Part shown: in pieces, positions 1 through 64,000 of the stretch | Numbering within the stretch: the first letter of the stretch is position 1 | Layout of the letters: every line of letters begins with the position of its first letter | NCBI RefSeq assembly: GCF_020215665.1 | Contig: NZ_CP084061.1 | Coordinates: forward strand, 2,822,001-2,886,000 | Source: Blautia parvula | GTDB lineage: Bacteria > Bacillota > Clostridia > Lachnospirales > Lachnospiraceae | Reading direction: 5' to 3' | DNA: 64,000 nucleotides | Notes under the pieces: model-generated | Told to the model about the DNA's origin: nothing | Seen by the model: the letters and a program-made list of their open reading frames with translations, nothing else | Database searches by the model: none | Translations under genes and position numbers: made by a program

Positions 1-931
1 GCATTCCCGCAAAAATCTGGTTTGAAAATCCCAGCAGCAGCGCAAAGGAAAATACAATACTCCCCATGAATATCTTCCCGGCGATTCCTGTTCTTTTGTT
101 TGATTTTTTATAATTCATTATAGCGATCACTCTCCTCTTCAGACTTCCTGCTGACAACTGGGATGTCATCCGGCTGAGACGGCAGTACAGGCCCGCAAAA
201 GCCACAAGTGTGCCTGCATAGGCTGCCCTTCCGTCCTCTCCTATGCGCCGAAGCACCTCCTCGTCACAGGATAATTCCACTTCTCTAAGAAACGTAAAAT
301 AAAAAAACCACAGATACGGATGCTGCCAATAGGCACATAAAAGAAAAAGCGCCAGGAATTTCCACAGGTTGTCCCTTCTCTTGGCATGGATGAATTCATG
401 CAAAACAATCTGTGTATATTTTTCCTCCTCCTCATCCTTCAGATAAGAGGGAATCAGTATTTTGGGCATGAAAAATCCCCAGGTCACCGGCGCACTTATG
501 CGGTCACTCAGCAGAATCCTTCTTCTGTCCAGGCCCAGTTCTTCAAAACTCAGCTCCCGTGCGGCCTCTCCCGGCACCGGAACAGCCTCTCTTAAAATAC
601 TGCTCTCACGGCAGTAGCGGATAAACAGTATAAAAAATATCGCACAGCCCACAGCGAATGCGGCCGCCATTCCCCACTTTACAAAGTGATAACTCTCTGC
701 CACTTTCTGCGGAGACATCCTGGAAACGATTCCCATGGTCTGTGTTGAAACAGCACGCACCGGATATCTCTCCACTGCAAGCATCAAAGGCAGTGCCAGG
801 ATACCGATGCAGATGAAGATCCGGTCCATCCTGTACTTATCGCTGCTTCCGAACTTTTTTGAAGCCAGACGGAAAATGCTGAAGACAAGGCACATTACCG
901 CAAGAACCACATTGATCTTTATAAATACCAT
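1..931 (-). CDS. BlaR1/MecR1-like M56 membrane metallopeptidase, partial (C-terminus beyond window)
   Basis: I translated the minus strand from ATG at 931. The frame stays open to base 1, so at least 310 residues are present and the C-terminus is cut by the window edge. The protein has several hydrophobic segments. A gluzincin motif HEFIH lies at residues 178-182, followed about 35 residues later by a conserved EVELSCDEEV stretch that would supply the third zinc ligand. This layout is that of the M56 family (BlaR1/MecR1), membrane proteases that sense a signal and cleave the partner repressor. The start has a GGAGG-type ribosome site inside the end of the upstream blaI-like gene, with a 1-base gap, so the two are translationally coupled. 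Whether a sensor domain follows cannot be seen, and the inducer is unknown. Confidence 0.9.
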   Translation of the reverse strand, partial: MVFIKINVVLAVMCLVFSIFRLASKKFGSSDKYRMDRIFICIGILALPLMLAVERYPVRAVSTQTMGIVSRMSPQKVAESYHFVKWGMAAAFAVGCAIFFILFIRYCRESSILREAVPVPGEAARELSFEELGLDRRRILLSDRISAPVTWGFFMPKILIPSYLKDEEEEKYTQIVLHEFIHAKRRDNLWKFLALFLLCAYWQHPYLWFFYFTFLREVELSCDEEVLRRIGEDGRAAYAGTLVAFAGLYCRLSRMTSQLSAGSLKRRVIAIMNYKKSNKRTGIAGKIFMGSIVFSFALLLGFSNQIFAGM

Positions 932-932
932 G

Positions 933-1289
933 CTACCTCCGCTTCCTTTGAATCAGCGATTCAATCTCCTCCAGGTCTTCCTTCGTCAAATCCTGCTCCG
1001 CGAAGAACGCTGAGATAAAATTTTTCTTGGAACCTTTAAAGGTCCTGGAGATCAATTCGTTCACTTCATAGGATTCAAATTCATGCCTGTCGATCAGGGG
1101 CCTGCACCGAAATCCCGGCTCTGACCGCTGAACGGCTCCTTTTTCTATACATTTCTTGATAACTGTGTAAGTTGTATTCTTGTTCCAGCCGACTCTCTCA
1201 CTCAGCACTTCAACGACTCTTTTTGCCGGTATCTCACCTTCTTCCCACAGGACTTCCATTACTTTCTGTTCTGATTCAAATAATTTCAT
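933..1289 (-). CDS. BlaI/MecI-family transcriptional repressor
   Basis: A 118-residue winged-helix protein of normal BlaI length. It begins MKLFESEQKVMEVLW, the typical N-terminus, and the recognition helix region reads WNKNTTYTVIKKC. The C-terminal half is helical and should dimerise. I chose the ATG at 1289 over the one at 1295 because the AAGGAG-type site at about 1298-1303 is 8 bases from 1289 but only 2 from 1295. In the family, the M56 partner inactivates this repressor by proteolysis. The gene is first in a two-gene operon with the M56 gene and sits under two palindromes that overlap its promoter, so autoregulation is likely. No beta-lactamase gene is adjacent on the visible side. Confidence 0.92.
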   Translation of the reverse strand: MKLFESEQKVMEVLWEEGEIPAKRVVEVLSERVGWNKNTTYTVIKKCIEKGAVQRSEPGFRCRPLIDRHEFESYEVNELISRTFKGSKKNFISAFFAEQDLTKEDLEEIESLIQRKRR

Positions 1290-1305
1290 AAGCATAACTC
1301 CTTTG

Positions 1306-1357
1306 GACTATTGCAATCGTCTACATATAGACTATTACAATAGTCCGTATTTGTCAA
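1306..1357 (-). promoter_or_regulatory. blaI-like promoter with two palindromic operators
   Basis: On the minus strand, TTGACA (1352-1357) and TAGTCT (1329-1334) are 17 bases apart. GACTATTACAATAGTC (1330-1345) is a perfect 7+2+7 palindrome lying between and over these boxes. A second, imperfect copy, GACTATTGCAATCGTC, lies at 1306-1321, 24 bases away centre to centre, just downstream of the -10. Such paired dyads over the promoter are the usual BlaI/MecI arrangement. Confidence 0.8.
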
Positions 1358-1366
1358 TGGTTTCTT

Positions 1367-2356
1367 TTAATCTTTTTTCTCTTCTATGATATCCAGCAGG
1401 ATTTCTTCCCACACGCCTCTGTTTTCCCGGAGGATTCTCCGGTAGGCAGACTGCGGCAGGGGAGAATCCGCTCTGCCGATCTCTATAGTTAGACTGGGAA
1501 TCCCCATCTTAAGCAGCGCCCAGTCCTTGTATCCCGCCGGGTCCAGTTCTTCATAATTGCCGTCCGGTTCATAGCCTGTGACAGCGGCAATGCGTTTTGC
1601 AAAGGTCTGGGTCCTTGATGCCAGCTCTCCCTGCTGTCCAAATGCCCAGTATATGACACCGCCGGAGGAGTGATAGCTGACTGTGCGGCAGAACAGTTCC
1701 TTTTTTGTAAGATTTACCAGTGCCTGCGCCTCTTTGGTGCTCTCCGGCGCAGTTCCCTTGTATTTTTCTCTGGAAGGCCTGCCGATCCCATCCACATACT
1801 CTTCCCACAGGGCATCAAAGTTCCGGTTCACATCCACGCCCTCCGCATTGGACTTCCAGCGGCGGAAATAAGATTTCCAGGGCATTCTGGCGCCGTCCTC
1901 GTCCGCAATCTCCCACACCTGTTCCCGGATTCCGGGAGACCGCATACCCTCGGCTCCGAACTGGCTCACTGTCACACCGTCCGGATTCGCCATGGGGATA
2001 ATATGCAGAGCTCGGTCTCTCAGCAGCTCGCTGTAAGAGTATCCCTTGTAAGTTCTGTCCTCATGAAGCAGATTCTCCACAAATTCCCCCAGCTGTTCCA
2101 TGACAAGCTGAGTGGTCATATATTCTCTTCCATGGATTCCCGCAAAGATCAGAACCTTGTCAGCCGCGTTTTCATCCCCCATACGCACGTGATATAGTTT
2201 CCTGCCGTCCACCGTATCACCAACTGTTTGAACTTCCATAATTCCTTTGAAAATTTTGGAAAATATGTGCAAATCATTCTCCATTTCTCGGTAAGTGTAG
2301 CCTGAAAATTGGACAAATTGTCGATTTTCTCTTTGATTTCGGGCATTTATGCACAT
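1367..2356 (-). CDS. M14-family zinc carboxypeptidase
   Basis: A 329-residue cytoplasmic-looking protein with no signal peptide. The M14 motifs are in order: HGRE with zinc ligands His75 and Glu78, NPDGV, the third ligand in SYHSSGG (His229), and the catalytic Glu in LTIEIG (about Glu292). Bacterial members of this group trim peptides, often gamma-D-glutamyl-diamino-acid peptides from peptidoglycan. That specificity is an inference here. An upstream in-frame TTG at 2371 exists, but ATG at 2356 has a GAGG site 9 bases ahead and fits the family N-terminus. The gene is divergent from the HAD gene and seems monocistronic. Confidence 0.85.
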   Translation of the reverse strand: MCINARNQRENRQFVQFSGYTYREMENDLHIFSKIFKGIMEVQTVGDTVDGRKLYHVRMGDENAADKVLIFAGIHGREYMTTQLVMEQLGEFVENLLHEDRTYKGYSYSELLRDRALHIIPMANPDGVTVSQFGAEGMRSPGIREQVWEIADEDGARMPWKSYFRRWKSNAEGVDVNRNFDALWEEYVDGIGRPSREKYKGTAPESTKEAQALVNLTKKELFCRTVSYHSSGGVIYWAFGQQGELASRTQTFAKRIAAVTGYEPDGNYEELDPAGYKDWALLKMGIPSLTIEIGRADSPLPQSAYRRILRENRGVWEEILLDIIEEKKD

Positions 2357-2384
2357 TGACGGATACCTCAAAACTCATTATAAT
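2356..2384 (+). promoter_or_regulatory. Sigma-A promoter of the HAD gene
   Basis: TTGACG (2356-2361) and TATAAT (2379-2384) are separated by 17 bases, about 30 bases upstream of the GTG start at 2416. The -35 overlaps the first codon of the divergent M14 gene. The -10 lies in the palindrome ATTATAAT, which could also serve the opposite strand. Confidence 0.7.
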
Positions 2385-2415
2385 TAAAGATATTCTATGG
2401 GAGGGAGAATAAGAA

Positions 2416-3246
2416 GTGAAGAAGCTGAAACAAATTGCTGCACTGGTTGGAGCCGTACTGCTGCTTGGCATGTACGTCCTGGCTTTTATTTTTTCTCTTT
2501 CGCACAGCCCAAATGCCGGTAATATGCTGCTGGCCGCAATCTACTGCACGGTACTTGTTCCCGTGTTTTTGTATGCCTGCCTGCTCGTATACCGCTACAC
2601 AAGGCAGAAAAACGGTATTCCCAGGATAGATGCCAATTCCTCTGTGGATACCTTTATCTTTGACCTTGGAAATGTGCTGGTCCGTTATGACTGGAAATCA
2701 TTTTTAAAAAGCATGAAGTACAGTGGGGAAACAATTCAGGCTGTGGGCGATGCTGTGTTTGACAGCCCTGACTGGGTGGATGCTGACCGTGGTGTGCGGA
2801 ATGAAGAGGAAATTCTCCAGGCCTTTATTGATAATGACCCGGAATACGAAAAAGAAATACGCGAGACATTTGCCAAAATGAGCGGTGTCATACATACCTA
2901 CTCTTACACAGTTGACTGGCTGAAATATCTGAAAAAAAGAGGGTACAAAATTTATTACCTGTCCAACTTTTCACAGCCGCTCTATGAACGCTGCAGGGAG
3001 GAAATGGCCTTTCTGGATCTGATGGACGGCGGCTACATGTCCTGGCAGGTAAAAATGCTGAAGCCGGAACCTGAATTCTATCAGAAACTGCTGAAAGATT
3101 TTCATATTAAACCTGAAAAAGCTGTATTTATTGACGATGTCCTGGAAAATGTGGCGGAAGCCCGCTCCCAGGGAATTAATGCTGTCCATTTTAAAGGTCG
3201 GAAAGAGACAATCCAAAAATTATTGGAAGAATACGATGTGCAGTAA
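2416..3246 (+). CDS. Membrane-anchored HAD-superfamily hydrolase
   Basis: 276 residues from a GTG start with a GGGAGGG ribosome site. The N-terminus carries two hydrophobic segments (about residues 7-28 and 36-60). A soluble HAD subfamily IA domain follows from about residue 76. HAD motif I reads FDLGNVLV (catalytic Asp near 81), the motif III lysine is in KMLKPEPEF, and motif IV is FIDDVLENV. The DLGN form resembles YihX-type sugar-phosphate phosphatases. Small-molecule phosphatase activity at the inner face of the membrane is the simplest reading. HAD phosphatases of this type are normally soluble, so the two-helix anchor is unusual. Substrate unknown. Confidence 0.85.
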   Translation: MKKLKQIAALVGAVLLLGMYVLAFIFSLSHSPNAGNMLLAAIYCTVLVPVFLYACLLVYRYTRQKNGIPRIDANSSVDTFIFDLGNVLVRYDWKSFLKSMKYSGETIQAVGDAVFDSPDWVDADRGVRNEEEILQAFIDNDPEYEKEIRETFAKMSGVIHTYSYTVDWLKYLKKRGYKIYYLSNFSQPLYERCREEMAFLDLMDGGYMSWQVKMLKPEPEFYQKLLKDFHIKPEKAVFIDDVLENVAEARSQGINAVHFKGRKETIQKLLEEYDVQ

Positions 3247-3262
3247 AAATAAGTGCACCCAA

Positions 3263-3308
3263 AATAAGACAACGCTCCATTATAAAACCAATGGAGCGTT
3301 GTCTTATT
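3263..3308. terminator. Bidirectional intrinsic terminator (HAD / purA)
   Basis: A perfect 19-bp stem with arms at 3263-3281 and 3290-3308 and an 8-base loop. T-rich sequence follows on the plus strand (GTTTTATTT), and TTATTTT follows on the minus strand. It separates the convergent HAD and purA genes. Confidence 0.9.
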
Positions 3309-3311
3309 GTT

Positions 3312-4595
3312 TTATTTATTGCGGTAGATAATATCCTCACGGCTCGGACCATTGGAAACCATGGTGATGGGGAAGCCGATCTTCTCTTCCACAAATTCAA
3401 TATATCTGCGGCAGTTTACGGGAAGGTCATCGTAGTTTTTGATGCCGCGGATGTCACAGTTCCAGCCCGGAAGCGTCTCCAGAACCGGTTTTGCCTTTTC
3501 CAGCCTGCCGGTTGTGGGGAATTCTGTTGTAATCTCACCGTCAATATCGTATGCCACGCACACCGGAATCTCCTCCAGATATCCAAGTACATCCAGGACC
3601 GTGAAAGCTACATCCGTAGTTCCCTGCATACGGCAGCCGTATTTAGATGCCACACAGTCAAACCATCCCATACGTCTCGGGCGTCCTGTGGTAGCGCCGA
3701 ACTCTCCGCCGTCTCCGCCGCGTCTTCTCAATTCATCTGCCTCATCGCCGAAGATTTCAGATACAAATGCGCCTGCGCCTACTGCACTGGAGTATGCCTT
3801 GCAGACTGTGATGATCTTTTTGATCTCATATGGCGGAATCCCTGCACCAACTGCACCGTAGGCAGCCAGTGTGGAGGAAGAGGTTACCATGGGATAGATA
3901 CCGTGATCCGGATCTTTCAGGGAACCTAACTGTCCTTCCAGAAGCACTTCCTTACCTTCTTTCAGAGCGTTCCACAGATACAGAGAAACGTCACACACAT
4001 AAGGAGCGATCATCTCTTTATATTCCGCCAGCTCTTTCATGATGTCATCCGGGTTCAGAAGCGGTTTGTGGTATAAATGCTCCAAAGTCACATTCTTTGT
4101 CTCGCATACACGCTCCACTTTATCTCTCAGTGCCGCGTCATCATCGAAAAGCTCGCTGACCTGGAAACCGATCTTTGCATATTTATCAGAATAAAACGGT
4201 GCGATTCCAGACTTGGTGGAACCAAAAGATTTTCCTGCCAGGCGCTCTTCTTCATACTCATCAAATTTGATATGATAGGACATTACCATCTGCGCACGGT
4301 CAGAGACTTTGATCTTCGGTGCTGGTACACCCTTGTCCACAATAGACTGAATCTCTTTAAACAGTACCGGGATATTAAGCGCAACACCGTTTCCGATGAC
4401 ACTGGTTGTGTGGTCGTAGAACACACCGGACGGAAGAGTATGGAGCGCAAATTTTCCGTAATTGTTTACAATTGTGTGGCCCGCATTGGCACCGCCCTGG
4501 AATCTTACGATGATATCGGATTCCTGTGCGAGCATGTCAGTGATTTTGCCCTTACCTTCATCTCCCCAGTTAGCCCCTACTACTGCTTTTACCAT
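3312..4595 (-). CDS. purA: Adenylosuccinate synthetase
   Basis: 427 residues, the normal length. The N-terminal GTP-binding loop GDEGKGK is at residues 11-17, followed by the GGANAGHTI segment with the catalytic His. GSTKSGIAP (IMP site) and the TTGRPRRMGWFDC block are also present. The enzyme converts IMP and aspartate, with GTP, to adenylosuccinate, the first committed step to AMP. Its partner purB lies about 5 kb away rather than adjacent. The start has an AGGAGG-type site just upstream. It appears to be transcribed alone. Confidence 0.98.
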   Translation of the reverse strand: MVKAVVGANWGDEGKGKITDMLAQESDIIVRFQGGANAGHTIVNNYGKFALHTLPSGVFYDHTTSVIGNGVALNIPVLFKEIQSIVDKGVPAPKIKVSDRAQMVMSYHIKFDEYEEERLAGKSFGSTKSGIAPFYSDKYAKIGFQVSELFDDDAALRDKVERVCETKNVTLEHLYHKPLLNPDDIMKELAEYKEMIAPYVCDVSLYLWNALKEGKEVLLEGQLGSLKDPDHGIYPMVTSSSTLAAYGAVGAGIPPYEIKKIITVCKAYSSAVGAGAFVSEIFGDEADELRRRGGDGGEFGATTGRPRRMGWFDCVASKYGCRMQGTTDVAFTVLDVLGYLEEIPVCVAYDIDGEITTEFPTTGRLEKAKPVLETLPGWNCDIRGIKNYDDLPVNCRRYIEFVEEKIGFPITMVSNGPSREDIIYRNK

Positions 4596-4631
4596 TTTTC
4601 ATTCCTCCTAATGAACTTTTTGTACCCATGT

Positions 4632-4660
4632 ATCATACTACATTTCTTTTAAGAAATAAA
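4632..4660 (-). promoter_or_regulatory. Putative purA promoter with palindrome in the spacer
   Basis: On the minus strand TATGAT (4632-4637) lies 17 bases from TTTATT (4655-4660, a weak -35). Between them ATTTCTTTTAAGAAAT (4642-4657) is a perfect 7+2+7 dyad, suggestive of an operator. No regulator is assigned. Confidence 0.45.
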
Positions 4661-4708
4661 GTTCTAATTTGTAAATTCGGACGAAAAATTGCGGATTTTC
4701 ATGGGAAA

Positions 4709-4796
4709 GGAGCCGTTTTCCCCGCGTTTTGGCGGCTTAAAACGGCTCCTGCATCCGGGCAGAATAAAAATTCCGATTCTCATTCTGCCGTTTTTT
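4709..4796. terminator. Two hairpins downstream of the DUF4179 gene
   Basis: An 8-bp stem (4758-4765 / 4782-4789) is followed on the plus strand by six Ts (4791-4796). An 11-bp stem, GGAGCCGTTTT / AAAACGGCTCC (4709-4719 / 4739-4749), lies next to it. They probably stop minus-strand transcripts of the sigma/anti-sigma operon before the purA promoter. The T-run, however, is better placed for plus-strand termination, so direction is uncertain. Nothing else is visible in 4596-4807 besides the purA promoter. Confidence 0.45.
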
Positions 4797-4807
4797 ATCA
4801 AAAACTG

Positions 4808-6190
4808 TTAGTCAAAATGCACTTCTGCGGCAAATTTTGCCCTTTCATCCATCAATGCCTTGAATCCATCCTCATTTCTGGACCCCTTCAGCTCATCCAT
4901 ATATTCATCATAATCGCATAAATAAACATAGACGGTAGATGTGTCATGGTTTTTCACGGATACGGTATTTACACTTCCCCCTGTGACATCCATAACTTTG
5001 CCCTGGGCATCCAGGATCACCGGGAAATAATCTGCTCTTTTCGTTTTATCATCATATGACTCATTGACTGTGATCTCAAATGGAGTTTTGACAACAGATG
5101 CAATGCCTGCGCCATCCTCATTCATCTCATTCACTTCGGCAGTCTGTGTTCTGGAGTAGTCTGCGTTGATATCAAGCTCAAACTGCCAGGAGCCGTCCAT
5201 CCACCAGTTTTCATGGCTGTTGGGGAAGCTGTCCCAGCCGCCTTCGTCTTCCGCTTCTGTCATGACCCGATTCCACTCTTCATCGGACATGGCTTCCAGT
5301 TCCTCCGCCGTGTACCCTGTACTGAAGGTATCGGGATCAGCCAAATCCCCTATGATCTGGCTGATGTCCAGATTCAGGGTGAACTGTTCCGGTACCTCTA
5401 TTTTGGTGCTGTACTGATCCAGTACTTCCGCGTCAACTATAAATTCTTCCCCGTTTGCCTCAGCCTCTGCCTGCTTTGCCTGCAGCCCGCTGTCGTCTGT
5501 ATTCTTCATGTTCAGGTCTATACGCATAACCCCTGTGTAGGTATTTTTATCCAGAAACTCGCCTTCCAGATAGACAAGATCATTCTGTTCCTGAGGATTG
5601 AAGCTGTAATTTTCCTTCGTTTTCACACTGATCGATGGCTGTCCGTTCCCATCCAGACGGGTATCCTGAAATGGCTCTTCTGATTCTATGATAAGGGAAA
5701 GGTACAGGGCCGAGCCGCTGCAATAACTCTCAGACATGGTAACTGTAGTGCCGCCAACCGTTTGACGGAAGGCTCCCGCACCGGTATTTCCCTCATCGCC
5801 GCTGTCCTGCCCGCCGCTTTCCCGGTTTTGTGCTGCTTCCTTATCCAGTGGTTCTGCATAATCCTTGTAATCTTCCCCAAAAGAAAGCTGTCCTTCCATG
5901 CGCTCAAATATGTGCCCGATCAGCGGCAGATTGGAAGCCCATACCGGATTCTGATAGCAGGCTCCGATAAAGACTGCCATAGCGGCTGCGGCGGCTGTAC
6001 AACCCACAACTGCTTTCTTCAGATGTCTGCCCCTGCGCTTTGTCTTCCTGTTCATTCGGATGATCTCGGCACCTGCCGGTGCCTTCTCCCCTGCTTTTTT
6101 CTCTATCAGTTTCAAACTCTCCTCAAATCTGTCATGAAATTCCTTTGAAGGTACCGGTGCCCCGTCTTTCCATTTTCCCTGTTCTAACAT
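4808..6190 (-). CDS. DUF4179-type anti-sigma factor, membrane-anchored
   Basis: 460 residues. The N-terminal ~65 residues are charged and cytoplasmic, matching the sigma-binding part of such proteins. One transmembrane helix follows at about 66-85 (AVVGCTAAAAAMAVFIGA). The segment after it, NPVWASNLPLIGHIFERM, is the hallmark entry into the DUF4179 extracytoplasmic domain. The start overlaps the sigma gene stop by 7 bases, so the pair is translationally coupled. In this family the protein sequesters its ECF sigma factor until an envelope signal arrives. A CxxC/HxxxCxxC zinc site is not seen. Signal unknown. Confidence 0.85.
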   Translation of the reverse strand: MLEQGKWKDGAPVPSKEFHDRFEESLKLIEKKAGEKAPAGAEIIRMNRKTKRRGRHLKKAVVGCTAAAAAMAVFIGACYQNPVWASNLPLIGHIFERMEGQLSFGEDYKDYAEPLDKEAAQNRESGGQDSGDEGNTGAGAFRQTVGGTTVTMSESYCSGSALYLSLIIESEEPFQDTRLDGNGQPSISVKTKENYSFNPQEQNDLVYLEGEFLDKNTYTGVMRIDLNMKNTDDSGLQAKQAEAEANGEEFIVDAEVLDQYSTKIEVPEQFTLNLDISQIIGDLADPDTFSTGYTAEELEAMSDEEWNRVMTEAEDEGGWDSFPNSHENWWMDGSWQFELDINADYSRTQTAEVNEMNEDGAGIASVVKTPFEITVNESYDDKTKRADYFPVILDAQGKVMDVTGGSVNTVSVKNHDTSTVYVYLCDYDEYMDELKGSRNEDGFKALMDERAKFAAEVHFD

Positions 6191-6666
6191 AATGCTTCCT
6201 CCTTATCACCAAGACTTTTTCTAAGCTGATTTCTTCCCCTGTAAAGCCGTGTTTTCACTGTATTTTCCCTGGTCTCCAGCATCTCCGCGATCTCCGCAAT
6301 GGAGAAACCTTCTATATAAAATAAGGTAACCGCAATGCGGAGGTCCTCCGGCAGATCATCTATGGCTGCATAGAGGTCTGTATACAGCTTGTCCTCCTTC
6401 CCCGGTGCGTTCTCCACATACTCCTCGTAGGGAACCAGACGTTTACTTCTGCGTTTCATTTGGTAGCACTCATGGATAAGAATGCGTATCAGCCATGTTT
6501 TAAAGTATTTTTTTTCCTTCAGGGTATCTAATTTTTCAAAAGCCTTCAAAAGCGCTTCCTGTACCGCATCCGCACTGTCCGCATCATTCCTTAAAATGGA
6601 CATTGCAACATGGTACAGGGTAGCTTCTGCGTCCCTGACGGCCTGTATAAATTCCTGCTGCTGCAT
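6184..6666 (-). CDS. ECF RNA polymerase sigma factor
   Basis: 160 residues with sigma-70 region 2 (about 10-75, including ADAVQEALLKAFEKL and FKTWLIRILIHECY) and region 4 (about 100-152, LPEDLRIAVTLFYIEGFSIAEIAEMLE). A strong AAGGAGGAG site precedes the ATG at 6666. It is first in an operon with the DUF4179 anti-sigma factor, the usual arrangement for a stress-responsive ECF unit. A GAACC/GTATC-type promoter upstream suggests that it reads its own promoter. Confidence 0.95.
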   Translation of the reverse strand: MQQQEFIQAVRDAEATLYHVAMSILRNDADSADAVQEALLKAFEKLDTLKEKKYFKTWLIRILIHECYQMKRRSKRLVPYEEYVENAPGKEDKLYTDLYAAIDDLPEDLRIAVTLFYIEGFSIAEIAEMLETRENTVKTRLYRGRNQLRKSLGDKEEALC

Positions 6667-6708
6667 GGGCTCCTCCTTTTTCTGTTTTATCTCTTTTGTT
6701 ATCTATTA

Positions 6709-6733
6709 GATACCCGGGGTGATAAAAAGGTTC
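6709..6733 (-). promoter_or_regulatory. Candidate ECF-type promoter of the sigma operon
   Basis: The minus strand reads GAACC (6729-6733), 15 bases, then GTATC (6709-6713). The -10 lies in the dyad TATCTATTAGATA (6700-6712). This resembles ECF -35 (AAC) and -10 (GTC-like) elements rather than sigma-A boxes, which fits autoregulation. Confidence 0.55.
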
Positions 6734-6793
6734 TGATAAAAATATTATAAATTGTTTGGGGGAAGGGCTGCAATATGAAAATCCACTTTTCTG

Positions 6794-6846
6794 TTTACTT
6801 CAGTGCCGGAACATGCTAAGATAATAAGCAAGTTAATAAGCAAGTT
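6794..6846 (+). promoter_or_regulatory. Promoter of the Fic gene with a tandem 12-bp repeat
   Basis: TTTACT (6794-6799) and TAAGAT (6817-6822) are 17 bases apart. Immediately after the -10, AATAAGCAAGTT occurs twice in perfect tandem (6823-6834 and 6835-6846). A ribosome site TTGGAGGTG follows, then the ATG at 6866. Transcription would start inside the repeat. Confidence 0.55.
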
Positions 6847-6865
6847 AATTTGGAGGTGAAAATAT

Positions 6866-7858
6866 ATGAACCGTTATCAACCGCCGTTTACCATTAATAA
6901 TACCATGCTGATATATGTCTCATCCATATCGGAAAAACTCGGCAGGATCAGTATGCTGCAGAAGATGGAATCCCGCCCCTATCTAAGGCGTAACAACAGA
7001 ATCAAGTCCATTCATTCTTCCCTGAAAATTGAGGCTAATTCCTTGTCACTTGGACAGGTCAGGGATGTGCTTGCCGGGCACATGGTTCTGGGTGAGCAAA
7101 AGGAAATTCAGGAAGTAAAAAACGCTTACGCTGCTTACGAAAAATTGCCTGAGATCAATCCATATAGTTTGAAAGACTTAAAAAAGCTGCATGGAGTCAT
7201 GACCCAATATACGGTAGATGAGTCCGGCGTATTCCGTAAAGGAGAAGAAGGTGTGTTTAATGGGGATAAATGTATTTTCATCGCACCTCCGGCAAGATTG
7301 GTACCGGGGCTTATGGAAGAATTGTTCGACTGGATGTCTCGAGAACAGGCATCCGTACACCCTCTTATCCTGTCCTCAGTCTTTCATTATGAATTTGTAT
7401 TCATTCACCCTTTTTCAGACGGAAACGGCAGGATGGCAAGGCTGTGGCATACGGCGATTCTTTCCAAATGGAAACCGATTTTTGAGTACATCCCGATTGA
7501 AAGTCAGATTGAAAAATTTCAGGATGGTTACTATCAGGCAATTGCCCAATGTCATTCAGAAGGGACTTCCAATATCTTCATTGAATTTATGCTCAAACAG
7601 ATTGATATGGTTCTTGATGATATCTCCAAACAGATATCGGATGATACAGAACAGATGACAGAATATGTAAAGAAGCTTTTGTCCGCAATGGAAATGGATA
7701 CTTCATATACAGCAACCTGCCTTATGAAGAAACTGGGATTAAAATCAAAGGAAACCTTTCGTAAAAATTACTTAAATCCGGCAATGGAACTTAATCTGGT
7801 CGAAATGACTGTACCGGAAAAACCAAGAAGCAGAAATCAAAGATATATTCGGAGATAA
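6866..7858 (+). CDS. Fic-domain AMP-transferase, class II (N-terminal inhibitory helix)
   Basis: 330 residues. The Fic core motif HPFSDGNGR lies at residues 181-189 with the catalytic His181 and the phosphate-binding Asn/Arg. Upstream, SSLKIEAN (51-58) matches the inhibitory (S/T)xxxE(G/N) helix with Glu56, so the enzyme should be self-inhibited. The C-terminal ~60 residues look like a winged-helix segment. Fic enzymes of this class attach AMP to hydroxyl side chains of proteins; the target is unknown. It is a lone gene with its own promoter and terminator, not next to an antitoxin gene. Base composition is slightly more AT-rich than the pur genes around it, compatible with past transfer. Confidence 0.9.
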   Translation: MNRYQPPFTINNTMLIYVSSISEKLGRISMLQKMESRPYLRRNNRIKSIHSSLKIEANSLSLGQVRDVLAGHMVLGEQKEIQEVKNAYAAYEKLPEINPYSLKDLKKLHGVMTQYTVDESGVFRKGEEGVFNGDKCIFIAPPARLVPGLMEELFDWMSREQASVHPLILSSVFHYEFVFIHPFSDGNGRMARLWHTAILSKWKPIFEYIPIESQIEKFQDGYYQAIAQCHSEGTSNIFIEFMLKQIDMVLDDISKQISDDTEQMTEYVKKLLSAMEMDTSYTATCLMKKLGLKSKETFRKNYLNPAMELNLVEMTVPEKPRSRNQRYIRR

Positions 7859-7865
7859 CAGAAAA

Positions 7866-7899
7866 AGGCAGCTATATTCCCAAAAGAATACAGCTGCCT
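7866..7899. terminator. Bidirectional terminator (Fic gene / nhaC)
   Basis: Arms AGGCAGCT (7866-7873) and AGCTGCCT (7892-7899) are extended by partial pairing inside. ATTTTTT follows within about 15 bases on the plus strand and TTTTTC directly on the minus strand. It lies between convergent genes. Confidence 0.75.
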
Positions 7900-7911
7900 C
7901 ATCCATATTTT

Positions 7912-9201
7912 TTATTCCGCCACTTCTCTCCTGCGGAAAATTATAAATATAATTGCCGATACCCCCATCAAAATAGGATAGAACAGATACGGCATGATCG
8001 CTATAGGCGTAAGCCCGGACAGACTGGCCGCGGCCAGAAGCTGGGCACCGTAGGGAATCATTCCCTGACCTACGGATGCGAAGATATCCAAAAGGGACGC
8101 GCTCCTTTTGGGGCTTACCCGGAATTCCTCGCTGATCTCTTTTGCAATGGGGCCTGCCATAACGATAGCCACCGTATTGTTGGCTGTACAGCAGTCCACG
8201 AGCAGGGCCAGAACGGAGATGCCGAACTCTCCGCCGCGCTCCCCGTTGATCTTCTTCTTGATCACATTCAAAATATACTCAATCCCTCCGTGTTCCTTCA
8301 CCAGGGCCACAATGGCTGCAACAATAATGGAGATCACTGTGATATCATACATTCCGGTGATACCGTCTCCCATCTTCTGGAACATCTCACTGACAGCAAA
8401 CGCCCCTGTGCCTACTCCCACAATGAGGGACAGTACAGTACCGGTTATAAGAACAATGAACACATTGATGCCGATGAGCGCACCGATCAGGACCACCAGG
8501 TATGGAATCACCTTGATGATCTGGAACTTCAGGTCATCATCAATGACTCCTGCATTTCCCCTGGCGATCACGAAGAAGATCACAGCCGTGATGATAGCTG
8601 CAGGCAGAACAATAAAAAAGTTCTCCCTGAATTTGTCCTTCATCTCACACCCCTGTGTCCTCACCGCCGCAATCGTGGTATCGGAAATCATGGACAGGTT
8701 GTCACCGAACATGGCGCCGCACACAATGGCTCCCATGCAGATCGGGAGAGGAATGCCTGTCTTCTCGGCAATTCCCACGCCGATGGGTGCCATAGCGGTA
8801 ATAGTGCCCACACTGGTTCCCATGGAAATAGAAATAAAACAGCCGATGATAAACAGCCCCACCACTGCAATGGAGGACGGCATAATGGAAAGCCCCAGAT
8901 TGACCGTGCTCTCCACCCCGCCTGCCGCCTTTATGGAACCGGAAAAGGCTCCGGCTGCCAGAAAGATCAGGCACATGGTTACAATATTTTCCTCACCGAT
9001 GCCCTTTGAGATAATTGCCACCTTTTCCTGAAACCCTACTTTCCGGTTCTGAAAAAATGCCACGGTAAGCGCGATCAAAAATCCCACAATGGCAGGCATG
9101 GTATAAAAGTCATGGAACAGGATACCCGCTCCGATAAAAATGATCAGAAACACCCCAATCGGCAAAAGCGCTATGGGATTCCCCCTCTTTTGCTCCTTCA
9201 T
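7912..9201 (-). CDS. NhaC-family Na+/H+ antiporter
   Basis: 429 residues with about 11 hydrophobic segments across the whole length. The conserved NhaC core is visible: SMGTSVGTITAMAPI, then GAMFGDNLSMISDTT, and a C-terminal DCCTANNTVAIVMAGP stretch. Family members exchange sodium for protons, though some carry organic acids or amino acids. The gene starts only 26 bases after the purB stop, so it is probably cotranscribed with purB, an unexpected pairing. The substrate is not proven by sequence. Confidence 0.85.
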   Translation of the reverse strand: MKEQKRGNPIALLPIGVFLIIFIGAGILFHDFYTMPAIVGFLIALTVAFFQNRKVGFQEKVAIISKGIGEENIVTMCLIFLAAGAFSGSIKAAGGVESTVNLGLSIMPSSIAVVGLFIIGCFISISMGTSVGTITAMAPIGVGIAEKTGIPLPICMGAIVCGAMFGDNLSMISDTTIAAVRTQGCEMKDKFRENFFIVLPAAIITAVIFFVIARGNAGVIDDDLKFQIIKVIPYLVVLIGALIGINVFIVLITGTVLSLIVGVGTGAFAVSEMFQKMGDGITGMYDITVISIIVAAIVALVKEHGGIEYILNVIKKKINGERGGEFGISVLALLVDCCTANNTVAIVMAGPIAKEISEEFRVSPKRSASLLDIFASVGQGMIPYGAQLLAAASLSGLTPIAIMPYLFYPILMGVSAIIFIIFRRREVAE

Positions 9202-9227
9202 GTAAAAACCTCCGAACTGTATTTTTA

Positions 9228-10661
9228 TTATACGTTGATCTCTGCAGTCATTCCCAGGATCTCTTTATTTTCATCCAGTACCGGCTGTACCACATTTTTC
9301 AGGAACGCCTCCACCTGTACCTGAGCACGTCCTGTGTAGCGGGACGGCTCCATGGTCTTCTGCAGGTCTTCCAGACTCATGTTAAATGCGGGATCAGCGG
9401 CAATAAGCTCCAGAAGGTTGTTCTCTTTTCCTTCCACCTTTACGTTCCTGCCTGCCTCCATGGACAGCTCACGGATTCTCTCATGCAGCTCCTGGCGGTC
9501 CCCGCCTGCTTTCACGGCATCCATCATGATATTCTCTGTAGCCATGAACGGAAGCTCGCTTCTCAGACGTTTCTCTATAACCTTAGGATACACAACAAGT
9601 CCGTCCACCACGTTCAGGCACAGGTCCAGGATACCGTCAATAGCCAGGAAACCTTCCGGAACGGAGAGACGTTTGTTCGCAGAGTCATCCAGTGTTCTCT
9701 CAAACCACTGGGTAGCGGAAGTGATGGCCGGATTCAGGGCATCCACCATGACGAAACGTGACAGGGACGCAATACGCTCACTTCTCATCGGGTTTCTCTT
9801 GTATGCCATAGCCGAGGAACCGATCTGGCTCTTCTCAAACGGCTCTTCCACTTCTTTTAAGTGCTGCAGAAGCCTGATGTCATTGGAGAACTTGTGGGCA
9901 CTGGCTGCAATGCCTGCCAGTACGTTCAGCACTCTGGTGTCCACTTTTCTGGAATAGGTCTGTCCGGATACCGGATAGCACTCCTTAAATCCCATCTTCT
10001 CCGCAATCATGGGATCAATCTTGTCAATGGTCTCCTGGTCCCCGTCAAACAGTTCCAGGAAGCTGGCCTGTGTACCTGTTGTACCCTTGGAACCAAGCAG
10101 TTTCATAGTGCTGATCACATAATCCAGGTCTTCCAGGTCCAGCATGAACTCCTGCATCCACAGGGTTGCTCTTTTTCCCACTGTAGTCGGCTGCGCTGGC
10201 TGGAAATGTGTGAACGCCAGGGTTGGAAGCGCTTTATGCTCATCTGCAAATTTGGAAAGCTCTGCAATGACGTTGACCAGTTTTTTCTTCACAAGCTTCA
10301 GGGCCTCTGTCATCACAATAATGTCTGTATTGTCGCCCACATAACAGGAGGTAGCACCCAGATGGATGATTCCCTTTGCCTTCGGACACTGCACGCCGTA
10401 TGCGTATACATGGGACATTACATCATGGCGCACCTGTTTTTCTCTCTCTTTTGCCACGTCATAATTGATGTCTTCTGCGTGGGCTTTCAGCTCGTCGATC
10501 TGTTCCTGGGTAATATTTAATCCCAGCTCTTTCTCTGTCTCTGCCAGGGCGATCCACAGTTTTCTCCATGTGCGGAATTTCATGTCCGGGGAGAAAATAT
10601 ACTGCATCTCTTTGCTGGCATAGCGCTCAGATAATGGACTTTGATATCTGTCTGTACTCAT
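9228..10661 (-). CDS. purB: Adenylosuccinate lyase
   Basis: 477 residues from ATG at 10661, which has an AAGGAG site 6-7 bases upstream; longer in-frame extensions lack this. The fumarase/aspartase superfamily signature GSSAMAYKRNPMRSE is present, with THFQPAQPTT earlier holding a catalytic His. The enzyme acts twice in purine synthesis: SAICAR to AICAR and adenylosuccinate to AMP. It sits between purC upstream (with a terminator between) and nhaC downstream. Confidence 0.98.
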   Translation of the reverse strand: MSTDRYQSPLSERYASKEMQYIFSPDMKFRTWRKLWIALAETEKELGLNITQEQIDELKAHAEDINYDVAKEREKQVRHDVMSHVYAYGVQCPKAKGIIHLGATSCYVGDNTDIIVMTEALKLVKKKLVNVIAELSKFADEHKALPTLAFTHFQPAQPTTVGKRATLWMQEFMLDLEDLDYVISTMKLLGSKGTTGTQASFLELFDGDQETIDKIDPMIAEKMGFKECYPVSGQTYSRKVDTRVLNVLAGIAASAHKFSNDIRLLQHLKEVEEPFEKSQIGSSAMAYKRNPMRSERIASLSRFVMVDALNPAITSATQWFERTLDDSANKRLSVPEGFLAIDGILDLCLNVVDGLVVYPKVIEKRLRSELPFMATENIMMDAVKAGGDRQELHERIRELSMEAGRNVKVEGKENNLLELIAADPAFNMSLEDLQKTMEPSRYTGRAQVQVEAFLKNVVQPVLDENKEILGMTAEINV

Positions 10662-10698
10662 TTGAATTCTCCTTTTTATTTTATATTGAAGTAAACAC

Positions 10699-10721
10699 AA
10701 AAAAGGGCGCCGCGAGGCGCC
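10699..10721 (-). terminator. Intrinsic terminator/attenuator between purC and purB
   Basis: On the minus strand the GGCGCC / GGCGCC arms (10706-10711, 10716-10721) form a tight tetraloop hairpin, followed by six Ts (10699-10704). Two further short hairpins lie just upstream at 10722-10745. It should end or attenuate purC transcripts before purB. Confidence 0.75.
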
Positions 10722-10757
10722 TTCCGAGCCGGAAGGTGTCCCGGGCACCCCTCTGAT

Positions 10758-11468
10758 TTAAGCCAGGCCCAGACGTTTGAACACTTCGTTATATGCCTCT
10801 TCTACGTTGCCCATGTCTCTTCTGAAACGGTCTTTGTCCAGCTTCTCATTTGTCTCTACATCCCACAGACGGCAGGTATCCGGTGATATCTCATCAGCCA
10901 GGATGATGGTTCCGTCTGCTAATTTACCGAATTCGATTTTGAAGTCGATCAACTTCATTCCTGCGTTCAGGAAATATTTGATCAAAAATTCGTTGATTTT
11001 TCTTGTATAATTTTTAATGGTGTCGATTTCTTCCTGTGTAGCCAGTCCTAATGCAAGTGCATAGTCATCATTGATGAAGGGGTCGCCCAGGTCATCATCT
11101 TTGTAGCTGAACTCTAAGATCGGGCAGAGAAGCTGTTTTCCTTCTTCTACTCCCATTCTCTTGGAGAAGCTTCCTGCAGCCACGTTACGAACAATTACCT
11201 CTAAAGGAACGATGCTCACTTTTTTTACGGCTGTCTCGCGGTCGCTCAGTTCTTCTACGAAGTGAGTCGGAACGCCTTCCTTTTCCAGCTGCTGGAAAAC
11301 ATAGTTTGTCATGCGGTTGTTGATAGCGCCTTTACCTGTGATCGTGCCTTTTTTCTCGCCGTTGAATGCTGTGGCATCATCTTTGTAATCTACGATCACT
11401 ACGCCGTCTACATCTGTTGCAAATACTTTCTTTGCTTTTCCTTCATAAAGCTGCTCTAACTTCTTCAC
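10758..11468 (-). CDS. purC: Phosphoribosylaminoimidazole-succinocarboxamide (SAICAR) synthase
   Basis: 236 residues, the typical length, from a GTG start at 11468. The N-terminal ATP-grasp-like start [10 protein letters not shown], the [10 protein letters not shown] block and the DFKIEFG and DEISPDTCR motifs are all present. The enzyme joins CAIR and aspartate using ATP; its product is the PurB substrate, matching the neighbouring gene. A terminator separates it from purB. Confidence 0.98.
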
Positions 11469-11568
11469 CTTCGTACACCTGTCCTTTTTCCATAATATTG
11501 AGTTCTCTCAAAAGAGAAACGTTACGATACACAAGGAATTATATAACATCGGTTTTCAAAACACAAGC

Positions 11569-12348
11569 CTAAAATCCGGTACTTCTGTGATATTCTTTTG
11601 TGTATTTTTCCAAAAGAGCCCCCATGTCTTCCTGTTTTTCCCGGGAAGCATCCGGCTTTTTGGCTTCCATCTCTTTCTGGATCTCTCTGCAGGTATCCAG
11701 ATCCGCACCCATTCTGGCACATTCTCCCTGCCACTGGGCTTCCTCCATCAGCATCCTGCAGGCACACAGGTAATGCTTCAGGATCAGCTTGGTGTGAAGC
11801 TTTTCATATGCCTTTTCAAAGCATTCCTTAGCCTCCTCTATCTGGAAGAGGTGCAGATAGGCACAGCCCATATTGTGGAAGATCTCCCCCTCATACTGTC
11901 CGCCAAGACCTCCGGTATCCACACTTCTTAGGGCATCCTCGTAAATGCGGATAGCATTCACATACATCCGGTTGTCCACCAGATAGTCGCCCTTTTTCTT
12001 CTTGCGGGCCACTTCGGGAAGCTGTTCCAGGACCACAAGCTCCTCATTTAATTTTTTAAACTGCTCATGGGTCAGGTAATTGATCTCCCTGAAAACAGCC
12101 AGGATGAAATCCCCTGCCCCCCGCTCTTCCTCCAGAATCCGGTACAGCTTCTGGTAGAGCTTTAATAGTCCCAGCTCGTTTTTTATCCAGTCACAGAGAT
12201 GTTCATTGATGATCGTCTCGTCCAGCAGATAGATGTTGTGGTAGAGATAATAACATAATTCTTCTATACTGTAGATATTCGTGCTGATGTTTTCAATATA
12301 AAACGGAAGGGAAGCCCGTTTTATCTGACATAATATGTATCCGCTCAT
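11569..12348 (-). CDS. TPR-containing protein, third gene of the uncharacterised cluster
   Basis: 259 residues, cytoplasmic and mostly helical. Residues about 150-185 (FHNMGCAYLHLFQIEEAKECFEKAYE) form a clear tetratricopeptide motif, with a looser helical pair before it. The N-terminal ~90 residues are a distinct helical region. It starts 10 bases after the stop of the actin-like gene with a TAGGAGGAAA site, so the three genes at 11569-17165 form one operon. TPR proteins act as protein-protein adaptors. No enzymatic motif is visible. Confidence 0.85.
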   Translation of the reverse strand: MSGYILCQIKRASLPFYIENISTNIYSIEELCYYLYHNIYLLDETIINEHLCDWIKNELGLLKLYQKLYRILEEERGAGDFILAVFREINYLTHEQFKKLNEELVVLEQLPEVARKKKKGDYLVDNRMYVNAIRIYEDALRSVDTGGLGGQYEGEIFHNMGCAYLHLFQIEEAKECFEKAYEKLHTKLILKHYLCACRMLMEEAQWQGECARMGADLDTCREIQKEMEAKKPDASREKQEDMGALLEKYTKEYHRSTGF

Positions 12349-12358
12349 CTATTTCCTC

Positions 12359-13606
12359 CTACCACGCTGCTCTCTCGGTCCACATCAGGCCGCTTGAGGG
12401 GAACATCTCCCCGAATCCCAGATCCTGTACCAGAATAATGCAGGTATCCGCTGATTCATACATGATGTGCACACGAAGCCTCGTGGTCCTGTCAGGCCTT
12501 TTCGGAAGCCCCGGCAGCTTCATGCAGTAATGTCTTACTTCCCCGCCGTCCATGGGCTTCACCATGAATTCCAGGTTCTCCCTGCCGTCCAGAAGCAGTT
12601 CAAATTCGTGCTCTGTCTCATACCAGTTTCTTCCGGCCTCAGCAACGGTATAGTTCTTCTTTTTCCCCTGGATGAGCATTTCCATGCTCACATGGTTCTG
12701 GACCAGGGCATTTCCCACATACAGATATGTGCCCAGAAGCTTCTCCTCGGTCCGCTCCCTTGCCGCATAGCAGGCCCCTTTCACATACATGTTGTTTCCA
12801 TAGTATACATGGCGCTGGTTCTTGCACAGAAGCGGTACACTCCTTACAGCCCAGTCCTTGGAAAATCCGTCCCCTACCAGGTAAATCCCCGCGTATGTGT
12901 CATTTCCGCAGGAATCTGCAATCAACTGGTAAAAGTCTACGTCCTTCTGGTCCGGGTCTTCCGGCAGGGTTATGGTCTTGCCGTGTTCCACTGTGACCAG
13001 CATGGGCTTTTTCTGGCTGTCTACCACCATGCGGGAAAAAGATACTTTTCCTTTATCAAATGTGAAGAGTCCTGTCATACGGTTCCAGTTATCCAGTCTC
13101 TTGCTCATCACATAATAGTAAAAGCTCTCCTCGTAATCCTGCAGAAGCACCTGCCCGGAAGTAAATTTCAGGCGGGTGCACACTCTCTGCAGCTTGCGCA
13201 CCAGCACTCGGTTCAGGTCCGGAACCGTGATCATCAGGGTCTTGATCTGTCTCGCCGGCTCTGCCACGCCAAGCACGGACAGACAGCCTTTTAAGTAGAT
13301 CTCCAGCAGCTCCTCCGGCCTGTACCAGCCGCCGTCAATCTCCACCGGTTCCCCCTGGCCCCAGATCTCCAGCAGGTTATCCACCGGGATTTCCCCCTCG
13401 TGCATGGAGAAATAATCCGCCTCCATACCGAAGTGCCACACTTCTGTCCTGGGCCTTTTGGAAAGTCTGGTGGAAAATGTATACTGATTGCTTCCTGTCT
13501 TCACGGAAAGAGAGACCGGTTCTTTTTCTTTTCTGTCATAATAGCAGATCTGGGAAAACTCCTTCCCCAGTTCCAGGCCCGCGATAATATTTCTTGTCTC
13601 ATTCAT
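12359..13606 (-). CDS. Actin/Hsp70-like fold protein (resembles DUF5716)
   Basis: 415 residues. The N-terminus IIAGLELGKEFSQICYYD (about 8-24) resembles the phosphate-1 loop of the actin/Hsp70 ATPase fold. Around residues 255-295, GIYLVGDGFSKDW followed by VKGACYAA resembles the adenosine motif and the closing helix of that fold. Hallmark acidic catalytic residues are less clear, so nucleotide binding is a hypothesis. I recall Lachnospiraceae proteins of this size and context labelled DUF5716, but could not check. It lies between a 1180-residue protein and a TPR protein with tight spacing (16 and 10 bases). Cellular role unknown. Confidence 0.75.
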   Translation of the reverse strand: MNETRNIIAGLELGKEFSQICYYDRKEKEPVSLSVKTGSNQYTFSTRLSKRPRTEVWHFGMEADYFSMHEGEIPVDNLLEIWGQGEPVEIDGGWYRPEELLEIYLKGCLSVLGVAEPARQIKTLMITVPDLNRVLVRKLQRVCTRLKFTSGQVLLQDYEESFYYYVMSKRLDNWNRMTGLFTFDKGKVSFSRMVVDSQKKPMLVTVEHGKTITLPEDPDQKDVDFYQLIADSCGNDTYAGIYLVGDGFSKDWAVRSVPLLCKNQRHVYYGNNMYVKGACYAARERTEEKLLGTYLYVGNALVQNHVSMEMLIQGKKKNYTVAEAGRNWYETEHEFELLLDGRENLEFMVKPMDGGEVRHYCMKLPGLPKRPDRTTRLRVHIMYESADTCIILVQDLGFGEMFPSSGLMWTERAAW

Positions 13607-13622
13607 GCCCTTGTCTGCCTCC

Positions 13623-16600
13623 TTATTCTATCAGTTCAAAGAGAGAGGAAACCCAGGCTTCCTGCTGTCTGTACTGTCCCAGCAGTTCCATAAGCTCCTG
13701 TTCTCTTCCCTGCTGTTTCGCCGCCAGCATACGGTTGATCATCTGGTATTTTGTAGTCCCCTCCAGCTTTGCCTCGGGAACGGTGAGCCTGCTCTTTTCC
13801 GTCTGCTGTATCTCCCCGCGGCCTGCCACAGTGAAATAATACTCCAGTACCTCCCCGTAAAACAGGATAAATTCTTTATTGTAAATACCCTGATACAGAT
13901 TTTTCAGCGGTTCGCTTTTGAACTCTCCCGGCTCCCTGTCCGGCTGCAGCATGCGGTAGTGAATGGTCACATCCGCCCTGGGACTGGCCTGGCACTGGGC
14001 AAACACCTTGTCCTCAAGCTGCATGCTCTGCAGAAGGGTTCTGGGAAGCTCCTGGAAAAAGGCAAATTTAAGCCCTGTCCTGGCACATACGGATAAGATG
14101 GCGCGGGCCGTCTCCAGCCTGTTTTCCTCCCATTTCTTTTCCTGTGCATAATATTTGAGAAGGGCCAGGTCACAGATAATATCATACTCCCATCCTTTTT
14201 TCCTCACGTGCTCCAGCGAGCGGAAAATAAACGTCTCCGCCTCTTTTCCCCCGATAAAATACTGAAAGGATGCAAAGGTCAGGTAAGCCAGTATCACCTG
14301 TTCCTTACCGCTTAATTTTACATAGTCCTTCAGAACCGCCGCATCCCCCGGATGGTAGATTCTTGTGAACATGCTGTAGGTCAGGATGTCCTCCTCCAGC
14401 TCGTAGGCCTCTATGGAAAATCCCATGGAGCGCTCCCACACCCGGATCATCTCATCCACAGGTCCCTCAAAATACTTGGTCAGATATTCGAGAACCACCT
14501 CATCATAGGTGTTCTCCTTAAATATATGGTGAGCCAGAAGAAGAAGCTCCTCCTCATATTCAAACTCCAGATTGAGGATCATGCGGCTGCACAGCCTTAA
14601 CAGGTCTCTTGGGTCAATCTCCTCATAGCCGTACTCACACAGCAGGTCATAGGCCCCCACATACATGCCCTGTTTGATCAAAATGGTGATGAGAAGGCTC
14701 TTGTTGACTTTTGCAAAACTGTGAAAATCCATCTCCCGAAGGTAATCCTTCAGATTGTCATTATCCATATGCTCCTCATAGTAGAGAAGCAGGCGCCTGC
14801 GCACCCTCTGCCTGTAATCCTCAGAAAAGCAGTCCTCCCCGGACACATCCTGGATACAGGATATATTTTCTCTTGTTATGGGGTTCTCATGGTTCAGTTC
14901 CCCGCAGGTATAGAGGAGAAGCCCCGGTGTCCTGATTCCCTCCGCCAGAAGCTGCCTCGCCAGCTCTTTTCTCTCCAAAAGCGGCTGGATATTGTAATCT
15001 ATGGTCTGGATATAGCGCCTCTGCCTGTCATCCTCAAAGACAATCCTGGCGTCCGGTGTGTAAATGGACACATAGGCCACTTTATCCGTACAGGTATACG
15101 TCTGTTCTTCACAAAATGCCGCATGGCGGACGATCACCCGCCGTATCTTGGGATCATCACAGTAAAGCCTGTGGGTGAAAAGCACCTTCGCAAGGGCTCT
15201 CTTAACTGCAGGATCATGGGAGCTTAAGCAGAACTCCTGGTACACCACAGCAAAGTCCTCATTCATCCTGCCTTCCTTGAGCTTCTCACAGGCGAACTGT
15301 TCCATACTGCTTTTATAGCTTAAATATGTAGTTTTATCCACTTCCTTGTTGCGTATCACATTGCTGTACACAAATGCCTTTTTCGCGTCGCTCAGCGTAT
15401 TGTTATAACTGAAATACATGCGTATCATGCGTGGCAGCATTTTCTGGTAATTGCGGCTCATGGTCTCAATATAATACTCGTACAGCCTTGTGATCTTCAG
15501 CTCTTTCTCCACTGCCAGCTCATACCACCGGAAATATTCCTTCTTCCTGGGGTCGCCCTTCATGATCAGCATACAGATGGAGCGCACCACGGCTGTGGAG
15601 GGATATTTTTCGTAGATGTATTCCAGTATCTCATATACCTTCTGGCTGAAATCCTTCATCTGCCCCGCCAGGTCTGTGGCGCGGAAGGCCATCTCCTCTG
15701 TCATAATATCATGCCGCATGGCAAAGAGCAGCACCTGAATGGTGAAGGGACTGATCCTCCTGAGCAGCGCTCCGTCCGCTGCTGCTATCCGGCATGCTTC
15801 CAGATACAGAAACGGGCTTCTGCAGCCGGTTCTGTACTGCTCCTCCAGCAGATAGATCTTCTTTGACTGGGTACGCACCTGCTCGGAATCTGTTTTCAGA
15901 AGAATATATAACAGAAGGAAGCTGTCCTCCCTGCGCTGGTAAAGCTGATGGAGGCGCACCACCATCTTCTCCCGGATCTCCTGACCGCATCCCAGCACAT
16001 CCTCCAGGTAGAGATATACGCCCTCCAGCTCCTCCTCCGCCTGAATCCGGCTGTTGTCTTTTAACTTATCCAGGGCGTCCTTTGCTCTGCTGTCCTCCCC
16101 GCATTCATGGTAAAACCAGACCTCAAACAACTGGTGCTCCGTGGTGTAATGCCCGGTCTCCCGCAGTTCTGTGAGAAGTCCCAGTGTCCTGCTCTCCCAC
16201 TGGCTCTTGGACAGCTTCTCCAGACTGTAGTCCAGGTAATCTCTCAAAAGCTCCAGTTTCTTTTTCTTCTCGTATGCCGCAACATTTACCTGGATCTTAC
16301 CGCTTTTGGAGGCCATCACTTCATAAACAAGGGTCTGGTAAACGGTTTTGATACAGATTCTTCCGTAATTTCTGCCTTTTCCCAGATTCTCCCTGCGGAT
16401 AATATACTGCAGCTCATATACACTGCCGATAAAATCCTCGTCCCGGATGGATTTTTTCTCCACTTCCAGGAAATCGCCCTCCACGGTCACACTTGCTTTC
16501 AGATAGCCCCAGCCGCTTCTGCGCACCCGGACGGTATCCATAAGGGAACTCTGCACCTCATAGATCTCCAGATTCTCCTGTTCCAGATGCAGCTTCACAG

Positions 16601-17165
16601 GGTCCTTTTTTCCCGTGCCGATGAGAAATTCCTCCAGATGCTGCCAGGTCACAGGATTTTTCGCCATGGCATAATAATAGGGCAGTACCTCCTGCTCTTC
16701 TTTCAGAAGCTCCGGAAAGGAATCATCCAGAAACAGATGGTACGCCTCCTTAAAATCTTTTTTCGCCAGCTCCGCAAAGGCATCCAAATCCCTGATGGAG
16801 CCTGCGGATGTCTTGATCCGGCACGGTTCCACCTGTATGGCAAAGGGAACCCTGTACTCTCCGATGCTGGTGCTGAGAACCAGCTCTCCCTCAAAGGAAT
16901 CTCCGGGGTTCAGGCCCTTTACATCTGCCCCGTAGGGAATCTCTATCTTCTCCCCGGTAAAACGCTCTTTTCCCAGAAGAAAACGGCGATGGGAGGAATA
17001 GGCGATCCCTTTTATCCGGCTCCCATTCTCTGCTGCTATGATCAGCTCTCCCCTGATATTTTCCCCGGCCTTTGTGCTCTCCCTGATATCTTCCCTGGAC
17101 AGCAAAAGACCCGGAACCTCGTATTCAAATCTTCCATTTATCAGTTGTTCTATTCTTCTCTTCAA
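13623..17165 (-). CDS. Very large helical-repeat protein (resembles DUF5717)
   Basis: 1180 residues from a TTG start at 17165 with a GGGG site 9 bases upstream. The first ~115 residues are beta-rich, with repeated glycine/charged turns (GENIRGELIIA, GDSFEGELVLS). Most of the rest, roughly 250-1150, is amphipathic helix rich in Leu, Tyr, Glu and Arg, like an alpha-solenoid. No signal peptide or transmembrane helix is seen, so it is probably cytosolic. I recall Lachnospiraceae proteins of this length named DUF5717; this was not verified. As first gene of a three-gene operon with an actin-like and a TPR protein, it could be the scaffold of a complex. Confidence 0.8.
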   Translation of the reverse strand: MKRRIEQLINGRFEYEVPGLLLSREDIRESTKAGENIRGELIIAAENGSRIKGIAYSSHRRFLLGKERFTGEKIEIPYGADVKGLNPGDSFEGELVLSTSIGEYRVPFAIQVEPCRIKTSAGSIRDLDAFAELAKKDFKEAYHLFLDDSFPELLKEEQEVLPYYYAMAKNPVTWQHLEEFLIGTGKKDPVKLHLEQENLEIYEVQSSLMDTVRVRRSGWGYLKASVTVEGDFLEVEKKSIRDEDFIGSVYELQYIIRRENLGKGRNYGRICIKTVYQTLVYEVMASKSGKIQVNVAAYEKKKKLELLRDYLDYSLEKLSKSQWESRTLGLLTELRETGHYTTEHQLFEVWFYHECGEDSRAKDALDKLKDNSRIQAEEELEGVYLYLEDVLGCGQEIREKMVVRLHQLYQRREDSFLLLYILLKTDSEQVRTQSKKIYLLEEQYRTGCRSPFLYLEACRIAAADGALLRRISPFTIQVLLFAMRHDIMTEEMAFRATDLAGQMKDFSQKVYEILEYIYEKYPSTAVVRSICMLIMKGDPRKKEYFRWYELAVEKELKITRLYEYYIETMSRNYQKMLPRMIRMYFSYNNTLSDAKKAFVYSNVIRNKEVDKTTYLSYKSSMEQFACEKLKEGRMNEDFAVVYQEFCLSSHDPAVKRALAKVLFTHRLYCDDPKIRRVIVRHAAFCEEQTYTCTDKVAYVSIYTPDARIVFEDDRQRRYIQTIDYNIQPLLERKELARQLLAEGIRTPGLLLYTCGELNHENPITRENISCIQDVSGEDCFSEDYRQRVRRRLLLYYEEHMDNDNLKDYLREMDFHSFAKVNKSLLITILIKQGMYVGAYDLLCEYGYEEIDPRDLLRLCSRMILNLEFEYEEELLLLAHHIFKENTYDEVVLEYLTKYFEGPVDEMIRVWERSMGFSIEAYELEEDILTYSMFTRIYHPGDAAVLKDYVKLSGKEQVILAYLTFASFQYFIGGKEAETFIFRSLEHVRKKGWEYDIICDLALLKYYAQEKKWEENRLETARAILSVCARTGLKFAFFQELPRTLLQSMQLEDKVFAQCQASPRADVTIHYRMLQPDREPGEFKSEPLKNLYQGIYNKEFILFYGEVLEYYFTVAGRGEIQQTEKSRLTVPEAKLEGTTKYQMINRMLAAKQQGREQELMELLGQYRQQEAWVSSLFELIE

Positions 17166-17233
17166 TGTATTCTACCCCGTTATCTCTAAACCATATGGCC
17201 CGGAGAATCTCCGACTGATTATTATTTATCTTG

Positions 17234-17262
17234 TTGAACTATTTTCTATATCCCGCTATAAT
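17234..17262 (+). promoter_or_regulatory. Sigma-A promoter of the aminotransferase gene
   Basis: TTGAAC (17234-17239) and TATAAT (17257-17262) are 17 bases apart. The predicted start near 17269 leaves a leader of about 130 bases before the ATG. Confidence 0.75.
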
Positions 17263-17281
17263 ATGTGTTAGTATATATTAT

Positions 17282-17351
17282 TTCAGGACAGAGTCCTGAA
17301 TAGTACAATTATACACTACAAATGCAAGGGGTGCAACCTCTGCCGCCCCTT
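17282..17351 (+). promoter_or_regulatory. Palindrome and hairpin in the aminotransferase leader
   Basis: TTCAGGAC-AGA-GTCCTGAA (17282-17300) is a perfect 8-bp dyad just after the predicted transcription start. A second stem, AAGGGG / CCCCTT (17326-17331 / 17346-17351), lies further down the leader. They could be an operator and an RNA hairpin; I do not recognise a known riboswitch class. Confidence 0.4.
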
Positions 17352-17397
17352 CAACAACTCTATAAATAGGAAAATCAAAGGAAACGGAGGCATTTTC

Positions 17398-18495
17398 ATG
17401 CTGAAACATAAAGACCATTTTCACGGCAGCGACCTAGAAAAAATCGAAGAAATCTACGGAATCAAAAAAGAAGACATCACCAGTTTTTCCGCAAATGTAA
17501 ACCCCCTCGGCATCTCTCCCCTCCTGCGGGAGACACTGGCAAGCCACGTGGACGCCATCACCACCTACCCGGACAGAGACTACACAAAGCTGCGCAAAAG
17601 TATCTGTGCATACACCGGCGCCCAGTTCGAGAACATCATTGTGGGCAACGGCTCCACTGAGCTTATTTCCCTGTTCATACAGACCACACACCCGGAAAAA
17701 GCGCTGATCCTGGGCCCCACCTATTCAGAATATGAGCGCGAGATTGCCCTGGAAGGAGGCCACACGCTCTATTACCCCCTGAAGGAGGAAAATAACTTTC
17801 AGATGGATGTAAACGACCTGTGTGCTCAGATGAAAGACGGCCTGGACCTGCTGGTACTCTGCAACCCCAACAATCCCACCGCTTCTGCCATCTCCAGAAA
17901 AGACATGCGCAAAATTCTGGACGCTGCCCTGCAGTTCGGCATTGCTGTCATGGTGGACGAGACCTATGCAGAGTTTGCCCCTGATGACAGGAAGATTTCT
18001 TCCATTCCCCTTACCAACAATTACAACAACCTGATCGTCCTGCGCGGTATCTCCAAATTTTTTGCCGCTCCCGGTCTCAGGCTGGGCTATGCAGTCACGG
18101 GAAACCCTGATCTTTTGAAATATATCAACACCAAAAAGAACCCCTGGACGATCAACAGCCTGGCAGAGATCGCGGGCTGTATCATGTTCTCCGACAAAGA
18201 ATACATTGAAAAGACCCGCACCCTCATCACTACGGAACGGGAACGTCTTCTCAAAATACTTTCTGCCTGGGATACTGTGAAGGTGTATCCTTCCTGTACG
18301 AACTTTATCCTTATGAAAATATTGAAGGAGGATGTGACATCGGATATGCTGTTTGACTGCTGCATCCGGAAGGGACTAATGATACGTGACTGCTCTACGT
18401 TTCCGTTTTTGGATTCTTCTTATGTGAGATTTTGTGTTATGAGTCCTGAGAAAAATGATGCGCTGATAGAGGCGTTTGGAGAATTGCTGGGGTAA
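17398..18495 (+). CDS. PLP-dependent aminotransferase, CobD/HisC-like
   Basis: 365 residues, fold-type I class I/II. The N-terminus HGSDLEKIEEIYG...FSANVNPLGI matches threonine-phosphate decarboxylase (CobD) and histidinol-phosphate aminotransferase (HisC) relatives. The PLP lysine is in GISKFFAAPGLRLGY, with CNPNNPTAS and MVDETYAEF supplying cofactor contacts. CobD makes aminopropanol phosphate for cobalamin; HisC makes histidinol phosphate. No cobalamin or histidine gene is nearby, so the substrate is left open. It has its own promoter, a GGAGG site and a downstream hairpin. Confidence 0.85.
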   Translation: MLKHKDHFHGSDLEKIEEIYGIKKEDITSFSANVNPLGISPLLRETLASHVDAITTYPDRDYTKLRKSICAYTGAQFENIIVGNGSTELISLFIQTTHPEKALILGPTYSEYEREIALEGGHTLYYPLKEENNFQMDVNDLCAQMKDGLDLLVLCNPNNPTASAISRKDMRKILDAALQFGIAVMVDETYAEFAPDDRKISSIPLTNNYNNLIVLRGISKFFAAPGLRLGYAVTGNPDLLKYINTKKNPWTINSLAEIAGCIMFSDKEYIEKTRTLITTERERLLKILSAWDTVKVYPSCTNFILMKILKEDVTSDMLFDCCIRKGLMIRDCSTFPFLDSSYVRFCVMSPEKNDALIEAFGELLG

Positions 18496-18530
18496 AAGAC
18501 AGATGGCGGGAGGGGGATAAAGAAATGAAC

Positions 18531-18580
18531 GGGTTGTGGGGGCTGTGCTCCCGCCCCCCCCCACACACAACCCTGGTTTT
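18531..18580 (+). terminator. Terminator of the aminotransferase gene
   Basis: GGGTTGTG (18531-18538) pairs with CACAACCC (18566-18573), extended by GGGGC with part of a C9 run, followed by TGGTTTTC. The C9 homopolymer makes this spot prone to length variation or read error. Confidence 0.6.
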
Positions 18581-18637
18581 CTCTGCCACTGCGTTTTTGA
18601 GAAATAGAGGTGGAATGGCCCGTCCATCCGCTTTCGC

Positions 18638-19465
18638 TTATTTGAGTTCAGCCTCCAGCTCTTTTATGGTTTTCAGAAGCACCGGATGCCTTTTCCATGG
18701 CGCAATCTGCGCCAGCGGCTTCAGCACAAAATCCCGCAGATGCATTTCCACATGAGGCACGATCAGTTCCTCTGTATCTATGATCTCATCGTCAAATAAC
18801 AGCAGATCCAGATCCAGCGTTCTGGGCCCCCAGTGTACCAGGCGTTCTCTTTTGGCGGCCTGCTCGATCTCGTGCATGCGATCCAGAAGCTCGTGAGGAT
18901 TGTACAGAGTCCGCATACTGAGGCAGGCGTTCAGGAAGTCATCCTGTTCCACACCGCCGTAGGGCGCTGTCACCAGGTAATCTGAGACTTTTAAGACCTT
19001 GCAGCCTGTCGTCTTGTCAAGCTCCTCCACTGCCATGTCCAGGTATGCCTTCTTGTCTCCCAGATTGGAGCCGAGAGCGATGTAAGCGGTATGCCATCCC
19101 CTTGTTATCTTTACGGATACGGTTTTCAGCGGGAGGCCTACCGGCGCCCAGGGTTTCTTGATCTCCAGGGTGACTGCTTCCAGATGGGCAATGCTGCAAA
19201 GCATTTCCTCTGCCAGATGCTCCGCAGCGGCCTCCAGAAGCTTGAAGGTGTGCTTCTGCATATAAGAAGTTATGAAATGACTCACAGCCCCGTAGTCTAT
19301 GGACGCTGCCAGCTCATCGGTCCTGCCGGCGTGTACGGTATCTGTGTACAGTGTGGCTGATACCATGAACTTCTGACCCAGTTTGTTTTCCTCCGGAAAT
19401 ACGCCGTGGTTTGCGAATATTTCCAGATCTTCTATGTTTATCTTATCGTATTTATCCAGATTCAT
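18638..19465 (-). CDS. folK: Bifunctional dihydroneopterin aldolase / HPPK (FolB-FolK fusion)
   Basis: 275 residues. Residues 1-118 are dihydroneopterin aldolase (FolB), opening with INIEDLEIFANHGVFPEE. Residues ~124-275 are 6-hydroxymethyl-dihydropterin pyrophosphokinase (FolK), with ALGSNLGDK and the HWGPRTLDLDLLLFDD signature. Together they convert dihydroneopterin to hydroxymethyl-dihydropterin diphosphate, the FolP substrate. It is the last gene of the fol operon, 6 bases after folP. FolB-FolK fusions are common in Clostridia. Confidence 0.95.
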   Translation of the reverse strand: MNLDKYDKINIEDLEIFANHGVFPEENKLGQKFMVSATLYTDTVHAGRTDELAASIDYGAVSHFITSYMQKHTFKLLEAAAEHLAEEMLCSIAHLEAVTLEIKKPWAPVGLPLKTVSVKITRGWHTAYIALGSNLGDKKAYLDMAVEELDKTTGCKVLKVSDYLVTAPYGGVEQDDFLNACLSMRTLYNPHELLDRMHEIEQAAKRERLVHWGPRTLDLDLLLFDDEIIDTEELIVPHVEMHLRDFVLKPLAQIAPWKRHPVLLKTIKELEAELK

Positions 19466-19471
19466 ATGCTA

Positions 19472-20287
19472 TTATCCCTTTCTCTCGCAAAGAATGGCCT
19501 GTGTCATGCGGATGGCACGAAGGTTTTCTTTTACGTCGTGGACTCTCACAAATGCCGCTCCCTTTTCTACACCCATGACTGTGGTTACAAGTGTTCCCTC
19601 CACTCTCTGGTCAGCGGGCAAATCCAGGGTATTGCCGATCACGGATTTCCTGGAAGTTGCAAGAAGAACAGGGTATCCGATCTCCTTCAGCATTTCCAGG
19701 TGGTTTATGGCAGTCAGGTTTTGTTCATAGGTCTTTCCGAAGCCCACACCCGGATCCAGGATAATTTTGTCGTCTGCAACGCCTGCTTCTTTTGCGATGG
19801 CGGCACATTCTCTTAAATCCTCACACATTTCCTGCATGAAATCTGTGTACTCTGCCTTGTCTCTGTTATGCATAAGACAGCAGGGTACCTGATAGCGGGC
19901 GGTGAGTTCTGCTGTTTTTTTGTCGTATTTGAAGCCCCAGATATCATTTACCATGTCAGCACCTGCCTTCAGGGCGGCTTCCACTACCTGGCTTTTGTAG
20001 CTGTCTATGGATACGGGGATATCAAAGTTCTGTTTCAGCATTTCGATGACAGGCACTACCCGGTCGATTTCCTCCTGTACGGTGATCTGCTGATGTCCCG
20101 GGCGGGTGGATTCTCCTCCCACGTCAATGATGGCTGCCCCTTCGGCGATCATTTGGGCTGCATGCTGTTTTGCACGCTCCACGTCGTTCCATTTTCCGCC
20201 GTCTGAAAAGGAGTCCGGGGTTACATTTAAAATAGCCATTATGTAACAGTCATGTTCTGTGTCAAAAATTCTGTTTCCGATTTTCAT
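19472..20287 (-). CDS. folP: Dihydropteroate synthase
   Basis: 271 residues, the normal length. Motifs: ILNVTPDSFSDGG near the N-terminus, IDVGGESTRPG, VNDIWGFK, and LDPGVGFGKT. It condenses hydroxymethyl-dihydropterin diphosphate with p-aminobenzoate and is the sulfonamide target. It lies between the HD-domain gene and the folB-folK fusion gene. Confidence 0.97.
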   Translation of the reverse strand: MKIGNRIFDTEHDCYIMAILNVTPDSFSDGGKWNDVERAKQHAAQMIAEGAAIIDVGGESTRPGHQQITVQEEIDRVVPVIEMLKQNFDIPVSIDSYKSQVVEAALKAGADMVNDIWGFKYDKKTAELTARYQVPCCLMHNRDKAEYTDFMQEMCEDLRECAAIAKEAGVADDKIILDPGVGFGKTYEQNLTAINHLEMLKEIGYPVLLATSRKSVIGNTLDLPADQRVEGTLVTTVMGVEKGAAFVRVHDVKENLRAIRMTQAILCERKG

Positions 20288-20344
20288 TTCCTGTTGTCTC
20301 CTTTTTCCTGTATTTTTGTCTGCCGCTGCGGTCTGTATGCCGGT

Positions 20345-20848
20345 TCATACGGTCAGATACATATTTTTCTTCTCTGCACTCCAGCTGCACTGCGCCTGGG
20401 CAGGGCAGGAAAAGCAGCAGCGGGAACCTTTATCAGCCCGGTAAAGGATGCCTGCCAGGTTCCTTTTCCCTTTGGCCGACGTGTCACGGTGGCCGCCGAT
20501 GGCTTCCAGGATCTCCTCTGACTCCGCATCTGTAAAGCCGCAGTCCTTCAGTATGGGAGCGGCAAGTTTTACTCCGCCCTCGTGGTGGGGAATGCCCTCT
20601 GTGTACTGCAGGCCCCTGCCGATGTCGTGCAGAAGAGCTGCCGCATAGATCATTTCTTTGGAAATTCCCAGATTCCGCTCCAGGTTCTCAATATAAGCCA
20701 GTCTGGCGGTATCCAGCAGATGCTGTGCATTGTGGCCGCAGAAGATGCGCTCCTGCTCCAGCTTTTCTATATTATGTAAACTTTCCCGGTAAAGCGGATG
20801 GTTCCGGATCCGGTTTACCCTTGTCATATCCTGCCTGTTGTCTTCCAC
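20345..20848 (-). CDS. HD-domain phosphohydrolase in the folate operon
   Basis: 167 residues from a GTG start at 20848 with a GAGGAC site. An HD domain with H...HD...H spacing is visible: CGHNAQHLLDTARLAY, then ALLHDIGRGLQY, then HHEGG. The C-terminus carries a cysteine group (CCFSCPAQAQC) that could bind metal. HD proteins hydrolyse phosphate esters or diphosphates. Placement between folE and folP makes it a candidate for removing phosphates from dihydroneopterin triphosphate, a step with no other gene here. That role is inference. Confidence 0.85.
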   Translation of the reverse strand: MEDNRQDMTRVNRIRNHPLYRESLHNIEKLEQERIFCGHNAQHLLDTARLAYIENLERNLGISKEMIYAAALLHDIGRGLQYTEGIPHHEGGVKLAAPILKDCGFTDAESEEILEAIGGHRDTSAKGKRNLAGILYRADKGSRCCFSCPAQAQCSWSAEKKNMYLTV

Positions 20849-20946
20849 TTTTCTTGTCCTCTTTTATCAGCCGCCGCGGCAATTTTGTCAGGCAAATTCC
20901 TATACATGGTCGGTACGGGAAATGCGCAGGCCCGGCGGAACCCTTG

Positions 20947-21501
20947 TCAGCACTCCAGCATTCTGTAGAAAGAATTCTGCAGGCTCTCATTGTCGTCAAA
21001 GATACCTCTGGTCACTACAGATACGGTTCTGGTTCCCGGTTTTTTAATGCCGCGCATGGTCATGCACATATGCTCTGCCTGGACCAGCACCATCACGCCC
21101 TTTGGCTTCAGTTCCTCCATAAAGGCATCCGCGATCTGGGCGGTCAGTCTCTCCTGAAGCTGGAACCGTTTTGCGAACACCTCCACAGTCCTGGCAATCT
21201 TGCTCAGGCCCACCACTTCCCCGTTGGGAATGTAGGCGATAGCCGCGTTTCCGTAGAAAGGGAGCATGTGATGCTCGCAGAAGGAATAGAAATGAATATC
21301 CTTTTCCATCACCATATCATTATTATCCACATGAAAACGTTTCTTCAGATGTACTGCCGCATCGTCGGTATAACCGGCAGCCAGCTCCTCATACATACGG
21401 GCAATCCTGTCCGGTGTCTCCAAAAGCCCCTCTCTGTTTATATCCTCCCCGATTCCTTCCAGAATCAGGCGTACTCCCTCTTTTATCTTATCCTGGTTCA
21501 T
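20947..21501 (-). CDS. folE: GTP cyclohydrolase I
   Basis: 184 residues. Zinc and substrate motifs are clear: [11 protein letters not shown] (Cys and His ligands) and a later [10 protein letters not shown] with the second ligand Cys. [16 protein letters not shown] is the typical core helix. It converts GTP to 7,8-dihydroneopterin triphosphate, the entry to folate. It begins 3 bases after the folC stop. Confidence 0.97.
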
Positions 21502-21504
21502 GTA

Positions 21505-22797
21505 TTACTCTCCCTCCATGGCCTGTACTTCCCGGTCCAGCTCCCCTAAAAAGGACAGAGAGCCAAACGCTACGATCACGTCATCCTTCTGTGCATTTTC
21601 CATACTCTTCCTCACAGCTTCCCGTATGCTTCCCGCTGCCTCTACGCTGGGATTCACCTTTGCCACAGCGTCTCTTAACTGTTCTGCCGGAAGTGCTCTT
21701 TGGTTGTCCGGTGTCTGTATGGTGATGATGTGTTTTGCCAGAGGCGCTGTCATGCTGATCACGCTCTGATAATCTTTGTCCGCAAACACACCGAAAATAA
21801 AATGCAGGTCTTTGCCCTGAAAATATGTCTCAAGTGAATCCTTCAGCACCTTAGCCGCCGCCGGATTATGGGCACCGTCTATGACTACCACAGGATTTTT
21901 GTGGATAACAGAAAAACGCCCTCTCCAGAAAGCCTCCTTCATTCCTTTTCTCACCTGTTCCTCTGTCAGGGAATATCCCAGATTTCGCAGGGCCTCCACA
22001 GCCTCCAGTGCCAGTGCCGCGTTGGTGACCTGGTAAGTGCCTGCCAGGGTGATCTCCACGTCCTTCCAGTCCTTGTAAGAAAAAGTCTGCCTGTCATACC
22101 CGTAGTGCACATCCTGAAAAGCATCCGGGTCCACCACTGAAAGCCTGCACTCCTTCTCACGGCAGACGCGCCTGATCACCGCTGCCGCCTGGGGGTCCTG
22201 TTCCGCGCTTACCACCCATGTGCGGGGTTTGATGATACCTGCTTTATTCTCCGCGATCTCCTGAAGGGTACCGCCCAGAAACTCCATGTGGTCCATGCCT
22301 ATGGAAGATATCATTTCCATCACTGTCGTCTTCACAACATTGGTGGCGTCTAATGTTCCTCCGAGTCCTGTCTCTAATACCACGATGTCGCATTTCTTCT
22401 CTTTAAAGTACAAAAAGGACAGGGCGGTCTCCACTTCAAATACTGTGGGACTCCCCTTCTTCTCCGCCTCCATGGCGTCCACTGCCTCTTTGACAACCGT
22501 CACCAGAGCAGCCAGGGATTCCCTGTCTATCATTTCCCCGTCCACCTGAATCCGTTCCCGGTAGGCATATAGGGTTGGAGATATGTACCGGCCTGTCCGC
22601 AAGCCCGCACCGGAAAGGATTGTGGACATATATGAGAGTGCTGACCCCTTTCCATTGGTACCGGAAATATGGATAAACTTCAAATCATCCTGGGGATTTC
22701 CAAGCCGATCAAGCAGCTCTCTCATGTTATCCAGACCAAGTACACTTCCGTATTTGGACACTTCGTCCAAATATACTCTTGCTTCTTTGTAATTCAT
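21505..22797 (-). CDS. folC: Folylpolyglutamate / dihydrofolate synthase
   Basis: 430 residues of the Mur ligase family. The ATP loop ISGTNGKGSALSY is at about 43-55. ETGLGGTLDATNVV and VIDGAHNPAAAK are the FolC-specific blocks. It adds glutamate to dihydropteroate and/or folates. First gene of the fol operon, with a good promoter upstream. Confidence 0.96.
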   Translation of the reverse strand: MNYKEARVYLDEVSKYGSVLGLDNMRELLDRLGNPQDDLKFIHISGTNGKGSALSYMSTILSGAGLRTGRYISPTLYAYRERIQVDGEMIDRESLAALVTVVKEAVDAMEAEKKGSPTVFEVETALSFLYFKEKKCDIVVLETGLGGTLDATNVVKTTVMEMISSIGMDHMEFLGGTLQEIAENKAGIIKPRTWVVSAEQDPQAAAVIRRVCREKECRLSVVDPDAFQDVHYGYDRQTFSYKDWKDVEITLAGTYQVTNAALALEAVEALRNLGYSLTEEQVRKGMKEAFWRGRFSVIHKNPVVVIDGAHNPAAAKVLKDSLETYFQGKDLHFIFGVFADKDYQSVISMTAPLAKHIITIQTPDNQRALPAEQLRDAVAKVNPSVEAAGSIREAVRKSMENAQKDDVIVAFGSLSFLGELDREVQAMEGE

Positions 22798-22849
22798 GTT
22801 TCTCCTATCCGAGGCGGCCCTCTTTTTTGTCCGTCTCTATATCGTTCCC

Positions 22850-22878
22850 ATTATATTACTTTTCCCCTGTGTGTTCAA
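22850..22878 (-). promoter_or_regulatory. Promoter of the folate operon
   Basis: Minus strand TTGAAC (22873-22878) and TATAAT (22850-22855) are 17 bases apart, about 50 bases upstream of folC. Confidence 0.75.
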
Positions 22879-22915
22879 GAAATATATCTATTGTATGGAA
22901 TATTATGCCAGATGC

Positions 22916-22957
22916 AAAAGTACCGCACTCACTGTTTGCCAAACAGTGCTGCGGTAC
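22916..22957 (-). terminator. Terminator downstream of the small membrane protein gene
   Basis: GTACCGCA / TGCGGTAC outer arms (22920-22927, 22950-22957) and CACTGTTT / AAACAGTG inner arms form a long hairpin, followed on the minus strand by TTTT. It separates the polC-side genes from the folate operon promoter. Confidence 0.75.
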
Positions 22958-22989
22958 TTCCAAACTCCTGAACCATATTCATACACACG

Positions 22990-23217
22990 CTAATATTTTT
23001 TCAGGTCGTCCTCATCTTCATGGTCAATCTCCTTCAGTCTGATAAAGAGCACTGCCACCAGGACGCCCACGCCCCCGATCCCCGCCAGCAAAAACAGCAA
23101 TCCGGCTGAGGAAAATCCATCCAGGCCTGCCGTCTCCCGCAGCCCCGTACAGGCCCACAGAATGATCAGCAGGCTTACTACAATTGTTATGATCACAGGT
23201 GCTATCTTTTTCTTCAT
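22990..23217 (-). CDS. Small two-helix membrane protein, unknown function
   Basis: 75 residues. Two hydrophobic segments, about 6-23 and 38-60, flank a short loop; the C-terminus is acidic (EIDHEDEDDLKKY) and probably cytosolic. It lies 24 bases after the polC stop and is followed by a strong hairpin, so it is likely the last gene of the polC transcript. I do not recognise the family. Confidence 0.7.
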   Translation of the reverse strand: MKKKIAPVIITIVVSLLIILWACTGLRETAGLDGFSSAGLLFLLAGIGGVGVLVAVLFIRLKEIDHEDEDDLKKY

Positions 23218-23241
23218 GGCATACCCCTCCCGGCTTTGCTT

Positions 23242-26200
23242 TTACTGAAAGTCAAACAGTGACATCTGGTTGGAATCCGGCAGATCCCCGAACAGACCCA
23301 GATCATCCATCAGATCGATCACTGTCTTGCTGACCTTGGTTCTGTTTCGGAAATCGTCTTTTGACAGGAACTCCCCTTCCTCCGCGGCCAGCACCACGGC
23401 GTCGGCTGCCCTGTCCCCCAGTCCCTCTATGGTATCCAGGGCGGGCATCAGCTTATCCTCCATGATCTGGAAGGTATGGGCATTGGCTTTATACAGGTCA
23501 ATGGGTACAAACTCAAATCCTCTCGCGTACATCTCCTGCACGATTTTCATGTCTCTGTAAGTATCCTGCTCCTTCTTGCTCAGTGTATCCTTGCGCTTTT
23601 CATAGTCATCCATGAAATATTCCAGTTTCTCTTTTCCCTGGCACATCAGTTCATAGGAAAAAGCCGTTGCGCGGATACTGAAAAACGCCGCATAATATGC
23701 CAGCGGATAATAAATCTTACAGTAGGCGATTCTCCATCCCATCATTACATAAGCCGCCGCATGGGCCTTTGGGAACATGTACTTGATCTTCTTACAGGAA
23801 TCAATATACCAGTCCGGCACATCGTGTGCCTTCATATCGTCAATCCACTCCGGTTTCAGGCCCTTTCCCTTACGCACGCTCTCCATGATGGTGAACGCCT
23901 GCCCGTGTTCCAGGCCCTTGTTGATCAGGTAGATCATAATATCATCACGGGTACAGATACATGTAGTAATAGTTGCCGTCCCTGATTTGATCAGATCCTG
24001 CGCGTTTCCAAGCCACACGTCTGTACCATGGGACAGGCCGGAAATACGCACCAGGTCAGAAAAAGATGTGGGATTGGCGTCAATCAACATCTGCATGGCA
24101 AAATCCGTTCCGAACTCCGGTACCCCCAGGCAGCCTAACGGACAGCCCCTGATATCATCCGGTGTGACACCCAATGCATCCGTATTTTTGAAAAGGGACA
24201 TAACCTCTTTGCTGTCCAGAGGGATCTCCCTGGCATTGATGCCGGTCAAATCCTCCAGCATACGGATCATTGTGGGATCATCGTGTCCCAGAATATCCAG
24301 CTTTAACAGGTTGGAGTCAATGGAATGGTAATCAAAGTGTGTGGTGATAATATCGCTGCTCATATCATTGGCCGGATGCTGCACCGGGGTAAATTCCTCG
24401 ATATCCCAGCCGATGGGAAGAACGATGATACCTCCGGGATGCTGTCCCGTGGTTCTGCGGACGCCTGTGCAGCCCTGCACGATTCTGTTTATCTCGCAGT
24501 AACGCTTGCGGCTTCCCCGCTCTTCAAAGTAATTCTTCACGTATCCGAACGCCGTCTTCTCCGCAAGCGTACCGATCGTGCCTGCCTTGAAAGTCTGCCC
24601 GGCGCCGAATATAACCTCCACATACCGGTGTGCCTTTCCCTGGTAATCACCGGAAAAGTTAAGGTCAATATCAGGCTCCTTGTCCCCCTTGAATCCCAGG
24701 AAGGTTTCAAAGGGAATGTCAAATCCTTCTTTTGTCAACGGCTTTCCGCACACCGGACAGTTCTTATCCGGCATATCACAGCCTGCCCTGCCGGAGTACG
24801 CCCGCACTTCATCGGAGTCAAAATCACAGTAGTGGCAGGAGGGACAGTAATAATGGGGACTTAAAGGGTTTACCTCCGTGATACCCGACATAGTGGCCGC
24901 AAAGGAGGAACCTACCGAACCTCGTGACCCTACCAGGTAACCGTCACTGTTGCTCTTCCATACCAGTTTCTGGGCAATCATGTACATAACCGCATAACCG
25001 TTGGAGATAATGGAATTCAGCTCCCTCTCCAGGCGCTCCTCAACCACTTTCGGCAGCTTCTCTCCGTATATCTCATGGGCCTTGCTGTAGCAGATCTCCC
25101 TCAGCATCTCATCTGAATTTTCAATGACCGGGGGACATTTTCCCTTGTGGATGGGAGATATCTTCTCAACCATATCCGCGATCCTGTTGGGGTTGGTGAT
25201 GACCACCTCCTCGGCCTTCTCGCTGCCCAGATAGGAAAATTCCTCCAGCATTTCCTCCGTTGTGTGGAGAAACAGGGGCGGCTGCAGATCCGCGTCGTCA
25301 AAGCCTTTTCCCGCCATGATGATCCTTCGGTAGACCTCGTCCGACGGGTCCAGAAAATGCACATCGCAGGTGGCAACCACCGGCTTATTAAACATTTCCC
25401 CCAGCTTTACGATCTTCCGGTTGACTTCCCGCAGATCGTCCTCTGTCTGAATATCCGTCCTGTCCTCATCCCGCAGCATGAAGGCATTGTTGCCGATCGG
25501 CTGAATTTCCAGATAGTCATAGAAGTTCACCAGTCTGGCGATCTCCGGCTCGGGCCTGCCGTTTAAAACAGCCTGGTACAGCTCTCCGGCCTCACAGGCG
25601 GAACCGATCATAAGACCCTCCTGATATTTCAGATACAGGCTCTTTGGTATTCTCGGCCTTCTGTGATAATAGATCAGATGGGAATCTGACACCAGATGAT
25701 AGAGATTAACCCTGCCCGTATCGTTTTTAGCCAGAATAATGGCATGGTAAGTGGGCATCTTCTGCACTGCGTTTACAGAGACAGCACCCTTCTCATTCAG
25801 CTCATCCAGGGTACTGATCTCCCTCTCCTCACACATGGTAATGAACTTCTGGAAAATCTGAGCCGTACACTCCGCGTCATCCACAGCCCTGTGGTGATGC
25901 TCCAGGGAAACGCCCACCGCCTTTGCGACGGTATCCAGCTTAAAACGGTTTAGCTGGGGAAGCAGAAAACGGGCCATTCCCACAGTGTCCACAGATGTGT
26001 AATCTGTCTCGATCCCCAGATCCCCGCAGTTTTTCTCGATAAAGCTCATATCAAATTCCGCGTTGTGGGCAACCATGACTGCCCCTCTGCAGAACTCCAC
26101 AAACCGCGGCAGGATCACATCTATACTATCAGCGCCTGCCACCATACTGTCATTGATGCTGGTAAGCTTTTCAATCCTGAAGGGAATGGGTATCCTGGGG

Positions 26201-27783
26201 TTTACGAACTCGGAGAAACGCCCCACGATCTTACCGTCCTCCACCCGGACCGCTCCGATCTCGATGATCTTATCCCTGAGAGCGGAAAATCCTGTTGTCT
26301 CAATATCAAATACCACAAAGGTTCCGCGCATGGACTGCCCTTTGCTGTTCTGCACGATTCCTTTCATGTCATCCACCAGATAAGCTTCCACACCGTAGAT
26401 CACCTTAAAATCCGCATCCGGCGGTACAACACCGCCCCAGGAATCAAAGCAGTGGTTGGCCTCCGGGAAAGCCTGCACCACACCGTGGTCTGTAATAGCA
26501 ATGGCCCGGTGTCCCCACTCATAGGCCCGTTTAATGATGGCCTTCGCATCAGACACACCGTCCATGTCACTCATCTTGGTATGGCAGTGAAGCTCCACCC
26601 TCTTCTCCGGGCTGGTGTCTGCCCTGGAACTGGTAAAGGGGGCAATCTTCTTGATTCCCACCACACTTCCGATGGTCAGCTCACTGTCATACCGGTCAAT
26701 GGTGGTCACACCCTTCAGTTTCAGAAAGGCTTTCTCCTTCACGCCCTCCAGGATCTCACTCACCTGGTCATTTCTGGCGAACATCTTCACTGTGATGGAA
26801 TCCGTAAAATCCGTGATGGCAAAAATGATGATGGTCTTCTCATTTCTGATCTCCCTGGTCTCCAGTGTCATGATCTGACCGCGTATGCAGACCTCGCCCA
26901 TCTCCGTCTGGATGCTTTCCAGGGGAATGGTCTCATCTTCAAAATCTCTGCCGTAGATCACATCCGGGTTGTCGGAGCGCTTGATGCTGCGCTTATAATC
27001 GCCGAAACCGCGGTCTCCTTTTCCGAAACTCTTCCTGCCCTTTCCGTCCTTCCCTTTGTCTTCCTTCCGGTCTTTGGGGGCTTTCTTCTCCTCCCCGGAT
27101 GTTTTTCCTGCAGGAGCGTCTGCCTTTTTCTCTTCCTTTGAAGTCTCCCCGGCAGAAGCGGCTTCCTCCTCCGGAACTTCTCCGCCATCCTCCTGCTGCC
27201 CGAAAGAAGACTGCTCAATCACGTGAGCAGCCTCCTGCATAATACGGATCTCACTGTTTTTACGGACTTTACTCTCACTGGCCTCCACATATTCCGGCTC
27301 CACGATCAGGGAGAAGGGACAGCGCTCGCAGAATACCTTCTCGATATAGGAGACCAGCTCCTCCTCCCGGCTCTTTGCCAGCACGGAGGACTGCATCTTA
27401 AGCTCCATCTTCTGTTCCTCCGGGAAGGTTATCTGGGCTGTGCGGAACATGTTATACACCAGAATGCTGTAGTTTTTCAGTTCCATGGACATGGAAGTGC
27501 GGTACGCGTCAAAAAACAGTTTTGGAGTGTACTGCCCGGTCAGAGTGAACTTCTCAATGATCTTCACCGACATGGGCACACCGGGAAAGAACTGGTTTCG
27601 TATGGTCTCCTCCAGGGAATAGATGTATTTCTTATGGATCCACTGCCTGCTCCGGATATAGATTCTGATATGGTCTTTTTCCGGATTGACGGCAACTTTT
27701 GTCACCACCACCTCTTCCAGCAGGGCGGCAAGTTCCTGCCCCATTTCCAGATTGGGGAAGACATCCAGAAAATTCTTTTCCAT
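23242..27783 (-). CDS. polC: DNA polymerase III alpha subunit, PolC type
   Basis: 1513 residues from ATG at 27783 (AGGAAG site); an upstream 21-codon extension has no such site. The order of parts is the PolC one. There is an N-terminal domain (1-200), a Glu/Lys-rich linker (about 210-265) and an OB-fold (about 310-385). PHP part 1 follows with LHCHTKMSDMDG (about 395), then a DEDD proofreading exonuclease with FVVFDIETTGFS (about 488) and PHP part 2. The polymerase core has GSRGSVGSSFAATMSG (about 945) and the palm acid block EPDIDLNFSGDYQG (about 1035). This is the essential replicative polymerase of low-GC Gram-positives. It follows ispG by 25 bases. Confidence 0.98.
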   Translation of the reverse strand: MEKNFLDVFPNLEMGQELAALLEEVVVTKVAVNPEKDHIRIYIRSRQWIHKKYIYSLEETIRNQFFPGVPMSVKIIEKFTLTGQYTPKLFFDAYRTSMSMELKNYSILVYNMFRTAQITFPEEQKMELKMQSSVLAKSREEELVSYIEKVFCERCPFSLIVEPEYVEASESKVRKNSEIRIMQEAAHVIEQSSFGQQEDGGEVPEEEAASAGETSKEEKKADAPAGKTSGEEKKAPKDRKEDKGKDGKGRKSFGKGDRGFGDYKRSIKRSDNPDVIYGRDFEDETIPLESIQTEMGEVCIRGQIMTLETREIRNEKTIIIFAITDFTDSITVKMFARNDQVSEILEGVKEKAFLKLKGVTTIDRYDSELTIGSVVGIKKIAPFTSSRADTSPEKRVELHCHTKMSDMDGVSDAKAIIKRAYEWGHRAIAITDHGVVQAFPEANHCFDSWGGVVPPDADFKVIYGVEAYLVDDMKGIVQNSKGQSMRGTFVVFDIETTGFSALRDKIIEIGAVRVEDGKIVGRFSEFVNPRIPIPFRIEKLTSINDSMVAGADSIDVILPRFVEFCRGAVMVAHNAEFDMSFIEKNCGDLGIETDYTSVDTVGMARFLLPQLNRFKLDTVAKAVGVSLEHHHRAVDDAECTAQIFQKFITMCEEREISTLDELNEKGAVSVNAVQKMPTYHAIILAKNDTGRVNLYHLVSDSHLIYYHRRPRIPKSLYLKYQEGLMIGSACEAGELYQAVLNGRPEPEIARLVNFYDYLEIQPIGNNAFMLRDEDRTDIQTEDDLREVNRKIVKLGEMFNKPVVATCDVHFLDPSDEVYRRIIMAGKGFDDADLQPPLFLHTTEEMLEEFSYLGSEKAEEVVITNPNRIADMVEKISPIHKGKCPPVIENSDEMLREICYSKAHEIYGEKLPKVVEERLERELNSIISNGYAVMYMIAQKLVWKSNSDGYLVGSRGSVGSSFAATMSGITEVNPLSPHYYCPSCHYCDFDSDEVRAYSGRAGCDMPDKNCPVCGKPLTKEGFDIPFETFLGFKGDKEPDIDLNFSGDYQGKAHRYVEVIFGAGQTFKAGTIGTLAEKTAFGYVKNYFEERGSRKRYCEINRIVQGCTGVRRTTGQHPGGIIVLPIGWDIEEFTPVQHPANDMSSDIITTHFDYHSIDSNLLKLDILGHDDPTMIRMLEDLTGINAREIPLDSKEVMSLFKNTDALGVTPDDIRGCPLGCLGVPEFGTDFAMQMLIDANPTSFSDLVRISGLSHGTDVWLGNAQDLIKSGTATITTCICTRDDIMIYLINKGLEHGQAFTIMESVRKGKGLKPEWIDDMKAHDVPDWYIDSCKKIKYMFPKAHAAAYVMMGWRIAYCKIYYPLAYYAAFFSIRATAFSYELMCQGKEKLEYFMDDYEKRKDTLSKKEQDTYRDMKIVQEMYARGFEFVPIDLYKANAHTFQIMEDKLMPALDTIEGLGDRAADAVVLAAEEGEFLSKDDFRNRTKVSKTVIDLMDDLGLFGDLPDSNQMSLFDFQ

Positions 27784-27808
27784 CTTTAAGCTTCCTTTCC
27801 GTAAAACA

Positions 27809-28864
27809 CTATTTCTCCCAGTTTTCCAGTTCCAGCCGAAGGACATCTAAAAGCTCCGCCTCCGGAACTTTTCTGATGATCTCGCCTTTTTTGATCAGCA
27901 GACCCACACCCTTGCCGCCCGCAATGCCGATATCCGCCTCTTTGGCCTCTCCCGGACCGTTGACCACACAGCCCATGACAGCTACCTTGATGTCCAGCGG
28001 GAACTTCTGCACCATGGTCTCCACCTGGTTTGCCAGTCCGATCAGATCGATCTGCGTCCTTCCGCAGGTCGGACAGGAAACCACCTCGATACCGCCTTTT
28101 CTCAGATTCAGTGTCTTTAAGATCCTCTTAGCGGACTTGATCTCCTCCACCGGGTCTCCGGTGAGGGATACACGGATGGTATCGCCGATTCCCTGGTATA
28201 AGATAATGCCCAGGCCCACAGCGGATTTGATATTGCCGGAATACAGGGTGCCTGCCTCTGTGATGCCCACATGAAGGGGATATGCTGTCTTCTCTGCCAG
28301 AAGTTCATGGGCTTTGACGCACATGAGGACATCTGAGGATTTTATGCTGATGACCAGGTTGTCATAGTCAAAGTCCTCTATGATTTTCACCTTGTCAAGC
28401 GCGCTCTCCACAAGTCCCTCCGCGGTCACGCCGTGATACTTTTCCACCAGCTCTTTTTCCAGGGAGCCAGAGTTGACGCCCACACGGATGGGGATATTCC
28501 TCTCCTTCGCTGTGTCCACCACTGCTTTTATCTTCTCAGGACCACCGATGTTTCCGGGATTGATACGAATTTTATCTGCCCCGTTCTCCATGGCCGCCAC
28601 AGCCATTCTGTAGTCAAAATGAATGTCCGCTACCAGAGGGATATGAATCTGTTTCTTGATCTCCCCCAGCGCCTCTGCCGCCTCTTTCGTGGGAACCGTA
28701 CAGCGAATGATCTCACACCCTGCCTCCTCAAGAGCATGGATCTGTGCCACTGTGGCTTTCACATCCTCTGTTTTCGTGTTAGTCATGGACTGGATTAGGA
28801 TCGGATTGCCCCCGCCTATTTTTTTATCACCTATCTGTACCACTTTTGTATGGTCACGATACAT
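27809..28864 (-). CDS. ispG: 4-hydroxy-3-methylbut-2-enyl diphosphate synthase
   Basis: 351 residues from ATG at 28864 (AGGAGG site). A TIM-barrel domain is followed by an Fe-S domain with CPTCGRTQIDL and GCVVNGPGEAKEADIG, which together supply the three cluster cysteines. It performs the reductive ring opening of MEcPP in the MEP isoprenoid pathway. Clostridial ispG is often found with dxr and rseP ahead of polC; here telA lies upstream instead, with a terminator between. Confidence 0.97.
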   Translation of the reverse strand: MYRDHTKVVQIGDKKIGGGNPILIQSMTNTKTEDVKATVAQIHALEEAGCEIIRCTVPTKEAAEALGEIKKQIHIPLVADIHFDYRMAVAAMENGADKIRINPGNIGGPEKIKAVVDTAKERNIPIRVGVNSGSLEKELVEKYHGVTAEGLVESALDKVKIIEDFDYDNLVISIKSSDVLMCVKAHELLAEKTAYPLHVGITEAGTLYSGNIKSAVGLGIILYQGIGDTIRVSLTGDPVEEIKSAKRILKTLNLRKGGIEVVSCPTCGRTQIDLIGLANQVETMVQKFPLDIKVAVMGCVVNGPGEAKEADIGIAGGKGVGLLIKKGEIIRKVPEAELLDVLRLELENWEK

Positions 28865-28881
28865 TTCACTGCCTCCTGTAT

Positions 28882-28917
28882 AAAAAGCGTGTTCAGGCTT
28901 TTCTGACCTAAACACGC
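28882..28917 (-). terminator. Terminator between telA and ispG
   Basis: Minus-strand arms 28907-28917 and 28887-28897 (GCGTGTT pairing with AACACGC plus inner pairs) are followed by TTTTT (28882-28886). The ispG ATG is only 22 bases beyond, so little room is left for a separate ispG promoter. Readthrough or attenuation is likely. Confidence 0.75.
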
Positions 28918-28928
28918 CCGTTCTGCAT

Positions 28929-30071
28929 TTACCGGTTAATCTCTAAAAGCTTATTCTTCAGTTCACTTTCCAGACGGTTCATCTCCACCTCAGCTTCCAT
29001 ACGCTTCTGATGGCCCTCTTTCTGGATGTTCATGATCTCATCAAAAGTGCTGATCAGAGACTCGTTTGTCTTCTTCAGCGTTTCAATATCCACAATGCCC
29101 CGCTCGGATTCCTTCGCGGCCTCGATGGTGGCCATCTTAAGTGTCTCCGCATTTTTCTGGAGAAGAGCGTTTGTCATATCGGTCACCTGTCTCTGTGCCC
29201 TTGCCGCCTCAGAGGAATGGGCAACGCCCAGTGCCAGAACCATCTGGCTCTTCCAAAGAGGAATGGTATTGACCAAAGTGGACTGGATCTTCTCTGCCAT
29301 CAGGGTGTCATTGCCCTGTACCAGACGGATCTGGGGTGCTGTCTGGATGGAGATCATGCGGGTCAGTTCCAGGTCATGGATCTTCTTCTCAAATCTCTGG
29401 CACATGGAATCCAGGTCCTTGGCTGCCTGGGCATCCTCCGGAAGACCGCTTCTCTGGGCTTTCTCCATAAGCTGGGGAAGGTCTGTGCTGCGCACTTCCT
29501 GGAGTTTCTTTTTTCCGGCAAGAATGTACATGGAAAGCTCTTTAAAATAATTCAGGTTCAGGGCATACATCTTGTCCATGGTGGCAGCGTCCTTCATAAG
29601 CTGGATCTGGTGCTGCTCCAGGGTCTGTACGATCTTCGCAATATTTGTCTCCGCCTTGGCATATTTTGTCTTCATAGCTTCTATTTTATTGGAGCCGCGT
29701 TTGAACAGGCCGCGCAGTCCCTTTTCCTCCTCGGCTGCATCGAAGCTTTTGAGCTGTGTCACCACATCGCCCAGAAGATCTCCCACTTCACCCAGGTCCT
29801 TTGTCTTTACCTTTTCCAGAGCCTCCTCGGAAAAATCCGCCATCTTTTTCTGGGTTCCTGCCCCGTACTGCAGAATGGCTGCGGAATTGCGGATATCAAT
29901 CTGTTTTGAAAAATCATCCACCATTTTCCGCTCCGCATCGGAGAGCACACTCTCGTCAAGCTGCGGTTCCACCGGCTCTTCCTTTTTTATTTCCACAACC
30001 GGCGCCGCCTCCTGGGGCGCGTCAAATGTCAATGTGGGTGTTACCGTGAAATCTTTGAATTCGTCACTCAT
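28929..30071 (-). CDS. TelA/KlaA-family toxic anion resistance protein
   Basis: 380 residues, all helical, with the TelA core visible in DLPQLMEKAQRSGLP...KDLDSMCQRFEKKIHDLELTRM and the QIRLVQGNDTLMAEKIQSTLVNTIPLWKSQM block. No membrane segment. The family name comes from plasmid tellurite resistance; in Firmicutes it commonly pairs with XpaC and is linked to envelope stress. It follows xpaC by 43 bases in one operon. Confidence 0.9.
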   Translation of the reverse strand: MSDEFKDFTVTPTLTFDAPQEAAPVVEIKKEEPVEPQLDESVLSDAERKMVDDFSKQIDIRNSAAILQYGAGTQKKMADFSEEALEKVKTKDLGEVGDLLGDVVTQLKSFDAAEEEKGLRGLFKRGSNKIEAMKTKYAKAETNIAKIVQTLEQHQIQLMKDAATMDKMYALNLNYFKELSMYILAGKKKLQEVRSTDLPQLMEKAQRSGLPEDAQAAKDLDSMCQRFEKKIHDLELTRMISIQTAPQIRLVQGNDTLMAEKIQSTLVNTIPLWKSQMVLALGVAHSSEAARAQRQVTDMTNALLQKNAETLKMATIEAAKESERGIVDIETLKKTNESLISTFDEIMNIQKEGHQKRMEAEVEMNRLESELKNKLLEINR

Positions 30072-30114
30072 CTCTTACTCCTTCTTCGGTTCATTTCCAT
30101 TCACAGCCCGGATC

Positions 30115-31455
30115 TCACTTATCCTGCTGAAAATCCTTGCCGCCTGTGAGGCCTTCCTGTGCCAGCATGGTCTTCAGGACCGAAATATCTGTGGCTACAT
30201 CCCACGCCGTATCCCTGAAAAAGCTGTCCAGAAGATTCTCAAATGCTTCATTAATAGTGTCCAGTGTATTTTCAATTTCTTTCTTTGCCATTATGATGTT
30301 GTCGCCTTCCACATCCTGTTTGTCCAGCTCTTCATAGGCCTGCAGAAGCTTCACTGTGGTGGGCAGGTAATAATCCATGAATTTGTGCAGGTCATCGATC
30401 AGTTCCGGATGCTGTTCCACACGCTTGAAGATACGCTTGATCACATTTTCCAGATGATACATCTTGTTGGATATCTCCACGCCCGGGATGGCGTCATTGC
30501 TTTTTCTTATCTGCTCAATGTAGGCATTGCCCTCCTCTATGACCTGACGGGCCTCCTTGGACAAATTCTCATCGCTGTCTGTTTCTTTTTCCTGCCGGAT
30601 TTCCTGCTCTTTTTCTTTCTGCTGGATCTCCGCCTGTCTCTTTGTCTCCAGATATTGTTTATAAGACTCATCACTGGTGATCAGGCAGGTGCCCGACTCA
30701 TCCAGATGTCCCTCCAGAAACATATATTTCTTGATCATCCGCTTCAAATCCCTGCGGACAAATTTCTCCGGCTTTCTCACACCCTTTGCCAGCTCCGAGA
30801 TCTCCGCATACGTCCTGCCGTTCAGGGTGTGTATGTAGGAACGGAAACGGTTTATTTTCTTTCTGAGCTTATTCCCGCAGATTCCCATAATTCCGCTGAT
30901 GCCGATAGCCGGACCGAACACGGACAGAAAGATTCCCATCTTATCCGCCAGGGAACCGATGAACAGCGAACAGATTCCCAGCACCGTCAGCGTGACGCCG
31001 AACATGGCGAACAGCGCAAAACCCAGGGTGGTAAAGAGTATGCCCATGGCTCTCGGCCCGCTGGTATTAATATAGAGGGCAAATTTTTCCCTTGCCTCTT
31101 TTACCCGCTTTGTCTCGGGGTACCGGTATCTTGGTCTTGACTGAAACCCATCCGGGGAATAGGTCCTGTCATTCCACGAAGAGCTGCCTGTGTAAGTCCT
31201 GCGGGAGCCTGCCCCGCTGTTTGGTCTTCGGATCCTGTCCCGCCCGCCGCAGCACGAACCCTGGTTCATACTGTTTTTTGCCTGGTCCATGCCGCTTTTT
31301 GCCGCGTCTTTCACACTGTTGGCCACATTGCCCAGCGCATCCTCCAGCGTGGCTCCCAGGTCTCGGTTCAACCGGTTAAAATTTCCTGTATCCAGGGCAT
31401 CCTGTACGATATCTTTAATATCCCTGCCCAGATTATTCCAATCATTATTTGCCAT
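30115..31455 (-). CDS. XpaC-family protein (5-bromo-4-chloroindolyl phosphate hydrolysis protein)
   Basis: 446 residues. The N-terminal ~60 residues are helical and amphipathic; a basic, Ser/Arg/Gly-rich stretch with a Cys pair (GSCCGGRDR) follows. Two or three hydrophobic segments lie at about 133-190. The C-terminal ~200 residues hold the XpaC domain (YHLENVIKRIFKRVEQHPE, then FMDYYLPTTVKLLQAYEEL). The name reflects a B. subtilis phenotype and no enzyme activity is established. It pairs with telA, as in many Firmicutes. Confidence 0.88.
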   Translation of the reverse strand: MANNDWNNLGRDIKDIVQDALDTGNFNRLNRDLGATLEDALGNVANSVKDAAKSGMDQAKNSMNQGSCCGGRDRIRRPNSGAGSRRTYTGSSSWNDRTYSPDGFQSRPRYRYPETKRVKEAREKFALYINTSGPRAMGILFTTLGFALFAMFGVTLTVLGICSLFIGSLADKMGIFLSVFGPAIGISGIMGICGNKLRKKINRFRSYIHTLNGRTYAEISELAKGVRKPEKFVRRDLKRMIKKYMFLEGHLDESGTCLITSDESYKQYLETKRQAEIQQKEKEQEIRQEKETDSDENLSKEARQVIEEGNAYIEQIRKSNDAIPGVEISNKMYHLENVIKRIFKRVEQHPELIDDLHKFMDYYLPTTVKLLQAYEELDKQDVEGDNIIMAKKEIENTLDTINEAFENLLDSFFRDTAWDVATDISVLKTMLAQEGLTGGKDFQQDK

Positions 31456-31519
31456 CTTTTATCTCTCCAGTTTTGAATAAAACTATTAGCTATCAGACAT
31501 ACTTGTCCGTTTGATTACG

Positions 31520-31548
31520 ATTATATATGAAATAAGAGAAAAAAGCAA
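31520..31548 (-). promoter_or_regulatory. Promoter of the xpaC-telA operon
   Basis: Minus strand TTGCTT (31543-31548) and TATAAT (31520-31525) are 17 bases apart, about 65 bases upstream of xpaC. Confidence 0.7.
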
Positions 31549-31559
31549 TGCGGCATCTC

Positions 31560-31588
31560 TTGCAATTCATACGTTAAAGTTTTATAAT
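31560..31588 (+). promoter_or_regulatory. Promoter of ilvE
   Basis: TTGCAA (31560-31565) and TATAAT (31583-31588) are 17 bases apart, leaving a leader of about 47 bases. That is too short for a T-box. Confidence 0.75.
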
Positions 31589-31641
31589 GATAAAAAATTA
31601 TGATTACATACCGTATCTATCGGCAGAATGGAGGAACTACT

Positions 31642-32667
31642 ATGGAAAAGAAGAACATTGACTGGTCTAATCTCGGATTTTCATACCTGAAAACCGACTA
31701 CCGCTATGTTTCTAATTATAAGGACGGAGCCTGGGACGAGGGCGCAATGATCACAGATGACACAGTGACCATCAGCGAGTGCGCAGGTGTCCTGCAGTAC
31801 GCACAGACGGTTTTTGAGGGACTGAAGGCCTACACAACGGAAGACGGACGCATCGTCACCTTCCGCCCTGACTTAAACGGTGAGCGCATGGAGAATTCTG
31901 CCCGCCGCCTGGAAATGCCTGTGTTCTCAAAAGAGCGCTTCATACAGGCAGTGAAGGAAACTGTAAAGGCAAATGCTGCCTATGTACCGCCCTACGGCTC
32001 AGGAGCCACACTGTATATCCGTCCCTATATGTTCGGAAGCAACCCGGTTATCGGCGTAAAACCAGCCGATGAATACCAGTTCCGTGTATTCACCACTCCT
32101 GTTGGCCCTTACTTCAAAGGCGGCGTAAAGCCTCTGACCATCCGCGTCAGCGATTTTGACCGTGCAGCACCAAACGGCACGGGCCATATCAAAGCAGGCC
32201 TGAATTACGCCATGAGCCTTCACGCCATCGTGGATGCCCACAACCAGGGCTTTGATGAAAATATGTATCTGGACCCGGGCACAAGAACCAAGGTGGAGGA
32301 GACAGGCGGCGCCAACTTCCTTTTTGTCACCAAAGACAACACCGTAGTAACACCAAAATCCAGCAGTATTCTGCCGTCCATCACCAGACGTTCCCTGATC
32401 TATGTTGCGGAACATTATCTGGGCCTGAAGGTTGAGGAGAGGGAGGTTCTCTTCGAGGAAGTAAAAGATTTTGCCGAGTGCGGTCTCTGCGGCACAGCTG
32501 CAGTTATCTCCCCGGTAGGAAAGATCGTTGACCACGGCAAAGAGATCATACTGCCGGCAGGCATGGAACAGATGGGCCCTGTAACCCAGAAACTGTATGA
32601 CACACTCACAGGCATCCAGATGGGTAGACTGGAAGCTCCTGAGGGATGGATTCAGGTTATTGAATAA
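31642..32667 (+). CDS. ilvE: Branched-chain amino acid aminotransferase
   Basis: 341 residues from ATG at 31642 with a GGAGG site 8 bases upstream. Class IV (fold-type IV) PLP enzyme of the longer BCAT type. The PLP lysine is in GHIKAGLNYAMSLHA. The YLDPGTRTKVEETGGANFLFV block and GTAAVISPVGKI are characteristic. It interconverts Leu/Ile/Val and their 2-oxo acids. Monocistronic, with its own promoter and terminator. Confidence 0.97.
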   Translation: MEKKNIDWSNLGFSYLKTDYRYVSNYKDGAWDEGAMITDDTVTISECAGVLQYAQTVFEGLKAYTTEDGRIVTFRPDLNGERMENSARRLEMPVFSKERFIQAVKETVKANAAYVPPYGSGATLYIRPYMFGSNPVIGVKPADEYQFRVFTTPVGPYFKGGVKPLTIRVSDFDRAAPNGTGHIKAGLNYAMSLHAIVDAHNQGFDENMYLDPGTRTKVEETGGANFLFVTKDNTVVTPKSSSILPSITRRSLIYVAEHYLGLKVEEREVLFEEVKDFAECGLCGTAAVISPVGKIVDHGKEIILPAGMEQMGPVTQKLYDTLTGIQMGRLEAPEGWIQVIE

Positions 32668-32683
32668 TTATTGAATAAATCAG

Positions 32684-32724
32684 AGGCCTCCGGCGGGAAT
32701 TTTTCCTCCGGAGGCCTGTTTTGT
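32684..32724. terminator. Terminator of ilvE (and of folA on the other strand)
   Basis: AGGCCTCCGG (32684-32693) pairs with CCGGAGGCCT (32708-32717), followed by GTTTTGT. It lies between the convergent ilvE and folA genes. Confidence 0.85.
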
Positions 32725-32746
32725 GTCCGCGGCAGAGCCGCAGGTA

Positions 32747-33241
32747 TTATTTGCCGTTTTTCTTATATTTTACTAACTGGTATTCCAGGTCAAAATAGGT
32801 CTGCTCCTCGCTGGCCTCAGCTGCTGACCAGTCCTTTCTCTCATCCAGATTGGGGAACCAGGTATCTGCCTCATAGGCGAAGTCGATCTTCGTTACATAA
32901 GCGGTATCACAGTAGTCCAGCAGGGCGCTGTATACGCTGTCACCGCCGATGACATAAATCTCTTCGCTGTCATATTGTTTCAGTTCTTCCATAAGCGCAT
33001 CCACACTGTGCACGATCACAGCGTCTTTTACCTTGTAATTTTCATCCCTTGTGAGCACAATGTTCGTGCGGTTTTTCAAGGGCTGTCCGCCCGGAAAGCT
33101 CTCCAGAGTCTTTCTTCCCATAACAACCACTTTGCCGGTGGTTGTGGTGCGGAAAAATTTCATGTCAGCCGGAATGCTCACAAGCAGACGGTTGTCTTTG
33201 CCGATTCCCCAGTTCTTATCTACAGCTACGATTATATTCAT
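32747..33241 (-). CDS. folA: Dihydrofolate reductase
   Basis: 164 residues from ATG at 33241, 6 bases after an AAAGGAGAGAG site. The DHFR pattern is clear: IIVAVDKNWGIGKDNRLLVSIPADMKFF, then VVMGRKTLESFPGGQPLKNR, and IYVIGGDSVYSALL. It reduces dihydrofolate to tetrahydrofolate, the reaction that restores folate after thymidylate synthase. It is directly downstream of thyA (42 bases). Confidence 0.97.
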   Translation of the reverse strand: MNIIVAVDKNWGIGKDNRLLVSIPADMKFFRTTTTGKVVVMGRKTLESFPGGQPLKNRTNIVLTRDENYKVKDAVIVHSVDALMEELKQYDSEEIYVIGGDSVYSALLDYCDTAYVTKIDFAYEADTWFPNLDERKDWSAAEASEEQTYFDLEYQLVKYKKNGK

Positions 33242-33283
33242 CTTGTCTCTCTCCTTTGTCATGCAGATTCTTGGACTGCCGCC

Positions 33284-34135
33284 TCAAACTGCTATGGGTA
33301 TATTCCTGATCTGCGGCCCCGCCTGGTAATCCTCCACGATCAGATCCTTTGTGGTAAAGTCATAAAAATCCTTTATCTCCGGATTCAGGGTTACCTTTGG
33401 CGCCGCATAAGGTGTCCTGGAAATCAGTTCCCTGACAGCCGGCACGTGGCGGTCATAGATATGGGCATCCGCGATCACATGCACCAGTTCCCCGGGGATC
33501 ATGTCATTTACCTGGGCCACCATCATAAGAAGGATGGAATACTGGCACACATTCCAGTTGTTTGCCGCCAGGACATCCTGGGAGCGCTGGTTCAAAACAC
33601 CGTTCAGTACCAGCCTGTCCTCTGCCGCGTCCTTTGTCACATTATAAGTCATGCTGTAACAGCAGGGGTCCAGCGCACCGCTGTGCAGATATTCAAACTG
33701 GTACAGATTGGTCATGATCCTGCGGCTGTACGGGTTTTCTTTTAGCTGCCGCAGTACATAATCCATCTGGTCTGTCTCCTCCCCCTTGTAGATGAACTTC
33801 CTCCCCACCACATCGCCGTAACAGGTTCCGATGGAGCCGTCTGCATCCGCCCAGGCATCCCAGATATGGGAATTCAGGTCGTGGATGTTGTTGGACTTTT
33901 TCTGGTATATCCAGAGGATCTCATCCATGCAGCTTTTAAGAGCTGTCTTCCGCAGTGTCAGCGCGGGAAACTCTTTTCTCAAATCATAGCGGTTCACAAC
34001 TCCGAAACGTTTGATCGTGTACGCGCTCTCCCCGGTATCCTCCCATTTTGGGCGGACCTTTTCGCCTTTTGTGTCCGTGCCGTTCTCCAGAATATCGCGG
34101 CACATATCCATAAAAATATGATCTGCCAGACTCAT
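33284..34135 (-). CDS. thyA: Thymidylate synthase
   Basis: 283 residues. Motifs: the active-site cysteine in LDPCCYSMTYNV (Cys158, followed by a second Cys where many ThyAs have His), NQRSQDVLAANNWNV for dUMP binding, and DAHIYDRHV. It methylates dUMP with methylene-tetrahydrofolate. It is coupled to folA downstream, a standard pairing. Confidence 0.96.
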   Translation of the reverse strand: MSLADHIFMDMCRDILENGTDTKGEKVRPKWEDTGESAYTIKRFGVVNRYDLRKEFPALTLRKTALKSCMDEILWIYQKKSNNIHDLNSHIWDAWADADGSIGTCYGDVVGRKFIYKGEETDQMDYVLRQLKENPYSRRIMTNLYQFEYLHSGALDPCCYSMTYNVTKDAAEDRLVLNGVLNQRSQDVLAANNWNVCQYSILLMMVAQVNDMIPGELVHVIADAHIYDRHVPAVRELISRTPYAAPKVTLNPEIKDFYDFTTKDLIVEDYQAGPQIRNIPIAV

Positions 34136-34222
34136 GCCTTGTCCTCGCTTTTCTATAATAGGTTTCTAATCATCTTTTGTCCTATACAGAATATCATTAA
34201 TTATTGAAATTGACAATAGAAG

Positions 34223-34265
34223 AAAAACCGCCCGGATGCGGCTCTGCTGCCATGCATCCGGACGG
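34223..34265 (-). terminator. Terminator of the NSS transporter gene
   Basis: Minus-strand arms 34254-34265 and 34228-34239 form a 12-bp stem with one G-U pair, followed by TTTTT (34223-34227). Confidence 0.8.
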
Positions 34266-34279
34266 TTCCTGTCCCGTTT

Positions 34280-35662
34280 TTACTTAAACAGATTGCCAAA
34301 CAGACCTTCAAACAGTTTTTTTATCCATTGGTTGGAGGTTACAAAGATAATAAAGATCACAACCGGCAGTACAAACTTCACCAGCACTGACCAGGCGGAA
34401 ACCAGCTTAAAGCTGATCTTTCCGTCATTCGTAACTTCCTTCTCTGCATTTTTCCTCTTCCATACCCATCCGATAAAGATACAGGCCAGAATCCCGCCAA
34501 TCGGCAGAGATACATTGGACACCAGATAATCTCCCAGGTCAAAGAAGGTTCTTCCGGCGATCTTAATATCGCTCCAGATACCGAAGCTGAGCGTGCAGGG
34601 GATTCCCAGACAGGTGATGAGTGCCGCGGAAATGACGGATGCCTTTGCACGGCTTACCTTGAATGTGTTCACAGCAAAGGAGACCACTACCTCTAAAAAC
34701 GCAATACTTGTGGAAACCGCGGCAAACAGCACCAGCACAAAGAACACCACTCCGAAAATCTTTCCGCCTGCCATCTCATCAAACACTGCAGGCAGCGTCT
34801 GGAACATAAGACTCGGTCCGCTCTCCGGTGAAAATCCAAATGCGAACACAGCAGGAAGAATGGCAAATCCCGCGATCATGGCCACCATGGTATCGAAAAA
34901 CGCAATACTTGCGGCACTCTTGGGAATATTCTGATTTTTCCCCAGATAGGCCCCGTATGTGATCGTGGCCCCTGTACCCAGTGACAGGGAGAAAAATACC
35001 TGTCCAAGTGCTGACAGGAAGGCTCCCGGCGTCAATTTTGAGAAATCCGGTTTCAGAAAGAATTTGATTCCCTCCCCGGCACCCGGAAGTGTACAGGAAC
35101 GAATGACAATGACGATCAGGCAGACGATCAGAAGCGGCATCATGATCTTGCATGACTTCTCAATCCCCTTCTGGATTCCCATTACAACAATAGCCACTGT
35201 GATGACCATAAACACCAGATAATAGATGATCTGGCTGCCCGTATTGCTTGTAAACGATGTAAAAAAGGCTTCACTGCTCTTTGGCAGCCCTGTCACGGAG
35301 ACAAAAATATACCGGATCACCCAGCCGCCCAGCACGGCGTAGTAAGAAAGGCCGATGAAGCTTGTGATCACCGCCAGAATACCCACACCGCCCCATTTGG
35401 AATTCAGGGCCTTATAGCTTCCGAAGGCGTCTTTTCCTCCGGCGCGGCCAATACTGATCTCGGCAATGATCAGCGGAATCCCCACCAGAAAGATGCAGAT
35501 GAGGTACACAAGAACAAAGGCTCCGCCCCCGCTCTCCCCCACAAGCATGGGGAAACGCCATAAGTTTCCCATTCCCACAGCAGAACCCGCTGCTGCCATA
35601 ATAAATCCGAAGCTGCCCGACCATTTGGGCGCTCCTCCTGTTTCCTGTGTCTGTTTACTCAT
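34280..35662 (-). CDS. NSS-family sodium-dependent amino acid transporter
   Basis: 460 residues from ATG at 35662 with a GGAGGAG site. About 11-12 transmembrane segments. The family opening GSFGFIMAAAGSAVGMGNLWRFP (sodium and substrate site in helix 1) is intact, and LGTGATITYGAYL is in helix 6. Prokaryotic NSS proteins (LeuT, TnaT, MhsT relatives) import neutral amino acids with sodium. The T-box leader shows that expression rises when one specific aminoacyl-tRNA is uncharged. Confidence 0.93.
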   Translation of the reverse strand: MSKQTQETGGAPKWSGSFGFIMAAAGSAVGMGNLWRFPMLVGESGGGAFVLVYLICIFLVGIPLIIAEISIGRAGGKDAFGSYKALNSKWGGVGILAVITSFIGLSYYAVLGGWVIRYIFVSVTGLPKSSEAFFTSFTSNTGSQIIYYLVFMVITVAIVVMGIQKGIEKSCKIMMPLLIVCLIVIVIRSCTLPGAGEGIKFFLKPDFSKLTPGAFLSALGQVFFSLSLGTGATITYGAYLGKNQNIPKSAASIAFFDTMVAMIAGFAILPAVFAFGFSPESGPSLMFQTLPAVFDEMAGGKIFGVVFFVLVLFAAVSTSIAFLEVVVSFAVNTFKVSRAKASVISAALITCLGIPCTLSFGIWSDIKIAGRTFFDLGDYLVSNVSLPIGGILACIFIGWVWKRKNAEKEVTNDGKISFKLVSAWSVLVKFVLPVVIFIIFVTSNQWIKKLFEGLFGNLFK

Positions 35663-35681
35663 AATCTCCTCCTTTTCCGGC

Positions 35682-35992
35682 AAAAAAAATCTCCCGTCCA
35701 TAATTGACATACAATCAGGACGAGAGCATTATGCTTCGTGGTACCACCTTGATTCATCCGCGCCTCACGACACAGACCTTTGCAAGTACGGGAAATCCAA
35801 ACCACTCCATGGATATCCTTATACTCCGGCGCTGTAATGGGCGCTCCCATCGTAGCCTATACTTCTGTAGTCGGTACGCGGCTCCAAGACCATCTTCCAT
35901 CCAGCCTGCTGCACTTCTTCCCACCGATCGAAGCTCTCTTTGCCAGTCTGCAGAATGTACTCTTCTTTTCTTTGCCTTTTTCTTTATATTTT
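35682..35992 (-). ncRNA. T-box riboswitch leader of the NSS transporter gene
   Basis: The minus-strand leader (about 310 bases) has a stem I region with AGAGAGC and GGTGGGAAG blocks. The T-box proper is AAGGTGGTACCACG (35737-35750). A terminator of 9 bp (35718-35726 / 35691-35699) precedes eight Ts (35682-35689). The acceptor bulge reads TGGT, which pairs with tRNAs whose discriminator base is A. The specifier region reads GGAAGATGGTCTTGG at about 35886-35900. ATG (Met, 35891-35893) lies next to a GTCT that can pair with an upstream AGAC, and it is compatible with TGGT. TGG (Trp, 35890-35892) is the main alternative. Confidence 0.9.
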
Positions 35993-35998
35993 AATAAT

Positions 35999-36027
35999 AG
36001 TATAAAGCGGTTCTTTTTCCTTGTCAA
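35999..36027 (-). promoter_or_regulatory. Promoter of the T-box/NSS transcript
   Basis: Minus strand TTGACA (36022-36027) and TATACT (35999-36004) are 17 bases apart, placing the start about 7 bases downstream, just ahead of stem I. Confidence 0.85.
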
Positions 36028-36083
36028 ACGGTTTTTAGGTAATCCAAGGGGGTTTTCTCTCCCGGTCCGCCTGTCCCCGGCAC

Positions 36084-36112
36084 TTTACACATTTCCTGAA
36101 ACGTGATATAGT
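36084..36112 (+). promoter_or_regulatory. Promoter of the VanZ-like gene
   Basis: TTTACA (36084-36089) and TATAGT (36107-36112) are 17 bases apart; the ATG is 48 bases further on, with a GAAAGAGGAA site. Confidence 0.65.
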
Positions 36113-36159
36113 CACCAGGAAGCAACCTATAACCTGATAAGACGAAAGAGGAACCCAAC

Positions 36160-36660
36160 ATGAAGAAATTTTTCATATTGCTGCTGAAGCCCTTTTCTTT
36201 TCTGCCGGCACTTCTGGTGATGTATTTGATATTCTCCTTTTCCAGCCAGACGGGAACCGAATCGGGAAATCTCAGCTATAAAATAAGCCATAAGATCATA
36301 GTGACCGCAGATACTGTACTGGATAAAAATATGAGCGAAGAACAGATCGCCTATTACACGGACAAGATCCACACACCTGTCAGGAAGCTGGCGCACATGA
36401 GTGAATACTTTGTGCTGGCTGTCTGTGTCTCCTTCCCCCTGTACGTATACGGCCTGCGCGGGATTCTGCTGATCCTCTTTGCAGGATTCATCAGTGTGGG
36501 TTTTGCCTGTACAGATGAGTTCCACCAGTCCTTTGTGGCGGGCAGAGGCCCTTCCAAACGCGATGTGATGATAGACAGCATCGGCGCTTTTGCCGGCATC
36601 CTGCTGGTCCAGTTTGTCTGCTGGAATACCCTGCGCAGAAGCCGAAAGAAAAATCGTTAA
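36160..36660 (+). CDS. VanZ-family membrane protein
   Basis: 166 residues with three or four transmembrane segments (about 8-27, 81-99, 101-118, 137-155). The VanZ pattern is present: FSSQTG near the N-terminus, KLAHMSEYFVLA in the middle and TDEFHQSFVAGRGPSKRDVMIDSIGA towards the end. Enterococcal VanZ lowers teicoplanin susceptibility; most family members have no defined function. Its stop codon overlaps that of convergent birA. Confidence 0.9.
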   Translation: MKKFFILLLKPFSFLPALLVMYLIFSFSSQTGTESGNLSYKISHKIIVTADTVLDKNMSEEQIAYYTDKIHTPVRKLAHMSEYFVLAVCVSFPLYVYGLRGILLILFAGFISVGFACTDEFHQSFVAGRGPSKRDVMIDSIGAFAGILLVQFVCWNTLRRSRKKNR

Positions 36661-37619
36661 TGCAGATTCAGGGACACATCGCCGCAGGGGAGGATTTCCT
36701 CCTCTCCCTGCTCATTTTTAACAAGCAGCCTGCCGTCCGGCAGGATTTTTTCTGCCTCCACACTTCTGACCCGGGTCCCGTATGCCACCCGCACACGTCT
36801 GCCCGGCACGATATTCCTGGAAATATACGCTTCCGGGATTCCCTCCTTCTCCGCCTCTTCGAGGAGATAATTGATAATACCTGCAGTCAGCAGGTTCCTG
36901 TCCACATACACATCATCCCCCAGTATGGCTCCGGCAACCTCTGAAAGCTCCCCGGGAAAACCGCCGGCCGGCATACGGAGATTCAGTCCTATTCCCACCA
37001 CCACCAGCTCAATATCTCCTGTCTCAAAGTCTGTCACAGCCTCCGTAAGGATTCCGCATACCTTCCGCTCCCCCAGATACAGATCGTTGACCCACTTGAT
37101 TCCCAGAGATACCCCGCAGACTTCCTCCACAGCGCGGCAGACAGCCACCGCAGCGGCGGCTGTCAGGGTCAGACCCTCCTGCGCTGTCCTTTTCGGCCGC
37201 ATGAGTACGCTCAAATAAAGACCGCTGCCGGCCGGTGAGTAAAAGGTACGCCCCCGCCTGCCCTTTCCCTCAGTCTGAGCCTCCGCTGCCACAAAGGAGC
37301 CATGGGGCAGATTTTCCTCAATCCCCTTCTTTTTCAGATACTGGTTCGTGGAAGAGATTTCCTTTTCCACCTGCATAAACACATTCCGATGTTCCAGATG
37401 CATTTTCACTGCCTCCACGGACAGAATATCATTATCCGTCTCCAGGGCATACCCTCTGTTATTCACAGCCAGAATCCGGTATCCCTCCTGGCGCAGGCTT
37501 TTCATGGCTTTCCACACCGCTGTCCTGGAATATCCAAGCCTTGATGCCAGTTCCTCCCCTGAAAGGTATTCCCCTCTGTGACTCTCAAGCAGCTTCAAAA
37601 GCTCTGATTTTGTTGACAT
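36657..37619 (-). CDS. birA: Biotin operon repressor / biotin-[acetyl-CoA-carboxylase] ligase
   Basis: 320 residues from ATG at 37619 (AGGAGG site). Residues 1-60 form a helix-turn-helix domain (SGEELASRLGYSRTAVWKAMKSLR), so this is the bifunctional class. The ligase domain follows with the biotin loop GKGRRGRTFYSPAGSGLY and the KWVNDLYL block; a C-terminal SH3-like domain (RVAYGTRVRSVEAEK) closes it. It makes biotinyl-AMP, transfers biotin to carboxylases, and should repress biotin genes elsewhere. Confidence 0.96.
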   Translation of the reverse strand: MSTKSELLKLLESHRGEYLSGEELASRLGYSRTAVWKAMKSLRQEGYRILAVNNRGYALETDNDILSVEAVKMHLEHRNVFMQVEKEISSTNQYLKKKGIEENLPHGSFVAAEAQTEGKGRRGRTFYSPAGSGLYLSVLMRPKRTAQEGLTLTAAAAVAVCRAVEEVCGVSLGIKWVNDLYLGERKVCGILTEAVTDFETGDIELVVVGIGLNLRMPAGGFPGELSEVAGAILGDDVYVDRNLLTAGIINYLLEEAEKEGIPEAYISRNIVPGRRVRVAYGTRVRSVEAEKILPDGRLLVKNEQGEEEILPCGDVSLNLH

Positions 37620-37655
37620 TTTCCCGCCTCCTATCCACTGATTTTGCACATTGGC

Positions 37656-37691
37656 GAAAAGCCAGACTCCCATCCGGGAATCTGGCTTTTC
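37656..37691 (-). terminator. Terminator of the nucleoside/BMP ABC operon
   Basis: GAAAAGCCAGA (37656-37666) pairs with TCTGGCTTTTC (37681-37691), with more pairing inside. The minus-strand arm ends in CTTTTC. It lies between the last permease gene and birA. Confidence 0.75.
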
Positions 37692-37711
37692 TTTCGTATC
37701 TTGTAACGATT

Positions 37712-38668
37712 CTATCTCTCCTCACGGAAATAGTTCACACCGCAGGACTGCGGCTGGGAATTCTCCTTTGAGGAACGGATGGAAGTGATGATCAGCACAA
37801 GTATTGTCATGAAGAACGGCACCATATCAAAAATGGAATCCGGTATCCTGATGACTGACTTCGGTACATAGTATTTCAACACGCTGAACGCACCGAAAAC
37901 CAGTGCCGCGAAAATAGCCTTATTGGGATTCCAGGTGGCGAATATTACCAGAGCCACAGCGATCCATCCAAGACCGTTTACACAATTGCTGATCCATACA
38001 CCGTTACAGATGATCATGGAACAGTACGCACCGCCAATCCCGCAGATGCCTCCGCCAAGCATCAGATTGATATATTTCAGCCTTGTGACGGGAAGGCCCG
38101 CGGCATCCGCAGCCGCCGGATTCTCCCCCACTGCCCGGATATTCAGTCCTGCCTTGGTCCTGTGCAGATAAATGCCGCACAGAATGGCAGCCACGATTCC
38201 GAGATACACAAAAATATTATAATTAAAGAACAGTTTTCCCAGTACCGGAATATCGGACAGCAGCGGAATCTCCACTTTGCCAAGGCTGTCTAAAATGCCG
38301 GACGGCAGTTTCAGAGAGGTGGCCCCTGACTTCTCCCGTACAAAATCACCGAAGAAGTTGCTCAGGCCGATACCGAAAATAGTAAGTGTCAATCCGGTAA
38401 CATTCTGGTCTGCCATAAAGGTAACGGTGAGCACAGCGTAGATGAGTGCGCCCAGCATACCTGCCGCAAATGCGGCGATCAGTGCCAGAAGCAGATTATC
38501 TGTCTTATATCCCATCATGAAGCCTGCGCATGCACCGATGGACATCATGCCCTCCACGCCCAGATTCAGATGTCCTGACTTTTCATTGATGATCTCACCT
38601 AAGATCCCGAACAAAAGCGGAGTACCGGCAAGAACTGCCGCCACAAAAAAGTTAGTAAAAAAATTCAT
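37712..38668 (-). CDS. ABC transporter permease, nucleoside/BMP type (second permease)
   Basis: 318 residues with about 8-9 hydrophobic segments of the BPD_transp_2 family. The typical N-terminal stretch TPLLFGILGEIINEKSGHLNLGVEGMM is present, with GENPAAADAAGLPV in the cytosolic loop. In such systems it forms the channel with the upstream permease. Its start overlaps the upstream stop by one base (TAATG). Confidence 0.93.
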   Translation of the reverse strand: MNFFTNFFVAAVLAGTPLLFGILGEIINEKSGHLNLGVEGMMSIGACAGFMMGYKTDNLLLALIAAFAAGMLGALIYAVLTVTFMADQNVTGLTLTIFGIGLSNFFGDFVREKSGATSLKLPSGILDSLGKVEIPLLSDIPVLGKLFFNYNIFVYLGIVAAILCGIYLHRTKAGLNIRAVGENPAAADAAGLPVTRLKYINLMLGGGICGIGGAYCSMIICNGVWISNCVNGLGWIAVALVIFATWNPNKAIFAALVFGAFSVLKYYVPKSVIRIPDSIFDMVPFFMTILVLIITSIRSSKENSQPQSCGVNYFREER

Positions 38669-39756
38669 TACGCCTTTCCTCCCTTCTTACGGGTCACAAA
38701 ACGGTATCTGACGAAAAATTCACATCCCAGCACGAAAAAGAGGATGATCCCCTGCAGCACATCTGCCGAGTAGGCGGACAGCCCATAGGAGGACTGCATA
38801 ACCGTACTTCCCTTTTCCAGCACACTGAACAGCAGGGAAACCACCAGAATTCCCACCGGATTAAGCTGGGCCAGCCATGCCACGATGATAGCTGTAAATC
38901 CCACGCCGCCTGCCACTGAAGTGGTAAGGGTCAGGTCCGAACCGCTGGCCTGTACCATGCCTGCGATACCACAGATGGCACCTGAAAATGCCATGGTGCG
39001 CAGCACGATCTTCTTATAATTCATGCCCGCATACTGGGCTGTGGCGCGGCTCTCGCCTACCACGCTGATCTCGTAGCCCTGTTTTGTGTATTTCAGATAG
39101 ATATACACAATGACTACCAGAACAAGCCCGATCAGCCATCCCACATGCACGCCGAACAGCTTGTCAAGCTGCGCATTCTCCCCAAACCTGGCGATTTTAG
39201 GAAATCCCGAAGAGTTGGGGTCCTGCCACGGACCATCCCTTAAGAAGGAAATCAGATACAGCGCGATATAGTTCAGCATCAATGTGAAAAGTGTCTCATT
39301 GGTACCGAATTTTGCCTTGAAAAACGCGGGAATGATTCCCCACAGAGCGCCTCCCAGCATACCTGCCAAAAACATGCAGATCATGAGAAGCCAATGAGGG
39401 AAATCCCAGCAGAACAGGGCAAAAAATGTGGCAAACACAGCGCCCATGATGATCTGCCCCTCAGCTCCGATATTCCAGAAACGCATCTTAAATGCCAGGG
39501 TAAGTCCCAGCGCCGGTATGAGCAGCGGCACCATAAGTTTGATCGTCGCCTGGAATGCCATGCTGCTTCTGAATGCACCTGATACAATAGTAGCATACAC
39601 AGAAAACGGATTATATCCGATACAGAGGATAAAGAGGCCGCCGGCAACAATGGCAAGCAGCACTGAGGCCAGACGCAGCAGCCGAACCTGTTTTGCAGGG
39701 CGCTCTTTTCTCTTCTCAACACGAATCAGAGGCTCTTTCTTTCTTGTCTCATCCAT
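38668..39756 (-). CDS. ABC transporter permease, nucleoside/BMP type (first permease)
   Basis: 362 residues with a basic cytosolic N-terminus of ~28 residues and about 9-10 membrane segments. The family block LGLTLAFKMRFWNIGAEGQIIMGA and the loop GESRATAQYAGMNYKK are visible. It overlaps the ATPase gene by 8 bases, showing translational coupling. Confidence 0.93.
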   Translation of the reverse strand: MDETRKKEPLIRVEKRKERPAKQVRLLRLASVLLAIVAGGLFILCIGYNPFSVYATIVSGAFRSSMAFQATIKLMVPLLIPALGLTLAFKMRFWNIGAEGQIIMGAVFATFFALFCWDFPHWLLMICMFLAGMLGGALWGIIPAFFKAKFGTNETLFTLMLNYIALYLISFLRDGPWQDPNSSGFPKIARFGENAQLDKLFGVHVGWLIGLVLVVIVYIYLKYTKQGYEISVVGESRATAQYAGMNYKKIVLRTMAFSGAICGIAGMVQASGSDLTLTTSVAGGVGFTAIIVAWLAQLNPVGILVVSLLFSVLEKGSTVMQSSYGLSAYSADVLQGIILFFVLGCEFFVRYRFVTRKKGGKA

Positions 39757-41281
39757 CAGCCTTCACCCCTTCCCTTTTTGATCCTGTCATCATCAGTCCC
39801 AGTTCTTCCTTTGTAGTAACGGCAGCATCCACGATTCCGGTCACCTCTCCATGGCAGAGCACCATGATCCTGTCAGAGATTTCCAGAAGCACGTCCAGAT
39901 CCTCACCGATAAACATAACGGCAACACCCTTTTTCTTCTGCTCATTCAGCAGGTCATAGATCGTGTAGGAAGAGTTAATATCCAGACCTCTGACCGGATA
40001 AGCGGTGATCAGCACTGACGGCTCTGATTCGATTTCCCGCCCAAGCAGAACCTTCTGCACATTACCGCCCGAGAGCAGGCGCACAGGCGTCTCCACATTG
40101 GGGGTCATGATCTCCAGGCGTTCTACCAGCTCCTCAGCCAGTTTTTTGGCGGGCTTTCTGTCCACAAAGATGCCCTTTGCCTTGTCATAGGATTTCAGCA
40201 GCATGTTGTCCACCATACCCATGGACGCCACAAGCCCCATGCCCAGCCTGTCCTCAGGCACAAAGCCCAGGCTGATTCCCAGGTTGTTGATCTGCTTTGG
40301 CGTCTTGCCGATGATATTTTCTTTATTGTGCAGGACTGCACCTGTCTCCACAGGCACAAGACCCGCAATGGCCTCGCACAGCTCCTTCTGTCCGCTGCCG
40401 GCGATCCCTGCTACGCCCAGGATCTCTCCCGCCTTAATCTCAAAGGACAGATCCTTAAGGGCCATGGTCCCGTCCGCTTTCTTCACAGACAGATCCACCA
40501 CTTTTAACCTGGTGTGCACATTCTCACATTTCGGCCGGTCTATCTCCAGGGTGACCGGACGGCCCACCATCAGCTCGGTGAGCTGCTTTTCATTGGTCTC
40601 GGCTGTGTTTACCGTGTCTATACTTTTTCCTTTTCTGAGGATCGTCACCCGGTCGCTGATCTCCATAACCTCGTTCAGCTTGTGGGTGATAATGATAATG
40701 GCGCTTCCCTGCTCTTTCATTCTGCGCAGAATAGCAAAAAGCTTCTGGGTCTCCTGGGGCGTGAGCACTGCTGTAGGCTCGTCTAAGATTAAAATATCCG
40801 CATTTCTGTACAGTACCTTCAGAATTTCCACGGTCTGCTTCTCACTGACGGACATATTGTATATCTTCTTCTCCGGGTCAACCTCAAGACCGAATTTTTT
40901 GGTCAGCTCCAGGATTTTCTCTTTCAGCTCCCTGGGCTTGATCCTTTTTCCCTCTGCACCGATCACCACATTATCCATGGCTGAAAATACATCCACCAGC
41001 TTAAAATGCTGATGGATCATGCCGATTCCCAGCTTCTTGGCATCCATGGGGGAATTGATCACCACTTCCCTGCCATTTACATGGATGCTGCCCTCATCGG
41101 GGTGGTAAATGCCTGAAATCATATTCATCAATGTGGTTTTTCCGGACCCGTTCTCACCAAGAAGCGCTAAGATCTCTCCCCTTCTCACATCCAGGTCAAT
41201 ATGGTCGTTCGCCACAACACTGCCAAATGTCTTTGTGATACCTCTCAGCTCAATGGCATTCTCTACCTTGTCTAAAGCCAA
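39749..41281 (-). CDS. ABC transporter ATPase, nucleoside/BMP type, two ATPase domains
   Basis: 510 residues from TTG at 41281, which has a GAGAGGTG site; an in-frame ATG at 41320 lacks one, so the start is uncertain. The first domain has Walker A GENGSGKTT, signature SVSEKQ and Walker B LILDEP. The second has a degenerate Walker A (AGIAGSGQKE) but a good LSGGNVQK signature, as usual for the sugar/nucleoside (RbsA/YufO) class. It powers the two downstream permeases. Confidence 0.92.
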   Translation of the reverse strand: MALDKVENAIELRGITKTFGSVVANDHIDLDVRRGEILALLGENGSGKTTLMNMISGIYHPDEGSIHVNGREVVINSPMDAKKLGIGMIHQHFKLVDVFSAMDNVVIGAEGKRIKPRELKEKILELTKKFGLEVDPEKKIYNMSVSEKQTVEILKVLYRNADILILDEPTAVLTPQETQKLFAILRRMKEQGSAIIIITHKLNEVMEISDRVTILRKGKSIDTVNTAETNEKQLTELMVGRPVTLEIDRPKCENVHTRLKVVDLSVKKADGTMALKDLSFEIKAGEILGVAGIAGSGQKELCEAIAGLVPVETGAVLHNKENIIGKTPKQINNLGISLGFVPEDRLGMGLVASMGMVDNMLLKSYDKAKGIFVDRKPAKKLAEELVERLEIMTPNVETPVRLLSGGNVQKVLLGREIESEPSVLITAYPVRGLDINSSYTIYDLLNEQKKKGVAVMFIGEDLDVLLEISDRIMVLCHGEVTGIVDAAVTTKEELGLMMTGSKREGVKADG

Positions 41282-41374
41282 CTGTGTCACCTCTCGTTTC
41301 TTTCTGTTTTGGTAACGCATACACCATCCGTTACAATTTTAGACACAAACATACAGGATAATTGTATCATAAGA

Positions 41375-41418
41375 AAAGAGGGAATACAAAATGATTTTTC
41401 ACATTTTGTATTCCCTCT
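41375..41418 (-). terminator. Hairpin terminator between the BMP lipoprotein and the ATPase gene
   Basis: A perfect 19-bp stem (41375-41393 / 41400-41418) with a 6-base loop, followed on the minus strand by TTTTCTTATG. It should leave the binding protein mRNA more abundant than the ATPase and permease mRNA. Confidence 0.85.
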
Positions 41419-41448
41419 TTGTATTTTTCACTAAACAAGAAATATGGA

Positions 41449-42705
41449 TCAATCTACGATTACATTCTTATAATACCAGTTGATTCCTCCGGTAATGGTC
41501 GCATCATCCAGTGTGCCGCCTTCTGTTCCCACAGCTTTGCCGTCGTTTGTCTCCAGAACTCCGTCAAATACATTGAAGCCTTCTTCCATGATCTTTCTTC
41601 TGGCTTCTTCCACTTTCTCTTTTGTTCCCGGTGCGCACAGCTCCTCATTGATAGGAGTGATATCTACCAGACCGTCATCCATTCCGCCGAAGTAGATCTC
41701 CGGTGTCCAGGTTCCGTCAATGACTTTCTGCACTGCCTGTGTATAATATACGCCCCAGTTCCAGATAACAGAGGTAAGTGTAGCATCCGGAGCATCCTTA
41801 CTCATATCAGAATTGTATCCTACGCCCCATACGCCTGCGGATTCTGCCTCAGTCTGCGGGTTGGGTGTGTCACAGTGCTGTCCGATCACGTCACAGCCCT
41901 CTGCGATCAGAGCTTTTGCCGCGTTGGTCTCCTCTGTGGGTGAGAACCAGCTGTTCGTTACTTTTACGTGGATCTCCGCGTCCGGGTTCACCTCTGCAAC
42001 ACCGATGGCAAATGCGTCGATACCGCCGGTAACCTCTGAGTTCTCAGAACCCATGGCTGCCACATAGCCGATCTTGTTACTCTCTGTCTTCATACCTGCA
42101 ACGATACCGGATAAATATCTTGCCTGGTAAATTCTTCCGAAGTAGTTGTTAAAGTTTGTATCATTGGACTTATATCCTGTGCCGTGAGAGAAGATCACAT
42201 CCGGGAATTCCTGCGCAAGCTGCTCACAGGTGTCCATGTAGTTAAAGCTGGTGGCGAAAATGATCTGGCATCCGTCCTCGATACATTCCCTGATCGCCTG
42301 TTCTGTCATGGTTGGGTCTGTATCCGGGATATTGTTCTTACGGATGATCTGGCTGTCTTCCAGTCCCAGTTCCTTCTGCATCTCAACGATGCCCTGGTCA
42401 TGTGTGTAAGTGTATCCGGAACCCTCTGCCGGATCGGAAATATGGATAACGCCCACCTTCAGGTCTTCTTTTGCAACCGGAGCGAATTTACCGCTGGCTT
42501 CTGTCTTACTGTCGTCAGCAGCATCTTCTTTTTTGTCCGTATCATCCGCTTTTTCGGCGTCGTCCGCATTGGTATCTTCTTTGCTCGTATCTTCTGTCTT
42601 GGTTTCTTCCTTCTTGTCCTCAGCTCCCTGCTGCTGTCCGCAGCCTGCCAGCATGGCACCGACCATTGTCAGAGATAACACGATACCTAAAATTTTCTTC
42701 TTCAT
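41449..42705 (-). CDS. BMP-family substrate-binding lipoprotein
   Basis: 418 residues. A lipoprotein signal ends in LAGC with Cys22. A long acidic Asp/Glu/Lys/Thr linker (about 25-72) precedes the BMP domain, which includes VIHISDPAEGSGYTYTHDQG, IFATSFNYMD and IGYVAAMGS. BMP/PnrA proteins bind purine nucleosides or, in some cases, other small ligands. It is the first gene of the ABC operon with the ATPase and two permeases downstream. Confidence 0.95.
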   Translation of the reverse strand: MKKKILGIVLSLTMVGAMLAGCGQQQGAEDKKEETKTEDTSKEDTNADDAEKADDTDKKEDAADDSKTEASGKFAPVAKEDLKVGVIHISDPAEGSGYTYTHDQGIVEMQKELGLEDSQIIRKNNIPDTDPTMTEQAIRECIEDGCQIIFATSFNYMDTCEQLAQEFPDVIFSHGTGYKSNDTNFNNYFGRIYQARYLSGIVAGMKTESNKIGYVAAMGSENSEVTGGIDAFAIGVAEVNPDAEIHVKVTNSWFSPTEETNAAKALIAEGCDVIGQHCDTPNPQTEAESAGVWGVGYNSDMSKDAPDATLTSVIWNWGVYYTQAVQKVIDGTWTPEIYFGGMDDGLVDITPINEELCAPGTKEKVEEARRKIMEEGFNVFDGVLETNDGKAVGTEGGTLDDATITGGINWYYKNVIVD

Positions 42706-42760
42706 GCTCGTCCTCCTTTTATAACACCTGTACTTTCTTTTTATTTATGAGTACAAATTA

Positions 42761-42789
42761 ACTATAACATTATATTTTTTGTTTTTCAA
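42761..42789 (-). promoter_or_regulatory. Promoter of the BMP/nucleoside ABC operon
   Basis: Minus strand TTGAAA (42784-42789) and TATAGT (42761-42766) are 17 bases apart, about 55 bases upstream of the lipoprotein gene. Confidence 0.75.
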
Positions 42790-42823
42790 CCGGCATATTG
42801 GAGATAATTTCAAAATAATCGCC

Positions 42824-43738
42824 TTATTTTTCCAGATATTGATAAATATTCCGATATACTGTCAGTTTATCTTTTTCATTTAAAATCTCATGGCGCATGC
42901 CCGGATAGAGCTTTCCCGTCACGTGGCGGTAGCCCACCTGCCTCATGTACTGAAGCTCTTTCACAAACTTTCTGCCGTTTCCGATACAGGGGTCCTCTTC
43001 GCCCCCCAGAAACAGAATGGGCAGCTGGGGATTCTGCAGCCTCCAGCCCTCTTTCCTGTAGGTTTCCTTCAGGAGCATCAAAAGCCCCTCAAACCCATCC
43101 GCCGTAAAAGTGAAACCGCACAGGGGTGATTCCTCATACGCCTTCACCACTTCCTCATCGGAACAGATCCAGGCAAACCGGCTCTTCTCCCCTGCAAAAC
43201 GGCTGGCAAAGGTACCAAAGGACATGGTCTCTAAAAGTTTGCTGCGATAGCGGCCTCCTCTGTGCCTTTTCTGTGTTCTGGCTATGAGCAGGCCCAGATC
43301 CACTGCCGGATTCTCACATGGCGGCCCGGTAAGGATCAGTTTTTCCAGCTCATTGTCAAAATATTTCAGGTAATTCCTGGCTACCAGTGTGCCCATGCTG
43401 TGCCCCAGAAGATACACCGGAAGATCCGGAAATATCTCTTTGATCCAGATGGTGATCTGATGAAGATCCTCCACCATGGCTTTATTTTTACCGCCGTAGA
43501 GATATCCCAGCTCCTCCCGGTTATGTACACTGCCGCCATGCCCGCGATGGTCATGGATCACACAGATGTATCCCCGTCTGGCCAGGTATTCCATAAACGG
43601 CAGATACCGCTCCTTGTTCTCGCTCATGCCGTGGGATATCTGTACCACACCTTTTGTCCCCTCATTTGGCACGACCCATAAGACGGACAGCCCCAGGCCG
43701 TCGTATTCTGATTTCAGTACCGCTGTACCGTGTACCAT
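42824..43738 (-). CDS. Alpha/beta hydrolase, monoacylglycerol-lipase (lysophospholipase) type
   Basis: 304 residues from ATG at 43738, preceded by a GGGGG site. Hydrolase_4-type fold: oxyanion segment QISHGMSENKERY, HDHRGHGGS, the nucleophile elbow LLGHSMGTLVA, then LGGEEDPCIGNGR with the acid, and the His in GMRHEILNEKD. Members cleave acyl esters of glycerol or lysophospholipids; the substrate here is open. It follows the ferredoxin gene and its terminator. Confidence 0.9.
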   Translation of the reverse strand: MVHGTAVLKSEYDGLGLSVLWVVPNEGTKGVVQISHGMSENKERYLPFMEYLARRGYICVIHDHRGHGGSVHNREELGYLYGGKNKAMVEDLHQITIWIKEIFPDLPVYLLGHSMGTLVARNYLKYFDNELEKLILTGPPCENPAVDLGLLIARTQKRHRGGRYRSKLLETMSFGTFASRFAGEKSRFAWICSDEEVVKAYEESPLCGFTFTADGFEGLLMLLKETYRKEGWRLQNPQLPILFLGGEEDPCIGNGRKFVKELQYMRQVGYRHVTGKLYPGMRHEILNEKDKLTVYRNIYQYLEK

Positions 43739-43784
43739 GCAAAAACCCCCTTTTCTTCCAATGTCTCCCGGTATCCAAAAACAC

Positions 43785-43815
43785 AAAAGGCCGCCGCATG
43801 ATTCACGCGGCAGCC
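43785..43815 (-). terminator. Terminator of the ferredoxin gene
   Basis: Minus-strand arms 43807-43815 and 43789-43797 form a 9-bp GC-rich stem, followed by TTTTGTGTTTTTG. Confidence 0.85.
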
Positions 43816-43828
43816 CCGTTACATATGC

Positions 43829-44215
43829 TTAGCTCTCTACAACTTCCAGTACGTCCATCGGACATGCTTTCGCACAGATACCGCAAGCGATACATTTGCT
43901 GCTTGTCGGTGAATCCTCTGCCTTCACCATTACATGGAAAGGACATGCCTCAACACATTTGCCGCATCCGGTACATTTTTTCTTGTTGATCATGTAAACG
44001 CCCTTTGCATTCTGTGTGATCGCACCTTCTGGACAGGCCTCTGCGCACTTTCCGCACTGTACGCAGACCATCGGTTTTGCATCGCCCTTTTTGTCAATGA
44101 TCTGGATACAGGATTTGTCCGGGTCAAACTCCTTGTAAAAGCTTGTTGAACAGGCTCTTACACATTCCAGACATGCCATACACTTTGCGCCTTTTGTCAC
44201 TTTCAGTTTTTTCAT
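43829..44215 (-). CDS. Polyferredoxin-like 4Fe-4S protein
   Basis: 128 residues from ATG at 44215 (GGAGGAA site). Four cysteine motifs of the CxxCxxCxxxC type are present: CMACLECVRAC, CVQCGKCAEAC, CTGCGKCVEAC and CIACGICAKAC. It could bind up to four [4Fe-4S] clusters. The layout is like electron-transfer subunits (HycB/DmsB group) of oxidoreductases. No catalytic partner lies next to it, so it may serve one encoded elsewhere. Confidence 0.92.
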   Translation of the reverse strand: MKKLKVTKGAKCMACLECVRACSTSFYKEFDPDKSCIQIIDKKGDAKPMVCVQCGKCAEACPEGAITQNAKGVYMINKKKCTGCGKCVEACPFHVMVKAEDSPTSSKCIACGICAKACPMDVLEVVES

Positions 44216-44289
44216 CTTGAATTCCTCCGCTTTTTTCCTGAAATTTTCGTATGCCCAAGAAGCATACACAAGCATATGCTTATGTGACA

Positions 44290-44318
44290 ATTTTAACATT
44301 ATATATTATGTTTCACAA
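44290..44318 (-). promoter_or_regulatory. Promoter of the ferredoxin gene
   Basis: Minus strand TTGTGA (44313-44318) and TAAAAT (44290-44295) are 17 bases apart, about 75 bases upstream of the start. Confidence 0.6.
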
Positions 44319-44329
44319 GTGCATTTTAC

Positions 44330-44368
44330 AAAAAAGGACATTCCCGCCCATGCGAAAACGTCCTTTTT
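44330..44368 (-). terminator. Terminator of the cupin gene
   Basis: AAAAAGGAC (44331-44339 region) pairs with GTCCTTTTT (44360-44368). The minus strand ends in a run of Ts, just before the ferredoxin promoter. Confidence 0.7.
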
Positions 44369-44414
44369 GTCAGATTTCGTCAGAGGCTTTTCTCCTCCGC
44401 AAAATCTGTCCTGT

Positions 44415-44765
44415 CTATTTTGCTGCTTCGTTGTAAATGAGAGCCATCATTTCAAAATCTTCGTCTGTATTATTCTCCATGCTGTGGCTCTGTCCCGGCT
44501 CAATGACACATACATCTCCGGGATGCACTTCTGTACGGCTGCCGTCATTGTCCACGAAAACTCCTGTTCCCTTCAGCACAAAATACGGCTCTGTGTTGCC
44601 CACATGCTGATGCATACCGATGGAGCTGTGCGGCTTTAACACTACTTTGGCATATAACTTGCCGTGTCCGTAAAGCTCTTCCTCCTTCAGGATATGATGG
44701 AATTCCACGGTGCCTTCTCCGCCCCGCACATTCTGCTGTTCCACTACATTTGTCTTTCTGACCAC
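44415..44765 (-). CDS. Cupin-domain protein
   Basis: 116 residues from GTG at 44765, which has an AAAGGGG site; a longer ATG start at 44798 is possible. A single cupin barrel: motif 1 HSSIGMHQHVGNTEPYFVLKG, with the metal-binding His/His/Glu, and motif 2 VHPGDVCVIEPGQSHSMEN. Small proteins of this type bind sugars, auxin-like acids or metals, or act as isomerases. Function unknown. It follows the DUF554 gene by 66 bases and may share its transcript. Confidence 0.85.
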   Translation of the reverse strand: MVRKTNVVEQQNVRGGEGTVEFHHILKEEELYGHGKLYAKVVLKPHSSIGMHQHVGNTEPYFVLKGTGVFVDNDGSRTEVHPGDVCVIEPGQSHSMENNTDEDFEMMALIYNEAAK

Positions 44766-44831
44766 GATGTTGATCCCCTTTCTTCTGTCGTATGGCATCC
44801 ATCCCTTATGACCGGGGTTTGGATTTTCTGT

Positions 44832-45509
44832 TTATAAAAATGATTTGACGATAAAGAACACTGCGGGAACCAGAAATGCGGGAAGCATATTCATGGTTCT
44901 GAAATTCTTGATTCCCAGGATGCTGAGGCCTGAGCTGAAGATCAGGATACCTCCGATAATGGAAATCTCCGCCATGATCGCCGGACTCATGACACCGGCC
45001 AGCAGCAGTGCCAGGCAGTAGAAAAATCCCTGCCAGAAAAACAAGACAATGGCTGCCAGTGCGATACCGAATCCAAAGGTGGATGCCAGCACAGAGGATG
45101 TGACAAAATCCAGCATGGCATTGGTGAACAGGTAAGTATTGTCCCCTCTCAATGCGCTCTCCATGGGCCCCAGAATGGACAGGGTTCCCACGCAGAACAG
45201 CAATATCGCCGTGGATAAGCCCTGAGCCAGATTCCCATTGGAAAACCCGGTGACAAACTTCTTAAACTTGTCCTCCAGATGTATCTTCTCTCCGAGAAGC
45301 CCGCCAAGTGCCAGACTCACAATAAACAGAACCGGGTATTCACTCTGGGGCATGTACTTGACTATGGCATTGATTCCCAGCGCTGTGGCTGCCAGCCCCA
45401 TGGCCTGCATCATGATCTCCTGATGCTCCTCCCGTATTCCTTTTTTCAATCTGCTGCCGATAAAGCTCCCTGTCAAAATCGTAGCGCAGTTTACCAGTGT
45501 TCCTATCAT
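44832..45509 (-). CDS. DUF554 family membrane protein
   Basis: 225 residues with about 7 hydrophobic segments. The start MIGTLVNCATILTGSFIGSRLKKGI and the ALRGDNTYLFTNAMLDFVTSSVLASTFGFGIA block are characteristic of DUF554 (YdfK-like, possible transporter). Function unknown. It starts 15 bases after the darA stop, implying cotranscription. Confidence 0.9.
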   Translation of the reverse strand: MIGTLVNCATILTGSFIGSRLKKGIREEHQEIMMQAMGLAATALGINAIVKYMPQSEYPVLFIVSLALGGLLGEKIHLEDKFKKFVTGFSNGNLAQGLSTAILLFCVGTLSILGPMESALRGDNTYLFTNAMLDFVTSSVLASTFGFGIALAAIVLFFWQGFFYCLALLLAGVMSPAIMAEISIIGGILIFSSGLSILGIKNFRTMNMLPAFLVPAVFFIVKSFL

Positions 45510-45524
45510 CTCTCGTATCCGCCT

Positions 45525-45863
45525 TTACAGTTTCAGGTATTGTTCCACATTCACAATAAATACTGTAGCGCCGCCCACATCAATGGTGACCGGCGGTGCG
45601 GAATATCCCAGCACCGGACCTTTTGTCCCGGCGGAATAAGTTGGATTGATGAGCATCTCTTTTCTTCTAGAACACTCTTCCTTGATGACCTGGAGCACCA
45701 TTTCCACCTTGTCGTCCTCAGTTCCTATCATCAGCGTGGCATTTCCTTTTCTCAAAAATCCGCCTGTACTGGCAAGTTTTGTCACACTGATGCGTTCCTT
45801 ATTCAGACGTTCTACCACGAATCCTTCATCTTCCTTGTGCACGATCGCAAAAATCATTTTCAT
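45525..45863 (-). CDS. darA: Cyclic di-AMP receptor DarA (PII-like)
   Basis: 112 residues from ATG at 45863 (AGGAGG site). The PII-like fold carries the c-di-AMP pocket segments: KMIFAIVHKEDEG at the N-terminus, ATGS-like KLASTGGFLRKGNATLMIGTEDDKVE and a long T-loop. DarA/PstA binds c-di-AMP as a trimer. Its target is not established. It is first in a probable operon with DUF554 and the cupin gene. Confidence 0.93.
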   Translation of the reverse strand: MKMIFAIVHKEDEGFVVERLNKERISVTKLASTGGFLRKGNATLMIGTEDDKVEMVLQVIKEECSRRKEMLINPTYSAGTKGPVLGYSAPPVTIDVGGATVFIVNVEQYLKL

Positions 45864-45958
45864 AATGAAGCACCTCCTAATGCAGTGCTGCTCTCTGCCC
45901 CCGTCCGGTCTTATCACAGACCCCAGGCGCCGGTGGGCGTCTGACCAGCTTTTCGTCT

Positions 45959-45987
45959 ATTATAGCATAAATTGAGCATAATGGAAA
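45959..45987 (-). promoter_or_regulatory. Promoter of the darA operon
   Basis: Minus strand TTTCCA (45982-45987, weak) and TATAAT (45959-45964) are 17 bases apart. Confidence 0.55.
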
Positions 45988-46000
45988 ATTATTTTCTCCT

Positions 46001-46076
46001 TTCACAAAACATTCAAATTCCATTCACAATTCTTTTAATATTTCACCACAGTTTCATCACATTTGTGCTTTATTAT
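46001..46076 (+). promoter_or_regulatory. Pho-box-like 11-bp direct repeats with a -10 element
   Basis: TTCACA (46001), TTCAAA (46012), TTCACA (46023) and TTTAAT (46034) recur every 11 bases. A second phase, TTCACC (46042) and TTCATC (46053), follows. TATTAT (46071-46076) comes next. PhoP/PhoB sites are 11-bp direct repeats of TTCACA/TTAACA type just upstream of a -10, so this looks like a phosphate-starvation promoter. Confidence 0.5.
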
Positions 46077-46082
46077 TAGATA

Positions 46083-46163
46083 CATAGAAAGGCAATCACC
46101 TTTATATAAAAATTTTCTTTTTCATACGCCGGGCTTTATAAAAAGCCCGGCCCTCCTTTTTTT
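46083..46163 (+). ncRNA. Candidate ~80-nt small RNA
   Basis: Between the Pho-box-like promoter and the tRNA gene lies a short sequence with no ORF. It contains a small stem AAAGG / CCTTT (46088-46092 / 46099-46103) and a strong terminator, GCCGGGCTTT / AAAGCCCGGC (46128-46137 / 46142-46151), with a tetraloop and seven Ts (46157-46163). No gene precedes this terminator on the plus strand, which suggests a free-standing small transcript. I do not recognise the family. Confidence 0.45.
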
Positions 46164-46212
46164 ACAGGGTAAATACCCCAGAAATATTTTTTAATTTTTT
46201 TCAAAAAACGTG

Positions 46213-46241
46213 TTGACATTTGACGAAAGATATAGTATATT
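46213..46241 (+). promoter_or_regulatory. Promoter of tRNA-Gly
   Basis: TTGACA (46213-46218) and TATATT (46236-46241) are 17 bases apart; the mature tRNA starts 20 bases further on. Confidence 0.8.
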
Positions 46242-46261
46242 ATGTTTTGTCGTTAAGACAT

Positions 46262-46334
46262 GCGCGAGTGGCTCAGTTGGTGGAGCGCGACCTTGCCAAG
46301 GTCGAGGCCGCGGGTTCGAGTCCCGTCTCGCGCT
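46262..46334 (+). tRNA. tRNA-Gly (anticodon GCC)
   Basis: A 73-base cloverleaf. Acceptor GCGCGAG pairs with CTCGCGC. The D arm contains GGCTCAGTTGGT. The anticodon stem CGACC / GGTCG holds the loop TTGCCAA, giving anticodon GCC. The T arm contains GGTTCGAGTCC. The discriminator is T and CCA is not encoded. Confidence 0.97.
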
Positions 46335-46348
46335 CTTTTTATTTCTTG

Positions 46349-46385
46349 AAAAGGACGGACATCTCAAAAAGATGTCCGTCCTTTT
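46349..46385. terminator. Terminator after tRNA-Gly, convergent with the beta-lactamase-fold gene
   Basis: A 15-bp stem (46349-46363 / 46371-46385) with a 7-base loop; the arm ends in TTTT on either strand. Confidence 0.85.
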
Positions 46386-46400
46386 GCGTTCTGCATTTAT

Positions 46401-47924
46401 CTATGCATAAACACTCCCCGCTTTTCTCACAAGTTCCTCCAGCAGCTCCTGCATCTTCCCAACCACCGGATGACTGCCCAGTCCATATTCTCCTGCCAGC
46501 CGTTCCATTCTTGGAAATGCCAGCCAGGTACTGCCCGTCTCATCCTCCCAGAGGGCAATCCTGAGCGGAAGTTCCAGGGAAATGCTCTGATCCTCCTGCA
46601 TCAGCCCGGTTCCCACTTTTGGAGCACCAAAGACGACCACTGTGGTCGGCCGCAGGGACAGACCTGCCTCCTCTGCATTTTTCGCATGGTCAAATTCTGC
46701 AAATACCGGAATTTTCTTTTCTTCCAGAACGTTTTTCAATCGTCTGACCATATCCTTTACCGGAAACTGCCCCTCAAAGAGATACAATTTATTATCATCA
46801 TAATTGGTGGACAGCAGATCTCCGAACGCCCCCGCAATTCTTCTTCCCAGATTCGTAAAGTCAATACCTTCCTTATTTGCCAGCAGCGTAACGCACACCA
46901 GTTCATCCGGATGGGTAAACCTGCTCAGGAAAGAAGAATACCCGGGAACAGAACCTTTGATATCCATCAGTCCTCTGTGCTTATAAAACTGCCAGCCTGC
47001 CACTCCCGGCACCTCTCTGCCGTCCGGCAGGTTCCACGGGGCGTAGACAAGCTTTCTGTGCTCAGGCTCATGGATCAGCACTCCTCCTGCCAGCCCGATA
47101 TCCCAGAAGGAAATATCCTGCGCGGACGCCCAGACATCCCCCACGCCCCTGAGGGCTGAAGACGCTGCCCGCCCTGTCCTTCTGCCGAGTTCGTCATAAC
47201 TTGCGGCCGGTTCTGTGGGGTCAATGTATGTCCCGTCTTTTTTAAACAACTGATGGATGTTCTCCGTCAGGGATACATCCTCATGCCTGAAGTTTTCCAG
47301 GTCCTCCGCAAATCCTGTCCTCTTTAGTCCAAGGAAATGGATCTGCCTTTCTGTCACAAAATCATGATATGTCTCACCGCTTACACGTTCCACGATCTCT
47401 GTCAGCATCAGGAAATTTGACGCACTCCATTCCACCTCTGTACCCGGAGTAAAATGCAGGGCTTCTTTGCTTATTAAATCAAGAACCTCTTTAAACTCCC
47501 ATTCTCTGTAAATGTAAAATCCATCCGTCTGGCAGTCAGGCAGACCCGACGCATGGCGGAGCATCTGCAGAATCTCAATATCATACCATTCCTCCGGTAC
47601 CTCCGGTATATGATCACCCAGTTTATCTTCCAGCCCCAGTTTTCCATCCTCAAAAAGCTGCATGACTGCCACAGCCGCAAACGCCTGGGAAATGGGGCCT
47701 GCCGGCCACATTGTATTGGCTGAAGCCAGCCTTCTCTCACCTGTATCTGACAACCCATACCCCACTACTCTCGGAATATAGGGGGCCTGAACAATTGCCA
47801 GGGTAAGTCCCGGAATCCCCTTTTCCTTCATAAACTCCCATATCATGGAATCTACGCTCTGCCCAAGATATGATACATCTGCACTACCTCTCATTTTCAT
47901 AACTTCGTGTTCTTTCGTATTCAT
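46401..47924 (-). CDS. Degenerate beta-lactamase-fold protein fused to a DUF302 domain
   Basis: 507 residues. Residues ~15-365 follow the class C beta-lactamase/serine hydrolase (PF00144) pattern: SMIWEFMKEKGIPGLTLAIV at the start, LRHASGLPD, and GVGDVWASAQDISFW. The catalytic SxxK position reads PISQ (Pro and Gln), and the YxN position reads WSASN (Trp, Ala), so serine hydrolase chemistry should be lost. Residues ~380-490 match DUF302 (LYLFEGQFPVKDMVRRLKNV, then PTTVVVFGAPKVGTGLMQ). No signal peptide. Possibly a binding or sensor protein; function unknown. Own promoter with direct repeats. Confidence 0.85.
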   Translation of the reverse strand: MNTKEHEVMKMRGSADVSYLGQSVDSMIWEFMKEKGIPGLTLAIVQAPYIPRVVGYGLSDTGERRLASANTMWPAGPISQAFAAVAVMQLFEDGKLGLEDKLGDHIPEVPEEWYDIEILQMLRHASGLPDCQTDGFYIYREWEFKEVLDLISKEALHFTPGTEVEWSASNFLMLTEIVERVSGETYHDFVTERQIHFLGLKRTGFAEDLENFRHEDVSLTENIHQLFKKDGTYIDPTEPAASYDELGRRTGRAASSALRGVGDVWASAQDISFWDIGLAGGVLIHEPEHRKLVYAPWNLPDGREVPGVAGWQFYKHRGLMDIKGSVPGYSSFLSRFTHPDELVCVTLLANKEGIDFTNLGRRIAGAFGDLLSTNYDDNKLYLFEGQFPVKDMVRRLKNVLEEKKIPVFAEFDHAKNAEEAGLSLRPTTVVVFGAPKVGTGLMQEDQSISLELPLRIALWEDETGSTWLAFPRMERLAGEYGLGSHPVVGKMQELLEELVRKAGSVYA

Positions 47925-47973
47925 AACTGCTCCTTTCTGAGCCCATGACTCAGAATATAAATCCTCATCACGC

Positions 47974-48035
47974 TACTGTAACTTTTTTTGTTACCCTTAT
48001 ACTGTAACTATATCAATTACACTTTCACTTGTCAA
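47974..48035 (-). promoter_or_regulatory. Promoter with repeated operator-like element (beta-lactamase-fold gene)
   Basis: Minus strand TTGACA (48030-48035) and TATAGT (48007-48012) are 17 bases apart. AGTTACAGTA occurs twice in the same direction (48000-48009, overlapping the -10, and 47974-47983). Between them a GTAAC / GTTAC inverted pair flanks seven Ts. This suggests a repressor site; no regulator is adjacent. Confidence 0.65.
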
Positions 48036-48130
48036 GAAACATTTACCGATTGACCGGAACTTTTCACCATTTTATGATAAAAGAAAATACTTTCGCTCAA
48101 AAAGGAACAAGTGCCCTCCAATCAAAGTAT

Positions 48131-48174
48131 AAAAAACAGGAGGAGAAAACCTGATATACAGATTTTCTCCCCCG
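48131..48174 (-). terminator. Terminator of the collagen-like gene
   Basis: On the minus strand a G/A-rich arm (48163-48173) pairs with TTTTCTCCTCC (48139-48149), followed by TGTTTTTT (T-run at 48131-48136). Confidence 0.8.
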
Positions 48175-48204
48175 TATGGTTTAAAGCTTATTCCTTGTAA
48201 ATAA

Positions 48205-49827
48205 TTACTTTGTGATACTTTCGGCCTTGCAGGTGGAGATAAAGGTCGGATCACTGTTATTGGCGCCGACAAGAACCACTACGCCATATTCGTTTCTCAG
48301 CACACTGCCCTGTCCGACGGTCTGACCGCCTGCCTTGACAGCGGCTCCTGTTGTACCCACCGGCAGATAAGAACGGACAGCAGCCTCACAGTTTGCGCAG
48401 CAGCCTGTAGGTGCCGGAGCAGGTGCCGGAAGATACGTGATTCCGTTATTATAGGCAGCACTGGTGATTCTGACGGCTGCGATTCTGCAGATTGATACCG
48501 CCTCCTGTGCTGCGCCCTGGCTGTTTACTATCTGGAAAAGACCGGCATTTGGATTTGTGTTCGGGGCAGGAAGAAGGCTTCCCGGACGGCCGCTCACATT
48601 GTTGCCGCTTTCCATGGATATCACAAGATTTTCTGTTGGATAAAGCGTGATGATCTGCTGAAGGAGGTTTCTCATCTGCGCAACACATGCACAACATGCC
48701 GTATCTCCTGCAGGACCTGTCGCGCCTGTAGCTCCGGTATTCCCTGTGGCTCCGGTGGCCCCTGTAGCGCCGGTTGCTCCTGTAGCTCCCATTACCCCAT
48801 TGGCTCCGGTCGGGCCGGTTGCTCCTGTCGGACCCGTAGCTCCGTTGGCCCCGGTAGCTCCTGTGGCTCCCATAGGTCCTGGTGCTCCGGTGGCTCCCGC
48901 TGCTCCATTCATACCTGTAGGCCCTGTGGCTCCGGTCGGACCGGTTGGGCCTGCAGCTCCGGTAGCTCCGACGGCTCCATTGGCTCCGGTGGGACCCGTA
49001 GGGCCTGCGGCACCTGTCGGGCCGGTTGCTCCATTGGCTCCTGTATCACCTTTTGCTCCCATTGGCCCAGTGGGGCCTGTGGCCCCGGCTGCCCCTGTGG
49101 CTCCGGTTGGGCCGGTTGCTCCGTTGGCTCCTGTATTTCCCGTAGCTCCGGTGGCTCCCGCGACTCCATTGGCTCCGGTGGGACCCGTAGGGCCTATGAG
49201 CCCGGTCGGCCCCGTTGGACCGGCAGCTCCGGTCGGACCCGTAGCTCCGGTGGGACCTGTCGGACCTGTGGGACCTGTGGGACCGGCAGCGCCTTCCGAA
49301 CCTGTTGCACCTGTAGCCCCGGTAACTCCTGCCGCTCCTGCTGCTCCGGTCGGACCTGTGGGACCAGCCGGAATCGTATAGAACAACTCAGCGCCATCCG
49401 GTGTAAACGTTTCATCAACAGACGCCTCTGTGCCGGGTTCTCCCGTCACTGTACCTGCCACGGTAATCACAGGCGTCTTTCCTGCAGGCCCTGTGGCCCC
49501 CGTTACACCTGCAATTCCAGGGGCTCCGGTTGGGCCTGTGGCACCACGCATTCCGTTAGCGCCTGTAGCTCCGCTTGGCCCTGTAGGTCCTGTGGCTCCC
49601 CGCATTCCCGGAACTCCCGCAGCACCGGTAGCACCTCTTGGGCCGATAGGCCCTCTCGGACCTATAGGCCCCATGGGTCCCATGGGACCTGTAGGCCCCG
49701 GGCAGCAGCATCTTCTCTCATGACAAACCGGACAACATCTTGTGTCCTGGCATCCTGCTGCATGCACATCATTATTTCTCTCTGCCGCAGCACTCTCTTC
49801 TTTTCCATATCTACAATTATCTTTCAT
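48205..49827 (-). CDS. Collagen-like surface protein (BclA-like), 99 Gly-X-Y triplets
   Basis: 540 residues. The N-terminal 43 residues are Cys-rich ([13 protein letters not shown]) with no signal peptide. Gly-X-Y repeats run over 44-118 (25 triplets) and 155-376 (74 triplets), mostly GPT, GAT and GAN. A 36-residue non-collagen insert (119-154) interrupts them. The C-terminal 164 residues start [13 protein letters not shown] and contain further Cys pairs (GCCANC), probably a trimerising head. Thr in the Y position is a common O-glycosylation site in spore proteins such as BclA. A glycosyltransferase gene lies just upstream, and a CATACAAT sporulation-type -10 precedes the start. Probably a spore surface filament. 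Confidence 0.92.
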
Positions 49828-49844
49828 ATTATCACATCCATTTC

Positions 49845-49898
49845 TATTAGCAGTTCAAGACTGCTAATACATTGTATGTTGCTGTCCAATGGATGTTA
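49845..49898 (-). promoter_or_regulatory. Sporulation-type promoter and leader hairpin of the collagen-like gene
   Basis: Minus strand TAACA (49894-49898), 15 bases, then CATACAAT (49871-49878). This matches the CATAnnnT -10 of the mother-cell sigma factors E/K. A 10-bp inverted repeat, TATTAGCAGT / ACTGCTAATA (49845-49854 / 49860-49869), lies at the predicted start. Confidence 0.5.
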
Positions 49899-50984
49899 AG
49901 AATTTTGGGAATTTATGTTTTTTCCACGAAAGTATTCCCTATTGTATAAGTAAGCCGCGGAATCCGGTTTATATTTCCCGCCCCTCTCGTTATATGCCTC
50001 CGCCTCCGCGTATCTTCCCAGTTTATCACAGCAGACACAGAGCTGCATTGCCGGAATATACCCATAGCAGTCTGGGAGGACAAAACCCCCTCTTTCGATA
50101 TCCGGCCTGCATTCAAGAGCTGTTTTATACCAGAAGACAGCCGTTTCGTACTGATCCTCTTCCATAAAATGCTTCCCGATGTCACAGCAGATCTCTGCTC
50201 TCGGCACATCATATTCCAGGCTCCTTAAGAGCGCCTGCAGAGATGCTGCCCTGTTTCCTTCTTTTTCATAACACTGCGCCATGACCTGGCATGCCTCTAT
50301 CTTATTTTCCAGCCAGGCATCCGGCTGCCTTAAAAAGCTGCCGAATGCCTCGACAGCTTCCCCGTAAGCCCCATGGTAATATAGTTCCCGGGCATAATAA
50401 TAGAGTTCTCTTGCATTCAGGACCTTCCCCTGTGCCAGCATCTTCTTATATATATTGAGGTTCCTGTCCGGGTCCCCTGCACCGATCTTTTTATGTGAAA
50501 CAGCAGCCTCTGAGTATACAATATTTCCGCCGGGCGTTATGACCTCATGTACTGCGCCCTGCCATAAAAATCCACGTCCGTTCCGAATCAGACGCTCTCT
50601 GTAATACCAGAATACTGCATTTCCTTTCTCATCAAATGCCGTATGATACCGCATCATCACAATATCCGTGTCCAAAGACAAATCACGTTTCATTGTCAAA
50701 AAAGCCATTCTGTCCTTCTCGAGCAGCACATCATCCGCGTCCATCCACATACAGTATTCCATAGATGCTTTGGAAAAAGAAAAGTTCCTGGCAGCCGAAA
50801 AATCATCTGTCCATTCAAATGTAAATACTTTGTCAGTATACCGTCCTGCAATCTCCTTTGTCCTGTCCTTTGATCCTGTATCCACAATGATCATTTCATC
50901 CACCAGGTCTTTCATCCCTGAAAGACAGCGATCCAGAACCTCCTCCTCATCCTTAACGATCATACATAAACTCACAGTTATCAT
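49896..50984 (-). CDS. Family 2 glycosyltransferase with C-terminal TPR region
   Basis: 362 residues. The GT-A domain opens SLCMIVKDEEEVLDRCL, continues with IIVDTGSKDRT, and carries the DxD-type metal motif in WMDADDVL (about 92-98). From about residue 190 on, helix pairs rich in Tyr/Ala (ARELYYHGAYGEAVEAFGSFL, CDIGKHFMEEDQYETAVFWYKTALE) are TPR-like. Such GT-TPR enzymes glycosylate proteins. It sits 68 bases upstream of the Thr-rich collagen-like protein, its likely acceptor. Promoter of sigma-K type upstream. Confidence 0.9.
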   Translation of the reverse strand: MITVSLCMIVKDEEEVLDRCLSGMKDLVDEMIIVDTGSKDRTKEIAGRYTDKVFTFEWTDDFSAARNFSFSKASMEYCMWMDADDVLLEKDRMAFLTMKRDLSLDTDIVMMRYHTAFDEKGNAVFWYYRERLIRNGRGFLWQGAVHEVITPGGNIVYSEAAVSHKKIGAGDPDRNLNIYKKMLAQGKVLNARELYYYARELYYHGAYGEAVEAFGSFLRQPDAWLENKIEACQVMAQCYEKEGNRAASLQALLRSLEYDVPRAEICCDIGKHFMEEDQYETAVFWYKTALECRPDIERGGFVLPDCYGYIPAMQLCVCCDKLGRYAEAEAYNERGGKYKPDSAAYLYNREYFRGKNINSQNS

Positions 50985-51019
50985 GCATTCCCTCTTCCTT
51001 CACACGCATGTCTCATTAC

Positions 51020-51048
51020 ACAATATGCCGCGGCGCGCATAATTGTAC
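51020..51048 (-). promoter_or_regulatory. Sigma-K-like promoter of the glycosyltransferase gene
   Basis: Minus strand GTACA (51044-51048), 16 bases, then CATATTGT (51020-51027). The sigma-K consensus is G(A/C)ACA, 15-17 bases, CATAnnnTA. No sigma-A pair is visible in 50985-51056. Confidence 0.5.
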
Positions 51049-51056
51049 GTGAATTC

Positions 51057-51090
51057 AGAAAAAAAGGACGTGACTCTTCATCACGTCCTT
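51057..51090 (-). terminator. Terminator overlapping the nitroreductase stop codon
   Basis: AAGGACGTGA (51064-51073) pairs with TCACGTCCTT (51081-51090). The upstream arm on the minus strand contains the last codons and the TGA stop; a run of Ts follows. Confidence 0.85.
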
Positions 51091-51845
51091 AAAATAGCAC
51101 TCAATATATACTGGCTGTTGGGGAAATTCTTATGTGTGATATCCTCCAGGCGTATCAAATCCACGTCCAGCCACAATTCTTCTGCAACGATCATAAGATG
51201 AGAAAACATGATACCAAAATTAAACTCCTCATACCTGCCCAGGTGATTCATATTATGCTTCTTGGCAAATACGTGAATTCTGTTATCGTAAACCACAAAC
51301 CGCCATGGCTGGCTGTTCATACTGGACGGCGCCAGGCGTGCGGAATCCAGAAGCTGCTTCATCCACTGTCGCGGAACCTCCTTGTACACACAAAGCTCCT
51401 GCAGATCCATGCGCTTTGCTTCCACAGCCTTTCTTGTATGGCTGCCCCGGCTGTATCCGAAAGCCATGAGAATCACAAATTTCAGATTCCCCTTGTGAGG
51501 GTTTCCTGCCTTTGGCTTCACACCGCTTAAAAAACATGTCCCCAGCCCTTTTGCACACATAAAGAGCGCAAGCTGCTCCATAATATATCCCGCGTTCATC
51601 ATAGCGCGGTCTTTATCCTCTGAGTAAAAGGCAATGTAATAAGGTGCCTTCGCTCCCAGCAGATGTATTCTTTTATTTTGTCCCTTAGTATTATCTATAA
51701 TAGAAATCTCCGTATGGATACCCGGATTCAACCCTTCAATCTGGCTGTAATACTCTCTGATCTCACTCAGCAGAGCCGCCTTTACCGGTTCCATCTCATA
51801 GCTTCGGACAGATTTTCTTGAAAATATCGCTTCGTATAAGTTCAT
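51081..51845 (-). CDS. Nitroreductase-family protein (TM_1586-like)
   Basis: 254 residues from ATG at 51845 (AAGGTGAGAG site). The FMN-binding start AIFSRKSVRSYEMEPV and the APSSMNSQPWRFVVYDNRIHVF block fit the nitroreductase fold. The length and two-part layout fit the putative TM_1586-type nitroreductases. Probably an NAD(P)H:FMN oxidoreductase; substrate unknown. Monocistronic. Confidence 0.88.
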   Translation of the reverse strand: MNLYEAIFSRKSVRSYEMEPVKAALLSEIREYYSQIEGLNPGIHTEISIIDNTKGQNKRIHLLGAKAPYYIAFYSEDKDRAMMNAGYIMEQLALFMCAKGLGTCFLSGVKPKAGNPHKGNLKFVILMAFGYSRGSHTRKAVEAKRMDLQELCVYKEVPRQWMKQLLDSARLAPSSMNSQPWRFVVYDNRIHVFAKKHNMNHLGRYEEFNFGIMFSHLMIVAEELWLDVDLIRLEDITHKNFPNSQYILSAILRT

Positions 51846-51875
51846 ACTCTCACCTTTTAATTTTTCCGTAACAAT

Positions 51876-51903
51876 ATTGTAACATATAATCGGGGAATTG
51901 CAA
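51876..51903 (-). promoter_or_regulatory. Promoter of the nitroreductase gene
   Basis: Minus strand TTGCAA (51898-51903) and TACAAT (51876-51881) are 16 bases apart. Confidence 0.6.
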
Positions 51904-51953
51904 TGCCTAAATGGATGGTTTTTCAAATTCTTTTGTATTTTTTTAAAAACCTA

Positions 51954-52009
51954 TTGACAAAGTACCTGTAAATGCGTATTATTGTATTAAGCAATTAGTA
52001 CAGTAATAC
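51954..52009 (+). promoter_or_regulatory. Promoter and operator of the YtrA-type operon
   Basis: TTGACA (51954-51959) and TATTAT (51977-51982) are 17 bases apart. A long dyad, GTATTATTGTATTAA (51976-51990) and TTAGTACAGTAATAC (51995-52009), matches in 13 of 15 positions across a 4-base gap and covers the -10. It is the likely autoregulatory site for the GntR protein encoded next. Confidence 0.8.
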
Positions 52010-52026
52010 AGGAGGTGTTACATTAT

Positions 52027-52398
52027 ATGTCGTGGAAACTGAATCCTGATCGGCCTGTCTATGTACAGCTGATCGAGCGTATCACAACAGATATCATCGC
52101 TGGCATCTATCCGCCGGGAAGCAAACTTCCATCTGTGCGGGATTTGGCGCAGACAGCAGGCGTCAATCCCAACACTATGCAGAAAGCCCTGTCAGAGATG
52201 GAGCGTACCAATCTGGTGTACAGCCAGAGAACCAGCGGAAGATTCATTACGGAGGACCTTAGTATGATAGATGATCTGAAAACAGAACTTGCATCTGAAC
52301 AAATCAAGGAGTTTCTTGAAAAAATGGAAAAAATAGGCCTGTCTAAAGAGGACATCATAGGGCTGATCAATAAAGTGAGCGAGGAGGAGAAAAAATGA
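52027..52398 (+). CDS. GntR-family repressor, YtrA subfamily
   Basis: 123 residues from ATG at 52027 (AGGAGGTG site). The GntR winged-helix domain is PVYVQLIERITTDIIAGIYPPGSKLPSVRDLAQTAGVNPNTMQKALSEMERTNLV in outline, and the C-terminal ~45 residues are a short helical dimerisation part, as in YtrA. It overlaps the ATPase start by 4 bases. YtrA regulators repress their own ABC operon, often induced by cell-wall-active compounds. Confidence 0.95.
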   Translation: MSWKLNPDRPVYVQLIERITTDIIAGIYPPGSKLPSVRDLAQTAGVNPNTMQKALSEMERTNLVYSQRTSGRFITEDLSMIDDLKTELASEQIKEFLEKMEKIGLSKEDIIGLINKVSEEEKK

Positions 52399-53093
52399 GT
52401 ACGATTCTGGACTGCCGGGGCCTGACAAAACGTTATGGCAATAAACTGGCACTTGACCACATCGACTTATCACTGGACCGTGGTAAGATCATCGGTCTGC
52501 TGGGCCCAAACGGCAGCGGCAAAACCACATTAATCAAACTGCTGAACGGCCTTTTGGTTCCCACTGAGGGAGAGATCTTTGTTGACGGCAAGGCACCCGG
52601 TGTGGAGACAAAGAGGATTGTATCCTATCTGCCGGAACGCACCTATCTGAACCGCTGGATGCGGGTTTCAGATCTTATATCCTATTTCTGTGACTTTTAT
52701 GAAGACTTCGACAGGTCACGGGCCTATGACATGCTGCAGAAGCTGAATATCAACCCCAACGACCGTCTAAGCACCATGTCAAAGGGTACAAAGGAAAAAG
52801 TACAGCTCATTCTGGTCATGAGCCGCAGAGCCAGTCTGTACTGCCTGGATGAACCGATTGCAGGTGTTGACCCTGCTGCCAGGGATTATATCCTTTCCAC
52901 GATCATCAACAACTATGATGAAAATGCTACCATCCTCATTTCCACCCATTTGATCTCAGATGTGGAAAACATTCTGGATGATGTGATTTTTATTCAGAAC
53001 GGGCATATCCGCATGCAGGACAGCGTGGACAATATCCGCATGGCCAAAGGAGTATCTGTGGACAGTCTGTTCCGGGAGGTGTTCAAATGTTAA
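52395..53093 (+). CDS. ABC transporter ATPase (YtrB-like)
   Basis: 232 residues. Walker A GPNGSGKTTL is at about 35-44. The signature is degenerate, MSKGTKEKVQL, and Walker B LYCLDEP is followed by ISTHLISD with the switch His. It overlaps the membrane gene by 7 bases. Probably an exporter or lipid/peptide-flux ATPase of the YtrB type. Confidence 0.95.
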   Translation: MSTILDCRGLTKRYGNKLALDHIDLSLDRGKIIGLLGPNGSGKTTLIKLLNGLLVPTEGEIFVDGKAPGVETKRIVSYLPERTYLNRWMRVSDLISYFCDFYEDFDRSRAYDMLQKLNINPNDRLSTMSKGTKEKVQLILVMSRRASLYCLDEPIAGVDPAARDYILSTIINNYDENATILISTHLISDVENILDDVIFIQNGHIRMQDSVDNIRMAKGVSVDSLFREVFKC

Positions 53094-53908
53094 AGAAACT
53101 ATTCAAATATGAGTGGAAATCTGTTTCCACGCTACTATTAATTGTACACGGAGCGCTTTTAGTTTATGCACTCATCGGGCGCATTGGATATCAAATTTAT
53201 TTTTCAAAATTTCTTTCTGACTCATCCAATACCGTTATGGGCATAACAACCATGTTTTATGTGGTCGTCTACGTATTCGGGATCATGGCAGTCCTGCTTA
53301 TGACCATGCTGTATCTGGCAATACACATACAGAAAAGTTTCTTTTCAGATGAAGGCTACCTGACGCACACGCTTCCGGTATCTCCCACACAGCTTTTGTT
53401 GTCCAAAATATTTATTTACTGGGTATGGACAATACTTGACCTGATCTTTGTTGCTGCATCCATTGCCATCCTTCTGGTGAACAAAGAGACCTGGCCCGCC
53501 ATCGTTTACGGATTCCGGGAGATGTGGCACACACTGACCTCCCTGAGCGGACTGTCGGATATCCTGAACAATATTGTATATCTGCTGTCCCTCTGTATAG
53601 AATTTTTCATCTTCTCCACAGGGCTTTTGATCTTCGCTGTCTGCCTCGGAAGCCAGTTCAAGACCCACAAAGTTATGGGGTCCGTGTTATCTTTCTTTGG
53701 TATTATAATTTTATGCAATATCGTAGACCTTATTATTACAAGTATTACCCTTCCGGGCGGATTCGGAACCGTAATGATGATCACACGTGCCGGTGAAAGA
53801 GTCACTAATTATTCCTATATCATAGAAACCCTCTGGTATCTGGCAGCCGGTATTTTCTTCTTCTTTGGAAGCAGATATATCTTGTCAAAAAGACTGAACC
53901 TGGAGTAG
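53087..53908 (+). CDS. ABC-type membrane subunit of the YtrA operon
   Basis: 273 residues with six hydrophobic segments (about 17-33, 55-80, 104-126, 163-190, 200-222, 245-265). The loop FSDEGYLTHTLPVSPTQLLLSKI is typical of ABC-2 type membrane proteins in GntR-linked operons. It pairs with the upstream ATPase. Substrate unknown; antibiotic or envelope stress defence is the usual context. Confidence 0.88.
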   Translation: MLKKLFKYEWKSVSTLLLIVHGALLVYALIGRIGYQIYFSKFLSDSSNTVMGITTMFYVVVYVFGIMAVLLMTMLYLAIHIQKSFFSDEGYLTHTLPVSPTQLLLSKIFIYWVWTILDLIFVAASIAILLVNKETWPAIVYGFREMWHTLTSLSGLSDILNNIVYLLSLCIEFFIFSTGLLIFAVCLGSQFKTHKVMGSVLSFFGIIILCNIVDLIITSITLPGGFGTVMMITRAGERVTNYSYIIETLWYLAAGIFFFFGSRYILSKRLNLE

Positions 53909-53956
53909 AATAAAGACATATGATCACACTTTTATAATCAAAAGGGGGAAATGCTT

Positions 53957-54268
53957 ATGCTGATAGTCACAACAGATCACATAACCGGAAAAAATGTTGA
54001 AATGCTTGGCCTGGTAAAAGGCAGCACCATCCAGACCGTGCACATGGGCAAAGATATCATGAACGGATTCAAGACTCTGGTGGGCGGCGAACTGACCTCA
54101 TATAATGAGATGATGAATGAGGCCAGAGCCCTGGCAACCAAACGCATGGCGGAGGAAGCCCAGTCCATGGGAGCAGATGCCATTGTATGCGTACGCTACT
54201 CATCTGCCTCTGTTGCCCAGGCCGCAGCTGAGATCATGGCTTACGGCACCGCAGTAAAATTTGTTTAA
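53957..54268 (+). CDS. YbjQ-family (UPF0145) protein
   Basis: 103 residues from the second ATG (53957), 9 bases after a GGGGG site; the first ATG at 53951 is too close. The YbjQ pattern is clear: VTTDHITGKNVEMLGLVKGST, then EARALATKRMAEEAQSMGADAIVCVRY. The family is often called putative heavy-metal-binding and forms pentamers; function unsettled. It follows the YtrA operon by 48 bases and may be its last gene. Confidence 0.92.
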   Translation: MLIVTTDHITGKNVEMLGLVKGSTIQTVHMGKDIMNGFKTLVGGELTSYNEMMNEARALATKRMAEEAQSMGADAIVCVRYSSASVAQAAAEIMAYGTAVKFV

Positions 54269-54272
54269 AGAA

Positions 54273-54316
54273 ATGGCGCAGGAACCGTTTTTTCCGGTAC
54301 TGCGCCATCTTTTTAT
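54273..54316. terminator. Bidirectional terminator (ybjQ-like / yicI)
   Basis: ATGGCGCAG (54273-54281) pairs with CTGCGCCAT (54300-54308), with an inner GAACCG / CGGTA match. CTTTTTATTTT follows on the plus strand and TTTCTTT on the minus. Confidence 0.88.
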
Positions 54317-54332
54317 TTTCTTTTATACTTTC

Positions 54333-56579
54333 TTATACCATTTTAAACTTCTGTCCGCCAAGGCTCTTTACCATATAGTTATCGTTTCCGCCTTCAATAT
54401 GTACAAGAATCTCTCCGTCCCTGCATTCTGCATGGGCTTTCATCACAATTTTGCCTCTGCAGTCCGGTATCTCCACATCTGCTTCTTTTCCATCGGCAAA
54501 TACAGACAACAGAAGTGTCACACCGTCCGCAAAGTCATATTCCGCTTCCCGGTCATTCTTTCCGACAGGCAGAATCGTATTTTCCTTCACCATAAGCGGC
54601 ATGGAATGGTAATCGTAAACTTCCCTGTACCAGGTTCCGCCCTCTCTTGTCTCCCCGGTGATCAGATTCACCCAGGTTCCCTTCGGCAGATAATAATCCA
54701 CCTCACCGGATTCTTTAAATACAGGCGCCGCCAGCAGGGAAGAACCGAACATATACTGACGGTCCAGGGTATCACAGGCTCTGTCCTCAGGGAAATCCAG
54801 GAACATGGGCCGCAGAACCGGTGTGCCGTATTCATGGGCACGGACAGCCTGTCCGTACAGATACGGCATCAGGCGGCATTTCAGATTCACAAACTCTTTC
54901 AGCACTACACAGGCTTCCTCATCAAATAGCCACGGCACGCGGTAGGAAGAAGACCCATGCAGACGGCTGTGTGAGCTCAAAAGCCCGAACTGGCACCAGC
55001 GTTTGTAAATATCTGCCGGAGCTGTCTGTTCAAATCCGCTGATGTCATGGCTCCAGAATCCAAATCCACTGAGGGAAAGAGACAATCCGCCCCGCAGCGT
55101 CTCAGCCATGGAAACATAAGTAGCGGAGCAGTCGCCGCCCCAGTGAGCCGGGAACTTCTGCCCGCCAACCGTTGCGGAACGTGCAAAGAGTACGGCATCC
55201 CCCTCACCTCTGACTTCCTCCAAAAGCCGGAATACGGTCTGATTATATAAATAGGTATAATAATTATGCATTTTAACCGGATCTGAGCCGTCAAAATAAG
55301 CGATATCCTTCACCGGAACCCTCTCACCAAAGTCTGTCTTAAAACAGTCCACACCCATGTCCAGAAGTGTCCTTAATTTGCTCTGGTACCAGGCGCAGGC
55401 ATCAGGATTCGTAAAGTCCACAAGCCCCATCCCCGGCTGCCACAGATCTGTCTGCCATACGCTTCCGTCCGTGCGTTTCAGCAGATAGCCTTTCTCGCTG
55501 CCCTCCTCAAACAGGCAGGATTTCTGACCGATATAAGGGTTGATCCATACACAGATCTTCAGGCCCTTGTCGTGGTATCTCTGCAGCATGGATTTGGGAT
55601 CCGTGGTCACATTGGGGTCCCATTTGAAGTTACACCACTCAAAAGCCTCCATCCAGTAACAATCAAAATGGAACACATGCAGCGGGATATCCCTGTCTGC
55701 CATTCCCTGTATAAAACCGGACGTAGTATTCTCATCATAATCCGTCGTAAAGGATGTGGTGAGCCAGAGGCCGAAGGACCAGGCAGGAGGCAGCGCAGGC
55801 TTCCCTGTCAGTTCTGTGTATTTCTCCACGGTTCCCATTGGGCTTTGACCGCTGATGAAATAATAGTCCAGACGCTCCCCTTCCACGGAGAACTGGATTC
55901 TCTCCACTTTCTCACTGGCAATCTCATAAGCCACGTCGCCCTCATTATCCACCAGGACACCGTACCCCTTGTTGGTAATATAAAACGGAATGTTTTTGTA
56001 GGCAATCTCACTGGCTGTGCCGCCGTCTTCATTCCACATTTCCACAGTCTGTCCGTTTTTCACGAAAGGTGTAAACCGTTCGCCAAGACCGTAAACATAC
56101 TCATCCACATCAATGAGAAGCTGTTCCACCATATAGTTCTTTCCGGTTTCCCTGTTGTGCATATGTGCCAGGTTGCGGAAGCTGGACTCTGTCAGGAACT
56201 TGTCCCCCTCATAAAAAGCCAGCTTATACGCATTCGGCGTCTTGTCGATCACTGCCCTTAAACTTCCGCTGGCGAAGGTCAGACATTCCTCTGTCTCTGT
56301 GATCTGAGCATGGGGATGATCATTTGTGATCTCCGCAAAAGGCCCTTTATAAAGTGCTCCTGCGTGGTGGACGGCAGACACCTTGATCACGCCCTCCATA
56401 GGTGTGGAAAGTTTGACCGTCAGCATGGGAATGTTCAGGGCATCCCCTCTGCCTGCAATATGTTTTCCGGGCAGATAAACAGTCAGTTCATCTCCCTTTA
56501 CGGTATGACCGCCGTACTCTACAGCGTAGGCGGGGGTCATTTCGTCTTTTAACAGCCAATATCCATTGGTAAATTTCAT
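54333..56579 (-). CDS. yicI: Alpha-xylosidase (YicI type, GH31)
   Basis: 748 residues, close to the 772 of E. coli YicI. The nucleophile is Asp416 in KTDFGERVP and the acid/base Asp483 in WGGDCSATYVSM, both nearly at the E. coli positions. FDGSDPVKMHNYYTYLYNQ is YicI-specific. It removes alpha-xylosyl residues from the non-reducing end of isoprimeverose-type oligosaccharides. No signal peptide, so it acts on imported sugars. Its start overlaps the DUF624 stop (ATGA), tying it to the upstream glycan operon. Confidence 0.93.
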   Translation of the reverse strand: MKFTNGYWLLKDEMTPAYAVEYGGHTVKGDELTVYLPGKHIAGRGDALNIPMLTVKLSTPMEGVIKVSAVHHAGALYKGPFAEITNDHPHAQITETEECLTFASGSLRAVIDKTPNAYKLAFYEGDKFLTESSFRNLAHMHNRETGKNYMVEQLLIDVDEYVYGLGERFTPFVKNGQTVEMWNEDGGTASEIAYKNIPFYITNKGYGVLVDNEGDVAYEIASEKVERIQFSVEGERLDYYFISGQSPMGTVEKYTELTGKPALPPAWSFGLWLTTSFTTDYDENTTSGFIQGMADRDIPLHVFHFDCYWMEAFEWCNFKWDPNVTTDPKSMLQRYHDKGLKICVWINPYIGQKSCLFEEGSEKGYLLKRTDGSVWQTDLWQPGMGLVDFTNPDACAWYQSKLRTLLDMGVDCFKTDFGERVPVKDIAYFDGSDPVKMHNYYTYLYNQTVFRLLEEVRGEGDAVLFARSATVGGQKFPAHWGGDCSATYVSMAETLRGGLSLSLSGFGFWSHDISGFEQTAPADIYKRWCQFGLLSSHSRLHGSSSYRVPWLFDEEACVVLKEFVNLKCRLMPYLYGQAVRAHEYGTPVLRPMFLDFPEDRACDTLDRQYMFGSSLLAAPVFKESGEVDYYLPKGTWVNLITGETREGGTWYREVYDYHSMPLMVKENTILPVGKNDREAEYDFADGVTLLLSVFADGKEADVEIPDCRGKIVMKAHAECRDGEILVHIEGGNDNYMVKSLGGQKFKMV

Positions 56580-57214
56580 AGCTGTGGTTCCTCCAGTTCT
56601 TCTATTTTTGGTTCATGCTTCTTCAATACCCGTTCCATAAATTCAGAGCAGAGCAGGGATGCAGCTCCGGGCACAACTATCATGGTATAGGGTATCCATG
56701 CCACTATCGCAGCAGAGGACACTAAAATAAACAGCAGCATAACAGTTGTCAGGAAATAACGTCCTGTCATGAACATGGACAGCTTTAAAATCCATCCCAT
56801 AGGCATTTCAAATCTGGAAAGCGCAGGGAATACATAGCAGAGCATTCCTGCCGCGTAGATACTGACTCCATAGTAAAGGCAGATAAAAAATAATCCCACG
56901 TTTCCTGAAGTCTTCGCCTGTAATATCCCCACGTTTAACTGCAGGATAAACAAAACCACGGCGAAGAGTATTTCAAGAAGAATGCCGTCTTTCAAGTTTC
57001 TCCGGTATGATTTCAGAAACTGCTCCAGCACATATCCCTCTTCATTTTTAATAACCTTCACTGCAGTATAGTACATAGCAGTTGTAGATACACCAATCGT
57101 TATGATGGGGAGGCATCCAATCAGCCAAAATAAACTCAATACTATTGTATTGAATATCTTATCAATCACCTTTACATACTTACCGTCATAACCAAATATT
57201 GTACCATTGCCCAT
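56576..57214 (-). CDS. DUF624 (YesL-type) membrane protein
   Basis: 212 residues with about five hydrophobic segments. The start FNTIVLSLFWLIGCLPIITIGVSTTAMYYTAVKVI is the DUF624 signature. Such genes recur next to carbohydrate ABC importers and glycosidases in Firmicutes; role unknown. It lies between a GH31 gene and yicI. Confidence 0.92.
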   Translation of the reverse strand: MGNGTIFGYDGKYVKVIDKIFNTIVLSLFWLIGCLPIITIGVSTTAMYYTAVKVIKNEEGYVLEQFLKSYRRNLKDGILLEILFAVVLFILQLNVGILQAKTSGNVGLFFICLYYGVSIYAAGMLCYVFPALSRFEMPMGWILKLSMFMTGRYFLTTVMLLFILVSSAAIVAWIPYTMIVVPGAASLLCSEFMERVLKKHEPKIEELEEPQL

Positions 57215-57246
57215 ATGTCATCCCTGCTTTCCTTTTCAATCACTGT

Positions 57247-59244
57247 TTAAAAAATCTCTTCCAGTTCCCCTGCTTTTACAAATACAGGAATACTCTCATA
57301 CGGCGCGTCACATACATATTCTGCACCGCCTTCATATAACCTGTTGTCGTTGATATTTTTCCATTTTCCTTCCGGCAAATATACCTTACGTTCCCGAACA
57401 CCTTCATACAATACCGGGCAGACAAGTACCTTGCTGCCGAACATGTACTGATCTTCAATTTCCCAGGCTTTTTTGTCTTCCGGAAAATCATAGAACAGGG
57501 GACGCATGATCGGTGTTCCTTTTTCGTGGGCATCCTGCATCAGAGTCTTCACATAAGGACGCATCTTTTCGCGAAGCTCCATATACTTCCTGCAGATCTC
57601 ATATACTTCTTCACCGTAGCTCCATACCTCGTTTTCTGCTCCGCTTATGTGTTTCCCTCCACCTGTAGTGCCGAGAGGTTCTTTGAATGGTTCACGGAAT
57701 CCATGCAGCCTCATAACCGGACAGAATGCACCGAAAGCAAACCATCTGACAAAACATTCTTTAAATGCATCATCATGGATATTACCGCCGTGGAAACCGC
57801 CGATATCGGTTGTCCACCACGGAATACCGGAAATGCCCATATTCAATCCTGCTGCCAACTGGTTTCTCAGGGCACGGAAAGAAGAGTCAATATCACCGGA
57901 CCATACCAACGCACCGTATTTCTGGCTCCCTGCCCATGCACAGCGAAGAAGATTGACAATATTTTTCTGTCCCTCTGCTTCCATTCCCTCATATGCCATA
58001 CGGGCATAATATTTCGGATATAAATTTCCCACTTCCATATCAGCTCCCAGGAAATAGCGGTAATGTTCAAATTCGTATCCGGTAAACTCAGGCTCCGCCT
58101 CATCTAACCAGAAAATCTTAATGCCCAGGTCATAATAATTTTTCTTTATCTTCTCCCACACATAATTTCTTCCGTCAGGATTGGTCACATCTATAATGCA
58201 GGCATCTCCAAGCTGTCCGATCCGTTTCCCGTACTCAGAACGGGTCAGGTATCCCAGCTCTGTCATCTCCTCATAATTCTCACTCTCCGCGTCAACGGTA
58301 GGCCAGATGGATACCATCAGTTCAATGCCCATCTCCTTTAATTCCCTCACCATTGCTGCAGGGTCCGGCCAATAATCTTTATCGAACTTCCAGTCGCCTT
58401 GATGGGGCCAGTGGAAGAAATCCACTACAATGACATCAATGGGAAGACCTCTTCTCTTATACTCCCTGGCAACTTCCAGAATCTCATCCTGTGTCTGGTA
58501 ACGCAGCTTACACTGCCAGAATCCCATTCCGTAATCCGGCATCATGGGAACCTTACCCGTGGCATCTGCATAGGCTTCTTCGATCTCAGCCGGGGTATCT
58601 CCCGCTGTGATCCAGTAATCCATCTGTTTTGTTGACTCAGCGATCCACTCTGTAACGTTCTTTCCAAATGTCACCTGACCGATTGCCGGATTATTCCACA
58701 GAATACCGTACCCTCTGTCTAACAAGGCAAACGGAACACTTGCCTGGGAATTTCTATGGGCCAGCTCAATGATACAGCCTTTCACATCCAGATACGGCTG
58801 CTGATACTGTCCCATACCGAAAATCTTCTCATCTTTATATGCCTCAAACCGGACTGTCAATTTGAAATTATCAGAGCACTGCCGTGGGTTAAAGGTACGC
58901 GGCACGATCTCCAATGCGCTTGCGAACTTATCACTTCCCTCATACATATCTCTGGTGCGGTCATACTCCTCCAAAAGAAGCTTTCCATTCTGATTATAAT
59001 ATTGGAGTACCCCGTTGTCCATGATTTTACAGGTTAATTTCCCATTGGTGATAACTGCTTTTTTCCCTTCAATGGTGATCTGTACCTCTGTATCTTCCGG
59101 TTCTAAAAGCGCGCTGTCCGTATCCGGGATAAACTCACTGCGCTGTGTTGCGCGCACACGCAGACTGTTTTTCCCCCATGGTTCGATGAGGAGCAGTTCC
59201 TTGTCCTGTCTCCTGTATAACTTGTTGCCCACTTGTTTCAGCAT
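57247..59244 (-). CDS. GH31 alpha-glycosidase, paralogue B
   Basis: 665 residues from ATG at 59244 (AGGAGGAGG site). The N-terminal beta-sandwich ends near 215. The barrel carries the nucleophile Asp381 in FWLDEAEPE and the acid/base Asp451 in WSGDIDSSF, then GIPWWTTDIGGF. No signal peptide. It shares long identical runs with the neighbouring 689-residue GH31 (for example GMGFWQCKLRYQTQ), so the two are tandem paralogues. The likely substrate is an alpha-glucoside or alpha-xyloside; by eye it cannot be decided. Confidence 0.92.
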   Translation of the reverse strand: MLKQVGNKLYRRQDKELLLIEPWGKNSLRVRATQRSEFIPDTDSALLEPEDTEVQITIEGKKAVITNGKLTCKIMDNGVLQYYNQNGKLLLEEYDRTRDMYEGSDKFASALEIVPRTFNPRQCSDNFKLTVRFEAYKDEKIFGMGQYQQPYLDVKGCIIELAHRNSQASVPFALLDRGYGILWNNPAIGQVTFGKNVTEWIAESTKQMDYWITAGDTPAEIEEAYADATGKVPMMPDYGMGFWQCKLRYQTQDEILEVAREYKRRGLPIDVIVVDFFHWPHQGDWKFDKDYWPDPAAMVRELKEMGIELMVSIWPTVDAESENYEEMTELGYLTRSEYGKRIGQLGDACIIDVTNPDGRNYVWEKIKKNYYDLGIKIFWLDEAEPEFTGYEFEHYRYFLGADMEVGNLYPKYYARMAYEGMEAEGQKNIVNLLRCAWAGSQKYGALVWSGDIDSSFRALRNQLAAGLNMGISGIPWWTTDIGGFHGGNIHDDAFKECFVRWFAFGAFCPVMRLHGFREPFKEPLGTTGGGKHISGAENEVWSYGEEVYEICRKYMELREKMRPYVKTLMQDAHEKGTPIMRPLFYDFPEDKKAWEIEDQYMFGSKVLVCPVLYEGVRERKVYLPEGKWKNINDNRLYEGGAEYVCDAPYESIPVFVKAGELEEIF

Positions 59245-59280
59245 TCAAATACCTCCTCCTGATTGACTTTCTTATTTTAT

Positions 59281-59318
59281 GAAAGGGCTGCCCCAGTTTT
59301 ACGTGCAGCAACCCTTTT
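59281..59318 (-). terminator. Hairpin between the two GH31 genes
   Basis: GAAAGGGCTGC (59281-59291) pairs imperfectly with GCAGCAACCCTTTTC (59305-59319). The T-run is short. Perhaps an mRNA processing or weak attenuation site. Confidence 0.35.
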
Positions 59319-59321
59319 CGT

Positions 59322-61391
59322 TTAGAAGTTCAGTTCAAATTCATTTTTTGTAAACAGTGGAATCTGTTCGATAGGTGCAGCCGCAGTTACTGTCTGTCCG
59401 CCTTTAAAGCACTCGCCCGTCCATACATTTTTCCATTCCGCTCCTGCGGGAAGATAGACCTCTCTTTCCTCCTGTCCTTTTTCCATAACAGGAGCGACTA
59501 AAATTTCAGGTCCGAACATGTACTGTGTCTCATTCTCCCAGCATGTCTTATCCTCCGGGAAATCATAAAACAGAGGTCTCATGACCGGTGTACCTTTTTC
59601 ATGCGCTTCTTCCATCAGCCTGCGCACATAAGGACGCATGGCCTCACGCATTTCAATGTATTTCTTACAGATTTCATAAACCTTATCTCCGTAAGACCAG
59701 ATTTCATTCGGCGCTCCGGATACGCACTCCGCGCCTCCGGTTGTTCCGTACTGAGGCTGATACGGCATGCGATAGCCATGCAGTCTCATAACAGGACAGA
59801 ACGTACCGTATTCAAACCATCTGATCAGAACCTCATGGAAATCCTCATCATAGATATTAGCCCCGAAAAATCCCCCGATATCTGTTGTCCACCAGGGAAT
59901 CCCTGCGATTCCCATATTGAGGCCTGCTGCAAACTGGTTCTGAAGACTTTCAAAGGAAGAATGGATATCACCTGACCACACAAGTGCCCCGTATCTCTGG
60001 CTTCCGGCCCATGCACAGCGCAGCAGATTCACGATGTTTTCCTGTCCTTCTTTTTTCATGCCTTCAAAGAAGGTCTGTGCATACATTACCGGATAGACAT
60101 TTCCGATCTGGACATTCGGTCCCAGATGATAACGATAATTTTCAAAATCATACACCGTATATTCCGGTTCCGCTTCATCCAGCCAGAAAATCTTCACACC
60201 CTTGTCATAATAATTCTGTTTTGCCTTGTTCCACACATACTCTCTGGCTTCCGGATTCGTCGGGTCATACTGGATGGTATTGCCCATATAAGTGTTGTCA
60301 ATACGGACACCTTTTTCCACCCGTGTCAGGAGACCTTTTGCCTTCATCTCCTCAAAATTCTCACTCTTATAATCCACCATAGGCCAGATGGATACCATAA
60401 GTTCAATACCCATCTCCTTCAGTTCCGCGATCATGGCATCCGGGTCCGGCCAGTATGTCTCGTCAAATCGCCAGTCACCCTGCTTCGGCCAGTGGAAGAA
60501 ATCCACTACAATGACATCAATAGGAATCTGACGGCGTTTGTATTCTCTTGCCACCTCCAGAAGCTCTTCCTGTGTCTGATATCTGAGTTTACACTGCCAG
60601 AATCCCATTCCGTATTCCGGCATCATGGGAACTTTTCCCGCTACATCTGCGTAAGCTTCCTCAATTTCAGCCGGTGTATCGCCTGCAGTGATCCAATAAT
60701 CCAATTTCTTTGTGGATTTTGCTTCCCATGTGGTAATATTTTTATTGAAGCTGACACGCCCGATTGCAGGATTGTTCCACAAAAATCCATATCCAAGGGA
60801 AGACAATGCAAAAGGAACACTTGCCTGGGAATTTCTGTGTGCCAGTTCCAGTTCTGCACCTTTGACATTTAGGAATTTCTGCTGATACTGGCCCATACCG
60901 TAAATCTTCTCGTTTGGATTGGATTCAAAACGCATGGTGAGCTGATAATCGCCCCCGATGATCGGTTTGAATTCCCTTGCTTCAACCTCCAGGGAGCTGC
61001 AAGTATCCGCAAACATATCCTCTCTGTTGCGGACATATTCCTCAAGCAGTACTTCCCCCTTTTGGTTGTAAAAAGTAAGCTTTCCGATATTGTTCACTAC
61101 TGCCCTGATCTTTCCGTTTGTAATTTCTGCGGAAAAATCATGTATTGCAATACTTGCCTCTTCGCGTCCCTCCGGTTTTCCATCTAATGCCCAGAGCTCA
61201 TCCGGCATCTCGGGCATCTTGGAGGCGCGGACCCGGAGACTGTTCTTTCCCCAGGGTTCCACGATCACGCGCTCCGCATCATAACGGTAATACAATGCAT
61301 GATCCTTTTCCTCAAAATATCCCAGTAAAAAATGATTGTCCGAACGGAAATCTCCGGTGGATGCACCTTCTTTTTTTATAATATCCGTCAT
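59322..61391 (-). CDS. GH31 alpha-glycosidase, paralogue A
   Basis: 689 residues from ATG at 61391 (GAGGAC site). It has the same layout as the downstream paralogue: N-terminal beta domain, nucleophile Asp405 in FWLDEAEPE, acid/base Asp475 in WSGDIHSSF and C-terminal beta domains. It has ~20 extra residues at the N-terminus (FRSDNHFLLGYFEEKDHALYYRYDAE). Cytosolic. It starts 26 bases after the permease stop, in the ABC operon, so it should act on what that importer brings in. Confidence 0.92.
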   Translation of the reverse strand: MTDIIKKEGASTGDFRSDNHFLLGYFEEKDHALYYRYDAERVIVEPWGKNSLRVRASKMPEMPDELWALDGKPEGREEASIAIHDFSAEITNGKIRAVVNNIGKLTFYNQKGEVLLEEYVRNREDMFADTCSSLEVEAREFKPIIGGDYQLTMRFESNPNEKIYGMGQYQQKFLNVKGAELELAHRNSQASVPFALSSLGYGFLWNNPAIGRVSFNKNITTWEAKSTKKLDYWITAGDTPAEIEEAYADVAGKVPMMPEYGMGFWQCKLRYQTQEELLEVAREYKRRQIPIDVIVVDFFHWPKQGDWRFDETYWPDPDAMIAELKEMGIELMVSIWPMVDYKSENFEEMKAKGLLTRVEKGVRIDNTYMGNTIQYDPTNPEAREYVWNKAKQNYYDKGVKIFWLDEAEPEYTVYDFENYRYHLGPNVQIGNVYPVMYAQTFFEGMKKEGQENIVNLLRCAWAGSQRYGALVWSGDIHSSFESLQNQFAAGLNMGIAGIPWWTTDIGGFFGANIYDEDFHEVLIRWFEYGTFCPVMRLHGYRMPYQPQYGTTGGAECVSGAPNEIWSYGDKVYEICKKYIEMREAMRPYVRRLMEEAHEKGTPVMRPLFYDFPEDKTCWENETQYMFGPEILVAPVMEKGQEEREVYLPAGAEWKNVWTGECFKGGQTVTAAAPIEQIPLFTKNEFELNF

Positions 61392-61417
61392 TTTTTGTCC
61401 TCACTGTCCTATACTTC

Positions 61418-62272
61418 TTATTCTTTTACTGCACCTGCCGTCAGGCCGCCTACAATGTATTTCTGCAGGAATACAAACAACAGGATAACAGGCAGTACCA
61501 AAATTGCTCCGTATGCCATAATACAGTTCCACTTGGTTCCGTATTTACTCTGGAATTTATAGATATTTGCTGTCAATGGACGCATATCCGGTTTTACGTT
61601 AAATGTCATGGAGTATGCCAGGTCATTCCAGCCGCCCAGGAAGGAGATAACTACTACTGTGATAACACCTGTCTTGATCGCCGGAATCATGATCTTGAAG
61701 AAGGAACGGAACACACCGCAGCCGTCAATTCTGGCAGCATCATCCAGGGATGTGGGCACGCTCTTGAAATAAGGTCTCAAAGTTACAACGATAAACGGAA
61801 CAGATCCTGAAGCAATTGCCAGGGATGGTCCTAAATATGTTCCTAATAAATGCAGCTTGTTAAAGATCAGATACATAGGAGTCAGCATCAGGGATGCAGG
61901 AAGCATCTGGGTTACCAGGAAGGTAAGCAGGAATACTTTTCTGCCCGGTACTTTATAACGTCCCATGCCGTAAGCTGCCGGAATACCAAATACCAGTGAG
62001 ATTACCATGGATAAAAAAGCAATACAGATACTGTTCTTCAGGGAAGACAGGAATTCTGCATCCTGGAAGTTCTTGATCCAGGGCTCTAAGGTAAAATTGT
62101 GCGGATAATATGTCACAAGTTTGCCGAACGATTCCGCATCTGATTTAAAGGACATTGCAAGAATCCAGTAAATCGGAAACAGGAACAGAATGGCAACAAT
62201 AACTGCGATAACACAGTTGATCAAATTTCTTCTTTTTTCTTTGGAGCTTGTTATTTTCACTTTTCCTGCCAT
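61418..62272 (-). CDS. Sugar ABC transporter permease, MalG type
   Basis: 284 residues from ATG at 62272, 8-9 bases after GGAGG; an ATG closer to that site is too near. Six membrane segments. The EAA loop, DDAARIDGCGVFRSFFKIMIPAIKTG, contacts the ATPase. It lies one base after the upstream permease stop. No ATPase gene is in the operon, so a shared MsmK-type ATPase elsewhere is implied. Confidence 0.95.
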   Translation of the reverse strand: MAGKVKITSSKEKRRNLINCVIAVIVAILFLFPIYWILAMSFKSDAESFGKLVTYYPHNFTLEPWIKNFQDAEFLSSLKNSICIAFLSMVISLVFGIPAAYGMGRYKVPGRKVFLLTFLVTQMLPASLMLTPMYLIFNKLHLLGTYLGPSLAIASGSVPFIVVTLRPYFKSVPTSLDDAARIDGCGVFRSFFKIMIPAIKTGVITVVVISFLGGWNDLAYSMTFNVKPDMRPLTANIYKFQSKYGTKWNCIMAYGAILVLPVILLFVFLQKYIVGGLTAGAVKE

Positions 62273-62273
62273 T

Positions 62274-63167
62274 CTAATCATCCTCCTTTGATATGAGACG
62301 CAAGTAGAATAGTCCGACAATGAACAGGCATGCGAACAAGATGATCGCCGCTGTAGAACCTAAGGAGAATTCATACTGTTTGAAGGACAATGTATAAGCG
62401 TAAGTACCAAGAACATCAGTAGAGTTCAGAGGACCGCCGCTTGTCATAACAAACATCAAATCGAATGCTTTGAAGGTATAAATAAAACCTAACATAAGCA
62501 CAGACAAAATAGCCGGTTTCATAAGCGGAAGTGTGATATAGAGGAATCGCTGGAACGGATTAGCACCGTCAACCTCCGCACTCTCATAAATCTCCGTGGA
62601 AATCCCTGTCAGGCCGGAAGTCAGCAGCAGCATATTGAACGGAATTCCAACCCAGCAGTTCACTGCAATGATCGCGATCATAGCTGTACTTCCGTTCAGC
62701 AGCCATTCCACCGGAGCGTTGATCAGCCCAATCTTCATAAACAGGTCATTGATCACACCACTGGATACATCGAACATATTCTTGCCCAGCAAAGCCGTAA
62801 CAGACATGGGCATCATATAACCTACCAAGATCATACCACGGATGGGTCCGGCAAGTGTAAACTTCTTTGAGAAAAACAGTGCAAATATAAATCCTATAGT
62901 AAACTGTACAACCAAACATCCAATGGTAAATATAAATGTATTTTTAAATACCATCAAAAATGTTTCATTGTGGAATAACTCTATGTAGTTGGACAAACCT
63001 ACAAAGACATCGGTTCCGCCTTTGAACGTTTTAACATTTACATTCCTGAAACTGAGCACAAAGTTATAAATCAGCGGATACCCAAGAACCACCAGCATAT
63101 AAATGAATCCTGGAAGGATAAAGGTATAGCCTTCTCTTCTTTTTTTTGCCGCCATCGACATTTTCAT
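62274..63167 (-). CDS. Sugar ABC transporter permease, MalF type
   Basis: 297 residues from ATG at 63167 with a GAGGGG site (an in-frame GTG at 63176 is less likely). Six membrane segments; the EAA loop reads YESAEVDGANPFQRFLYITLPLMKPA. It forms the channel with the downstream permease for the adjacent family 1 solute-binding protein. Confidence 0.95.
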   Translation of the reverse strand: MKMSMAAKKRREGYTFILPGFIYMLVVLGYPLIYNFVLSFRNVNVKTFKGGTDVFVGLSNYIELFHNETFLMVFKNTFIFTIGCLVVQFTIGFIFALFFSKKFTLAGPIRGMILVGYMMPMSVTALLGKNMFDVSSGVINDLFMKIGLINAPVEWLLNGSTAMIAIIAVNCWVGIPFNMLLLTSGLTGISTEIYESAEVDGANPFQRFLYITLPLMKPAILSVLMLGFIYTFKAFDLMFVMTSGGPLNSTDVLGTYAYTLSFKQYEFSLGSTAAIILFACLFIVGLFYLRLISKEDD

Positions 63168-63205
63168 GGATTTCACCCCTCTTCCAAATTCCTATCTGTT
63201 TCTTT

Positions 63206-63248
63206 TAAAAAGGTTTAAGATGTATCGCCGGGATACACCTTAAACCTT
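63206..63248 (-). terminator. Hairpin terminator between solute-binding protein and permease genes
   Basis: Two stacked stems, AAGGTTTAAG / CTTAAACCTT outside (63210-63219, 63239-63248) and TGTATC / GATACA inside, are followed by TTTTT on the minus strand. Partial termination would keep binding-protein mRNA in excess. Confidence 0.85.
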
Positions 63249-63280
63249 GTTTTACAGTCAGCATCCAGACTTATTCTGTA

Positions 63281-64000
63281 TTACTTCTGTACTGCAATAG
63301 GTGTTTCTTCCAAAATAGGTGAAATCGTTGCCTGGGCTTCTTTCAAAGCTTCTGCCGGGTCTTTGTCACCCAGTAAAGCTGCCTGCTCTGCTTTGTACAG
63401 GGCTTCGGAAATGGTCGGCCAGGACTCGTGAGGTCCCCTTGCTACTGCAAATTCCATGGAATCGTTGAATACTTTGTATCTTTCATCTGCTGTCCAGAAG
63501 TCTTTCAGTTCAACTGCATCTGCACGAACCGGTAATTTTCCTGCGATTTCACACCAGTCTGCCGTGTTCTGTGCGGACTGCATATATTTCAGGAATTCTG
63601 CACACTCTTCTACATTTTCAGAACCGCTGCATACACCGAAGTTTTCGCCGCCGATAACGGTTGCCTGCTGCTCGCCTTTTGGCATTGGAGTATATTTGTA
63701 TTCCCATGTTACATCGTCTTTATTATCGGTATCTAATGTAGCAATCTGCCATGTACCGGATTCCAGCATTGCCGCTTTACCTGCGATCCAGGCATTGTAA
63801 GCATCGCCCTGTCCCCAGTTTACAGCTTCTTTACTCATATATCCGTCTTTTACCAGATCACTTAAGAATGTCAGCGCATTTACTGCCTTGTCACTGGAAA
63901 CATCTGTGATGTCTGCTCCTGCTCCATACAGCCACGGAATGAACTGGAAGGTTCCCTCTTCATTGGCGATTGCTGACATGGCAAATCCATAGACACCATT
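63281..64000 (-). CDS. Sugar ABC transporter solute-binding protein (family 1), partial
   Basis: The C-terminal 239 residues are visible; the frame is open to base 64000, so the N-terminus and lipoprotein signal lie outside. Family 1 extracellular binding protein features: AINWGQ-like AVNWGQGDAYNAWIAGKAAMLESGTWQ, then MPKGEQQATVIGGENFGVCSGSENVEECAEFLKYM. It captures an oligosaccharide for the two permeases downstream. It is the first visible gene of the GH31/yicI operon. Confidence 0.93.
   Translation of the reverse strand, partial: NGVYGFAMSAIANEEGTFQFIPWLYGAGADITDVSSDKAVNALTFLSDLVKDGYMSKEAVNWGQGDAYNAWIAGKAAMLESGTWQIATLDTDNKDDVTWEYKYTPMPKGEQQATVIGGENFGVCSGSENVEECAEFLKYMQSAQNTADWCEIAGKLPVRADAVELKDFWTADERYKVFNDSMEFAVARGPHESWPTISEALYKAEQAALLGDKDPAEALKEAQATISPILEETPIAVQK

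Follow-up and report, generated by a model that had tools for sequence, protein, structure and literature searches.

A conserved three-gene locus of Blautia and its relatives encodes a lidless, degenerate Hsp70 homologue with a putative scaffold and a putative TPR adaptor

The locus and its setting

What common role might a giant repeat protein, a protein of actin- or Hsp70-like aspect and a TPR protein have when their genes lie side by side? The question is posed by three genes in the 64,000-nucleotide stretch of Blautia parvula DNA analysed here (the window), all on the minus strand and, as ORF coordinates confirm, separated by gaps of only 16 and 10 bases: A (13623..17165; 1180 aa, TTG start), B (12359..13606; 415 aa) and C (11569..12348; 259 aa). 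An initial annotation, made from the sequence alone, saw in them an ATP-switch component with two scaffold-like partners, for which it had only DUF-type labels and no function. In this last respect it still holds, as our search of the open-licence literature, judged mostly by titles and abstract starts, returned no description of the function of DUF5717 or DUF5716 or of such an operon. DUF5716 is named once, in a paper whose title points to an unrelated subject. By curated Pfam cut-offs A belongs to DUF5717_N (PF18984; E 3e-265) and DUF5717 (PF18983; E 2e-102) and B to DUF5716_C (PF18980; E 2e-101); these families are labels only, and they reach beyond the trio into an eight-gene Hsp70 operon.

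The intergenic region upstream of A (17166..17397), shared with a divergent aminotransferase gene (17398-18495), contains promoter-like matches only, and a scan of the window that tolerated up to 4 mismatches gives no CIRCE element, on which ground heat-shock control of the operon was rejected. Only 26 of 96 loci have a similar aminotransferase at up to 1.5 kb upstream of A, a count that includes loci with the same gene twice, and this neighbor thus carries little meaning. Among the named loci (the best 80 of 568 confirmed, which lean to Blautia-like genomes), htpG is found upstream of the trio in 10 of 80, and also in L050; this closeness may go back to one single inherited event. The htpG of L145 is a fragment at the edge of the locus. 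In L089 four Hsp70-type genes begin 25 bases after C. Such neighbors speak for the chaperone reading proposed below. A mobile element was considered and rejected, B having no plasmid match.

Proteins A and C

The model of A (1180 residues; pLDDT 88.5, pTM 0.64) reveals two N-terminal β-sandwiches (residues 20-125, 16791..17108, and 190-285, 16311..16598; minus strand, as are all features below) followed by a long α-solenoid, whose halves (residues 295-661, 15183..16283, and 733-1046, 14028..14969) flank an inserted β-domain (residues 664-728, 14982..15176), and a C-terminal β-domain (residues 1053-1128, 13782..14009). It thus bears out the earlier description of a helical-repeat protein with a β-rich N-terminus. 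Fold searches with A recovered chains of the ciliary central apparatus and the SPD-2 domain of CEP192 (9fh8; E 9.6e-5), along with weak matches that include the TPR-superhelix proteins Ctr9, Ski3 and Naa15. The search output gives no aligned ranges, and we infer that the former matches belong to residues 20-125, the first β-sandwich accordingly being probably ASH/SPD-2-like, and that the latter belong to the solenoid at residues 295-661. The alignment of A used 57 of 69 ORFs (1150-1300 aa). Protein C, which has a conserved N-terminal region, matches TPR_2 and TPR_8 slightly above cut-off, as expected of the TPR protein that it had been called, and has a homologue in the TPR protein that the eight-gene operon encodes; it is a candidate adaptor of the trio.

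Protein B is an Hsp70 homologue

The model of B, built from the window protein and 71 sequences of named loci (400-450 aa, out of 75 ORFs), is confident (pLDDT 92.2, pTM 0.88) and shows an Hsp70 fold, so that the actin/Hsp70 core which the initial annotation expected in 12359-13606 is indeed present. Residues 1-300 (12707..13606) form an Hsp70 NBD, and residues 304-415 (12362..12697) an eight-stranded sandwich resembling SBD-β in the model, the profile alignment and Foldseek; the chain ends after SBD-β, leaving no SBD-α lid. The 50 PDB matches listed, out of 1366 at E<=10, are all Hsp70-type by title and length and include the RAC entries 7x3k and 6sr6, with TM-scores to Hsp70s that are modest (0.43-0.60 by query). 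A cytoskeletal role, also raised earlier, would make B part of an actin-like filament system. The actin-like NBD fold is consistent with such a role; however, the listed matches include no filament-forming actin and are aligned over the combined length of NBD and SBD-β, and B has no ATPase site, making this reading most improbable.

At the sequence level the relationship to Hsp70 emerges through intermediates. Searches with the window protein by itself give no Hsp70, either in Pfam at E<=10 or by phmmer in PDB sequences, where most hits are antibodies; the profile of its own family reaches DnaK at E 0.055 only. A profile that includes relatives of the B1 type (three such sequences in the underlying alignment) aligns with DnaK over NBD and SBD-β, up to profile position 406, at E 2.4e-12. 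Sequence continuity runs through B1 and B2, the two DUF5716-type Hsp70s of the eight-gene set, both of which match HSP70 as well as DUF5716_C. Near the C-terminus of B lies a D-x-G-F-G-E-x-F-P-x-x-G stretch (residues 395-406, 12389..12424): D.G[FL]G occurs in the last 60 residues of 86/86 aligned B, 11/11 B1 and 3/9 B2, and in 0/14 H1 and 0/8 Hsp70-VWA rows. By fold and by sequence continuity B is an Hsp70 homologue consisting of an NBD and SBD-β and devoid of a lid.

Loss of the ATP site

We take the catalytic and phosphate-loop residues of the DnaK nucleotide site to be D8, T11, T12, K70, E171, D194, G197 and T199. The B of the window keeps none of the eight, and among 86 aligned B proteins the catalytic lysine K70, E171 and T11 are each retained in 0/86, T199 in 9 and D194 in 19. 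Thus, of the actin/Hsp70-like nucleotide-site motifs originally noted in B, the fold stands and the motifs do not. Subdomain IIB of the NBD is the lobe on which GrpE acts; this region, of 82 residues in DnaK and 75-94 in the other sets, has a median length of 4 (range 2-18) in B, the deletion lying near residue 215. On the evidence of the alignments, B has lost both its ATP-hydrolysing residues and the lobe that is the target of GrpE.

Because the site residues are lost and IIB is deleted, B is very probably not the ATP switch that it had been taken for. An active switch working through an altered site could draw on the actin/Hsp70 fold, an equivalent of Asp8 in 70/86 B and a lysine no more than 3 columns away from that of K70 in 12/86 (and in 4/11 B1), which make a displaced site conceivable; given the losses just described and the lack of a strong GrpE-fusion match in its own family (see below), we regard it as very unlikely. 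Somewhat less remote, though still unlikely, is a B that has a nucleotide or metabolite as its ligand and does not hydrolyse it, in which case the trio would serve for sensing or regulation and not for client binding. In the adenosine region two glycines are conserved in 86/86 B, and Ssz1 of the yeast ribosome-associated complex is described as binding ATP yet being unable to hydrolyse it (PMC7083937). Against this, the second glycine of the adenosine motif is replaced in B by Glu (34/86) or Asp (24/86), and IIB is gone.

As regards client binding, four positions of the DnaK peptide pocket are hydrophobic in 85-86 of 86 B, which may simply mark them as core positions of the sandwich; the column equivalent to M404 is gapped in 86/86, and B has not retained the hydrophobic allosteric linker.

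An eight-gene set and the proposed origin of the trio

In other families of the order there is an eight-gene set, which encodes A split in two (a1 and a2), an Hsp70 (H1), a GrpE fusion, B1, B2, an Hsp70-VWA fusion and a TPR protein. The nucleotide site is complete in three of its Hsp70s, H1, B2 and Hsp70-VWA, and degenerate in the fourth, B1. Within the length limits applied to these proteins, K70 and T199 are each present in 14/14 H1 (11 distinct genes), 9/9 B2 and 8/8 Hsp70-VWA, and in 0/11 B1. B is the orthologue of this degenerate B1: in a tree that took 24 of the 86 B rows, B falls beside the B1 of G039 (100), within a group of B1 and B (100). In another genome (G051) the set was independently reduced to a1-a2-B1. 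Among the eight proteins of the one large operon scanned (L031) we detected no DnaJ match and no GTPase family, and the only HPD tripeptide in the operon proteins of L031-L033 lies inside B2.

We propose, with a probability of roughly 0.6, that the trio is a reduced descendant of a dedicated chaperone system with several Hsp70s and a scaffold, and that its B is an ATP-dead client binder. The two scaffold-like partners and the chaperone or assembly reading of the initial annotation would thereby prove right. In such a system A would be the scaffold that holds B through its β-sandwich modules and solenoid, C would act as TPR adaptor, and B, in the manner of Ssz1, would bind clients or peptides as a static module independent of ATP, passing clients on to DnaK and GrpE of the housekeeping system or to some other partner. 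In the ancestral machine, clients would have gone from this core to the three active Hsp70s, with the GrpE of the operon recharging these. More tentatively, with the odds rather against it, the taxonomic order may be envisaged as possessing an assembly line in which an ASH-like/solenoid scaffold and an ATP-dead, client-capturing Hsp70 feed three ATP-using Hsp70s (one with VWA) recharged by the GrpE fusion; the capture core would then have become self-sufficient twice, in the window's family and in G051, as a bacterial counterpart of Ssz1 working without ATP.

An alternative is that the trio has no chaperone activity and serves as a structural scaffold or one for membrane assembly, its anchor being a coiled-coil protein that probably has two membrane helices. 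The gene for this protein follows C in 17 of 80 named loci (ORF listing; best 80 of 568) and also adjoins the trio in L153, and among the genomes tested the protein is present in 5/5 of the same family outside two genera and in 5/5 of other families. It was, however, not found in those two genera, the window's own (0/5) and one other (0/2), both of which keep the trio; its gene is unlinked to the trio in G059, G310 and G316, and in the large operon the counterparts of the trio are accompanied by chaperones. We therefore consider this alternative improbable, on a par with the sensor.

Distribution and selection

The distribution of the genes was surveyed in an order sample of 196 genomes, 35 from the window's family (Lachnospiraceae by inference) and 161 others. 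A and B occur in 35/35 genomes of the family, and the order A-B-C is intact in the named loci wherever the contig reaches (best 80 of 568 confirmed), in agreement with the co-occurrence anticipated for the trio. H1 is found in 0/35 of these genomes and a strong GrpE-fusion match in 0/35; weak matches in ten of them, confined to model positions 512-617, are read as ordinary GrpE, and the one in G233 adjoins a DnaK-type frame. Among the other genomes 58 have A, and 57 of these possess H1 together with the GrpE fusion. None of the three Hsp70s with complete sites was found in the window's family. Hence, as far as gene content tells, the family appears to have lost these three, along with the GrpE fusion, while retaining the trio. 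Exceptions include a 91% complete draft of the window's genus without A and B (G014), a genome with H1 and GrpE fusion and no PF18984 match (G325), one with a PF18980 match and no PF18984 (G432), and four with A and no PF18980 match (G319, G337, G384 and G041, the contig of the last ending inside the operon). No H1 orthologue was found in the class samples, even within the order; as these samples apparently cover few of the order's families that possess the system, confinement to the order is a result of the sample only.

Values of dN/dS between 0.025 and 0.16, for pairs that were computable and had differing proteins (in several pairs dS is high or could not be computed), indicate that the trio is under purifying selection. 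A role in sporulation was rejected: as against A and B in 35/35 genomes of the family, SpoIVA is over cut-off in 14/35, with one further weak match, and in the other 161 genomes there is no association (with and without SpoIVA, 47 and 11 genomes having A, 87 and 16 lacking it; p 0.66).

If this history is correct, a large family of gut bacteria has retained nothing but the degenerate Hsp70 and its scaffold from an operon that elsewhere combines four Hsp70-type proteins (three with complete sites, one degenerate), a GrpE-type partner of its own and a scaffold. This would amount to a natural experiment on the indispensable part of an Hsp70 machine. The trio makes Hsp70 action without ATP testable in bacteria, and two DUF families present throughout the family in the order sample gain a concrete hypothesis.

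Comparison with known systems

Three prokaryotic Hsp70 types, DnaK, HscA and HscC, are named in a review (PMC8215388). B shares with them the NBD fold, SBD-β and sequence continuity via B1/B2, but lacks the lid, catalytic residues, IIB and linker; moreover, a single operon found elsewhere in the order adds four more Hsp70-type proteins to these types. An analogy, as distinct from orthology, is offered by Ssz1, which is described (PMC7083937) as a lidless, non-canonical Hsp70 with a rudimentary SBD that is held by a partner and does not hydrolyse ATP, the last being predicted for B. Unlike Ssz1, B also lacks IIB and has no J-protein partner that we could see; its proposed partner is a β-sandwich/solenoid protein, in contrast to the Ssz1 relay, and a link to the ribosome forms no part of the case.

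The GAP1-N2 GTPase neighborhoods described by Kaur et al. 2020 (PMC7159879) resemble the eight-gene set in bringing together HSP70s, GrpE and β-sandwich/TPR proteins (FNIII-TPR/DnaJ), also in Firmicutes; the eight-gene set differs in having no GTPase-family match (in L031), four Hsp70-type proteins, Hsp70-VWA and GrpE fusions and a core locus. CnuD, the Hsp70-like component of the McrBC-type CoCoNuT restriction systems, is like B an Hsp70 homologue with degenerate ATPase motifs and helical repeats alongside (PMC11090510). The trio differs from CoCoNuT in that its three window proteins match no PADLOC model, and anti-phage defence was rejected on this basis. Partial PADLOC matches occur in L031, to B2 (3.9e-11), Hsp70-VWA (2e-7) and the TPR protein (4.4e-6). 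Searched against phage records, H1 gives 38 matches, all below 60% identity, and among the five listed the sole annotated one is a DnaK.

Conservation of the three-gene operon

Three tightly spaced ORFs lie on the minus strand of the window: A (17165-13623; 1180 aa, TTG start; Pfam DUF5717_N + DUF5717), B (13606-12359; 415 aa; DUF5716_C) and C (12348-11569; 259 aa; TPR), with intergenic gaps of 16 bases (A-B) and 10 bases (B-C). The window genome is a single contig of 6.25 Mb. Blautia and other Lachnospiraceae are its closest named relatives, which suggests that its own family is Lachnospiraceae. These coordinates, lengths and gaps agree with the initial annotation, and the co-occurrence of the three genes in other genomes is borne out: of the loci of named relatives retrieved via B, represented by the best 80 of 568, 78 contain A and 79 contain C, and contig ends account for those lacking either gene. 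Among 61 relatives, DUF5716_C was detected in 47 and DUF5717_N in 48, with both in 36 of the 37 genomes of the window's own family (f1; the sole exception is a draft, G014); neither was found in any of 14 control genomes. In a sample of the order (n=196), 93 genomes carry A and 92 carry B; both are present in 35/35 f1 genomes. In a class sample PF18984 (DUF5717_N) scored above cut-off in 10 of 243 genomes, all ten from f1, with one more match below cut-off; the class samples seem poor in other system-bearing families of the order. Selection acts on all three genes, with dN/dS of 0.025-0.16 in close pairs for which it was computable and the proteins differ, though dS is high in several pairs. 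A search of openly licensed papers found no description of DUF5716, DUF5717 or this operon type.

A larger operon and its reduction

Outside f1, A is usually split into a1 (~390 aa) and a2 (~900 aa), with undivided genes in G047, G309 and G364, and is followed in order by H1, an Hsp70 of ~559 aa; a GrpE fusion (~560-645 aa; 279 aa in G039) with a C-terminal GrpE domain; B1 and B2, two DUF5716-type Hsp70s; an Hsp70-VWA fusion (~690 aa); and, as the last gene, a TPR protein homologous to C. This gene order was seen in genomes G042, G054, G058, G059, G309 (where the sequence stretch stops within TPR), G364 and G039 (where the VWA and TPR genes are each split over two ORFs). Pfam searches on one locus, L031, identified H1 as HSP70 (6e-78), the GrpE fusion as GrpE (7e-11), B1 as DUF5716_C (2e-33) + HSP70 (2e-14), B2 as HSP70 (2e-63) + DUF5716_C (1e-12) and Hsp70-VWA as HSP70 (8e-92) + VWA (1e-10). 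In G040 the system is spread over three contigs, namely a1-a2-H1 at a contig end, GrpE-B1, and B2-VWA-TPR, the latter two surrounded by unrelated genes; hence co-occurrence in this genome does not result from linkage alone.

In the order sample, A occurs in 58 of 161 non-f1 genomes, and 57 of these 58 also possess H1 and a strong GrpE-fusion match. Both have been lost from f1: H1 was found at E<=1e-60 in none of the 35 f1 genomes, and the GrpE model matched in 10/35, always weakly and confined to the ordinary GrpE part. At E<=1e-70, H1 had a single match (39% identity) in 393 genomes of the class samples. Hsp70-VWA is present in all five non-f1 genomes tested (the G039 copy in two pieces) and in none of 12 f1 genomes tested, where only VWA-less matches were recovered. 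Since each f1 genome has one DUF5716_C stretch as against two or three in most others, we infer that B2 was also lost. Gene content further points to an independent reduction of the large operon in G051, which has a1-a2-B1 (L042:4817-9916) without H1 or the GrpE fusion.

B is a degenerate Hsp70

The actin/Hsp70-like fold initially proposed for B holds: its AlphaFold model (72 sequences) has a pLDDT of 92.2, and the 50 Foldseek PDB matches listed (E 1.7e-17 to 3.9e-13), RAC (Ssz1) and Hsp110 entries among them, are all Hsp70-type by title and length. B has no lid. A profile that includes B1 matches DnaK across both domains (E 2.4e-12), whereas the own-family B profile alone reaches just E 0.055. 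In a tree of 68 rows, built by a quick method with SH-aLRT support only and containing several long branches, all 24 B form one branch (95) beside B1 of G039 (100), inside a B1+B group (100) whose sister is B2.

The further proposal that B serves as an ATP switch is contradicted by its nucleotide site. Aligned to DnaK, the window B retains 0/8 site residues, and the complete set of K70, E171, D194 and T199 is found in 0/86 B and 0/11 B1; H1 (14/14 rows, representing 11 distinct genes), B2 (9/9) and Hsp70-VWA (8/8) retain all four. A lysine within three columns of the K70 column occurs in 12/86 B and Asp8 is retained in 70/86, but we do not think that these rescue the site. Subdomain IIB of the nucleotide-binding domain, 82 residues long in DnaK, is reduced in B to a median length of 4. 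Exchange factors including GrpE act by rotating IIB (PMC10825016); its loss therefore fits that of the GrpE fusion. Degeneration started in B1, which still has IIB. Close to the C-terminus, D.G[FL]G is conserved in 86/86 B and 11/11 B1. Equivalents of DnaK F426, A429, V436 and I438 are hydrophobic in 85-86 of 86 B, although the M404 equivalent falls in a gap and B lacks a conserved linker.

Gene neighborhoods and a possible function

The model of A (pTM 0.64, which leaves its domain arrangement open) matches ciliary central-apparatus chains, the CEP192 SPD-2 domain and the TPR-superhelix proteins Ctr9, Ski3 and Naa15; though weak (E from 1e-6 to 1e-3, with low TM-scores and no aligned ranges given by the search), these matches fit a scaffold built from ASH-like and solenoid parts. 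Upstream of A, htpG occurs at 10/80 named loci (the L145 copy being a fragment) and also at L050. A perfect CIRCE precedes it in eight of these named loci (L133, L137, L140, L143, L149, L151, L153, L154), each CIRCE-htpG unit preceding the trio and sharing its strand, with 201 bases from the htpG end to A in L153. L089, one of the named loci, has a distinct Hsp70 array next to the trio (L089:12069-20940); it starts 25 bases past C and comprises four Hsp70-type genes (502, 527, 519 and 525 aa) together with two uncharacterized ones (442 and 342 aa). These neighbors are suggestive of a chaperone context within f1, though each neighborhood is possibly a single inherited event.

We propose that the trio acts as an ATP-independent capture scaffold, in which A would hold B and C in a complex, and the β-domain of B would bind clients or a peptide. 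ATP-driven steps following hand-over would be left to the housekeeping DnaK, or might not be needed; besides B, the window genome encodes Hsp70-type frames of 629 and 570 aa. Functionally, the closest precedent is Ssz1, which is unable to hydrolyze ATP and uses a rudimentary SBD to bind nascent chains (PMC7083937). In genomic terms, the closest is the HSP70-GrpE-FNIII/TPR theme described by Kaur et al. (PMC7159879); that theme is built on a GTPase, whereas no GTPase family was matched by the eight L031 proteins of the present system.

Other observations

In some relatives C is followed by the gene of a coiled-coil protein (L043:9584-10753 and related loci) in which inspection of the alignment by eye suggests two membrane helices; this protein was found in 0/5 genomes of the window's genus. 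A class I/II aminotransferase gene (17398-18495) is divergent from A in the window, and 26/96 loci have a gene resembling it upstream of A. An Hsp70 array of a different kind was seen outside the order in G204 (L156:825-13304), where several short proteins that seem TerD-like by eye are followed by three genes of Hsp70 type and an unknown of 476 aa. Elsewhere, the window encodes a Fic/DOC family protein (6866-7858); a folate-type cluster (18638-22797) of a FolB-HPPK fusion, an HD-domain protein, GTP cyclohydrolase I and a Mur-ligase-type protein; a TelA-family toxic anion resistance protein (28929-30071) adjoining GcpE and a PolC-type polymerase gene; and a tRNA gene (46262-46334), the only feature in the window to reach an Rfam gathering score.
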